In this document: one piece after another, positions 1 to 39,105 of the stretch
Layout: every line of letters begins with the position of its first letter
Position numbering within the stretch: position 1 is the stretch's first letter
From: Verrucomicrobiales bacterium
GTDB taxonomy: Bacteria > Verrucomicrobiota > Verrucomicrobiia > Verrucomicrobiales > DEV007
Direction: 5' to 3'
DNA length: 39,105 nucleotides
Assembly: GCA_029213195.1 (NCBI GenBank)
Contig: JARGNI010000047.1
Location: 1 to 39,105, forward strand
The notes under the pieces: generated by a model
What the model saw: the letters and a program-made list of their open reading frames with translations, nothing else
Database searches by the model: none
What the model was told of the DNA's origin: nothing
Program-made: the position numbers and the translations under genes

Positions 1-2653
1 CTATTTCTACTGCGGAAACCTATCCATCGACCCACTCAAAACCCGGTAGGACCAATTTACCTTTGCTGGGCAAATCATCGGTACTCCGCACTATATGAGT
101 CCGGAACAGGCGGAGTCACATCCCACGGATGTAGATACTCGCAGTGATATCTATTCTTTAGGAGTTCTGCTGTATGAACTTCTGACCGGCCGTACCCCCC
201 TGACCAAGGAGGACTTCAAGGAGGTCGGGTTGGACCAGATGCTGCAAATGATCCGGACGACCGATGCGGCCCGTCCCTCCACCCTGGTCTCGAAACTCGA
301 CCAGGAGACTGTCCATGTGATCTCCGAAAATCGACGAGCGACCAGTCGGCGTCTCACCCACACTCTCCGAGTGGATCTCGACTGGATGGTGATGAAGGCC
401 CTCGAGAAAGATCGTTCCCGTCGATACGAGACGGCCAATGCTTTCGCCATGGATGTACGCCGCTACCTGCGGGGCGAAACGATCACGGCGACGCCCCCGA
501 CCCTGCATTACCAGATGGGGAAATTCATCAAGCGTCACAAGGGTCCTTTGATCGCATCCGGACTGATCACCTGTTCGCTTCTGGCCGGGCTGGTCGTCAG
601 TCTTTGGCAGGCGGATCGGGCACAGTTCGAGGCGGAGAAGGCGAGGGCTGCCGAGCAGGTCGCGATCAATGCGGCCACACTCGCCGAGGAGGAGCGCCAG
701 GAGGCGATCCGGCAGCAGAAAATCGCGCAAGCGCAGGAGCAGGTGGCGAAGGAAGAGCGAGAGAAAGCCCAGGCCGCCCTGATCGAGGCGGAGGAGGCCA
801 AGATGGCAGCCTAGGCCTCTGCGAAAGAGACCGCGGAGGCCCTCGGGCGCTCCAAAATCTCCCAGGAGAAAGCAGAGCAAGCTCTGGCGGCAGAGAAGGC
901 GGCCAAGCTGGAGGCGGAGAAGGCTCTCGCCGATCTCAAGGTTTCAGAGGAGGAAGTGGAGCGGGTCAGTATTCTCCGGGAGAAACTCGAAAAACAAGTT
1001 GGGAAGCTGCTGACCTTTCTTCGCTCCGAGGAGATGCGAGAGGAGTTGCAGAAAAAGGATCTCAACGGGCTCAACATCGTTCGCTCGATCGATGGCGTGG
1101 TTCGGGAAACCTTTCCCGACGTCAGTCGAGATGGCGGCCTGCTCGAGCAGGAACTGAAGCTGTCCCTCAAGCTGGGTGGCACCGCGATCTACTCCCTCGA
1201 ATCGAGCCTGGCGACCGCCGAAAGCAATTTCCGATCGGCGCTGGACCTGTTGGAGGAGATCGATTTTGAGACTCCGGAAGCCGAGGCGCTGGAACGAGCG
1301 CATGTTCTTCTCAAGCTCGGCGAGATCGCGAACTGGAGAGGGGACTACGAGAGGGCGTTGGAGAATTTCCGCTCGGTGGAGGCACTGCTTCAGGGAGTGC
1401 CTGACAGTGATAAAAGGCAAGAAGTCGAACTGGCGCGTGTCCTCGAACAGTGTGCGGTTTGTTGCCTCGCGGGGGATGAGGCAAGTGCCCGCGAGACGCT
1501 TCTTCGTGTTGGAAGACAGATTGCCAGCCTCCCCGACGACTCGGAATTGTCTTCCGAATACGGAGTGCGCTTTTTGCGAGCGGTTTCTCTCGTGAGTGAT
1601 CCAGGGAATGAACTCGAAGACCTGGCCTCCTCGATCCCTTCCCCACTACGAGATCAAGTCTCCTCCCGACCTGCCCTGGTTGCGGCCCTGCAACTCGAAC
1701 TGGCACGAGAGTTGGAGAAGGTGACTGAATTCGCGACCCTTCGGTCTCAGCAGGAAAATGAAGTCGGCGACGCCGCGGGAGCGGTGCCTTCGAATCCCTG
1801 GGAGAAACCGCAGAAGACGGAGGAGGAGTTGGAGAAATTGGAGAAGCGCAGGGCTGCCGAGGAAGCTGCTGTGGCCGACCTCTTGACCCTGCACCAGGAA
1901 ATCCGCGAAATTGCGATGGAAATGCCGGATCGCCGATTCCGCGTCCTTGAGTTGCATGCCGAGAGCGTCGTCGCCCAGGCCTACGATGCGCTGGAACGCA
2001 CCTACTTTGCGCTTCAGCACTACCAGAAATGCCTGGATCGATCTGACGCCCTCTTGCGATTGGATGGGGAAATGATTGCTCCCCTCGAGTCGCAGGTTCG
2101 CGCCGGGAAAGCGATTGCGAACGTCTATGGCGAGAGCGGCGAGGGAGGGCGAAGGCTGGCGGCTCTCGAGACCGCCTATCGAGCATTTCTCGAGGCCGAG
2201 GATCGGGGGGTATCGGAGAATCTCTTCACGGCCAACCGAGAAGATCTCGTCAAGGAGTTGATGATTGCTACGATTCATCAGTTTTATGGGGCGATGCCTT
2301 CCCCGTCCGCTCTCGAGGAAAACTCCTTCTACGCTGATGAGGTGCGCTACTTCGGCTACGAAGCCAATGGTCAACTGATCCTGCGGGGGCAGCTTGCCTA
2401 TCGTACCAAGTACCCCCATCGGCTCTTTGTGGTGAAGGAGATCGGGCAGGTGGAAAAGGGCGAAGGACCCGTCTATACCGCAATCGTGAAGCTCGACTAC
2501 TGGCTCGCGAATCCGGAGAAAGAAAACGATATGGACTACGACGAACCCGAAGGTGAAATCGCGCAGAAGATCAGTTTTGCCTTTGGAGAAGGGGGGCGCC
2601 TCAAGATTGTCGAGATCGGTTCGGCACCCAAGGAGTTGGCGGGGAAGAAATAG
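1..2653 (+). pseudogene. Ser/Thr protein kinase with TPR/coiled-coil tail, 5' truncated by the window and interrupted by in-frame TAG
   Basis: From base 50 the frame reads the end of a Hanks-type kinase activation loop ([11 protein letters not shown]), then the [19 protein letters not shown] helix and the [20 protein letters not shown] region typical of PVC kinases. A single transmembrane helix follows (about bases 540-610), then a long Ala/Glu/Lys coiled coil, a TPR-like helical region and a beta-rich C-terminal domain ending at 2653. The frame is broken by TAG at 812-814 inside the coiled coil; reading resumes in the same frame with the same heptad-like composition (ASAKETAEALG) and stays open for about 610 codons. 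One base change (GAG to TAG) would explain it. A second TAG at 47-49 precedes the recognisable kinase sequence, and bases 1-46 are not kinase-like in this frame; frame 3 may fit better, which would imply a frameshift. Either this is a recent pseudogene, a truncated kinase plus a separately translated tail (possible GTG start at 956), or sequence error. The catalytic N-lobe lies outside the window. Confidence 0.75.
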
Positions 2654-2794
2654 AGAAGTGGCAGTGGATCTTGCGTTGAGAGTCAGGTGCCAGGCGAGCA
2701 ATGAATTTACGGAAGTAATCTTTTTGGTAGTCGAGTTAGGGTTGCAAAAGAGAGATTGTTGGAGGAACGAGGAGGGTTGGAGGAGGGACAAACC

Positions 2795-3508
2795 GTGAAT
2801 CAGCCGTTTCCGACGACGCGTTGGACGTTGATTCAGAAAGCTGCCGGAGCAAGTTCCGATCGCCGCTCCGAGGCGCTGGAGGAATTGTGCAAGGCTTACT
2901 GGCCCCCCGTCTACGCCTTCATCCGTTCCCGTGGGAAATCATCATCCGAGGCCGAGGATCTGACGCAGGGCTTTTTCGCCGACTTCCTTTCTCGAAACGA
3001 GTTTTCGCGGGCAGATGGAGAGAAGGGAAGACTCCGAACCTATCTTCTCAAAGCCGTTTCGAATTTCATGGCGAAAGCCTACCGCGATCAGAACCGCCAG
3101 AAACGTGGAGGAGACTGGGCCATCGTTTCGCTGGATTTCAGCGGGGAGGGAGGAGAGAGCAAGATTCTCGAACCGGAGGATCATCTCACCGCGGAGACGA
3201 TTTTCGAGCGTCAATGGGCGCTCACGGTTCTGGAGCGAGTTCTCGAAACCCTGCGGAAACGATATCAGAAAAAGGGGAAAGCGGATCTGTTTGATGCCAT
3301 CCAGTTCGTCGTTTCCCCGGGTGCGGAAGGAGAGACCTATGCCCAGATCGCGAACCGACTTGGCCTGACCGAGACGGCGGTCAAGGTCGCCGCGTTTCGT
3401 CTGCGAGAACGCTACGCCCTCCAATTGCGCGAGTCGATCGCCGACACCGTGCTCGATGATTCGGACATCGAGTCGGAGATCCAGCGATTGATGACGGCAT
3501 TCCACTGA
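2795..3508 (+). CDS. ECF-like RNA polymerase sigma factor, kinase-associated type
   Basis: This is a 237-residue sigma-70 family factor. Region 2 runs roughly over residues 25-100 and includes EDLTQGFFADFL and the acidic/aromatic helix before it. Region 4 carries a helix-turn-helix at about residues 180-207 (YAQIANRLGLTETAVKVAAF). The opening (NQPFPTTRWTLI) is typical of the sigma factors found beside Ser/Thr kinases in Verrucomicrobiota and Planctomycetota. The GTG at 2795 is chosen because AGGAGGG lies 8 bases upstream (2781-2787); an upstream TTG at 2756 would add only a Glu/Gly-rich stretch. It follows the interrupted kinase gene by 141 bases on the same strand, so the kinase may have governed its activity. 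No anti-sigma factor gene is adjacent. The family is clear; the regulon is unknown. Confidence 0.88.
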   Translation: MNQPFPTTRWTLIQKAAGASSDRRSEALEELCKAYWPPVYAFIRSRGKSSSEAEDLTQGFFADFLSRNEFSRADGEKGRLRTYLLKAVSNFMAKAYRDQNRQKRGGDWAIVSLDFSGEGGESKILEPEDHLTAETIFERQWALTVLERVLETLRKRYQKKGKADLFDAIQFVVSPGAEGETYAQIANRLGLTETAVKVAAFRLRERYALQLRESIADTVLDDSDIESEIQRLMTAFH

Positions 3509-3946
3509 TCTTCCGTCTCCTTTGCATCTTGCGTGGCAAATCGACTCTGACTTGGTGCGATCTTCCGAGCGAACATCATTGCCACCCTCCGCCGGATTTT
3601 GAGGCCCGACGAAGGATGGCTCCTCCTGATGTTCCCGGTGGCTTACCGGGAAAGTGAAAAATGTTTCCTGCAGCGATTCCTTGTGGGATGCAGAAGCAGG
3701 AAGTGTTTTCCGGCACTATCCCTGCACACCTGTATTACCCCTTTCGGTCGGATGGTTACATTTTCTCGTAGAAAAATGTTTCGATTTTTCCGGTGGGCGA
3801 TTCGACTGGGGAGTGGTTTTGAATTGGGATTGTTCCAACTCGCTCAACCTAAGGGAATTGATGGGGGAGTGGATTAGTCGGCACTTTTCAAATCCCGAAA
3901 CGGTTGAAAAAAGGAATCGCACCTTTCCTGGCTCCGGGAAGTGGCT
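3509..3946 (+). other. Intergenic region with two hairpins, no convincing gene
   Basis: No reading frame here looks coding: the ones present use TTG starts and have mixed, Arg/Phe-rich composition. Two inverted repeats are visible. At 3632-3652 an 8-bp perfect stem (TTCCCGGT/ACCGGGAA) has a 5-base loop and no T tract. At 3758-3779 a stem ACATTTTCT/AGAAAAATGT has a CGT loop and one bulged A, followed by a T-rich stretch. The second could be a weak terminator for the sigma factor transcript. Confidence 0.5.
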
Positions 3947-5227
3947 ATGGTCTTCCCAATGCAAGATGATTCGGCAAAAAAGAACGAAGCCGGTGGTCGA
4001 CCGGAGACGGGAGTTGGCTCCTGGTTTCGGGATGAGATCCCCGAGAATTTGCCGTGGGGTGATGAAAATCTTCTCGAGTCGTTGCCGGAAGAGGTGGGAG
4101 AAGGTTTTGGCGTGAAGGTTGTGGATGGAGTCACGCTCGATGGGATTCGCTACGAGCCTGGGCAATTCATCATGGTGGACAGTCGCGAGGATTTCGCGCG
4201 GCTGTTGGGGGCGGTTCCCAAAGTCGAGGGCCTGGTCATCCCGGGCTATTCCCGTCTCGTACCGACTTCTCTCGGTATGCCCCATACTCACACGGTCGAT
4301 CTGGCCAGGTATCGGAAGAGGGTGCGGGCGGATTGGGTCAAGGCGTTCCTCATCACAGCCGGACTTGTCGGACTCGCCTTCACTATTCCATCTCTTCGTT
4401 TTCTCGGCTTGATCGGGGCCATGATGTTTGGCCTGTTTCCTCTCGTGGACGCCACCATGGCCTGGTTTCGAAGGGTCGATCTCTACACGGTCCAGGATCT
4501 GAACCGGCGACTCGTGAACGATGAGTTTTTCCGTCGATGGCTCGTCACGAGGCCAACCGGACTTCTCAAGATTGCGGTGGCTGTTCTCGTCCTGATCTTT
4601 GCGGGGCAGGTTTTGATCGATGGGGCTCCTCGACCGGGAGTGACCCCGACCTCTCTGCTCGCCGGTGCGCTTGTGAAGTCCGCGGTTCTCGAGAATGGGG
4701 AATGGTGGAGATTGCTCACGACAGGGCTGATGCACGGGAGTGTTCTCCATATCCTCTTCAATGGCATGGCACTGTACTCCCTCGGCCGGATTGTGGTCGC
4801 CCTGGTCAGTCCTTCTTCGCTGAGTATCGTTTTCCTCGTGAGTGTCATTACGGGATCGCTGGCCAGTTTGTATCTTGGACCGGGAGCGATTTCGGTGGGG
4901 GCATCAGGTGGTTTGCTGGGGTGCCTCGCCTTTCTGCTTGTGGTCACGCAGAAGTTTCAGAAGGAGCTTCCGAATTTTCTTCGGTCCAGTCTCATCCAGT
5001 CGACGATCGTGGTTTCTCTGTTCGGTATCCTGGGCGTTCAGTTCATCGATAATGCGGCTCATGCAGGAGGATTTTTTGGAGGACTCTTGATCGGGCTCCT
5101 GGGGTACCGTTGGCTCCGGCTGGCTCCAGAGAGATCCCGTCCCGCAGTCCGGATCGCTGGAGTGGGGAGCGCGCTCATTCTGCTTGCCGGGGTCGCCAAG
5201 GTTGCATGGGAACTTTTCCAGGCCTGA
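3947..5227 (+). CDS. Rhomboid family intramembrane serine protease with N-terminal cytosolic extension
   Basis: This protein of about 426 residues has a soluble N-terminal part of roughly 125 residues. A pair of hydrophobic helices follows (about 128-165), then the rhomboid core. The core shows the conserved HGSVLHILFNG loop/TM2 motif, the GASGG motif with nucleophile Ser320 and the TM6 motif NAAHAGGF with His372. Together these give the Ser-His catalytic dyad of rhomboid proteases, which cleave transmembrane substrates within the inner membrane. The ATG at 3947 is preceded by GGGAAG at a spacing of 6; a GTG at 3941 is an alternative. The long N-terminal extension is not part of the minimal GlpG fold and may bind a partner. 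Neighbours do not reveal the substrate. The gene stands alone between a 438-base spacer and the phosphopantetheinyl transferase 57 bases downstream. Confidence 0.9.
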   Translation: MVFPMQDDSAKKNEAGGRPETGVGSWFRDEIPENLPWGDENLLESLPEEVGEGFGVKVVDGVTLDGIRYEPGQFIMVDSREDFARLLGAVPKVEGLVIPGYSRLVPTSLGMPHTHTVDLARYRKRVRADWVKAFLITAGLVGLAFTIPSLRFLGLIGAMMFGLFPLVDATMAWFRRVDLYTVQDLNRRLVNDEFFRRWLVTRPTGLLKIAVAVLVLIFAGQVLIDGAPRPGVTPTSLLAGALVKSAVLENGEWWRLLTTGLMHGSVLHILFNGMALYSLGRIVVALVSPSSLSIVFLVSVITGSLASLYLGPGAISVGASGGLLGCLAFLLVVTQKFQKELPNFLRSSLIQSTIVVSLFGILGVQFIDNAAHAGGFFGGLLIGLLGYRWLRLAPERSRPAVRIAGVGSALILLAGVAKVAWELFQA

Positions 5228-5284
5228 TACCTCTTCCAAAGGGCCGCCCGTCCTGACATACATCTTCACCTTAGAACGACAAAC

Positions 5285-6004
5285 ATGACCTGGGATCTTG
5301 AGCGAGAGAAAATCGATGTCGTTTCGTTCTCGCTCGATCGGGAGGAAACCCTGGCGATCGCAGATGGGGAATCCTGGCTGAGTCGTGATGAAAAAGAACG
5401 GTCCGAGAAGTTTCGTTTCGGGGAACTTCGGGATCGATACATTCGTGGACGCGGAATGCTTCGGTTCATCCTGTCGCGTTATCTCCGTTGCGACCCTGCC
5501 GACCTCGAGTTCGGAGTGGGGGAGCATGGAAAGCCCTTCCTCCTCGACGATTCTCTCCATTTCAATCTCTCCCATTCCATTGATATCGCGGTCGTCGCCG
5601 TATCGGAGATCCCGTCGATCGGGATCGATGTGGAGCGATTCGATCGAGACGTCGATTACGATCGGCTTGCGGATCGGTGTTTCCGTCCTCGGGAGTGGGA
5701 TCGGTTTCGAGGTTTGGAAGGTGCTGCCAAAGCGGAGGCATTTTTCTGGATCTGGACTGCGAAGGAGGCGCGGATGAAAGCCACCGGAGAGGGGTTTCGG
5801 CTGGAGCCGAAGAGAATCGAGATTGCCTTCGAGGGGGAGTATCCACGGAAGTGTCTCGAGCCGATTTCTCCACGAGCCTATCTTTCTCCAGCGAGGTTGC
5901 CGACGCGGGAGGCGGCTTGCACGGTCGCTGCGCTGTCTCCTTTCGAGGTTCGGCCTATCCCTCTAAGCCAGCTCCAAAACAGTGGAGACGCAGGCGAGTC
6001 GTGA
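5285..6004 (+). CDS. 4'-phosphopantetheinyl transferase, Sfp/HetI type
   Basis: This 239-residue protein matches the usual length of the two-domain Sfp class. Such enzymes transfer the phosphopantetheine arm of coenzyme A to a Ser on acyl or peptidyl carrier proteins. The family motifs appear in order: an Arg-rich GRGMLRFILSRYL segment, GKPFLL, HFNLSHS, the metal-binding GIDVE (Asp115, Glu117) and WTAKEARMKATGEG (Lys160, Glu161). All expected catalytic residues are present. No polyketide or peptide synthetase gene lies in the window, so its carrier protein is unknown; it may be the general fatty-acid enzyme of this organism. It lies 57 bases downstream of the rhomboid gene with no obvious terminator between them, so co-transcription is possible. 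No clear ribosome binding site is visible before the ATG. Confidence 0.92.
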   Translation: MTWDLEREKIDVVSFSLDREETLAIADGESWLSRDEKERSEKFRFGELRDRYIRGRGMLRFILSRYLRCDPADLEFGVGEHGKPFLLDDSLHFNLSHSIDIAVVAVSEIPSIGIDVERFDRDVDYDRLADRCFRPREWDRFRGLEGAAKAEAFFWIWTAKEARMKATGEGFRLEPKRIEIAFEGEYPRKCLEPISPRAYLSPARLPTREAACTVAALSPFEVRPIPLSQLQNSGDAGES

Positions 6005-6210
6005 GACTGCCTTATTCCTTTCTGTCTCTGGAATTCTATCGAGTGAGCCGCTGGGGATTGGGATAAGAATGGCGATCCGATAGGGGGGATGAAGGTTGCG
6101 AAAAGTTCTGTGACGTTTTTGCACGATTTGTATTGCCTTTCCCTTCTGAAATCGATTTTCTATCGGCCAGCCATTTCCTCAGGGAGGTGGCCCTACGACT
6201 TTTACATTCT

Positions 6211-7044
6211 ATGAAGAACCTCCTTCCATTGTCACTCGTCACACTCGCGATCACTCTACTGACCGGCTTCGGCCCTCTCCAAGCCCAAGACGATTTCGAT
6301 CTTTCTCTTCCCGGTGAGGAAGCGGAAGCAGCTCCCGCAGCACCGGCCCCTGCTTCCGGCGGGGACACGGAGGGAACCGCCACAGCAGGAGATGTCAATC
6401 TGTTGGACATGATCAAGGCTGGCGGTTGGTCGATGTGGGTCCTCGGGACTTTCTCCTTCGCGGTGATCGGACTCCTTATCTACTGCATCATTGATCTGCA
6501 AAAAAAGAACTTCCACCCCGATGAACTGATCGCCGCGATCGGTCCGGACATGGACGCGGCCAATTTCGAGGCCGCTGCCCACAAAGCGCAGACTTCCGAC
6601 AACTGCCTCGGGCGCGTCATGCAGGCGGCGATTCACTATATCGCTGACCGTGGCTACGAAGTGCTCGACTCCGAGAAGCTGGAAGAGACGATGGCGGCTG
6701 CTTCGCGAAAATTCAATCGTGGACGAGTTCGCACCATCAACTATTTCTCCATCATCGCCCAGGCGGCCCCGATGATGGGACTGCTGGGAACCGTTTCCGG
6801 AATGATCGGGGCGTTCGCCAAGTTGAGCCAGGGCGGGACGGGAGATCCTTCGGCATTTGCAGGAAACATCTCGGAGGCCCTCATCACCACGGCGACCGGA
6901 CTGGTCGTCGCCCTTCCTGCCATTTTCTGCTACTTCATCTTTCGCGATCGACTCCAGGGCTTGGTTGCCGAGACGGATGAAGAGGCGGAGGAGCTGATCA
7001 ATCGCCTCCGGCGGACGGTCACCGAGTATTCGGAAGAAGCTTAA
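6211..7044 (+). CDS. exbB: ExbB/TolQ/MotA-type proton channel subunit with signal peptide
   Basis: This 277-residue protein opens with a cleavable signal peptide (MKNLLPLSLVTLAITLL, cleavage probably after LQAQ) and an Ala/Pro/Glu-rich exported stretch. Three transmembrane helices follow: about residues 72-95 (WVLGTFSFAVIGLLIYC), 176-205 and 220-250. The last two carry the family signatures APMMGLLGTVSGMIGAF and ISEALITTATGLVVALP, which line the ion path in ExbB and TolQ. ExbB forms a pentamer around ExbD helices and turns proton flow into motion of a TonB- or TolA-like partner. Classical E. coli ExbB and TolQ lack a signal peptide; the form seen here is common in Verrucomicrobiota and related phyla. 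The ATG at 6211 is chosen because the signal peptide starts there; an upstream in-frame start would add non-signal sequence. It is the first gene of a six-gene operon; the next gene begins 18 bases after its stop. Confidence 0.93.
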   Translation: MKNLLPLSLVTLAITLLTGFGPLQAQDDFDLSLPGEEAEAAPAAPAPASGGDTEGTATAGDVNLLDMIKAGGWSMWVLGTFSFAVIGLLIYCIIDLQKKNFHPDELIAAIGPDMDAANFEAAAHKAQTSDNCLGRVMQAAIHYIADRGYEVLDSEKLEETMAAASRKFNRGRVRTINYFSIIAQAAPMMGLLGTVSGMIGAFAKLSQGGTGDPSAFAGNISEALITTATGLVVALPAIFCYFIFRDRLQGLVAETDEEAEELINRLRRTVTEYSEEA

Positions 7045-7062
7045 GCCTCCTCACCGAACGTC

Positions 7063-7485
7063 ATGGCAAAAGAAAACGATCTGTTCGCGGGACCCGGCCT
7101 CAAGGCCGATCTCTCGCCTATGATCGATCTTGTCTTCCTGCTCCTGATCTTTTTCATGGTGGCAGCGAATATCATCACCTTTCCCAAGGACCCGAACGTA
7201 ATCATCCCAGTTGCGAGTGATGCGAAAGTTCCCAAGCTTGTCGAGGGACGAATCGTCATCAATATCTACATCGACGGAACGATCAAGGACGTTGAAGGTA
7301 ACACGCTCTCGACCGAGCAACTCACTCAGAAAGTTTCCCAGGTGAAGGCGGGTAATCCCAATGCCCGATTGCATTTGCGAGCGCACCGTGGGGTCCCCTA
7401 CAAGCACATCCAGGAGGTCAGCCGAGCTTCGGCTGCCGGAGGGGTGCCGACCATCATTTTTTCCAGTTACCAAACCTCGAAGTAG
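7063..7485 (+). CDS. exbD: ExbD/TolR-type subunit, first copy
   Basis: This 140-residue protein has the ExbD layout: a short cytosolic N-terminus, one transmembrane helix with the proton-carrying Asp (DLSPMIDLVFLLLIFFMV), and a periplasmic domain of about 95 residues. ExbD sits inside the ExbB pentamer. It differs from the copy directly downstream in the helix and over the whole periplasmic domain, so the two are not a recent duplication. Its periplasmic domain (EGRIVINIYIDGTIKD, then LRAHRGVPYKHIQEV) follows the usual ExbD/TolR fold pattern of a strand-rich half and a helix. The stop is 3 bases before the next ATG, so translation is probably coupled. Confidence 0.93.
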   Translation: MAKENDLFAGPGLKADLSPMIDLVFLLLIFFMVAANIITFPKDPNVIIPVASDAKVPKLVEGRIVINIYIDGTIKDVEGNTLSTEQLTQKVSQVKAGNPNARLHLRAHRGVPYKHIQEVSRASAAGGVPTIIFSSYQTSK

Positions 7486-7488
7486 GAA

Positions 7489-7926
7489 ATGCCCAATACC
7501 GATCCATTTGGAGGAGAAGAAGAACCAGAGATGGATATCAGTCCGCTGATTGATGTCGCCTTCCTGCTCCTGATCTACTTTCTCGTGACGACGACTCTCC
7601 AGAAATCCGAAGCGGATTTGAGTCTCGTCCTGCCGGGGGTGGAGGCCGAGGACAGCAAGGAGGTCAAGATCGACCAGATGCTGGTTCGTATCGATGCCGA
7701 CGGTTCCGTCATCGTCAATGAGGAGGTTTCCGATTCGGATCCCAACGATCGAGACCTTCCGAACCTGACGGAGCGCCTGACCCGTTACTCGGCGAGTGCA
7801 CAGATCGCGAATACCGAAACACAGGTCATTATCGACTGCGATCCGGAAGCGGTCGGTCAAAGATTCATCGACGTATTGAACGTTTGTGAGAAATCTGATA
7901 TCAAGAACGTCAGCCTTGCGAACTGA
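7489..7926 (+). CDS. exbD: ExbD/TolR-type subunit, second copy
   Basis: This 145-residue protein is a second, clearly different ExbD-like subunit. The helix motif is almost textbook (EMDISPLIDVAFLLLIYFL) with the Asp that carries protons. The periplasmic domain (EVKIDQMLVRIDADGSVIVNEEV, RYSASAQIANTETQVIIDCDP) has the fold expected of ExbD/TolR. The ribosome binding sequence TAGGAA overlaps the stop of the preceding gene, which supports coupled translation and a fixed ratio. One ExbB with two distinct ExbD proteins recalls the Myxococcus AglR-AglQ-AglS motor, in which the two ExbD-like proteins have separate roles. Whether the two copies form a mixed dimer here cannot be seen. Confidence 0.93.
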   Translation: MPNTDPFGGEEEPEMDISPLIDVAFLLLIYFLVTTTLQKSEADLSLVLPGVEAEDSKEVKIDQMLVRIDADGSVIVNEEVSDSDPNDRDLPNLTERLTRYSASAQIANTETQVIIDCDPEAVGQRFIDVLNVCEKSDIKNVSLAN

Positions 7927-7935
7927 ATAGCCAAA

Positions 7936-9561
7936 ATGACAGAGATAGAAACCTCCCTTAGAACCGCTCTCCAGGCCCACCCCGAAGACTGGTCGGTCCG
8001 GATGCTTGTTGTCGACAAAGCGCTCGAGCGGGATGCTCGAGAAGAAGCTGCCGCTGTCCTGCTCGAGGCTCCAACTCCTCCGACTTCCGATGAAGATCTG
8101 CAACGGCTTGTCGAGATCGCCGAAGAGCGCAGCCACGATCTCGTCCACACTTTCGTGCAGCAGAATCCTGCGAATGCCTATGGGCACCAGCTGCTCGCGG
8201 CCATCCTCGAGTGGATGGGAGAGGCAGAAAAGTCCCAGCAGCACCTTTCGGTAGCCGAGGCCCTGGGAGCGGCTCCGCCGGAAGTTCACGTTATCGAGGA
8301 AACTGATCATGCCATCCCTGTGGCTGAGCATGTCGAGGAGGAGCAGCCTCCGCCTCCCCCACCTATTTCGGATTTTGCAGCAGTAGGCGAGCCTGGCCCA
8401 CCCGCTCCGCCGCCCATCATGGAGCCGACCTTTGCAGAAGAAGAGTTTGCTTCTCACCCCGAGACAGGAGGACTCACTCTCGAGGATCTTGCTCCGGTGG
8501 AACCTCCCAAGCAGCGAGGAAAGAAGGCGACCGCCGTCATGGCTGCCGTGATTTTTCACTTCGCCATTTTCCTGATCGCCGCCCTGGTCGTCATCCTCCC
8601 GCCCATGAAGGATGATCCGGAAATCGTCGCGGCGATTGCTCCGACCGTTCAGAAGAAGCAGGAGATGCAGAAGAAGAACGTGGTCAAGCAGACGAAGAAA
8701 ACTTCTGCTTCGGCTGCGGCTGCCGCACCTCTTGCCCAATTGATGCGTGCCAATGCGGTTGCGAAAATTGCTCTCCCCAATGTGACGAAAACCAGCAAGG
8801 GCCCTCTTGGAATCGGGGATGCTGATTTCGGAGGAGGTGGATTTGGTTCTGGCGGAGGCGGAATGGGAAGCGGAGCTTCTTTCTTCGGGGGAACTTCCAC
8901 CGGTCGACGGTTTCTTTTCGTGATCGACCACTCGGGTTCAATGAGGAAGAACCAGGTCGAGCTCCGCAACAACGAACTTGAGAAAGCACTGAAGTCTCTC
9001 AAGGGAGTCCAGTATCAGGTTCTTCTTTTCGCGGGCGGAGCCTACTACGCGTCGAAGGGATGGTCTTTGAAGTCTCAAGGAAACAGCCTGAATACGGCAA
9101 TCGGACCCAAGGGGAAATGGGACTTTGTCAGTGTCGGGGGTGCGGCAAATTTCGATTACAAGGGACCTGCGGAGAAACTGCCCAAGGCGGAGTGGCTTTC
9201 TACGACTCCCAGTAATGTGAAAAGGACGATGGACATCGTCGAGAAGGATCGTCTCTTCTACGGTACCGATTGGGGATTGGCTCTCGATATCGGGCATCGC
9301 ATGGATCCTCCGCCCGACGTCATTTTCTTCATGTCGGATGGAACAGGCGGAAACAGCCCACCTCCCATCCTGGAGATCAATCGCAAGTTCGGTCGGCCTC
9401 CGATCAATACCGTGGCAATGCAGACGACGCAGGGGATCCAGCAATTTGCGGAGATCGCCAAGCAGACCAAAGGAAGTTTTACGATTGTGGATAAAGATGG
9501 GAAGCCCATCGACGGATTCGACTACATGAAGAATCCCGGAAAATTCAAAGGGCGTCTCTAG
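7936..9561 (+). CDS. TPR / TonB-like helix / von Willebrand A domain protein
   Basis: This 541-residue protein appears to be the transducer of the operon. Residues 1-115 are helical and TPR-like (cytosolic). Residues 130-195 are acidic and Pro-rich with runs of Pro. A basic stretch (KQRGKK) then leads into a transmembrane helix at about 200-221 (VMAAVIFHFAIFLIAAL). This resembles the TolA/TonB helix, including the intramembrane His (His208) where TolA has S-x-x-x-H; the Ser is Ala here. Beyond the membrane come a Lys/Ala-rich segment, a Gly-rich linker (about 293-320) and a vWA domain. That domain has a complete MIDAS metal site: Asp331-x-Ser333-x-Ser335, a conserved Thr in YGTDWGLALD and the Asp of FFMSDGTGG. 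vWA domains bind protein ligands through a divalent metal. It lies 9 bases after the second exbD and 13 before the next gene. The domain reading is sure; the role as an energy transducer is inferred. Confidence 0.88.
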   Translation: MTEIETSLRTALQAHPEDWSVRMLVVDKALERDAREEAAAVLLEAPTPPTSDEDLQRLVEIAEERSHDLVHTFVQQNPANAYGHQLLAAILEWMGEAEKSQQHLSVAEALGAAPPEVHVIEETDHAIPVAEHVEEEQPPPPPPISDFAAVGEPGPPAPPPIMEPTFAEEEFASHPETGGLTLEDLAPVEPPKQRGKKATAVMAAVIFHFAIFLIAALVVILPPMKDDPEIVAAIAPTVQKKQEMQKKNVVKQTKKTSASAAAAAPLAQLMRANAVAKIALPNVTKTSKGPLGIGDADFGGGGFGSGGGGMGSGASFFGGTSTGRRFLFVIDHSGSMRKNQVELRNNELEKALKSLKGVQYQVLLFAGGAYYASKGWSLKSQGNSLNTAIGPKGKWDFVSVGGAANFDYKGPAEKLPKAEWLSTTPSNVKRTMDIVEKDRLFYGTDWGLALDIGHRMDPPPDVIFFMSDGTGGNSPPPILEINRKFGRPPINTVAMQTTQGIQQFAEIAKQTKGSFTIVDKDGKPIDGFDYMKNPGKFKGRL

Positions 9562-9574
9562 GGTAGGAGAGAGA

Positions 9575-12475
9575 ATGATGGTGGAAAGATTGTATCGAAC
9601 CGGTGGACTGCCGGGGCTATTCTTGGCGGGTGTCATCGCGTTGACGACCCTTCTGGGGGAGTCAATTCAGGGGCAGGAAGAAGATCTTCTCGACCCGGTG
9701 GTGGCTTACAACAAGACGATCAGCGCGATCGACTTGGAGCAGTGGGACCGCGCGCTGAAAATCACGGACGGAATCATCGCCGAATATGATTCCATCGCGA
9801 TGAAGCGTTTTGGTCCGGTGTTCGGACATTTTCACTTTCTACGGGGGCTTGCTCTGCTCGGAAAGAAAAATTACGACAGTGCGATCAAGTCCTTTGATGC
9901 CTGCTACACCAAGTACGACAACAAGTTTCTCGAGCAGATGAACGACGAGGAACGGCAGGGATTGCTTCCCAATCTGTTCCGCAATTCCGCCCTCGTGCAA
10001 TGGGCCAACTCCGAGATGCGTCGGGAAAAGTATGCCGCCGCCGCCAAGCTCTACGAAAAGATCCTTGTCGAAGCCAAGAACGACAAGAAGGTCAACCTCG
10101 TCTACGTGGGGGTAAACCTGGGTCGTTGCTACCTCAAGGCGGGCCAGTTGCAAAAGGGATACGACTTCATGGTCAAACCCCTCTCGAACGAAAATCTCAG
10201 CGATGGGCTCCGCGAGACGATCTTCATGGTCATGGCCGAGGACTGGAGCACCGAGGTGGAGTTTCCACCGACTCGGTCGTTCATTCAGAAATTCAGCAAT
10301 GTTGTCGATCAGGATCCCTTCATCGAGCGATATGAAAGAAATGAGCGGTTCCAGTACCTGGCCCAGCTCGCCCTCCAGAACAAGGATATCGTGCGTTCTC
10401 TCGCCTGGTACGAGCGGATGGTGAATCCGCGACTGCTCGCTCCCGAGTTGCAGCAACAATACGCGAGCCTGGAGAATCGCCCCGTCCCGGAACAATTGGA
10501 GGAGAAAAAGAAAGAGGCGCTCGCGGAACTTCGGAAGCAGATCCGGGATCTCGACACGCAGTATCTGCAGATCCTCAATGGAGTGGGCTCCAACCACTTC
10601 ATGATGCAAAACTATCCGGCAAGCTATGTCGCCTTTTCCCGCTTGTCGGACCAGGCAGGAAAAACCCACAAACAGCGTCCCGTTTTCCTCCACAATGCCG
10701 TTGTTTCTGCCGCCCAGGTGGAACTCTGGAAGGAGGCCTATGTGTATGGTCGTCAGTTTCTCGATGAATTTCCCGATCATGAGCTGAAGCCAGGGGTCGC
10801 TCGTGTGCTCGTCGAGGTGCTCTTCCTGCGCGAGGAGTATCAGGATTCCTACGATGTCTCCGGCGAGGTTCGTCAAAGCATGGACCCGGGGGAAGAGATT
10901 CGAGACATCCCCGACTTCGTCTATGGAGCGTCTGCGTTTCACCTGGGGCACATCGAGGAAGCCGAGACCGAGCTCTCCAGTTATTTCCAAGTCTATCCCA
11001 ACGGGACCAGGAAAGAGTTGGCCCATTTCTTTCTCGGTTTGGCGAAGGTTCGTCTCGCGAAGTGGCAGGAAGCTGCTGACACGCTGAATTCCTTTCTCGA
11101 AACCTACCCGACTTCGACACTCGTGCCCACGGTCCTTTACCAATGCGCGATGAGTGAATTCATGATCGACCTTCCCGAGGAGGCGTTGGTCAAAGTCAAC
11201 CGGGTCCACTCGGAGTTTCCGAATATGGAGGTCGCTCCTCCCTGTTGGAATCTCAAAGGCGACATTCTCGCGTCGCAGGGGGCCGAGTTTCTCGAGGTGG
11301 AGCCATGCTATCTGAACGGCCGCGATGGCGGTCGGGAAATGGGGCAGCCTGACACGACAGCCTACGCGTTGTGGCAATTGCTCGTGCAGACAGTCGAACT
11401 CTCCCAGTGGGAGAAGGCGGCGCAGCACTACCGGGAGTTCCAGGCAGATCATGCCGAGTCCGATTTCCGATACGATGTTCTTGTCACCGCGCTGCCCATG
11501 CTGGTGGAGGAGGGGCGGACCGAGGAAGGCCTTACAAAACTGAGAGATGTTGTTTGGGAAAATCGGGAAGATCCCGAGTCGGTCGTCCTTGCGGAGATGT
11601 TCGGAAGCTATGTCGACTTCCTCAAGGAAAACTACGATCTCGAAACCCTCCTCGCAGAGTTGGAAGAACTCCAGATGAAACGAGGTTCCTCTGCGGCCCT
11701 CATGGGATGGACCTTGATTGCGAGGGTCGATGCGCTCGAGGAGACCGAGGCGGAGCAGGCCGCGATTGATCAGTATTTCTATCGTCTCGAAGCGGGTTTC
11801 AAACCCGAAGAGCAGAGCAACTATCCCACGGTCCGTCTCGCACGATGGATCTCCGATGTTCGGAAGCGGCCGGAAGAGGCGAAGAAGCTTTACGATTTCA
11901 TTCTCGAGAATCGACCGGGAACCGCGAACTACGAGTATTGCCTCGTCGATGTGGCCCAGATCCAGGCGGCATCCGACGATGCTGCCCAGCGCGAAGAGGC
12001 CATGCAGAAGTTTCAGCGGGTGCTTGCCGAGATCCCGAATGAAGAACTCCAGGAGAAGTCGGTTCTCGGAATGGCGAGGATTCGGACTGAAGAGGAAAAA
12101 TACGACGAGGCCCAGTCCCTCTGGGAAAAATACCTGGAGAACCGCAGTTGGAACCTGGCGCGTCCCGAGGCCAATTACCAGTTGGGCTACTGCATGGATC
12201 AGTTGGGAAATACCGCCGACGCCTTGAAGATTTACGTCAGTGTTTACGCGAACTTCCCCGGCTATCTCGACTGGTCGACTCGAGCCTACCTGCGGACCGC
12301 CGCCATCATGAAGGGAACAGGAGAAGACCTCAAGGCACTCAAGGTCCTCCAGGACATGCTCAAGCGAATGGGACATCATGATCACCCGGGGGTGAAGAGG
12401 GGCAAAGAGCTATTTGTGAAGTGGCGTCGCGAGTTCGAGGCGACCCAGGGGGCAAATCCGTCCGCGAAAGGATAA
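9575..12475 (+). CDS. Large exported TPR-repeat protein
   Basis: This 966-residue protein has an N-terminal signal peptide (hydrophobic LPGLFLAGVIALTTLLG, cleavage near SIQGQ), so it acts in the periplasm or at the outer membrane. The rest is almost entirely helical repeats of TPR type. Recognisable units include FGPVFGHFHFLRGLALLGKK, AHFFLGLAKVRLAKWQEAA and ARPEANYQLGYCMDQLGN. A short Lys/Glu-rich coiled segment lies near residues 305-330. No catalytic motif is seen. Long TPR arrays of this kind bind proteins; BamD and the YbgF/CpoB protein of the Tol system are small relatives in fold. AGGAGAGAG just before the ATG is a good ribosome binding site. Placed between the vWA protein and another exported TPR protein, it is probably a structural partner of the ExbB/ExbD complex. 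Confidence 0.88.
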   Translation: MMVERLYRTGGLPGLFLAGVIALTTLLGESIQGQEEDLLDPVVAYNKTISAIDLEQWDRALKITDGIIAEYDSIAMKRFGPVFGHFHFLRGLALLGKKNYDSAIKSFDACYTKYDNKFLEQMNDEERQGLLPNLFRNSALVQWANSEMRREKYAAAAKLYEKILVEAKNDKKVNLVYVGVNLGRCYLKAGQLQKGYDFMVKPLSNENLSDGLRETIFMVMAEDWSTEVEFPPTRSFIQKFSNVVDQDPFIERYERNERFQYLAQLALQNKDIVRSLAWYERMVNPRLLAPELQQQYASLENRPVPEQLEEKKKEALAELRKQIRDLDTQYLQILNGVGSNHFMMQNYPASYVAFSRLSDQAGKTHKQRPVFLHNAVVSAAQVELWKEAYVYGRQFLDEFPDHELKPGVARVLVEVLFLREEYQDSYDVSGEVRQSMDPGEEIRDIPDFVYGASAFHLGHIEEAETELSSYFQVYPNGTRKELAHFFLGLAKVRLAKWQEAADTLNSFLETYPTSTLVPTVLYQCAMSEFMIDLPEEALVKVNRVHSEFPNMEVAPPCWNLKGDILASQGAEFLEVEPCYLNGRDGGREMGQPDTTAYALWQLLVQTVELSQWEKAAQHYREFQADHAESDFRYDVLVTALPMLVEEGRTEEGLTKLRDVVWENREDPESVVLAEMFGSYVDFLKENYDLETLLAELEELQMKRGSSAALMGWTLIARVDALEETEAEQAAIDQYFYRLEAGFKPEEQSNYPTVRLARWISDVRKRPEEAKKLYDFILENRPGTANYEYCLVDVAQIQAASDDAAQREEAMQKFQRVLAEIPNEELQEKSVLGMARIRTEEEKYDEAQSLWEKYLENRSWNLARPEANYQLGYCMDQLGNTADALKIYVSVYANFPGYLDWSTRAYLRTAAIMKGTGEDLKALKVLQDMLKRMGHHDHPGVKRGKELFVKWRREFEATQGANPSAKG

Positions 12476-12479
12476 TACG

Positions 12480-14099
12480 ATGAAGAGAAGGAATGATTTC
12501 TGGTTGCGAGGTGGGGTCGTTGCCTTGTGTTCCCTCGCGGGAGTAGCGAAGGCGGAGCTTGCCACTATCTATCTGAAGTCGGGAGAGGCCCGCACCGTGG
12601 AACTTGTGAACGCGGACCGGGGACAGATTTCGTGGAAAGACAGTGCGTCAGCGCGGGAGGTGAAGCAGACGTTTCGCAGTGATGTCGACTACGTCGTTTT
12701 CCCGACGACCCCCGAGTGGCGCGAAGCCGAGGAGCTTCGCGAGTCGGGAAAGTTTGCCGAGGCCATTCCGGCCTACCAGAAAGTCGTCGCAAGTCCGGCG
12801 ACCCATTTCTATCCTTTTCCCGGAAACTACACGTCTCTTGCGATCCAGCGGTTGCTCCAATGTTATCGCAACCTCATGGATGTTCAGAGGATTGCCCAGC
12901 AGGCGGCTGCCGTGCGCCAGGAGTTGACCAACCTGCCTCCTGGCCTCCGGGAAGTCGATCCTGCGAATCTTGCCTGGGTAGCCATGGCAGAAAAGAAATG
13001 GGATGTGATGCTGGCGGAGGCCAACGAGGTCGACCCACCGACTCCCGAGTCCTTCTTTCTCAAAGGGCGTGCTCTCGAGGAAATGGGGAAAAAGGCGGAA
13101 GCGATCCAGGCTTTTGCCGGAGTTTACACTTTGAATTTCGGGGGCAACCTGCTCCTCACGCAGTCCGCTCTCGAGCGATCGGCAGCCTTGCTGTCTCAGC
13201 TGGGTATCCCCGAGCGGGAAATCGAGTTGATCGCCCAACTCAAGTTGTATCGGGATCTCTTCGGAAATGGGGATCTCTGGGAGGGAGCTTCGGAAAAACT
13301 GAAACAGCTGGCAGACGGCGAAATCCAGACTCTCGGCGAGCCGGAGGGGGAAATGGTGGCCAAACCAGCGTCCAGTGGCGGGACGGTCATCGAGGAAGGT
13401 GGAACCGGAGCGGTCACGGCGGATGCGAATTCACGAAACTACCTTCTCCCTCAGGACCTGCCCGAGCGAGCCGTGCTGATCAATGGCAAGAAGGCAAACG
13501 ATGCCGTCGTCGTCACCAGTGGCGCTGCGAAAGGGGACAATGGCTACCTGTTCGATGGAACGGGGGGCGGTGGTCTTCTCGTCAATGGGATCGATGCTTC
13601 TCAGCTCGTTCTTCGTTTGCGACTTCGGTTCGTTCCGGAGAATCCGGATGCGGCCCTTTTTGAAATGAACGAAGGCAAAGGAGGTGGCATGGGGATCTAC
13701 CTCGAAGGAGGAAAGGTCATGCTGGTATGGGCTCCGAAAGGAAAGGCCAAGAAAACGCACACGATCGGCAAGGTGCCCGTCGGTTCTCCTTCGACCATCG
13801 ATTTTCGCGCAGGCCGTCTCGGACAAAAGGGGAATCTGGTGGTGACCCTGAATGGAGAGCAAACCAAGATCGAGACGCCTTCAGCGGGGCTTAATCTGGC
13901 AAAAAGCCTGACCGCCTCGGTTGGGGATGCGAAAAAGAATGCCGGGGATCCCGTTCTCGATGGAAAGAATCATCCGCCCTTCGAGGGCGAGATGGAGCAT
14001 GTCTCGATCGCTACAGGCAAATCCGTTGCCGAGATCACCGACATGGAGATCTCTCAGTTCGGAAAGCCGCTGCAACTGACCGTCTCGCCCGCAGGGTAA
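12480..14099 (+). CDS. Exported TPR protein with C-terminal LamG-like domain
   Basis: This 539-residue protein begins with a signal peptide (RGGVVALCSLAGVAKAE). A small beta domain (IYLKSGEARTVELVNADRGQISWKD) follows, then a TPR region at about residues 80-255 (EWREAEELRESGKFAEAIPAYQKV). A variable Gly/Glu linker leads to a beta-sandwich C-terminus (about 325-535). There, short strands such as GYLFDGTGGGGLLV, ALFEMNEGKGGGMGIYLEG and NLVVTLNGEQTKIE suggest a concanavalin/LamG-like fold. That fold often binds glycans or proteins; the assignment rests on pattern only. Its ribosome site AAAGGA lies in the last codons of the preceding gene, 7 bases before the ATG, so the two TPR proteins are translationally coupled. 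It is the last gene of the operon and is followed by a strong terminator. Confidence 0.82.
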   Translation: MKRRNDFWLRGGVVALCSLAGVAKAELATIYLKSGEARTVELVNADRGQISWKDSASAREVKQTFRSDVDYVVFPTTPEWREAEELRESGKFAEAIPAYQKVVASPATHFYPFPGNYTSLAIQRLLQCYRNLMDVQRIAQQAAAVRQELTNLPPGLREVDPANLAWVAMAEKKWDVMLAEANEVDPPTPESFFLKGRALEEMGKKAEAIQAFAGVYTLNFGGNLLLTQSALERSAALLSQLGIPEREIELIAQLKLYRDLFGNGDLWEGASEKLKQLADGEIQTLGEPEGEMVAKPASSGGTVIEEGGTGAVTADANSRNYLLPQDLPERAVLINGKKANDAVVVTSGAAKGDNGYLFDGTGGGGLLVNGIDASQLVLRLRLRFVPENPDAALFEMNEGKGGGMGIYLEGGKVMLVWAPKGKAKKTHTIGKVPVGSPSTIDFRAGRLGQKGNLVVTLNGEQTKIETPSAGLNLAKSLTASVGDAKKNAGDPVLDGKNHPPFEGEMEHVSIATGKSVAEITDMEISQFGKPLQLTVSPAG

Positions 14100-14105
14100 G
14101 CTGGA

Positions 14106-14140
14106 TCTGTTCTCGTAGAGAACAGACTGCCTCTTTTTTT
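14106..14140 (+). terminator. Rho-independent terminator of the exbB-exbD-vWA-TPR operon
   Basis: A perfect 9-bp stem TCTGTTCTC (14106-14114) / GAGAACAGA (14118-14126) with a GTA loop is followed, after CTGCCTC, by seven Ts (14134-14140). It begins 6 bases after the last stop codon. Confidence 0.9.
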
Positions 14141-14279
14141 CGGCCTATTCGGCTGATTTTGGAGCAGCGTCGAGGCGAATTCAACGGGGGGGGGCTCGCG
14201 GCGGGACGGGAGAAATCGGGCACCTGCGATGAATCCAATATTTCGGTGTCATTCGGTTCAAGCACGGTAAACTGGAGGC

Positions 14280-15386
14280 ATGTCGTCTTTCCGGGATTTT
14301 CCTCTTTTGCCTACACTCCAATCCACCCTCAAGAAGGACGGGTTTGATACGCCTACCGAGATTCAGGTCCGTGCGATTTCCTCCTTGCTCGAAGATGTTT
14401 CGGTGGTTGGCGTCGCGGAAACCGGTAGCGGAAAGACCCTGGCGTATGTGCTTCCCGCCCTGCATCTCCTCAAGAGCCAGGAAGAGCAGGGGAATCCGAT
14501 TGCCGAAGTGGGGATGCCTCGGGCCCTTGTCCTCGTGCCATCCAGTGACCTGGGAGAGCAGGTCGCTCGCGTTTTCAAGCAGTTCACCCATGAGACGAGG
14601 CTGCGGGTGAGGAGTGCGTTGGGCGGCATGGCCATGAAGGTGGCGAGAAAAAATGTCTCCGGTGCCTTCGAAATCCTCATCGCAACTCCCGGGCGACTCG
14701 AGCAGTTGATGCAGTTGAAGCTGGTTCAACTGACCGACCTGCGACTCCTCGTCCTCGACGAGGCAGACCAGATCCTCGACGCCGGGTTTCTCCCTGCGAT
14801 TCAACGAGTTCTCAAGCGCAGTCCGGTGGAGAAACAGATGGCGCTCTTTACGGCGACCGCGTCCGATGCCGTCCAGAGTCTCATCCAGGACCTGTTCCGC
14901 GATGCTGAGTTGATCGAGACGGCGGGACGACACCGACTGGTTTCGACCCTCGTGACCGAGAATCGTTCCGTTCCGAATGGGAAGCGGTTTCCCCTTCTCG
15001 AAGAAGTCCTCGCGGAGCCGGTCGAAGGAGGGAGCCTGATCTTCGCCAATACGCGTGAGCAATGCGACAAGCTGGCCGAGGAATTGGAAGGACATGGCTA
15101 CGAGTGCGCCATTTATCGGGGAGATATGGACAAGAAGGAGCGTCGACAGAATCTGAAGGATTTTCGTGAGGGGCAACTTGAGATCCTCATTTCGACCGAC
15201 CTTGCCGCGCGGGGGCTCGATGTCGAGAACATCGGGCGAGTCATCAACTACCACCTTCCGAAGGAAAAGAAGAATTATCTCCACCGAGCTGGTCGAACCG
15301 CTCGCGCAGGGCGAGAGGGGACCGTCATCAATTTCGTGACCGAGCGAGACGCCAACCTGATCGAGCGGATTCGTTCGATGGGGTAA
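14280..15386 (+). CDS. DEAD-box RNA helicase
   Basis: This 368-residue protein is an ATP-dependent RNA helicase of the DEAD family, close to the minimal two-RecA core. Motifs appear in order: the Q motif region (FDTPTEIQ), motif I AETGSGKT, motif Ib TPGRLEQ, motif II VLDEAD, motif III TATAS (SAT variant), then in the second domain LIFANTREQC, STDLAARGLDVE and HRAGRTARAG. There is no long C-terminal extension, unlike DeaD/CsdA or RhlE with basic tails, so the exact subfamily is uncertain. Such helicases remodel rRNA or mRNA, often in ribosome assembly or the cold. It is transcribed alone: an operon terminator lies upstream and a hairpin terminator downstream at 15541-15582. Confidence 0.93.
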   Translation: MSSFRDFPLLPTLQSTLKKDGFDTPTEIQVRAISSLLEDVSVVGVAETGSGKTLAYVLPALHLLKSQEEQGNPIAEVGMPRALVLVPSSDLGEQVARVFKQFTHETRLRVRSALGGMAMKVARKNVSGAFEILIATPGRLEQLMQLKLVQLTDLRLLVLDEADQILDAGFLPAIQRVLKRSPVEKQMALFTATASDAVQSLIQDLFRDAELIETAGRHRLVSTLVTENRSVPNGKRFPLLEEVLAEPVEGGSLIFANTREQCDKLAEELEGHGYECAIYRGDMDKKERRQNLKDFREGQLEILISTDLAARGLDVENIGRVINYHLPKEKKNYLHRAGRTARAGREGTVINFVTERDANLIERIRSMG

Positions 15387-15540
15387 GGCGAACCCCACCC
15401 TCCGTCTCGCTCCGAGGCTGGGTCATACGGTCCGGGTGGGATGATCCGAGTCGCTTCGCTTGATCGGCTTTCTCCGTCCCGCGGCCGTGGGACTTCGAAT
15501 CGATTACGTTCGAACCCCACCTGCGGGGCTTGTTTATGTG
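15387..15540. other. Structured spacer with a second copy of the tRNA-Ser 3' end
   Basis: This segment between the helicase stop and the terminator contains ACGGTCCGGGTGGGAT at 15427-15442, identical to 15588-15603 at the 3' end of the tRNA-Ser gene. It also holds short inverted repeats such as GTCCC/GGGAC and CCCC/GGGG. No open frame looks coding. It may be a decayed tRNA copy or an old attachment site. Confidence 0.5.
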
Positions 15541-15582
15541 AAAAGACCCGGGTCTCCGCTGCGCTGGAGACCCGGGTCTTTT
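15541..15582. terminator. Bidirectional terminator between the helicase and tRNA-Ser
   Basis: A perfect 17-bp stem (15541-15557 with 15566-15582) encloses the loop GCTGCGCT. The stem has AAAA on its left and TTTT on its right edge and the core GACCCGGGTC, so both strands read as GC-rich hairpin plus T run. It can end both the helicase transcript (plus) and the tRNA transcript (minus). Confidence 0.92.
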
Positions 15583-15588
15583 CAAAAA

Positions 15589-15675
15589 CGGTCCGGGTGG
15601 GATTCGAACCCACGGAACCCTTTCGGGTTCACTTCTTTAGCAAAGAAGCGCTTTCGACCACTCAGCCACCGAACC
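15589..15675 (-). tRNA. tRNA-Ser (anticodon GCU)
   Basis: On the minus strand a class II tRNA of 87 bases can be folded. The acceptor stem pairs GGTTCGG with CCGGACC (one T-G wobble) and the discriminator is G. The D arm starts GTGGCTGAGTGG. The anticodon stem CTTCT/AGAAG holds the 7-base loop TTGCTAA, giving anticodon GCT. The long variable arm pairs AACCC with GGGTT around GAAA. The T arm contains GGTTCGAATCC. CCA is not encoded. It should decode AGC and AGU codons. Confidence 0.95.
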
Positions 15676-15758
15676 TTGTTTTTGGAATGTGTCCCGAGAT
15701 CGAGTGATCACCGGGGCGTGGAAAGTGCCAGTAGTCGGCTTTTCCGTCAAGAAAATGA

Positions 15759-16118
15759 TTACTCGTCAGGCGAAGTTTTTGCGGGTTCTCCTGCGGCGGT
15801 CAATTCGAGGCAGACCGAGACCTCTCCATTTGCTTCCTCGACCGCATAGGTTCGCAATCCTCTGGGCGAGGGACCGCTGAGGACTTCTCCGGTGGCGAGA
15901 CGAAATTCGGCATAATGCCAAGGGCAGGCGATGCATCCGTTTTCGACCGGTCCAAAGGCGAGAGAGGCGTCGGCGTGAGGACAGAGATCGTCGATCGCGT
16001 AGACGACCCCTTCATGACGAACCAACGCAATGCGGTGCCCATCCAGCTCGTAGGGGCGTCCTTTTCCCTCTTCCAGTTCCGAAGACGGGGCGAGAGGGTG
16101 ATAGGTCGGATCGCTCAT
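15759..16118 (-). CDS. Rieske [2Fe-2S] ferredoxin
   Basis: This 119-residue soluble protein has both Rieske cluster-binding boxes, C-P-H (in LCPHADASL) and C-P-W-H (in CIACPWHYAEF), 17 residues apart. This matches small Rieske ferredoxins such as NirD or the ferredoxins of ring-hydroxylating dioxygenases. No signal peptide or membrane helix is seen, so it is cytosolic. It would pass electrons to or from a partner that is not encoded nearby. The final 15 residues are Ala/Thr/Pro/Glu-rich and probably disordered. It starts 10 bases after the stop of gluQRS on the same strand, so the two are probably one transcript. Confidence 0.9.
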   Translation of the reverse strand: MSDPTYHPLAPSSELEEGKGRPYELDGHRIALVRHEGVVYAIDDLCPHADASLAFGPVENGCIACPWHYAEFRLATGEVLSGPSPRGLRTYAVEEANGEVSVCLELTAAGEPAKTSPDE

Positions 16119-16128
16119 GAGAAAGGTT

Positions 16129-16977
16129 CTACCCGGGCCACTCCTTTTTCAAGTCCTCCGGAGTCACCCCCTGCTCGCGGAGGGATTTCAGGGTGATGGA
16201 TTGGTTTCTTTTCGCCAGTCGTTCTCCATCGCGATCAGTGAGAAGAGCATGGTGATGATAGCGTGGGGTCGGGAGCCCGAGAAGTTGCTGCAGGACGACG
16301 TGGAGATGGGTGGCTTCGAAAAGGTCATCTCCCCGGACGATGTCCGTGATTCCTTGCAGACCATCGTCGTGAACGACGGCAAGATGATAACTGGTGCCGA
16401 TGTCTTTTCGAACGATCACCGCATCGCCGAGGAGCTCGGGGCGGGTCGTCTGCTCGCCTTTCTCCGTGTCGAACCAGGGAGGCAGATCGCCGATCCGATC
16501 CAGTGCGGTCGCCAGATCGAGACGGAGGGCAAAGTCGGCACCGGCAGTCATTTTTTCCGTTCTCTCCTCCTCGCTCAGATTTCGACAGGTTCCTGGATAC
16601 ACGGGACCCTCGCTGCCATGGGGGGCTCCGCCTGCGTTTTCGATTTCTCGGAGAATCTCCTTTCGGGTGCAAAAACACGGATAGAGCAGGCCCTGTTGGC
16701 GAAGGCTCTCGGCAGCTCGCTGGTAGTCTTCCAGGTGCTCGCTCTGGATACGGACCGGCTCTTCCCAATCGAGTCCCAGCCATCGCAGGTCATCGAGAAT
16801 TTGTTGGGTGTGTTCCGGATCACAGCGGTTGAAGTCGATGTCTTCAATCCGGAGGAGGAAGCGGCCCTCGGTTTCCCTCGCAAAGTGAAAAGCCTGGAAT
16901 GCGGCAAAGGCGTGGCCTTTGTGGAGGTTGCCGGTCGGGCTGGGGGCGAATCGGGTCACCGTTGCGGAATCCGTCAT
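16129..16977 (-). CDS. gluQ: Glutamyl-queuosine tRNA(Asp) synthetase
   Basis: This 282-residue protein is a truncated paralogue of glutamyl-tRNA synthetase. It has the catalytic Rossmann domain (TRFAPSPTGNLHKGHAFAAF with the HIGH-like box HKGH, RIEDID, ERLAKRNQ in place of KMSKS) but no anticodon-binding domain. The length and zinc-like site (CFCTRKEI ... YPGTC) match GluQRS (YadB), which attaches Glu to queuosine at position 34 of tRNA(Asp). GDAVIVRKDIGTSYHLAVVHDD matches the family strand with conserved Ser-Tyr-His-Leu-Ala-Val-Val. The ATG at 16977 gives the usual start just before TVTRFAPSPTG; a TTG 18 bases upstream is in frame but less likely. It is divergent from the M28 peptidase gene, with 51 bases between the starts. 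Confidence 0.92.
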   Translation of the reverse strand: MTDSATVTRFAPSPTGNLHKGHAFAAFQAFHFARETEGRFLLRIEDIDFNRCDPEHTQQILDDLRWLGLDWEEPVRIQSEHLEDYQRAAESLRQQGLLYPCFCTRKEILREIENAGGAPHGSEGPVYPGTCRNLSEEERTEKMTAGADFALRLDLATALDRIGDLPPWFDTEKGEQTTRPELLGDAVIVRKDIGTSYHLAVVHDDGLQGITDIVRGDDLFEATHLHVVLQQLLGLPTPRYHHHALLTDRDGERLAKRNQSITLKSLREQGVTPEDLKKEWPG

Positions 16978-17028
16978 TGCGGGATAATTGAACAAAAGCT
17001 CGTGCTTCGCAATCTGTGAGGCAAGCGT

Positions 17029-20000
17029 ATGATTATCGCCATGATTCCATTTTCCTTCTCATTCCGATTCAACAGGGTTGGCTCACGCATGCAACAGGGT
17101 TGGTTCGCCTTCGCAATGGCCTGTGCCTGGCCGGCGATGGCAGAGACGACACCCGAGGAGGCCGAGGCCGTCCTGCTCTCCGGGGTTCGACAACTCACCT
17201 TCGAGGGGCGGCGGGCCGGTGAAGGATACTTTTCCGCCGATGGAACCAAGATGGTGTTCCAAAGTGAGCGGGAGGAAGGCAATCCCTTCTATCAGATCTA
17301 CCTGATGGACCTCGAACTGGGAGATATCGAAAGAATTTCGCCGGGAACGGGCAAAACCACCTGTGCCTGGATTCATCCCAACGGGAAGGAAGTTCTCTTC
17401 GCCTCGACTCACGCGGACCCGAAGTCGGAGGAGCTTCAAGCCGCCGAGTTCGAAGAGCGGGAGTCGGGAAAGGCGCGGAAGTATTCCTGGGACTACGACG
17501 CGGAGTTCGACATGTACTCCTACAACATGGAGACGGGTGAATACAAGAACCTCACCAATACCAAGGGCTACGATGCTGAGGGAGCTTATTCCTCGGACGG
17601 AAAGTCGATCGTTTTCGCCTCGAATCGGCAGGCCTACGACGGCTCGATGAGTCGAGAAGACCAGATGGCTTTCAAGCTGGACAAGAAGTTCCCCATGGAG
17701 ATTTACACCGCGGATGCGGATGGCTCGAATGTGAAGCGTCTCACGGATGCGGACGGGTATGACGGCGGCCCCTTTTTCAGCGCGGACGGGGAGAAGATTT
17801 GTTGGCGTCGATTCGATCGCAAAGGGCTGACGGCGGAAATCTTCACCATGAATCGGGATGGCAGCGATCAGCGTCAGGTCACCCACATCGGGGCGATGTC
17901 ATGGGCGCCGTATTTTCATCCGAGTGGGGAATACCTTATATTTGCCACGAACAAGCACGGCTTCGACAACTTCGAGCTCTATCTCGTCGACTCTGCAGGA
18001 GAAAAGGAGCCTGTGCGGGTCACTCACACTCCGGGGTTCGATGGACTCCCGACGTTTTCGCCGGATGGAAAGACCCTGTCGTGGACGACCAATCGGACTT
18101 CCAACAAGCAGTCCCAGATCTTTCTCGCCGCCTGGGATCATGAAAAGGCGCTTGCGATGCTCTCGGAATCCGGGGCACCGGTCAAGAAAACGGAATCTTC
18201 CGCCCCTGCGACGGTTGAAGAGAAGGGCGAGAAAGCAGGGTTCACGACCAGCGCACCGATCACAGAGGAGGACATGAGAAATCAGATCGTCTACCTCGCT
18301 TCGGAAAAAATGGGGGGGCGCCTGACGGGAACGGAGGGAGAGCTCCTGGCGACGCAGCACGTTGCGGATGCTTTCAAGAGGCTGGGGTTGGAGCCCGGAG
18401 GAGATGATGGAACCTATTTCCAGTCTTTCGACTTCACCGCTGGGGTTGCTGTCGGTGAGGACAATTCGCTGAAAGTGACCTTGGGCGATTACTCTCGCGA
18501 GCTGGAGGTCGACAAGGACTGGCGTCCGGTTTCTTTCTCGAAGACGGGAGAAATCGCCGAATCGGGGATCGTCTTTGCCGGTTACGGGTTGGAGGTGCCA
18601 GATGGAAAAGGAGGAGAATCCTACACCAGCTACTTCCACCTCGATGTGAAGGGCAAGTGGGTCATGGTGTTGCGCTTTGTGCCCGAAGATGTGTCTGACG
18701 AGCAACGTCAGCAGATGCAGCGCTACTCCAGACTTCGCCACAAGGCGACTCTTGCGCGGCGAAAGTTTGCGGCAGGGATCATCTATGTGACCGGTCCGGA
18801 GACGAAAGTGAACGAGGAGCTGGTGCCGATGCAGTTCGATGCCTCGCTCGCTGATTCTGGAATCCCTGCGATCAGCATGTCGACGGAGGCAGCTTCGCGT
18901 TTGATCGCATCGGCTGGAAAGGACCTCAGCGAGATCCAGAAGAAGTTGAATTCCGGCGAGATGATTCAGGGCTTCGATATTGCTGATGCTCGCATCAAGG
19001 CGGAGATCGACGTCGATCAGGAGACGCGGCAGGGACGAAATGTTCTCGGAGTCCTCTCGGCGGGAGAGACCGGACCTCATCCGAGTCCGGCCGTCGTCGT
19101 CGGAGCGCATATCGATCACCTCGGTTCTGAGGGCAGTGTCGGTTCTCTCGCGAGAGAGGATGAGAAAGGGCAGATTCACTACGGGGCGGACGACAATGCC
19201 TCGGGGACGGCGGCGATGATGGAAATTGCGGAGTATCTGGCGAGTTTGAAGTCATCGGGCAAACTGGATCAGGAGCGGGATGTCGTCTTTGCGGCCTGGT
19301 CAGGGGAGGAGATCGGCCTTCTCGGCTCCTCTCACTTCGTGAGAAACCTGGCCAAGACTTACCTCGGCGATGAGAACGCGCCCCTGGGTTTGCTCCTTTC
19401 GTCCTATATCAACATGGACATGATCGGGCGGCTGGAAGACAAACTTGTCCTGCAGGGTACGGGGTCGAGCGACTACTGGGTGGGCGAGATCGAGAAACGA
19501 AATGCTCCAATCGGGTTGCCCATCACGATCCAGCCAGATACCTATCTGCCCACGGATGCGACCCCGTTCTACCTCCGCAAGATCCCGATCCTGAGTGCCT
19601 TCACGGGAGCCCATGAAGATTATCATTCGCCTCGGGATACGGTGGACAAGATCAACTATGAGGGCGCCACCAAGATCGCGAAGCTCATGGGATTGATTAC
19701 TCGAGGGCTGGCGATCAACTCCGAGGCACCTCGCTATCTCAAGGTCGACCCTCCCAAGAACCGGGGGGCGAGGGGATTTCGTGTCTATCTGGGAACGATC
19801 CCCGACTACAGCCAGGGCGAGGTCAAGGGGGTGAAGCTGAGCGGGGTCTCGGAGAACGGACCAGCGGGTAAAGCCGGAGTGAAGGGGGGCGATGTGATCG
19901 TCGGATTGGGGGGACGAAAAATCCTCAATATCTATGATTACACCGACGCCATGTCTGCCTTGAAGGTAGGCGAGGAAACGGAAATGGTGGTCAAGCGGGG

Positions 20001-20046
20001 CGATGAAGAGATCACGCTGAAGTTGGTTCCAGGCTCCCGCGATTAG
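17029..20046 (+). CDS. Exported TolB-propeller / M28 metallopeptidase / PDZ fusion protein
   Basis: This 1005-residue protein has three functional parts. An N-terminal hydrophobic signal (ending near WPAMAE) exports it. Residues 50-390 hold PD40/TolB-like beta-propeller repeats, recognisable by blocks such as GEGYFSADGTKMVFQSER, GGPFFSADGEKICWRRFD and GLPTFSPDGKTLSWTTNR. Residues 420-880 form an M28 aminopeptidase-type domain with an inserted PA-like region. Its metal ligands appear in GAHIDHLG (His694), GADDNASG (about 719-726) and SGEEIGLLGS. A PDZ domain closes the chain (ENGPAGKAGVKGGDVIVGLGG). M28 enzymes bind two zinc ions and remove amino acids from peptides. The propeller and PDZ could select or hold substrates. 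The ATG at 17029 has GTGAGG 8 bases upstream; Met21 is an alternative. It is divergent from gluQRS. Confidence 0.92.
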   Translation: MIIAMIPFSFSFRFNRVGSRMQQGWFAFAMACAWPAMAETTPEEAEAVLLSGVRQLTFEGRRAGEGYFSADGTKMVFQSEREEGNPFYQIYLMDLELGDIERISPGTGKTTCAWIHPNGKEVLFASTHADPKSEELQAAEFEERESGKARKYSWDYDAEFDMYSYNMETGEYKNLTNTKGYDAEGAYSSDGKSIVFASNRQAYDGSMSREDQMAFKLDKKFPMEIYTADADGSNVKRLTDADGYDGGPFFSADGEKICWRRFDRKGLTAEIFTMNRDGSDQRQVTHIGAMSWAPYFHPSGEYLIFATNKHGFDNFELYLVDSAGEKEPVRVTHTPGFDGLPTFSPDGKTLSWTTNRTSNKQSQIFLAAWDHEKALAMLSESGAPVKKTESSAPATVEEKGEKAGFTTSAPITEEDMRNQIVYLASEKMGGRLTGTEGELLATQHVADAFKRLGLEPGGDDGTYFQSFDFTAGVAVGEDNSLKVTLGDYSRELEVDKDWRPVSFSKTGEIAESGIVFAGYGLEVPDGKGGESYTSYFHLDVKGKWVMVLRFVPEDVSDEQRQQMQRYSRLRHKATLARRKFAAGIIYVTGPETKVNEELVPMQFDASLADSGIPAISMSTEAASRLIASAGKDLSEIQKKLNSGEMIQGFDIADARIKAEIDVDQETRQGRNVLGVLSAGETGPHPSPAVVVGAHIDHLGSEGSVGSLAREDEKGQIHYGADDNASGTAAMMEIAEYLASLKSSGKLDQERDVVFAAWSGEEIGLLGSSHFVRNLAKTYLGDENAPLGLLLSSYINMDMIGRLEDKLVLQGTGSSDYWVGEIEKRNAPIGLPITIQPDTYLPTDATPFYLRKIPILSAFTGAHEDYHSPRDTVDKINYEGATKIAKLMGLITRGLAINSEAPRYLKVDPPKNRGARGFRVYLGTIPDYSQGEVKGVKLSGVSENGPAGKAGVKGGDVIVGLGGRKILNIYDYTDAMSALKVGEETEMVVKRGDEEITLKLVPGSRD

Positions 20047-20153
20047 GTCGGCAGGACGGATGAAGCGAGGGCGGGGAGTGTATCGGATCCGAAAAGGGGC
20101 GTCGATCCCCCGGTTCCCTTCCAAAATCCCTGCTTGCGAAGGACCGTGATCTG

Positions 20154-22796
20154 TTGCTAAAGTCGCAGGTTAAAGCGGTAAGAGGACCGCACCAATTCGT
20201 CGTGGACTCGAAAAAACAAAGCTGTCGCGTGTATCTACGCAGGATTTCTATTCTTGGAATAGCGATCTTGGCTGTGGGAATCCCGCAAGACTGGGGATCC
20301 GCGCAGACCAATACCGGGGCGGGAAACGTCGCGGGGATTGCGGCCCAGGAAGTGGTGAAGCGCCAGAATCAGGTGACGGCGGCCCAGACGCTCTTCGCGG
20401 CAGGTTCACAGGCCCTGGCAGAGAAGTCCTACGGTGAGGCGATGGACAACTTCAAGGCTGCGTTCGAGACCATGCCTCCGGTTCCCGCGGTCGAGGCTCA
20501 GAGGAGAGCTTTTTTCAAGCGATACCAGTCTGCTGCTCTCGCCTTTACCGAGGTGAAGATTTCCGAAGCTCGCTGGAACGAAGTGACGCAGACCTTGGAA
20601 GAGGTTGTGAGAGTGGCCGATGACAACCAGATGCCCGCTTCGCTTCTCGACCCCCGAGTGAAAAGTACGCTCGAGGATCTCGCCAACCGGGACGACCGTT
20701 TCAACCAGGCGATGACCCCGCAGCATCTTGCCCGTGTCAATGAGGTCGAGAGCAAGTTGATCCTCGCCAATGGATACTTGGAGTTGGGGGATTATGATCG
20801 CGCCGAGAGGAGCTATCATCAGGTGCTCAACGTTGACAAGACCAATACCGCTGCGAGGAGAGGATTGGAGAAGGTCGAGCGGTTTCGCATGAACTACTAC
20901 GACGCAGCCCGGGATCATACTCGGGCAAAGATGCTTCGTGAAGTCGCGGAAGGCTGGGAGACTCCAGTGCCCCCCGTTTCGACAGGAGCGGATTTGGTCG
21001 ACGGATTGCCCGATTTGAATCGCGAGGGCAGAGTCGCAATCGAGCAGAAACTGGAGATGATTCGGATTCCCCAGATCGAATTGATCGATGCCAGTTTAAA
21101 GGATGTGCTCGATTTCCTGGTCCTGAAGTCCCAGGAGTTGGATACCCTTTCGACGAATCCTGCCGATCGAGGGGTCAACATCGTCATCGATGCGGGAATG
21201 GGGGCCAATGGAGAAGACCCAGGTTCGAGAATCATTTCAATGCGTTTGACCAACGTGCCACTGAGCGCTGCGCTCAAGTATGCGACCCAGCAGGCCGGCG
21301 TGAAGTATCGGATCGACAATTTCGCGGTTTCAATCGTCCCTCTCTCGGATGCGTCCTCGGCGGAGTTGATCACGAGATCTTATTCCGTGCCTCCTGGGTT
21401 TATCTCTTCCGATGCACCAGCAGGTGGAGCGGCCGGCCCGGCGGATCCTTTTGCGAATCCGGAGCCCGCGAACAGGGGGATCGCAATCAAGCGGGTGACG
21501 GCGAAGGAGTTTCTGACCGACAGCGGGATTCTCTTTGGAGAAGGGGCCAGTGCCCGATTTGTTTCTTCAACCAGCACTCTCGTGGTTCGCAATACTCCAG
21601 AGCAGTTGCTTGCGATCGAGAACTTGATCCAGTCTACCCGTGAGAGCGGTGGCAAGATGGTGGAGATCCGAATCAAGTTGCTCTCCGTATCCGAGGCATC
21701 CTTGAATCAAATCGGAATGGATTGGCTCCTCGGTGGGTTCAATCTCGGTGGGGGAACGCCTCGCATTTTTGGCGGAGGAGGCACGGATGGCAACACTGCC
21801 AATGTCGCGTTGCCGGCGGACTTTCCATTTCAGTATCCGGGTGGCGCAGGCCCCATTGGTCTGAATCCGTTGACTGCGGGACTGCGAATCGGGGATATTC
21901 GCGATGGCGCTTCCATCGATGACCTGATCAATGCGGGGGTGAACCGGAACGTCAACACGAGAGCCCCTGGCGTTTTTTCCGTGGCTGGGGTTTTCACTGA
22001 TCCTCAATTCCAGATGGTGCTGCGGGCGGTCAGCCAACTCAGGGGCACGGATTTCATGGACGAGTCCTACGTGGTCGCCAAACCAGGGCAGCGGGCCCGG
22101 ATCGAACGAATTCGTGAGTTCATCTATCCCTCGGAGTACGATCCGCCCGAGATCCCCAACAACATCGGGTCGAATGCTATCGGAGAATTTATTGCAACTC
22201 CTGCCACCCCGACGGCATTTGAAATGCGTGAAGTCGGGAGTGTCATCGAGGTCGAGCCCACCGTTTCGGCGGACAATCAGACGGTGAACCTCAATATTGT
22301 CGCTGATTTCACGGACTTCGCGGGATTCATCAATTATGGGACTCCTTTGGTCAATCCCATCCTGACATTCTTCGCGGGGCTTTTCCCGAACATCCTGACC
22401 GCGGATTCCTACAACGTCACGGACAACCGAATCCTGATGCCTGTTTTCGATTCCGTGAAGGAGACGACGAACGTGACGGTATGGGACGGCCAGACGATTG
22501 CGATTGGTGGGTTCCATGGAGAAGACATCCTCCAGGTCCAGGACAAGGTTCCGGGGATTGGAGATCTGCCGATCGTGGGCAGTGCCTTCCGGTCGAGAAC
22601 GAATGAGACAACGAGGAGAGCGATTCTACTCTTTGTCACCGTGAACCTGGTGGATCCAAGTGGGATGCCGATCAATGCACCGGTCGAAGATCCCGACCTC
22701 TCCTATCGCAACGACCCAATTCCACCACGTCCCGGAGTGGGCGGCGGCGGAGTGACCCCTGCTGCTCTTCCTGCAGCTACTTATCCCGCCAAATGA
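20154..22796 (+). CDS. Secretin (GspD/PilQ superfamily) with N-terminal TPR region
   Basis: This 880-residue protein should form an outer-membrane secretin ring. A signal sequence is visible (RRISILGIAILAVGIPQDWGSAQ). A TPR-like helical region follows (about 65-260, with YLELGDYDRAERSYHQVLNV), then an STN-like domain (IPQIELIDASLKDVLDFLV) and an N-type domain (VRNTPEQLLAIENLIQ). The C-terminal secretin core includes MREVGSVIEVEPTVSADNQ and the closing signature VPGIGDLPIVGSAFRS with RRAILLFVTVNLVDPSG. Secretins with helical N-termini occur in Verrucomicrobiota (for example the Akkermansia Amuc_1098 family). No ATPase, pilin or assembly gene is adjacent, so whether it serves a type II or type IV pilus machine is open. 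The start is uncertain: TTG 20154 has AAGGA upstream, but GTG 20202 would give a more usual signal peptide. Confidence 0.9.
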   Translation: MLKSQVKAVRGPHQFVVDSKKQSCRVYLRRISILGIAILAVGIPQDWGSAQTNTGAGNVAGIAAQEVVKRQNQVTAAQTLFAAGSQALAEKSYGEAMDNFKAAFETMPPVPAVEAQRRAFFKRYQSAALAFTEVKISEARWNEVTQTLEEVVRVADDNQMPASLLDPRVKSTLEDLANRDDRFNQAMTPQHLARVNEVESKLILANGYLELGDYDRAERSYHQVLNVDKTNTAARRGLEKVERFRMNYYDAARDHTRAKMLREVAEGWETPVPPVSTGADLVDGLPDLNREGRVAIEQKLEMIRIPQIELIDASLKDVLDFLVLKSQELDTLSTNPADRGVNIVIDAGMGANGEDPGSRIISMRLTNVPLSAALKYATQQAGVKYRIDNFAVSIVPLSDASSAELITRSYSVPPGFISSDAPAGGAAGPADPFANPEPANRGIAIKRVTAKEFLTDSGILFGEGASARFVSSTSTLVVRNTPEQLLAIENLIQSTRESGGKMVEIRIKLLSVSEASLNQIGMDWLLGGFNLGGGTPRIFGGGGTDGNTANVALPADFPFQYPGGAGPIGLNPLTAGLRIGDIRDGASIDDLINAGVNRNVNTRAPGVFSVAGVFTDPQFQMVLRAVSQLRGTDFMDESYVVAKPGQRARIERIREFIYPSEYDPPEIPNNIGSNAIGEFIATPATPTAFEMREVGSVIEVEPTVSADNQTVNLNIVADFTDFAGFINYGTPLVNPILTFFAGLFPNILTADSYNVTDNRILMPVFDSVKETTNVTVWDGQTIAIGGFHGEDILQVQDKVPGIGDLPIVGSAFRSRTNETTRRAILLFVTVNLVDPSGMPINAPVEDPDLSYRNDPIPPRPGVGGGGVTPAALPAATYPAK

Positions 22797-22845
22797 GATC
22801 GCGTGGATGCGACTGATTTCGTGCGACATTTTCTTTGCAATCGCA

Positions 22846-22884
22846 GGCAGGGACTGGTTTACTACCGCCTTTCAAATCCCTGCC
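22846..22884 (+). promoter_or_regulatory. Inverted repeat in the leader of the oxidoreductase operon
   Basis: GGCAGGGA (22846-22853) and TCCCTGCC (22877-22884) are perfect 8-base complements, 23 bases apart, and the right arm ends 13 bases before the ATG of the downstream gene. There is no T tract, so it is more likely an operator or leader structure than a terminator. The right arm lies in a block shared with the leader of the secretin gene. Confidence 0.4.
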
Positions 22885-22897
22885 TTACGATCATTGA

Positions 22898-24715
22898 ATG
22901 AGCCTGTCCGCGACTTCGGGTGACCCCGAAACCAGCGAAAGCCCCTCCACTCCTTCGGAGGGGGTCACCGAACTTCAGGATGCCGTTATTCGGTTTGCTG
23001 GTAACTCCCAAGATGGTATTCAGACTATCGGGGGCTTTCTTGCTCGTTTGGCAGGTCGAAGCGCTCGGGAAGTCATGACCTACATGACGATTCCCTCGAC
23101 GATTTCGGGGGGACCTTCGATCTTCCAGGTGCACCTGGGCTCGGGTGAGGTTCTCTCTGCGGGAGACGAATCTGATTTCCTCGTCGCTTTCTATCAGCAC
23201 AGCTACGACAACCACATCGACTCCCTCAAAGAGGGCGGAATCTGTATTTACGATAGTGACCACGTCGAAGAGGTTCGCGGTGGAGAAGGGATCGTCCATG
23301 TCGGCATTCCCATCACGAGCACGACCGTCGAGGCAATCGGGGGGAGTGCGAGAGATCGAGGAAAAAATATCTTTGTTCTCGGTCTGATCACCCAGCTCTT
23401 CAAGCTGAACAAGGACAAGCTCTCTTCCCTGATCGAGAAGCAACTGGGCCGAAAGGGTGAGGGCGTGCTGCGCAATGCGATGCTCGCCTTCGATTCCGGA
23501 TTTGCTTACCCCATCGGGGATTTGCTCGGTCAGGAGTTCGACCTCAAGGAAGGCGCTGCCGGTACCGAGGACAAGGTCACGACCGATGGCAACACCGCCC
23601 TGACCCTGGGATTGCTTGCCGGGGGTGTTCGTTATGGTTCCGGCTACCCAATCACTCCCTGGTCGACCATCATGGAGCAGCTGAGAAGCGAGCTTCCGAA
23701 ATACGGAGGATTGTTTGTCCAGGCGGAGGACGAGTTGGCTGCCGTTTCGATGGCCCTCGGATTTGCCTATTCCGGCCACCTTTCGGTGACCGGTAGCTCG
23801 GGTCCCGGACTCTCCCTCAAGATGGAAGCACTCAGCTACGCGACCATGGCTGAGCTTCCGATCGTGGTGGTGAACGTGCAACGAGGAGGGCCCAGTACGG
23901 GGCTTCCGACCAGTGTGGAGCAGAGCGATCTCATGCAGGCAATCTACGGAAGCCATGGCGATTCCCCCCGGATCGTGATTGGGCCCAAGAATGTCGAAGA
24001 CTGTTTCTACGTCGCCGTCGAGGCCTGCAAGTTGGCGAAGGAATACAGCTGTCCGGTCATCATCCTGACCGACCAGGCACTCGCGACCCGGATCGAAGCC
24101 TTTGCCCAGCCCGATCTTGCGGAAGTGGTGACCGAGCCTGAATTGGATCAGGAGAATCGTGGAGAGGATTTCAAGCCCTATCCCTTGGATGGACTGACTC
24201 GTCACGCTCCTCCGGGAACGGTCATGGATGCCGGAAAGTATCCTGTCGTGACCGGTCTCGAGCACGATGAGTGGGGGCACCCCAGCGGCAGCCCTGAAAT
24301 CCACGCGAAGATGAATGCTCGTCGTCGCGACAAGCTCAAGACCTTCGCCGATTCGTTGCCTCTGCCCGACATCTATGGAGACGAGGAAGGCGAGATTCTT
24401 CTCGTAGGATGGGGTTCCACCTGGGGACCGATCCGGGAGTCAATCAACCGGATGCGTGACCAGGGACGGAAAGTGGGCACTTTTCACATTCGTCATCTCA
24501 ATCCTCTTCCCAACGGTCTCGAGACCATTTTCGAGCGATACGATCATGTCGTAGTCGTCGAGATGAATGACGAGGGACTTTATGGCAACGGCCAGCTCGC
24601 GACATTGCTGCGCGCACGCTATTGCGACCCCAAGATCGTTTCCGTCTGCAAGACCGACGGTCTTACTTACCGCGTGAAAGAAATTATCGAACGTGTCGAC
24701 GCCGCCGTTTCCTAA
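22898..24715 (+). CDS. korA: 2-oxoglutarate (2-oxoacid):ferredoxin oxidoreductase, fused gamma-alpha subunit
   Basis: This 605-residue protein has the gamma domain at its N-terminus (about 28-215, with VIRFAGNSQDGIQTIGGFLA). The alpha (pyrimidine-binding) domain follows (SGYPITPWSTIMEQL, then QAEDELAAVSMALGFAYSG and VTGSSGPGLSLK). A C-terminal domain with VGWGSTWGPIRE ends the chain. This gamma-alpha fusion is the common KorA form of two-subunit 2-oxoacid:ferredoxin oxidoreductases. They oxidise 2-oxoglutarate (or a related oxoacid) with CoA to the acyl-CoA, CO2 and reduced ferredoxin, using thiamine diphosphate held by the beta subunit. The beta gene follows after 20 bases. The substrate is assigned by family resemblance; pyruvate or branched-chain oxoacids cannot be excluded. 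A reduced-ferredoxin step in the TCA cycle fits several Verrucomicrobiota. Confidence 0.9.
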   Translation: MSLSATSGDPETSESPSTPSEGVTELQDAVIRFAGNSQDGIQTIGGFLARLAGRSAREVMTYMTIPSTISGGPSIFQVHLGSGEVLSAGDESDFLVAFYQHSYDNHIDSLKEGGICIYDSDHVEEVRGGEGIVHVGIPITSTTVEAIGGSARDRGKNIFVLGLITQLFKLNKDKLSSLIEKQLGRKGEGVLRNAMLAFDSGFAYPIGDLLGQEFDLKEGAAGTEDKVTTDGNTALTLGLLAGGVRYGSGYPITPWSTIMEQLRSELPKYGGLFVQAEDELAAVSMALGFAYSGHLSVTGSSGPGLSLKMEALSYATMAELPIVVVNVQRGGPSTGLPTSVEQSDLMQAIYGSHGDSPRIVIGPKNVEDCFYVAVEACKLAKEYSCPVIILTDQALATRIEAFAQPDLAEVVTEPELDQENRGEDFKPYPLDGLTRHAPPGTVMDAGKYPVVTGLEHDEWGHPSGSPEIHAKMNARRRDKLKTFADSLPLPDIYGDEEGEILLVGWGSTWGPIRESINRMRDQGRKVGTFHIRHLNPLPNGLETIFERYDHVVVVEMNDEGLYGNGQLATLLRARYCDPKIVSVCKTDGLTYRVKEIIERVDAAVS

Positions 24716-24735
24716 CCTTTGAATCCCTTTTTGCC

Positions 24736-25656
24736 ATGTCTGCTCCTGCCGAACCCAAAAAACTGACCAAGAAAGACCTCACTGCGGATCACCCGACCTG
24801 GTGTCCCGGATGCGGAGACTTTGCGGTTCTCGCGGCTTTCTTCAAAGTTCTCGAGAAGCTCCAGATCCCTCACGAAAAAATCTGCACGATTGCCGGGATT
24901 GGTTGTTCTTCCCGTTTCCCCTATTTTGTGAATGGGCACGGGGTCCACTTCATTCACGGTCGTGCGCTTCCTCTTGCAACCGGGGTGAGCCTTTCTCGAC
25001 CGGACCTTCACGTCTTTGCCTTCGGGGGAGATGGGGATGGTTACTCGATCGGGGGAAACCACCTCGACCATGCTGCTCGGAAGAATGTGAACCTGACCTA
25101 CGTGGTGATGGACAATTTCGTCTACGGTCTCACCAAGAAGCAGACCTCGCCGACCAGTCCAAAAGGATTCAAGTCGAAGACAGATCCTACGGGAGCGATC
25201 GACCAGCCGATCAACCCAATGAAGAAGCTGGTCTACGGTGGAGCGAGCTTTGTTGCGCGGACACACGCCGCCCAGGTGAAGCATATGATGCAGGTTTTCG
25301 AGCGAGCGATTCTGCACCCGGGTTTCAGTGTCGTCGAAGTGCTTTCCGAGTGTGTCGTTTTCTACCCGGGGATTTTCGACGATGGAAATCCGCGCAAAGG
25401 GGGAGAGTTTGAACTCATCGAGGAGAAAGTCTGGGATGACTCGGAAGAGGACAAGGCCCGTCACGATGTGACTGATGAAAACGCGGCCTACCAGCTCGCG
25501 ACTCTCCAGTATCCTGGAAAGTTTGGGGTGTTCTACGAGACCGATCGGCCGACCAAGAACCAGTTGGAGCAGCAGTGGATCGATGCGACTCAGGAGAAGG
25601 TGGGCGACAAGTCCACCCAGGATCTTCTTTCGGATCGCTTCGCGGCGATGAAGTAA
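24736..25656 (+). CDS. korB: 2-oxoglutarate (2-oxoacid):ferredoxin oxidoreductase, beta subunit
   Basis: This 306-residue protein is the thiamine-diphosphate and [4Fe-4S] subunit paired with the upstream gene. The cluster ligands start in HPTWCPGCGDFAVL. Further conserved blocks are GIGCSSRFPYF, the TPP-binding GGDGDGYSIGGNH through VVMDNFVYGLTKKQTSPTS, and a Cys in EVLSECVVFYPG. The start is ATG 24736, since upstream in-frame codons overlap the end of the alpha gene and give Arg-rich, uncharacteristic sequence. The length is normal for KorB and it lacks an added ferredoxin domain. A strong hairpin with six Ts lies 110 bases downstream (25767-25790) and probably ends this transcript. Confidence 0.92.
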   Translation: MSAPAEPKKLTKKDLTADHPTWCPGCGDFAVLAAFFKVLEKLQIPHEKICTIAGIGCSSRFPYFVNGHGVHFIHGRALPLATGVSLSRPDLHVFAFGGDGDGYSIGGNHLDHAARKNVNLTYVVMDNFVYGLTKKQTSPTSPKGFKSKTDPTGAIDQPINPMKKLVYGGASFVARTHAAQVKHMMQVFERAILHPGFSVVEVLSECVVFYPGIFDDGNPRKGGEFELIEEKVWDDSEEDKARHDVTDENAAYQLATLQYPGKFGVFYETDRPTKNQLEQQWIDATQEKVGDKSTQDLLSDRFAAMK

Positions 25657-25766
25657 TCCCTGAAGCTGGCAGGGGAGAAAGAGATTTCCGGTCTCTGCCT
25701 CCCTCATCCTCAGGGAAATACTTCCACTTGGAGGTTGTCAGAAGATTTCCATTTTTGTATTCCGGG

Positions 25767-25790
25767 GGGCTCTCATGAGCCCCTTTTTTC
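25767..25790 (+). terminator. Terminator-like hairpin overlapping the gntP start codon
   Basis: GGGGCTC (25767-25773) pairs perfectly with GAGCCCC (25778-25784) around the loop TCAT, followed by six Ts (25785-25790). This is a textbook intrinsic terminator, placed where korB transcription should end. The ATG of the permease (25775-25777) lies in its loop, its G-rich ribosome site in the left arm, and the T run encodes its first Phe residues. Confidence 0.8.
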
Positions 25791-27235
25791 TTCTCCTCAC
25801 CGGAATGCTGATCGTGGTGATCAGTATTCTCGTCCTGCGATGGCATCCCTTTCTCTCGCTCATTGTGGCTGCCCTGGTGGTGGCGGCCTTGACTCCCGAG
25901 GAGCTGATTTTTCAAGCCAGCCTCACCGCGGAAGCAAGGGAGTGGCAGGCGAACGAAGGAGCCCGAACGGATGCAGCTCCTGAGGAGGTCGTGGTTTCGC
26001 TCTCCGAAGCGAGGAGCGTGGCGGATTCGTGGTTTGTCTCTCGGGTAACGAAAGCTTTTGGTGCGGCTTGTGGCGGGATCGCTCTCGTCATCGCGATGGC
26101 TGCGATCATTGGGAAGTGCCTTCTCGATTCGGGAGGGGCGCGTCGCATTGTTGAAGCGCTGATTCGACGTCTCGGCATCCAGAGGACGCCGATCGCGTTT
26201 GCCTTGAGTTCCTTCACGCTCGGGATTCCCGTTTTCTTCGATACGGTATTCTATCTTTTGATCCCTCTCGGGAAATCTTTTGCCCGTCGGATTGGAAAAA
26301 ACTACCTCCTTTGTATCCTCACGATTGTCGCGGGGGCGACGATGGCTCATTCCCTGGTTCCTCCCACGCCGGGACCTTTGACGGTGGCTGGATTTTTTGG
26401 CGACGAGGTCTCGATCGGCAGCATGATGCTCGGAGGGCTGATCATAGGGATCTTCACCGTTTCCACCGGCATCTGCTTTGCCTACTGGGCCAATCGACGC
26501 TGGACGATCCAACTGCCCTCGGAAGAGGACCTGCCTTCCGAGGAAGCCGATGAGTCCCCGTCGGACTTGCCGCCCCTGTTTCTTTCGTTGCTGCCGATTC
26601 TGCTACCTGTGATCCTCATCGGTGGCCAGACGATCTTGAAAGCGCTGGAACTCAGCAATGGGTTCACCCAGTTCGTGGGAGACAAGAACATTGCTCTGCT
26701 CTTGTCTGCGGCAGTAGCGGTTCTTCTTTTCCTGTTCTCCAAGCGCACTGCTGGCAAGAAAGCGGCGCCAGCAATCCAGGAGGCTTTGGCCAGTGGGGGA
26801 GTGATCATCCTTGTAACGGCAGCGGGGAGTGCGTTTGGTGCCGTGCTCAAGCAGTCGGGAATCGCCAATGAGATCGGAAGTCTTTTCCAGGGGAATGGAT
26901 CCCTGGTCCTGATCCTGGTCGCGTATGCGGTTACGGCGCTGGTTCGAACTGCGCAAGGATCGGCGACAGTGGCGATGATCACCGCGGGAGGTCTCATCGG
27001 TCCGCTTGCTCTTGGTGCGGATCTCGGCTACTCGGCGTTGTATCTCGCCTTGGCGATTGGCTGTGGATCGAAGCCCATTTCGTGGGCCAATGACAGTGGG
27101 TTCTGGGTGATTGGGCGAATGTCAGGGATGACTCCGCTGGAGACATTCAAGACGGTCAGCGTCATGATGATCCTGATGTCGTTGGTAGGCCTTGGGGTGG
27201 TTCTTCTCGGCGCGATGCTGTTTCCCATGGCTTGA
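25775..27235 (+). CDS. GntP family gluconate:H+ symporter-like permease
   Basis: This 486-residue membrane protein has about 12 hydrophobic helices and the GntP family blocks: RWHPFLSLIVAALVVA near the start, GIPVFFDTVFYLLIPLGKSFARR, AHSLVPPTPGP, VRTAQGSATVAMITAGG and KPISWANDSGFWVIGRMSGM. Members import gluconate or related hexonates and hydroxyacids with protons across the inner membrane. It is some 40 residues longer than usual because of a hydrophilic, Glu/Ala-rich insert after the first helix (about 42-85). No gluconate kinase or dehydratase gene is adjacent, so the substrate is uncertain. The ATG at 25775 is kept because it gives a full first helix; Met11 (25805) would cut that helix short. 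The start codon lies in a terminator-like hairpin, which may limit expression. Confidence 0.9.
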   Translation: MSPFFLLLTGMLIVVISILVLRWHPFLSLIVAALVVAALTPEELIFQASLTAEAREWQANEGARTDAAPEEVVVSLSEARSVADSWFVSRVTKAFGAACGGIALVIAMAAIIGKCLLDSGGARRIVEALIRRLGIQRTPIAFALSSFTLGIPVFFDTVFYLLIPLGKSFARRIGKNYLLCILTIVAGATMAHSLVPPTPGPLTVAGFFGDEVSIGSMMLGGLIIGIFTVSTGICFAYWANRRWTIQLPSEEDLPSEEADESPSDLPPLFLSLLPILLPVILIGGQTILKALELSNGFTQFVGDKNIALLLSAAVAVLLFLFSKRTAGKKAAPAIQEALASGGVIILVTAAGSAFGAVLKQSGIANEIGSLFQGNGSLVLILVAYAVTALVRTAQGSATVAMITAGGLIGPLALGADLGYSALYLALAIGCGSKPISWANDSGFWVIGRMSGMTPLETFKTVSVMMILMSLVGLGVVLLGAMLFPMA

Positions 27236-27938
27236 GCGATAGGTTTATTTCAACAAGGAGTGAATTCTCGTGAGGGGCGGGGGTCGTGCATCTCTACCCT
27301 TCAGAATAGCCGCAAGGAGGTGATCGGAACTGGAGTTTGCGGTGATTTCCTGAGTGTGGGATGAATGCCCGATTTTGAAACAAATTCTCAAATTTGATTC
27401 CCGGAATGTAAAAAATTTTAAATTATGAGTTGATCTATTTAAAATATAAACGATTCTTAACCTGTCAGAGGGCAGGATTGTCAGCTGTTCATGAAAGTTT
27501 TTCAAAACCAACGAGCAGCAAACCATCCTTTCGGTCCAATCCGAAAGACCCTCGATTTCCTTTTTTACACAGACAGACGAATCGCCCTCACGGGAACTTC
27601 AGGCTTCGACAGGCTGCAAGTTTCCGAAGATTGCAAGAGTTTGGGTTTCAGAGACTGACGAAAGTTCCTACGGAGTTTTCTGAGATTTCTGTCCCGAGTT
27701 GAGGGGTAGCCGCAGTCCGGGTCATTGGCAGGTGCCCGGGCTGCGGCTCATTCATTTTCAGTTTCGAGACTATCGGGATGTCTCAATCAAAAAGTGACGA
27801 AGCTGTCGCTTTTTCGTCCCTTACTCCGGCCCATACTCGGTCATGGTTGTCTCTGTAAATCATTTGTGCCCACCGATTCAATGTCGGAGCGCGGCAGAGA
27901 TGGAGAAATAACCCCTGTCCTGGAATCGATCCTGAGCT
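27236..27938. other. 703-base intergenic region, partly AT-rich, with a long hairpin
   Basis: No convincing gene is present; the two frames that are open for about 90 codons (27430-27702 plus, 27245-27526 minus) have compositions unlike the neighbours and no family motifs. Bases 27400-27455 are strongly AT-rich against a GC-rich background and could hold a promoter. A strong hairpin lies at 27708-27748. The rest shows nothing I can name. Confidence 0.55.
27708..27748 (+). other. 14-bp hairpin (possible structured RNA or terminator)
   Basis: AGCCGCAGTCCGGG (27708-27721) pairs with CCCGGGCTGCGGCT (27735-27748) over 14 positions with one T-G wobble, around a 13-base loop. The following sequence CATTCATTTTC has only a weak T run, so a canonical terminator is doubtful. 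It lies about 190 bases before the glycosyltransferase gene. Confidence 0.55.
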
Positions 27939-29099
27939 ATGAAAATCACATTTGTCACCGACACCTACTCTCCCCAGGCGAACGGGGTGGCGACCACGCT
28001 GGAGCGTCTCGTCAATGGACTTCGCGATCGAGGACATTCCGTCGACATCATCCGGCCCGCTGTTCTCGCCTGCGACGATGAAGGCCTCAGGGTCCCTTCC
28101 GTCGGTCTGCCCGGCTACAAGGAGGTCCGATTTGGGTTTCCCATGAAACTGATCCTGCAATCGCGATGGTTCAAGAACCGCCCGGACGTGATCTACGTGG
28201 CGACGGAGACACCCCTTGGGGCTTCCGCGATTTCCGCGGCGCGTGTCCTGGGGATTCCCGTTGCCTCCGGGTTTCATACCAATTTCCAGCAGTATGTGGC
28301 CCACTACCAGATGCCTCTCCTCGAGAAGGCGACTCTGAAATATCTTCGTCGTCTTCACAACCGATCTTCCTGCACGTTTGTCCCGTCGCGTGACGTCATC
28401 GACGATCTCGACGCGAAGGGCTTCGAGAACCTGCAGCTTTTGCCCAAGGGTGTAGATACCCGTCTCTTTTCCCCCAAGAAGCGATCCGCAGCCTTGCGAA
28501 GAGAGTGGGGTGCCAGCGAGCGAAGCCTTGTCGGGCTCTATGTCGGTAGAATGGCAGCGGAGAAAAATCTACCTCTCGTCATCGAAACCTTTCTCGAGAT
28601 TCAGAAGCGCTTTCCAGATTTTCGAGGAGTTCTCGTCGGAGATGGTCCGAAGCTGGCGGAGGTCCGGAAACAGCACCCCCAGTTCATCTATGCCGGAGTT
28701 CGTAGAGGGGAGGACCTGGCAGAGCACTATGCCTCGGCGGATCTCTTTCTCTTCCCTAGCATCACGGAAACGTTTGGAAACGTGACGATGGAGGCGCTGG
28801 CGAGCGGACTCGCGGTCGTGGCTTATGACTACGCAGCGGCGAGGCAGCACATCGTGAACGGAGAGAATGGGTATGCGGTTCCTTTTGACCAGTCCGAAGC
28901 ATTTCGTGCCCATGCCCTGGAAGCCGCCCAGTCCGACTTGACCGAGATTCGCAAGAATGCGAGGAGCTCGGCACGGAAGGTTCGATGGAAAAAGGTCGTC
29001 AAACGTTTCGAGAAGCAACTCATGAATCTGAGCGCCGACGAACCGGTGCAGAAAGATCTCGATCTTCTCGATGCCCAGGAAATCCAGTTCGCACAATAG
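27939..29099 (+). CDS. Glycosyltransferase family 4 (GT-B fold)
   Basis: This 386-residue protein is a GT-B glycosyltransferase. The N-terminal acceptor domain begins ITFVTDTYSPQANGVATTLERL, with the Gly-Val loop usual in GT4 mannosyltransferases such as MgtA/PimB. The C-terminal donor domain shows LYVGRMAAEKNLPLVIE, VLVGDGP, YASADLFLFPSITETFGNVTMEALASG (the E-x7-E motif) and NGENGY. It has no membrane helix and acts at the cytosolic face. It probably adds a sugar from GDP- or UDP-sugar to a lipid. The LpxH-like phosphoesterase begins 2 bases after its stop, so the two are co-translated; the pair suggests glycolipid or lipid-linked glycan work. Donor and acceptor cannot be told from sequence alone. 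Confidence 0.92.
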   Translation: MKITFVTDTYSPQANGVATTLERLVNGLRDRGHSVDIIRPAVLACDDEGLRVPSVGLPGYKEVRFGFPMKLILQSRWFKNRPDVIYVATETPLGASAISAARVLGIPVASGFHTNFQQYVAHYQMPLLEKATLKYLRRLHNRSSCTFVPSRDVIDDLDAKGFENLQLLPKGVDTRLFSPKKRSAALRREWGASERSLVGLYVGRMAAEKNLPLVIETFLEIQKRFPDFRGVLVGDGPKLAEVRKQHPQFIYAGVRRGEDLAEHYASADLFLFPSITETFGNVTMEALASGLAVVAYDYAAARQHIVNGENGYAVPFDQSEAFRAHALEAAQSDLTEIRKNARSSARKVRWKKVVKRFEKQLMNLSADEPVQKDLDLLDAQEIQFAQ

Positions 29100-29101
29100 C
29101 C

Positions 29102-29956
29102 ATGACCAAAACCAGCTACCACTCCATCTTCATTTCGGATCTTCACCTCGGAACTCGCGACAGCAAGGCCGATGAAGTGATCGAGTTCCTCAAGGCGACT
29201 CGCTGTGAAAAGCTCATCCTCAACGGCGATATCGTGGATGGGTGGGCCCTCCGCAATGGGGGGAAATGGCTCCCGAGTCACACGAAGTTCATCCGCACCG
29301 TCTTGAAGAAGATGGAGAAGCAGGGCACGGAGGTGATCTATCTCCGGGGAAACCACGACGATATCCTCGAGCGATTTTTACCGATCAATTTCGGAAGTCT
29401 CCGTATCACGGACGAATACCTCCATGAGACTCCGCAGGGAAACTACCTCGTCGTGCATGGAGACGGATTCGATTCGGTGACGACCAGCCACAAGTGGGTT
29501 GCGATGATGGGAGCGAAGGGATACGAACTGCTCCTCGGGATCAATCGTCTCTACAACAAGTGGCGTGCCTTTCGCGGAAAGGAATACTATTCTCTGAGCA
29601 AGAAGATCAAGGCCCGGGTGAAGTCGGCGGTCAGCTTCGTGGACCGCTACGAGGATCAACTGAAGGAACTCGCCGTCGTCCGAAAGTGTCGCGGCGTCAT
29701 CTGCGGTCATATCCACACGCCCGCCGACAAGGTTCTCGAGGACGGGATTCACTATCTCAACTCGGGAGACTGGGTGGAATCGCTTACTGCCATCGTCGAG
29801 CGGGCCCCGGGACAGTTCGAACTGATCGATCATCGCGAATTCATGCAGAGGGAAGAAGTGGAAGATGGTTTGCGTCTTCATGAAGAAGACTTCATCGAGA
29901 GCGAGGAAACGGAGAATCGGGTCGAAGCCGTCAAGGCTTTGCTGGCCGCTTCCTGA
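29102..29956 (+). CDS. LpxH-like metallophosphoesterase (UDP-2,3-diacylglucosamine diphosphatase family)
   Basis: This 284-residue calcineurin-like phosphoesterase has all five metal-binding blocks: SDLHLG, NGDIVDGW, RGNHDDILE, VHGDGFD and CGHIHTP. These match LpxH/LpxH2-like enzymes, which cleave the pyrophosphate of UDP-2,3-diacylglucosamine in lipid A synthesis. The chain is longer than E. coli LpxH, with a Lys/Arg-rich helical insert (NKWRAFRGKEYYSLSKKIKAR) and an acidic C-terminal tail after residue 250. This form is often found next to GT4 glycosyltransferases and may act on another lipid-linked substrate. The ATG at 29102 follows the glycosyltransferase stop by 2 bases; an in-frame upstream reading would overlap that gene. 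Confidence 0.88.
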   Translation: MTKTSYHSIFISDLHLGTRDSKADEVIEFLKATRCEKLILNGDIVDGWALRNGGKWLPSHTKFIRTVLKKMEKQGTEVIYLRGNHDDILERFLPINFGSLRITDEYLHETPQGNYLVVHGDGFDSVTTSHKWVAMMGAKGYELLLGINRLYNKWRAFRGKEYYSLSKKIKARVKSAVSFVDRYEDQLKELAVVRKCRGVICGHIHTPADKVLEDGIHYLNSGDWVESLTAIVERAPGQFELIDHREFMQREEVEDGLRLHEEDFIESEETENRVEAVKALLAAS

Positions 29957-30012
29957 GTGCCATTCGGATTGCTGCTTGTGCTCTTCTTGTATTGTTGTAG
30001 TAAGAAAATGAC

Positions 30013-30720
30013 ATGCCTGATTCGACTCACACACTCGGAAATTTCGAGACCGCTCTTCGAGAGGCTCGTGAGAGTGTGTTTCGAATGGCCAGCATTGCTG
30101 AGCAGAACCTCGAGCATTCCATTCGTGGTTTGTTGACCCGAAATTCCGAGTTATGCAATGAGGCAATTGCCGAGGATGACGAGGTCAATGCACTGGAGCG
30201 AAAGATCGATTTGGACTCTTTTCATATCCTGATGCGATACAATCCTGTCGCCAGTGATCTGCGAGAGGTCATTGCGGGAATGCGAGTGGCGAACAATCTC
30301 GAACGAATCTCGGACGAGGCGCAGAACATTGCGCGTCGGGGAAGAAAGATTCTCAGGAAGCCCGAGATTTCGGAAGTGGTCTTGATCGAGCCTCTCTACG
30401 AAAAAGCGGTGAGCCTTTTGCGGGATGGGATGAAGTCCTACGCTGAGGGGGATACTGACCTGGCTTTGACACTGTATGATCGCGATCGCGAGCTGGATTT
30501 GGCTCACAATGAGGTCATCCGCGAACTGACCAAGCTCATCGACAAGGATTCGGAACGGATCAAGGCGTTCCTGCATTTGATTTTCATCGTCCGCAGTCTC
30601 GAGCGGGTGGGGGATCATGCTGTGAACATTGCCGAGGATGGGATTTTTCTCGAGAGTGCCGCCGATGTTCGCCATCTGGGGCCCGAGAAAGCTTTGGCAA
30701 AGATCCAGGAAGAGAGCTGA
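30013..30720 (+). CDS. phoU: PhoU-type phosphate signalling/transport regulator
   Basis: This 235-residue all-helical protein has the two three-helix repeats of PhoU. Each carries the metal-binding E/DxxxD-type motif: in the first half AGMRVANNLERISDEAQNIA, in the second FIVRSLERVGDHAVNIAEDG. PhoU links the Pst phosphate transporter to the PhoR/PhoB two-component system and represses it when phosphate is plentiful. Here no pst or phoBR gene is next to it, unlike the common pstSCAB-phoU order. It starts 56 bases after the phosphoesterase stop and may be co-transcribed with it. GGAAGAGAG at the very end of the gene (30708-30716) is complementary to CTCTCTTCC (30730-30738), a possible 3' hairpin with a T-rich loop. 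Confidence 0.93.
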   Translation: MPDSTHTLGNFETALREARESVFRMASIAEQNLEHSIRGLLTRNSELCNEAIAEDDEVNALERKIDLDSFHILMRYNPVASDLREVIAGMRVANNLERISDEAQNIARRGRKILRKPEISEVVLIEPLYEKAVSLLRDGMKSYAEGDTDLALTLYDRDRELDLAHNEVIRELTKLIDKDSERIKAFLHLIFIVRSLERVGDHAVNIAEDGIFLESAADVRHLGPEKALAKIQEES

Positions 30721-30876
30721 GGCTTTTTTCTCTCTTCCTCACTGAATCTCAGTCGTCTCAAACGGGGGAGACTCTCGAATCGAAATGCTGATGCATTTCT
30801 CGTCCCGACATCCGAGAGTTCGGTGAAGAACGTTTCGCAGGTCCTTCGACGAGAAAAAACGCGAAGGCTTTACGCA

Positions 30877-30909
30877 AAACAGGGTTGAGTGCGAAACCCA
30901 ACCCTGTTT
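30877..30909 (-). terminator. Terminator of the rplM-rpsI operon
   Basis: An 11-bp perfect stem AAACAGGGTTG (30877-30887) / CAACCCTGTTT (30899-30909) with an 11-base loop lies 34 bases beyond the rpsI stop. Read on the minus strand it ends in TTTT. It could also serve phoU from the other side. Confidence 0.75.
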
Positions 30910-30942
30910 GAAAATCGAATGGAGCCCTGCAGGGCCGGCGAA

Positions 30943-31332
30943 TTAACGCTTCGAGAACTGGAAGCGCTTCCGCGCTTTGGGCTGCCCTGCCTTTTTGCGC
31001 TCCTTCTTGCGGGAGTCACGGGTCAGGAGGTCGGCCTCACGAAGCGTGTCACGAAGCTCTTCGTTGGTCTTGAGAAGTGCTCGAGCGATTCCAAGCTGGA
31101 TCGCACCGATCTGTCCGGTCACACCGCCACCGCGAGCGTTGATCGTGACATCATACTGATTCACCGCATTGGCGACCTGGAAAGGATGAAGAACTTCGTT
31201 CTGCAGGCTCAGCGTGCCAAAGTAGTCCTCGAAGGGACGCTTGTTGATGGTGATGTTGCCAGAGCCGGGAGTCATGAGGACTCGGGCTGTGGAGGTCTTG
31301 CGTCGACCGGTAGCGGAGAATGTTTCGCTCAT
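30943..31332 (-). CDS. rpsI: 30S ribosomal protein S9
   Basis: This 129-residue protein is ribosomal protein uS9. It shows SATGRRKTSTARVLMTPGSG at the N-terminus, INKRPFEDYF, the core NARGGGVTGQIGAIQLGIARAL and the typical basic tail ending KARKRFQFSKR, whose last Lys-Arg reach the P-site tRNA. The length is normal. It follows rplM by 23 bases on the minus strand, the conserved L13-S9 order of bacteria. It is terminated by the hairpin at 30877-30909. Confidence 0.97.
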   Translation of the reverse strand: MSETFSATGRRKTSTARVLMTPGSGNITINKRPFEDYFGTLSLQNEVLHPFQVANAVNQYDVTINARGGGVTGQIGAIQLGIARALLKTNEELRDTLREADLLTRDSRKKERKKAGQPKARKRFQFSKR

Positions 31333-31355
31333 AGTAAAAAACAGTCAGGGACAAA

Positions 31356-31784
31356 TTAGATTTCGAAGGCTTCTACCTTCTGTGCCTCGTGAGGGTGCTC
31401 GGAACCCGCGTAGACCTTGAGCTTCTTCATGATCTGGCGACCAAGGCGGTTGTGGGGAATCATTCCGTTGACGGCTCGCTCGACAATCAGCTCGGGGCGA
31501 CGCTCGCGGAGTTTCTCGACGGTTTCACGCTTCTGACCCCCGACGTAACCGGAGTAGGAGGTATAAACCTTCTGTTCCTCCTTGCGACCGGTCAGTTTCA
31601 CCTTGTCCGCATTGATGATGACGACAAAATCACCGCAATCCACGTGAGAGGTGAAAAGTGGCTTGTCTTTTCCACGGAGAAGACGGGCAGCTGCCACAGC
31701 GACTTGTCCGAGAACCTGATTCTCGGCGTCGATGACATACCATTTGCGGTTAATTTCTTCAGCTTTAGCAGAAAACGTCTTCAT
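31356..31784 (-). CDS. rplM: 50S ribosomal protein L13
   Basis: This 142-residue protein is ribosomal protein uL13. It shows [21 protein letters not shown] at the N-terminus, [20 protein letters not shown], then [13 protein letters not shown] and [20 protein letters not shown]. The ATG at 31784 is chosen because it gives the normal N-terminus ([17 protein letters not shown]) and has GGGAG upstream; a longer reading up to 31895 would run through the promoter. It is the first gene of the rplM-rpsI operon, about 75 bases below the predicted transcription start. Confidence 0.97.
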
Positions 31785-31867
31785 CTCCCAAATATTCCAA
31801 CCCTCTGGCCATCTCGGACTCGTGCGATTGCAACGAAGAAATCTCCCGGATGGCTGCGGGGACGGGG

Positions 31868-31895
31868 AATCTAGGTTGTTTACCTCCTTTGTCAA
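31868..31895 (-). promoter_or_regulatory. Sigma-70 type promoter for rplM-rpsI
   Basis: On the minus strand TTGACA (plus-strand TGTCAA, 31890-31895) is followed after 16 bases by TAGATT (plus-strand AATCTA, 31868-31873). Transcription would begin near 31860, leaving a leader of about 75 bases that contains short complementary blocks (CCATC/GATGG), possibly a ribosomal-protein autoregulation site. Confidence 0.72.
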
Positions 31896-31999
31896 GCGGT
31901 CGGGGCGGGAAATATCAAGGAATCGAAATGGGTTGGGGGAAAGTGATCTGATCTAAGACAAAAGCGTTTGGAATCGTTACAGGATCAACCCCTCCCTTT

Positions 32000-32335
32000 A
32001 TGAAAAAATCTGCTTCCCGATGGATGCCGCTTGGCGGTGTTGCTGTCGTCTCTTCCGTATTCCTTCTCCATTTCTCCTCCATGGCGAGCTCACCGGCCTC
32101 GATCGAGGAGGAAATGCCCGAGGCGCAATGGAGCGGGGGAGTAGCCTTGCCTGTCTGGGGGGTGGGAGAAAGCCGAGAAGGATTTGATGTCCGGATCTGG
32201 CCGAATGAGGTTCTCGTCTGGCTCGAGCAGGAGAATCTTCGTGACCTGATCGCTGATCCTGAGGTTTCGGAGGAGGAGAAGAAATCCCTTCGTGAGATCC
32301 TTGCGCAGCAACAGCTGGCCTGGAATCAGAGCTGA
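32000..32335 (+). CDS. Small exported protein of unknown function
   Basis: This 111-residue protein has a signal sequence: KKSASR, then a hydrophobic stretch LGGVAVVSSVFLLHFSSMAS. The mature part of about 80 residues is acidic and predicted mostly helical at the C-terminus (EVLVWLEQENLRDLI, SEEEKKSLREILAQQQ). I recognise no family. Codon use is like its neighbours, and the next gene starts 23 bases after its stop on the same strand, so the two may be one unit. No clear ribosome binding site precedes the ATG. Confidence 0.7.
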   Translation: MKKSASRWMPLGGVAVVSSVFLLHFSSMASSPASIEEEMPEAQWSGGVALPVWGVGESREGFDVRIWPNEVLVWLEQENLRDLIADPEVSEEEKKSLREILAQQQLAWNQS

Positions 32336-32358
32336 AATCGGCTTAGAATTTGGGCGCC

Positions 32359-33204
32359 ATGACTTTTGTCCCGCTTTTCCGGATTCTCTGTTTTTTCCCC
32401 CTGGTGCTTCTCGCTGATGAAGCTCCAATCAACTCCCTGATCCTCGAGACCATCGAGGAGATGCCCCAGGCGGGTGGGTATGCTCGCTACCAGCGCGACT
32501 TGCCGGAGAATCAACGATTCCAGCAGCTCTACGCTACGGTTGATGATCTCCAGACCGCGATTCGTGTGGGAATTGGGGGGAAGCTGAAGGTGAATCCGGC
32601 TGCTGCCGGGGCTCCCAGCTTCTGCAGTAGCGCGACTTATCTGCTGTTCTGTGAAGTCCTCGAAGCGCTGCAGGAGGAAGGGAAGATGCCCGTCAGTCGA
32701 GCGCTCAATCAGGAACTCGCGGATGTGGGAGCAACGCGTTCGGTGATTCACGGAGATCTTGATGGGGTGGGGCTCTTTGGTCACTGGAATGCCAATGGTC
32801 CGGGCACCGGAGTTCTCTTCGCGCGCCTCAACCTTGGAACCAATTTTTCCTCTTTCGAACGCGCTCTGCCGGGAGATTTCCTCAAGATCTTCTGGAACGA
32901 TGCAATCGGGAAAGGTGAGCGTGGGCATCTTGTCGTTTATCTCGGCGAGAACGAAAGCGGTGATGCGATCGAGGTCTGGTCCAGCAATTTGTCCAATGAG
33001 GACGGAACCGGAGGCTACGGGACGATGTGGGTGGACAAGAGTCGCATCCAGAGGGCGCTCTTTTCTCGATTCGAGAATCCGGAGAATCTGGTTCGTTGGC
33101 TCGATTTCTCCGAGGCCGAGAAAACCTGCGATTACCTTGTCTCCATCCTCACGGAGGGATCCACGGGAGAGGAGATGAAAAGGGTGACGAAGGCGGAGGA
33201 TTGA
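32359..33204 (+). CDS. Exported protein with NlpC/P60-like cysteine hydrolase signature
   Basis: This 281-residue protein has a short signal peptide (VPLFRILCFFPLVLLADEA). A papain-like NlpC/P60 pattern then appears in order: Cys89 in SFCSSATYLLF at the start of a helix, GDFLKIFWND matching the usual GDLVFF block, and His190 in GHLVVYLGENE matching HVGIYLG. Such enzymes cut peptidoglycan peptides, but the family also includes other amidases, and the third catalytic residue cannot be placed with certainty. The ATG at 32359 fits the signal peptide better than the TTG 9 bases upstream. It follows the small exported protein and precedes an AT-rich leader. I call the family with moderate confidence; the gene itself is well supported by length, composition and export signal. 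Confidence 0.75.
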   Translation: MTFVPLFRILCFFPLVLLADEAPINSLILETIEEMPQAGGYARYQRDLPENQRFQQLYATVDDLQTAIRVGIGGKLKVNPAAAGAPSFCSSATYLLFCEVLEALQEEGKMPVSRALNQELADVGATRSVIHGDLDGVGLFGHWNANGPGTGVLFARLNLGTNFSSFERALPGDFLKIFWNDAIGKGERGHLVVYLGENESGDAIEVWSSNLSNEDGTGGYGTMWVDKSRIQRALFSRFENPENLVRWLDFSEAEKTCDYLVSILTEGSTGEEMKRVTKAED

Positions 33205-33303
33205 AATTTTAACAACTCTGCTGAGAAATTCCAAATTGGAGAGGAATTCCAAAAAATATCTTTAAATTATTGTAAATAGTAAAGATATACGTATTATTCC
33301 GAC
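33205..33303 (+). promoter_or_regulatory. AT-rich leader with inverted repeats before the pyruvyl transferase gene
   Basis: This 99-base spacer is far more AT-rich than its surroundings. It contains the palindrome TCCAAATTGGA (33230-33240) and a 9-bp perfect inverted repeat ATATCTTTA (33256-33264) / TAAAGATAT (33280-33288). These look like operator or promoter structures for the downstream gene. No exact -35/-10 pair can be fixed. Confidence 0.5.
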
Positions 33304-34836
33304 ATGTCGTCGGCACCCAATTCAATCAAATTTTCAGAGATTGAGGAAAAGATCTACGAAGCCACCAAGTTTCGAAGCGCCCACCATCGTCCAGGAATGG
33401 ATTGGTTGAATCCGATCGAGGAGGTCAACCGGGTCACGACGCCTTCGCATGACGGTCTCCTCGTGGGGCCGGCCGACCATTACAATCTCGGGAATCTTCT
33501 GCGGCCTCACGTGCTCACTCGAGTCATCAACTTTTCCAAGTTTCGATGTGCGGGAATCGTAAGCCAGGACCTCACTGCTCTTGGTGGGCATGCCGTTCGC
33601 AACTACGGAGAATCGGCCTTGGAAATGAGTGGCTCGCAGTTGAATCTGGTCCACTTCGGGGGAGACATCCTGACCCAGAATCTCCTCGAGGGATACGAAG
33701 CCGCCATCCCGGAGGAAGATCGAGATCGCCTCGAAAGCCTGAAGGAAATCAGCGGTAAGGAGAAAGTCACCGATTTTGTCCGCAAGCGAACCGGGCAGTT
33801 GGAGGATCTCGCGTATGTCCTCGCAAGTGAGGGAGAGTTTCACGGTTCTTCGTCTTCATTCCATTCCATCTCGCTCTCCGATCCGACCTCTCTGGACGAG
33901 GGTATCGAGCAGCGACTCTTTTCTCTTCTCCGCAGCGCGACCTTCGTCGGAATACGGGATGAGGTGGGGGCCAACTACCTCGAAGAAAAGGGGATCTCGG
34001 TAACTCGCATGCCCTGTCCGTTGTCGGTGCTTCCCCAGATCGGGGCTCGGCAGCTTCGCGAATGCCGCGATGAGAAAGCACTCGAAGAGATGCGCAATCG
34101 CTTTCCCAATGGCTGGGTCGCAGTGGAGATTTCGGGGATCCGGGAGGAGGAAGAGGAAAAGTTGCAGGCGGCGCTCACTGCGATGGTGGAACGAGAGCGG
34201 CTCGGTCTGGTTTTCTTTGATGCGAAAAGCGATACGCCTGTTTCCGATTGCGAGCGGCTCCGCCGCTGGGTGGATTCGTTTCCGGAATGGGTCGCAGCTG
34301 CATTTCCCTCTAAAAAGATCTGGGAAGTGGCCTCGTTTCTCCTGCATTCACGGCTCTACTGCGGAAGCGATCTCGACAGCCGCATCATATGTATGTCGGG
34401 TGGTGTCGCGAGAATCAGTTTTCCGGACCAAACCGCTTCGACCCGCAGCTATTGCGAACTCTGGGAGCATGATCACGTTCCCATCGAGTTCGAGGGAGAG
34501 GAAGATTGGGCGGACGCGTTACAGCAAGCTCTCGATGTGGATCTATCCGTCCTGCAACAGCATGCCAATGAGTTGCATGCCCGTTATTTCGAAGCGCTCT
34601 CGAAGTTCTGCGATGCCACAGGTTTGAATCCTCGCGTCACTCCCGCAAGAACCGAAACGGCTCACCAGAGGGCCAGCCAGCAACTGCACCATCTCCACGA
34701 TGAGTGGCTCAGCGACGAGGAGGGATTGCGAACCTTTCGGCGACTCAATCGACGCACCTCCAGGAAGGGGATGCGTGGGTTTGTGAAGGATGCGATCCGC
34801 CGGAAACGCGAACGCAAGTCCGAAGCAAAGGCCTGA
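33304..34836 (+). CDS. Polysaccharide pyruvyl transferase family protein
   Basis: This 510-residue cytosolic protein has the GT-B-like pattern of polysaccharide pyruvyl transferases. GPADHYNLGNLLRPHVL replaces the usual GxxNxGD-type opening. A central block ATFVGIRDEVGANYLEEKGI matches the common RDxxSxxxLxxxGI, and SFLLHSRLYCGSDLDSRIICM matches the SxRLHxxI block. Known members add pyruvate from phosphoenolpyruvate to sugars of exopolysaccharide or wall polymers. It has an added C-terminal region of about 110 residues rich in His/Gln and ending in a strongly basic helix (KDAIRRKRERKSEAKA), which may bind nucleic acid or acidic lipids. No other polysaccharide gene is adjacent. It converges on metG with 53 bases between stops. 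Confidence 0.82.
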   Translation: MSSAPNSIKFSEIEEKIYEATKFRSAHHRPGMDWLNPIEEVNRVTTPSHDGLLVGPADHYNLGNLLRPHVLTRVINFSKFRCAGIVSQDLTALGGHAVRNYGESALEMSGSQLNLVHFGGDILTQNLLEGYEAAIPEEDRDRLESLKEISGKEKVTDFVRKRTGQLEDLAYVLASEGEFHGSSSSFHSISLSDPTSLDEGIEQRLFSLLRSATFVGIRDEVGANYLEEKGISVTRMPCPLSVLPQIGARQLRECRDEKALEEMRNRFPNGWVAVEISGIREEEEEKLQAALTAMVERERLGLVFFDAKSDTPVSDCERLRRWVDSFPEWVAAAFPSKKIWEVASFLLHSRLYCGSDLDSRIICMSGGVARISFPDQTASTRSYCELWEHDHVPIEFEGEEDWADALQQALDVDLSVLQQHANELHARYFEALSKFCDATGLNPRVTPARTETAHQRASQQLHHLHDEWLSDEEGLRTFRRLNRRTSRKGMRGFVKDAIRRKRERKSEAKA

Positions 34837-34889
34837 GACTCGCTTCGGTTTCCTTCACCCGAGGGATTCTCACGGTGGACCAATCGGCT

Positions 34890-36923
34890 TCATCCAACCC
34901 GTTGTCCTGGGGCGGCACCTTCGTCGGGTGAGAGAAGAAAGACGTCTTTTCCTCCCGGTCCCGAGGCGATGATCATGCCCTCGCTGACACCAAATTTCAT
35001 TTTTCGCGGAGCCAGGTTTGCGACCATGACGACGAGTCGTCCGACAAGATCCTCGGGATTGTAGGCGGCCTTGATTCCAGCAAACACGTTGCGGGTTTCG
35101 TCTCCGCCCAGGCTCAGGGTCAATTGGATGAGTTTGCGAGCGTCAGGGACTTCCTTGGCCTCGATGACTCGCACGACGCGGAGGTCGAGCTTCATGAAAT
35201 CATCGAAACTGATTTCGTCTGCGATGGGGCTGGCCTCGAGGGCGTCGGCACTGTCCTCCCAGTTCCCGGGTGTAGCGGCTTCCGGTTCGGGCGCTTCTTC
35301 TTTCGAAGCCTCGATCATGGCTTCGATCTTGGCGGGATCGACCCGTTGCATCATGTGCTTGAACTTGGCGATGGGTTGTCCCACGAGGGGGGCTTTCGCG
35401 AGGTCCCAGGAGTCCAGTTCTTCTCCCAGCAGTTCGCCTGCTTTCCGGGCCAGCTCGGGAAGCACAGGCGCGAGATAGATGACCAGGGTGCGGAACAGGT
35501 TCAGCGCAACGGTGCAGACATCCTGCAGTTCCTGTGCCTTCTCTGGATCTTTCCGCAATTCCCATGGGGCGTTGTTCTCCACATAAGGGTTGGCCTGATC
35601 AGCCAGCTCCATGATCATTCTCATGGCCTTGCTGTAGTCGCCGGCCTCGTAGGCTGCGGCGATCGCATCGCCCTGGGAGGCAAAGGTTTCGAAGAGTCCG
35701 TCGTCCTCGGGATAGACTTCGGAAAGGCCTACCGGCTGGATGAACTTGGCGGTGCGGCTCGCGAGATTGACGACCTTGCCGACGAGATCGCTGTTGATCT
35801 TCGAGACGAATTCTTCCGGGTTCAGATCGAGGTCCTCCACGCGAGAGGAAAGACGGGTCGCGTAGTAGTAACGGAGATAGGAAGGATCGAGGTGTTCCAG
35901 ATAGGTCGATGCCTGGATGAAGGTTCCTCGTGACTTCGACATCTTCTCTCCGTCGACCGTGAGAAAGCCATGGATGTGCACCTTCGTAGGAAGGCTGAAC
36001 CCGGCGGTTTTCAGCATGGCCGGCCAGAACAGGGTGTGGAAATACTGGATGTCTTTTCCGATGAAATGGTGGATCTCGGTTCCGGGGTTCTTCCACCAGT
36101 CGTCGAGTGATTCTCCATGTTCAGAGCACCAGTCCTGGGTTGCCCCAATGTAGCCGATCGGGGCATCGAACCAGACGTACCAGTAGTTGCCGGGAGAATC
36201 CGGGATCTCGAACCCGAAGTAGGGACCAGGACGAGAAATGTCCCAGTCGCGCAGGGGTTCGTTGAGGAAGAAGTTCTTGAGATAGTTGGCACTCTCGGGA
36301 GGAAGCGTCCCCGACTGAGTCCACTCGTCGAGAAAGTCGTGGAGCTTCTCGATCTGGACGAATAGGTGCGTCGCACTGCGAACTTCCGGGGTGGTATTCG
36401 TCAGGGTGCTGACGGGATCGATGAGCTCTGCCGGAGTGTAGGTGGCGTTGCACTTGTCGCAATTGTCTCCGGGCTGGTCAGGTGACTTGCAGACAGGACA
36501 GGTACCGCGAACGAAACGGTCGGCGAGGAACACTCCCTTGGAGACGTCGAACAGTTGATCGATCTCTTGCTCGGTGACCATATCGGCATCGCAAAGGGCC
36601 TTCCAGATTTCATGACAAACTTCCCGATTGCTCTCGCTGTTGGTGCTTCCGAAATGGTCGAACTCGATCCCGAATCCGGCGAAGTCGCGTTGATGCGCCT
36701 CGCTCATTTCCGCGATCAGATCCTCTTCGCTCCGCCCTTCGGCCTGCGCACGAATCGAAATGGCGGTTCCGTGGGTGTCGTCAGCACAGATGTAAAGACA
36801 ACGATTTCCCATCAGCTTCTGAAACCGGACCCAGATGTCGGTCTGGAGATACTCGACGAGGTGGCCGAGATGGATGTGTCCGTTTGCGTAAGGAAGCGCC
36901 GAGGTAACAAGGATTTTTCTCAT
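34890..36923 (-). CDS. metG: Methionyl-tRNA synthetase
   Basis: This 677-residue class I synthetase charges tRNA(Met). The N-terminus has [15 protein letters not shown] with the HIGH box. A zinc knuckle follows ([17 protein letters not shown]), then the KMSKS loop in [11 protein letters not shown] and the alpha-helical anticodon domain ([18 protein letters not shown]). A linker rich in Glu/Ala leads to a C-terminal EMAP/Trbp111-type tRNA-binding domain ([21 protein letters not shown] ... [16 protein letters not shown]), which also drives dimerisation. Length and domain order match the long bacterial MetG1 form with the added tRNA-binding domain. It follows the lipoprotein gene by 130 bases, in which GGAAAAGC (36963-36970) and GCTTTTCC (36987-36994) form an 8-bp hairpin. 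Confidence 0.97.
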
Positions 36924-37053
36924 GGTCGTGAGTCGCGAGGGTAAAGCTCTTTTCGGAGAAGCGGAAAAGCAGCCGTCGAGGACAGGGCTTTTCCGGAGAA
37001 AGAGAGTGATACCGGTCAGCCGGTTCGTCTACCGAAACCTTCTGGGAATCGAA

Positions 37054-37626
37054 TCAACGGTTGGCGCTGGAAGCGGCTTTCTTCTGCTCCCAACGATATC
37101 CGTTGTCGGTTTTGATTTCGACCCACTCGCCGGGGAATGACTTTCTCTGCCAATGGAGCCATTGCTCCTCGCGAATCTCCTCGATCGAGACCTTCTTCTC
37201 GGCGGCCTCCAACTTCATGAGCAGAGCACGATCCTCATTCTCCGCTTCGACCGTTTTGACAACATACTCGCCATATTCTCCCGCGGGTTGATTGCGGATC
37301 TCCAGTTTCCCGAGGTGATTCTCTCCGACGAGCCGATTATTTTTCAGCTCCTGGATCTCGGCCATGCGATTGCGTCTAGAATCCATGGCCGCTCGATAGC
37401 TGGCCTGTCGTTCCGAGGTCTCTTTGTCCACTTTGCCATGTTGATAGACGTGGACATCCATACTGAGGTCGACCTTGATCGGTTCCGGGGTATTCACATC
37501 GACATCGAAGGTCGGCAGGCAGGAAGCCATCAGCATCGCAACCACCATCAGGAGTATGGTGCGAATCCCGTTGTGGATCGTGTCTCCCGAAGGGGAGGCA
37601 TGACTTCTCGTTCTCGATAATGGCAT
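37054..37626 (-). CDS. YnbE-YdbL-like fusion lipoprotein (DUF1318)
   Basis: This 190-residue protein starts with a hydrophobic export signal ending in a lipobox (LMVVAMLMASC), so it should be lipidated and probably reach the outer membrane. Just after the Cys comes PTFDVDVNTPEPIKVDLSMDVHV, which resembles the small lipoprotein YnbE (C-x-PT...PI.IN.NV.I). The remainder resembles YdbL/DUF1318: LKNNRLVGENHLGKLEI, VEAENEDRALLMKLEA, then FPGEWVEIKTDNGYRW. In E. coli ynbE and ydbL are separate genes beside ydbH; here they seem joined. It follows the YdbH-like gene by 37 bases on the same strand. The resemblance is by eye but is supported by the neighbour. YnbE and YdbH together are thought to bridge the periplasm for phospholipid transport. 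Confidence 0.78.
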   Translation of the reverse strand: MPLSRTRSHASPSGDTIHNGIRTILLMVVAMLMASCLPTFDVDVNTPEPIKVDLSMDVHVYQHGKVDKETSERQASYRAAMDSRRNRMAEIQELKNNRLVGENHLGKLEIRNQPAGEYGEYVVKTVEAENEDRALLMKLEAAEKKVSIEEIREEQWLHWQRKSFPGEWVEIKTDNGYRWEQKKAASSANR

Positions 37627-37663
37627 CGTTTCGAATGCGGTCTGTCAGATGAAGGCTCGAAGA

Positions 37664-39105
<1,442 letters not shown>

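Follow-up and report, generated by a model that had tools for sequence, protein, structure and literature searches.

A six-gene ExbB/ExbD operon with a vWA force-transducer candidate in a Verrucomicrobiales bacterium and its kinship with the Akkermansia MUL1-type locus

According to PMC12204202 (2025), PVC bacteria encode vWA force transducers next to genes for one TolQ and two TolRs and a TPR gene. These transducers have no reported function there, gliding is raised for the class, and 'many' members have SHLS, so that SHLS is not strictly defining. MUL genes are described in PMC12418764 as necessary for the accumulation of mucin products in internal compartments. Another system, Agl-Glt, is portrayed in PMC3169522 with one TolQ-like and two TolR-like proteins (AglRQS) and with GltG, an FHA/TM/TonB-type protein. 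Among the open-licence matches listed, we recognised no paper linking MUL1 with the vWA transducers.

The operon studied here lies in a window of 39,105 nucleotides, by which we mean the whole stretch of DNA that was analysed. With the PVC vWA transducers, as these are described in PMC12204202, it shares one TolQ-like and two different TolR-like genes adjoining the vWA gene, a single-helix vWA protein with a helix His and a C-terminal vWA domain, a co-occurring TPR gene and a cluster without TonB or TolA. It differs in gene order, which is permuted relative to the window, where ExbB comes first and the TPR genes last, and it adds a second TPR gene of the Mul1B type and a TPR-like domain ahead of the helix. 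The Akkermansia MUL1-type locus has the same order (ExbB, ExbD1, ExbD2, a TPR protein of about 1,000 aa, a Mul1B-type protein), and its ExbB belongs to the sister clade of the window ExbB. However, it has no vWA gene, whereas in the window one is inserted, and the Akkermansia-type Mul1B is shorter (347 aa in genome G113), ending where TPR2 gains a jelly roll. The window locus is a sister type of the MUL1-type locus, not a member of it. The initial annotation had suggested an undescribed machine, which is not borne out, since the vWA class appears in PMC12204202 and the operon ends with a homologue of Mul1B.

Operon layout and conservation of gene order

Six plus-strand ORFs make up the operon (Table 1), with intergenic gaps of 18, 3, 9, 13 and 4 bases; these gaps, like the lengths given in the initial annotation for the two TPR proteins, agree with the ORF coordinates. 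The exbB ORF as such spans 6133-7044 (+), with its first ATG at 6211. Related loci were picked for matches to the vWA protein, TPR1 or Mul1B (outgroup ExbBs for PF01618), and the counts therefore do not estimate prevalence; repeated named copies (L150-L154, L159-L162, L164, L165) were excluded from them. A check of gene order in relatives, proposed at the outset, found all six genes in order at 11 related loci, the core without vWA at 16 and the parts permuted at seven. Because 11 related loci keep the same order, the six-gene arrangement is not due to chance, and the proposal that the genes form one unit is supported.

Table 1. Positions of the genes and of selected sites of the operon in the window.
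Feature	Position	Strand	Evidence or detail
ExbB/TolQ-like motor subunit, 277 aa	6211..7044	+	Pfam MotA_ExbB 4.1e-27
ExbD1, 140 aa	7063..7485	+	Pfam ExbD 1.3e-17
ExbD1 pore Asp22 codon	7126-7128	+	
ExbD2, 145 aa	7489..7926	+	Pfam ExbD 1.2e-21
ExbD2 pore Asp22 codon	7552-7554	+	
vWA force-transducer candidate, 541 aa	7936..9561	+	AlphaFold2 model, fold search
TMH codons, residues 196-220	8521..8595	+	His208 at 8557-8559
DHSGS	8926..8940	+	Alignment
TPR1, putatively exported TPR protein, 966 aa	9575..12475	+	TPR models, YbgF model
TPR2, 539 aa	12480..14099	+	NF052542, hhalign, model and fold search
Terminator-like hairpin and T7 run	14100-14140	+	Folding energy

Downstream of TPR2, a hairpin (14100-14130; MFE -22.1 kcal/mol, z -3.86) precedes a T7 run at 14134-14140. 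The strong terminator claimed earlier is thus roughly right, although it is absent from the list of a simple terminator scan. A promoter scan returned zero plus-strand sites. The three annotated flanking genes encode a rhomboid, a phosphopantetheinyl transferase and a DEAD helicase, none of which is carbohydrate-related, and no outer-membrane protein was recognised by Pfam within the operon.

The motor and its relatives

ExbB and both ExbDs exceed their Pfam cut-offs, which supports the motor in the energised channel proposed initially. ExbB starts with a signal-like N terminus, followed by an Ala/Pro-rich linker ahead of the first core helix. In a 63-row ExbB tree the window motor is sister to the MUL1-type ExbBs (support 96/94), and in a 75-row tree the window and its MUL1-type sisters form a clade of 37 rows (support 100/95); five long-branch ExbBs (L008, L209, L200, one of L199, L074) were dropped between the two trees. 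Judged by sequence, the operon motor is the closest relative, among those compared, of the A. muciniphila motor encoded next to mul1B, with which it shares common descent. The first-position ExbDs of three locus types also group together (26 rows, SH-aLRT 99), and ExbD2 falls in the second-position group of the window type (SH-aLRT 83), in a tree from which L180 was excluded. The pore Asp is kept in 53 of 54 ExbD-like rows; L128 has an additional ExbD-like ORF without it.

TonB and TolA had been called absent. This is true of the operon, but the genome carries TonB_C matches elsewhere, in C87 (39.1 bits) and, right at the cut-off, in C64 (24.6 bits), both near other ExbBs, and by inspection a TonB-like protein of 245 aa comes after a third ExbB-ExbD set (L003). 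The operon has in common with TonB-ExbBD systems the motor families and a single helix with His, and differs from them in having neither a TonB_C domain nor a TonB-dependent receptor, whereas other ExbB loci of the genome have TonB_C.

The vWA protein and the TPR proteins

According to the AlphaFold2 model, the vWA protein is composed of a TPR-like helical domain (residues 1-110, predicted cytoplasmic), a disordered linker, the TMH, a low-confidence periplasmic linker (221-320) and a vWA domain (322-524). By sequence, VWA_2 stays under the Pfam cut-off (21.6 vs 27 bits) and a search of solved structures gave no useful match for this protein; the modelled residues 322-524 adopt a vWA fold (Z 15.0, rmsd 2.3, 148 residues aligned). 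The DHSGS stretch corresponds to DxSxS in a MIDAS metal site. A Pfam search at E 0.01 found no TonB_C domain in the protein.

In the alignment, the helix His is present in 16 of 17 window-type, all seven permuted-type and 24 of 42 stand-alone vWA proteins, and His occurs at other helix positions in 2 of 1386 cases. At the SHLS positions -4/0/+7/+11, offsets as in TonB, the window helix has A/H/A/V, so that only the His is kept and not the full SHLS; S is found at -4 in five of the seven permuted-type loci. The His is of the transducer type and makes the helix a candidate for binding to the motor, and the proposal that the vWA protein occupies the slot of TonB or TolA gains support. A vWA-like pair in G113 (L175) was rejected as transducers, because both the helix His and DxSxS are absent.

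We call TPR1 and TPR2 exported because their N termini look signal-like on inspection by eye. TPR1 aligns end to end with the TPR protein of about 1,000 aa of Akkermansia-type loci. The N-terminal beta domain and TPRs of TPR2 (residues 27-279) are Mul1B-homologous: TPR2 scores 54 bits against the Mul1B family NF052542, below the cut-off of 75 bits, and a profile-profile comparison with Mul1B spans 243 columns (hhalign 99.3%, E 7.7e-21). At the sequence and profile level, TPR2 is therefore homologous to Akkermansia Mul1B yet outside the curated family. Its C-terminal part (about 326-536) is modelled as a laminin-G-like jelly roll (fold search Z 17.6 over 156 residues), with a LamG match by sequence below the cut-off (19.2 vs 22.9 bits) and no useful match in a sequence search of solved structures. 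In two relatives this C-terminal domain is F5/8-C/galactose-binding-like (45.2 and 37.4 bits vs a cut-off of 27.8). LamG and galactose-binding folds bind proteins too.

Many of the Foldseek rows for TPR2 are botulinum-complex chains, and a second ranking puts neurexin and laminin-G domains first; likeness to the botulinum complex beyond the common jelly-roll fold was rejected. Three permuted loci out of seven carry a slot gene between TPR1 and ExbB, with a product of 276-362 aa. We do not claim it as Mul1B, since its likeness to TPR2 is weak (3e-05 in L170, 0.012 in L169 and L171).

Possible functions of the operon

On balance, we lean towards a proton-driven trans-envelope machine, in which the motor acts through the vWA arm to pull on periplasmic TPR proteins, a scaffold for the handling of extracellular glycan. 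ExbB, probably a pentamer, would hold an ExbD1/ExbD2 heterodimer in its pore and, with it, convert the proton gradient into movement of the vWA protein, which may dock on the motor rim by its single helix (His208), as TonB and TolA do. The periplasmic vWA domain would pull on or remodel the scaffold of TPR1 and TPR2, and, as for Akkermansia MUL1, the load could be glycan from outside the cell or proteins that handle it. A glycan load is suggested by TPR2, which is homologous to Mul1B and terminates in a fold of the sugar-binding type, and the kinship with the mul1B-linked motor suggests a job in handling large sugars. Gene order, the modelled folds, residue conservation and the kinship of the two motors are computed results, while oligomeric states, docking, force and substrate are inferred.

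For the glycan reading we counted the Mul1B homology, the ExbB sister clades, the full-length TPR1 homology, the first-position ExbD group, the pore Asp, the conservation of the helix His, the vWA and LamG-like folds, the F5/8-C/galactose-binding-like end and the MUL phenotype. Against it we counted the non-carbohydrate flanking genes, the lack of a recognised outer-membrane protein in the operon, the TPR2 scores under the Mul1B and LamG cut-offs, the vWA relatives without a motor, the protein binding of LamG and galactose-binding folds and the loss of the other SHLS positions. Akkermansia-type loci have no vWA gene, and their mutant data therefore do not test the vWA arm.

Upkeep of the Tol-Pal kind, in which the vWA arm pulls periplasmic TPR proteins and the outer membrane is held to the wall with no glycan link, appears unlikely to us. 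It draws on the match of TPR1 to the YbgF model, which is over the cut-off (95.7 vs 90.1 bits) while BamD (54.5) and CpoB (35) are below theirs, on TolQ as the best NCBIfam match of ExbB, far under its cut-off, and on Pal, which is over its curated cut-off in none of seven genomes, though weaker matches of up to 80.1 bits occur in all of them. Unlike an essential Tol system, the locus is patchy: among 33 genomes of the genus, some of them incomplete, 14 have a window-type TPR1 (E < 1e-160). The Mul1B homology and the swappable sugar-binding-type end of TPR2 also argue against such a role.

A motor for gliding or for adhesion to surfaces, built like Agl-Glt and using its vWA domain in the manner of an adhesin, gets a still lower chance from us, even though gliding is raised for the vWA class in PMC12204202. 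By description (PMC3169522), Agl-Glt likewise has one TolQ, two TolRs, large exported TPR proteins and a transducer with a cytoplasmic domain, but differs in its TonB-type transducer end, its outer-membrane Glt parts and its separate gene clusters. The likeness noted in the initial annotation is architectural; the nearest ExbBs among those in the two trees are MUL1-type. The difference noted there also holds, as the transducer ends in a vWA domain and Pfam finds no TonB-type end. A Bat-like (aerotolerance) complex of vWA and TPR proteins with incidental motor adjacency is very improbable: Bat operons do pair vWA with TPR proteins and BatB is among the vWA fold matches (3ibs, E 7.6e-4), but none of the six genes encodes a MoxR, and both the conserved helix His and the motor genes standing in the same operon across loci speak against it.

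A broader and tentative idea is that MUL1 and the PVC vWA transducers belong to a single proton-driven machine for glycan handling that has split into two branches and would stand as a third class next to Ton and Tol. The vWA arm of this machine would be exchangeable: some lineages would encode it in the operon, the operon of the MUL1 lineage would have lost it, and elsewhere in the genome it would have multiplied into free-standing arms that possibly share one motor. If both are one family, each side makes the other testable: for MUL1 this would mean a motor-and-arm mechanism, and for the vWA class, without reported function in PMC12204202, a candidate job drawn from genes with a phenotype in a major gut symbiont. 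If true, this would bear on the import of large polysaccharides to the periplasm in Verrucomicrobiota.

The vWA arm is not tied to this motor, because most of its relatives in other families lack one: ExbB was missing from all ten stretches around the best vWA matches there (L079-L088). It was also missing from 6 of 20 vWA-match stretches in the own family and from 13 of 20 in a further set. The genome of the window itself holds four free-standing vWA paralogues. Seven neighbour proteins of these were scanned and share no theme, comprising one without a match, an integrase, a CPSase, an alpha/beta hydrolase, an esterase, a MocA-type oxidoreductase and RapA.

The window operon and its window-type relatives

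The six open reading frames of the initial annotation were borne out by ORF calls, coordinates and gaps included. Its ExbB and two ExbDs were also confirmed, since gene 1 matched MotA_ExbB and genes 2 and 3 matched ExbD, all over the Pfam cut-off. Genes 5 and 6 matched TPR models (Pfam), gene 6 below cut-off only. The vWA domain proposed for gene 4 stayed below cut-off by sequence (21.6 versus 27 bits, Pfam) but was clear in an AlphaFold2 model. In this model, residues 1-110 form a helical TPR-like N-terminal domain; a disordered stretch leads to a helix at 196-220, and a low-confidence linker joins that helix to the vWA fold at 322-524. The mean pLDDT of the whole model was 66.6, and structure comparison of the vWA fold gave a match with Z 15.0 and rmsd 2.3 over 148 residues. 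The 3' hairpin and T7 run, read earlier as a terminator, beat 200 of 200 shuffles in folding (z -3.86), but a consensus scan did not list them.

Stretches from related genomes were classified with HMMs built in this analysis. The gene order is conserved, as had been expected, with the six genes contiguous on one strand in the first set of loci in the table. Of the named loci, L163 alone was counted; L150-L154, L159-L162, L164 and L165, whose contigs match unnamed ones in length, were set aside as repeats, and the incomplete loci L155-L158 and L166 were left out. The six genes are a real, conserved machine.

Locus sets and genomes, with counts (the window included in the first set)
Set	Count	Members
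Six genes contiguous, one strand	12	window, L120, L122, L123, L126, L128, L129, L163, L233, L234, L235, L248
No-vWA type	16	L069 (own genome, C89), L075 to L078, L229 to L232, L237 to L243
Permuted type	7	L167, L169 to L172, L180, L182
Family of genome G113, outside its genus	9	G177, G214, G237, G240, G243, G251, G254, G268, G277

Several loci depart from this arrangement. L128 has one extra ExbD-like ORF (159 aa) between ExbD2 and vWA. L125, L127 and L130 have five genes each, TPR2 not being found by HMM classification, and L127 has two vWA genes. An opposite-strand ORF breaks L131, a TPR1 of that genome standing elsewhere (L245), and L244 has no vWA between ExbD2 and TPR1, where the locus ends. 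L118, L119, L121 and L124 are cut by contig ends; L246 and L247 are also cut. In L236, two vWA genes follow TPR2, and TPR1 is not preceded by one.

Relation to MUL1-type loci and to vWA transducers

Loci of the no-vWA type run from ExbB through two or three ExbDs and TPR1 to Mul1B/TPR2; HMM classification detected no vWA gene in them. One of them, L075, comes from genome G113, whose M60 peptidase domain is identical at 253 of 253 residues to PDB 7SCI, which we take to be A. muciniphila Amuc_0627; L075 is therefore presumably the A. muciniphila locus. In the 2023 work of Davey et al., MUL1 is said to include ExbB and ExbDs. Three ExbD genes, not two, occur in the own-genome locus L069 and in L239 of a congener. 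The record of L163 is titled Akkermansia muciniphila (MAG MiH-14oct19-163) and, unlike G113, holds a window-type operon with vWA; the label may be wrong.

In an ExbB tree of 63 rows, the 15 window-type rows formed one clade and the 5 no-vWA rows another (100/99 each), and the two clades were sisters (96/94). A 75-row tree, built after removal of five long-branch rows, again gave sister clades (100/95), one of 16 no-vWA rows (100/99) and one of 21 vWA-type rows including L244 (100/99). In these trees the window motor is the sister of that of the Akkermansia MUL1-type loci. Because the permuted-locus ExbBs, which fall outside both clades, do not form one clade and the root is the midpoint, we infer only tentatively that vWA was ancestral and that the MUL1 lineage lost it. 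The ExbDs in first position form one group across the three locus types (26 rows, SH-aLRT 99). For those in second position, the grouping of window-type with no-vWA-type copies is weak (64), and the permuted-type copies group separately (81). The pore Asp is present in 53 of 54 ExbD-like rows, the exception being the extra ORF of L128.

The permuted loci belong to genomes of five further families in the phylum. They have TPR1 first, then ExbB, ExbD, ExbD and vWA. Three of the seven carry a slot gene between TPR1 and ExbB; one ExbD was detected in L180 (HMM classification), and TPR1 is split in L182. They fit the vWA-transducer gene arrangement in PMC12204202, where this class of force transducers is given as of unknown function. 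The initial annotation held that the machine may be undescribed; set against that 2025 article, the window operon is a variant of the published class. The new part is the bridge between the vWA transducer class and the MUL1-type loci.

The column of helix His208 holds His in 16 of 17 window-type vWA proteins (all except L128), in all 7 of the permuted type and in 24 of 42 others, compared with 2 of 1386 at other helix positions. In the alignment, the SHLS positions other than His are not kept in the window helix. Judged by eye, DxSxS is present in 16 of 17 window-type proteins, the exception being the first of the two in L127, and in 3 of 7 proteins of the permuted type. A motor beside vWA was absent from 10/10 stretches of best hits in other families (L079-L088), 6/20 own-family stretches fetched (L132-L137) and 13/20 stretches in a further set of vWA relatives.

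TPR proteins and possible glycan handling

The TPR1 proteins, of about 1,000 aa, align over their full length between window-type and no-vWA loci, with 25% (window) and 26% (G113) identity to L078. TPR2 reached 54 bits with the Mul1B model NF052542 (cut-off 75), and profile against profile it matched Mul1B at 99.3% (E 7.7e-21, 243 columns). At E 0.001, NF052542 had matches in 53 of the phylum's 288 genomes, 27 of them over cut-off, and in 0 of 14 controls.

In the TPR2 model (mean pLDDT 79.6), the C-terminal jelly roll most resembles neurexin and laminin-G domains (Z 17.6, rmsd 2.2 over 156 residues); another near fold, at Z about 15, is domain 4 of the arabinanase AbnA in a structure solved with a sugar. 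Among eight TPR2 C-terminal pieces searched with Pfam, F5/8-C, a galactose-binding-like domain, was over cut-off in two (L160, L162), LamG was below cut-off in three (window, L150, L154) and three had no match (L151, L155, L163). The TPR2 of L165 lacks the C-terminal region. A swappable end of sugar-binding type is in line with glycan handling, although both folds bind proteins too. We infer the function of the six-gene machine. PMC12418764 and PMC12997984 describe MUL genes as needed for, or possibly importing, mucin products into internal compartments; PMC11790493 mentions enzymes associated with Mul1A, and PMC3169522 sets out the Agl-Glt parts.

In the nine genomes that share the family but not the genus of G113, NF052542 was over cut-off in six and TPR1 matched in all, two of them query rows. 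Two genomes of this group (L077, L078) have an ExbB-ExbD-ExbD-TPR1-Mul1B cluster, seemingly at odds with the absence of MUL1 synteny from aquatic Akkermansiaceae stated in PMC13174399.

Genomic context and distribution

Contig C101, which constitutes the window, belongs to a 5.9 Mb genome (completeness 95%) with 11 ExbB-family matches. Two TonB_C matches (C87, and C64 at cut-off) lie near other ExbBs, four TonB-receptor plugs were matched, and a TonB-like protein comes (by reading) after the third ExbB-ExbD set, L003; it is therefore improbable that the window operon serves the cell as its Ton system. Another four members of this vWA family are encoded on C52, C104, C32 and C17 (L070 to L073), with no motor genes near them in the stretches fetched. 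The C52 copy is 80% identical to that of the window and has a phage-integrase gene near by.

Within the genus, window-type TPR1 (E below 1e-160) occurs in 14 of 33 genomes, as counted from the match table; 17 have no more than a weaker, C89-like match and two have none. Across the family, TPR1 matched 64 of 74 genomes at E 1e-30, and the vWA query matched 72.
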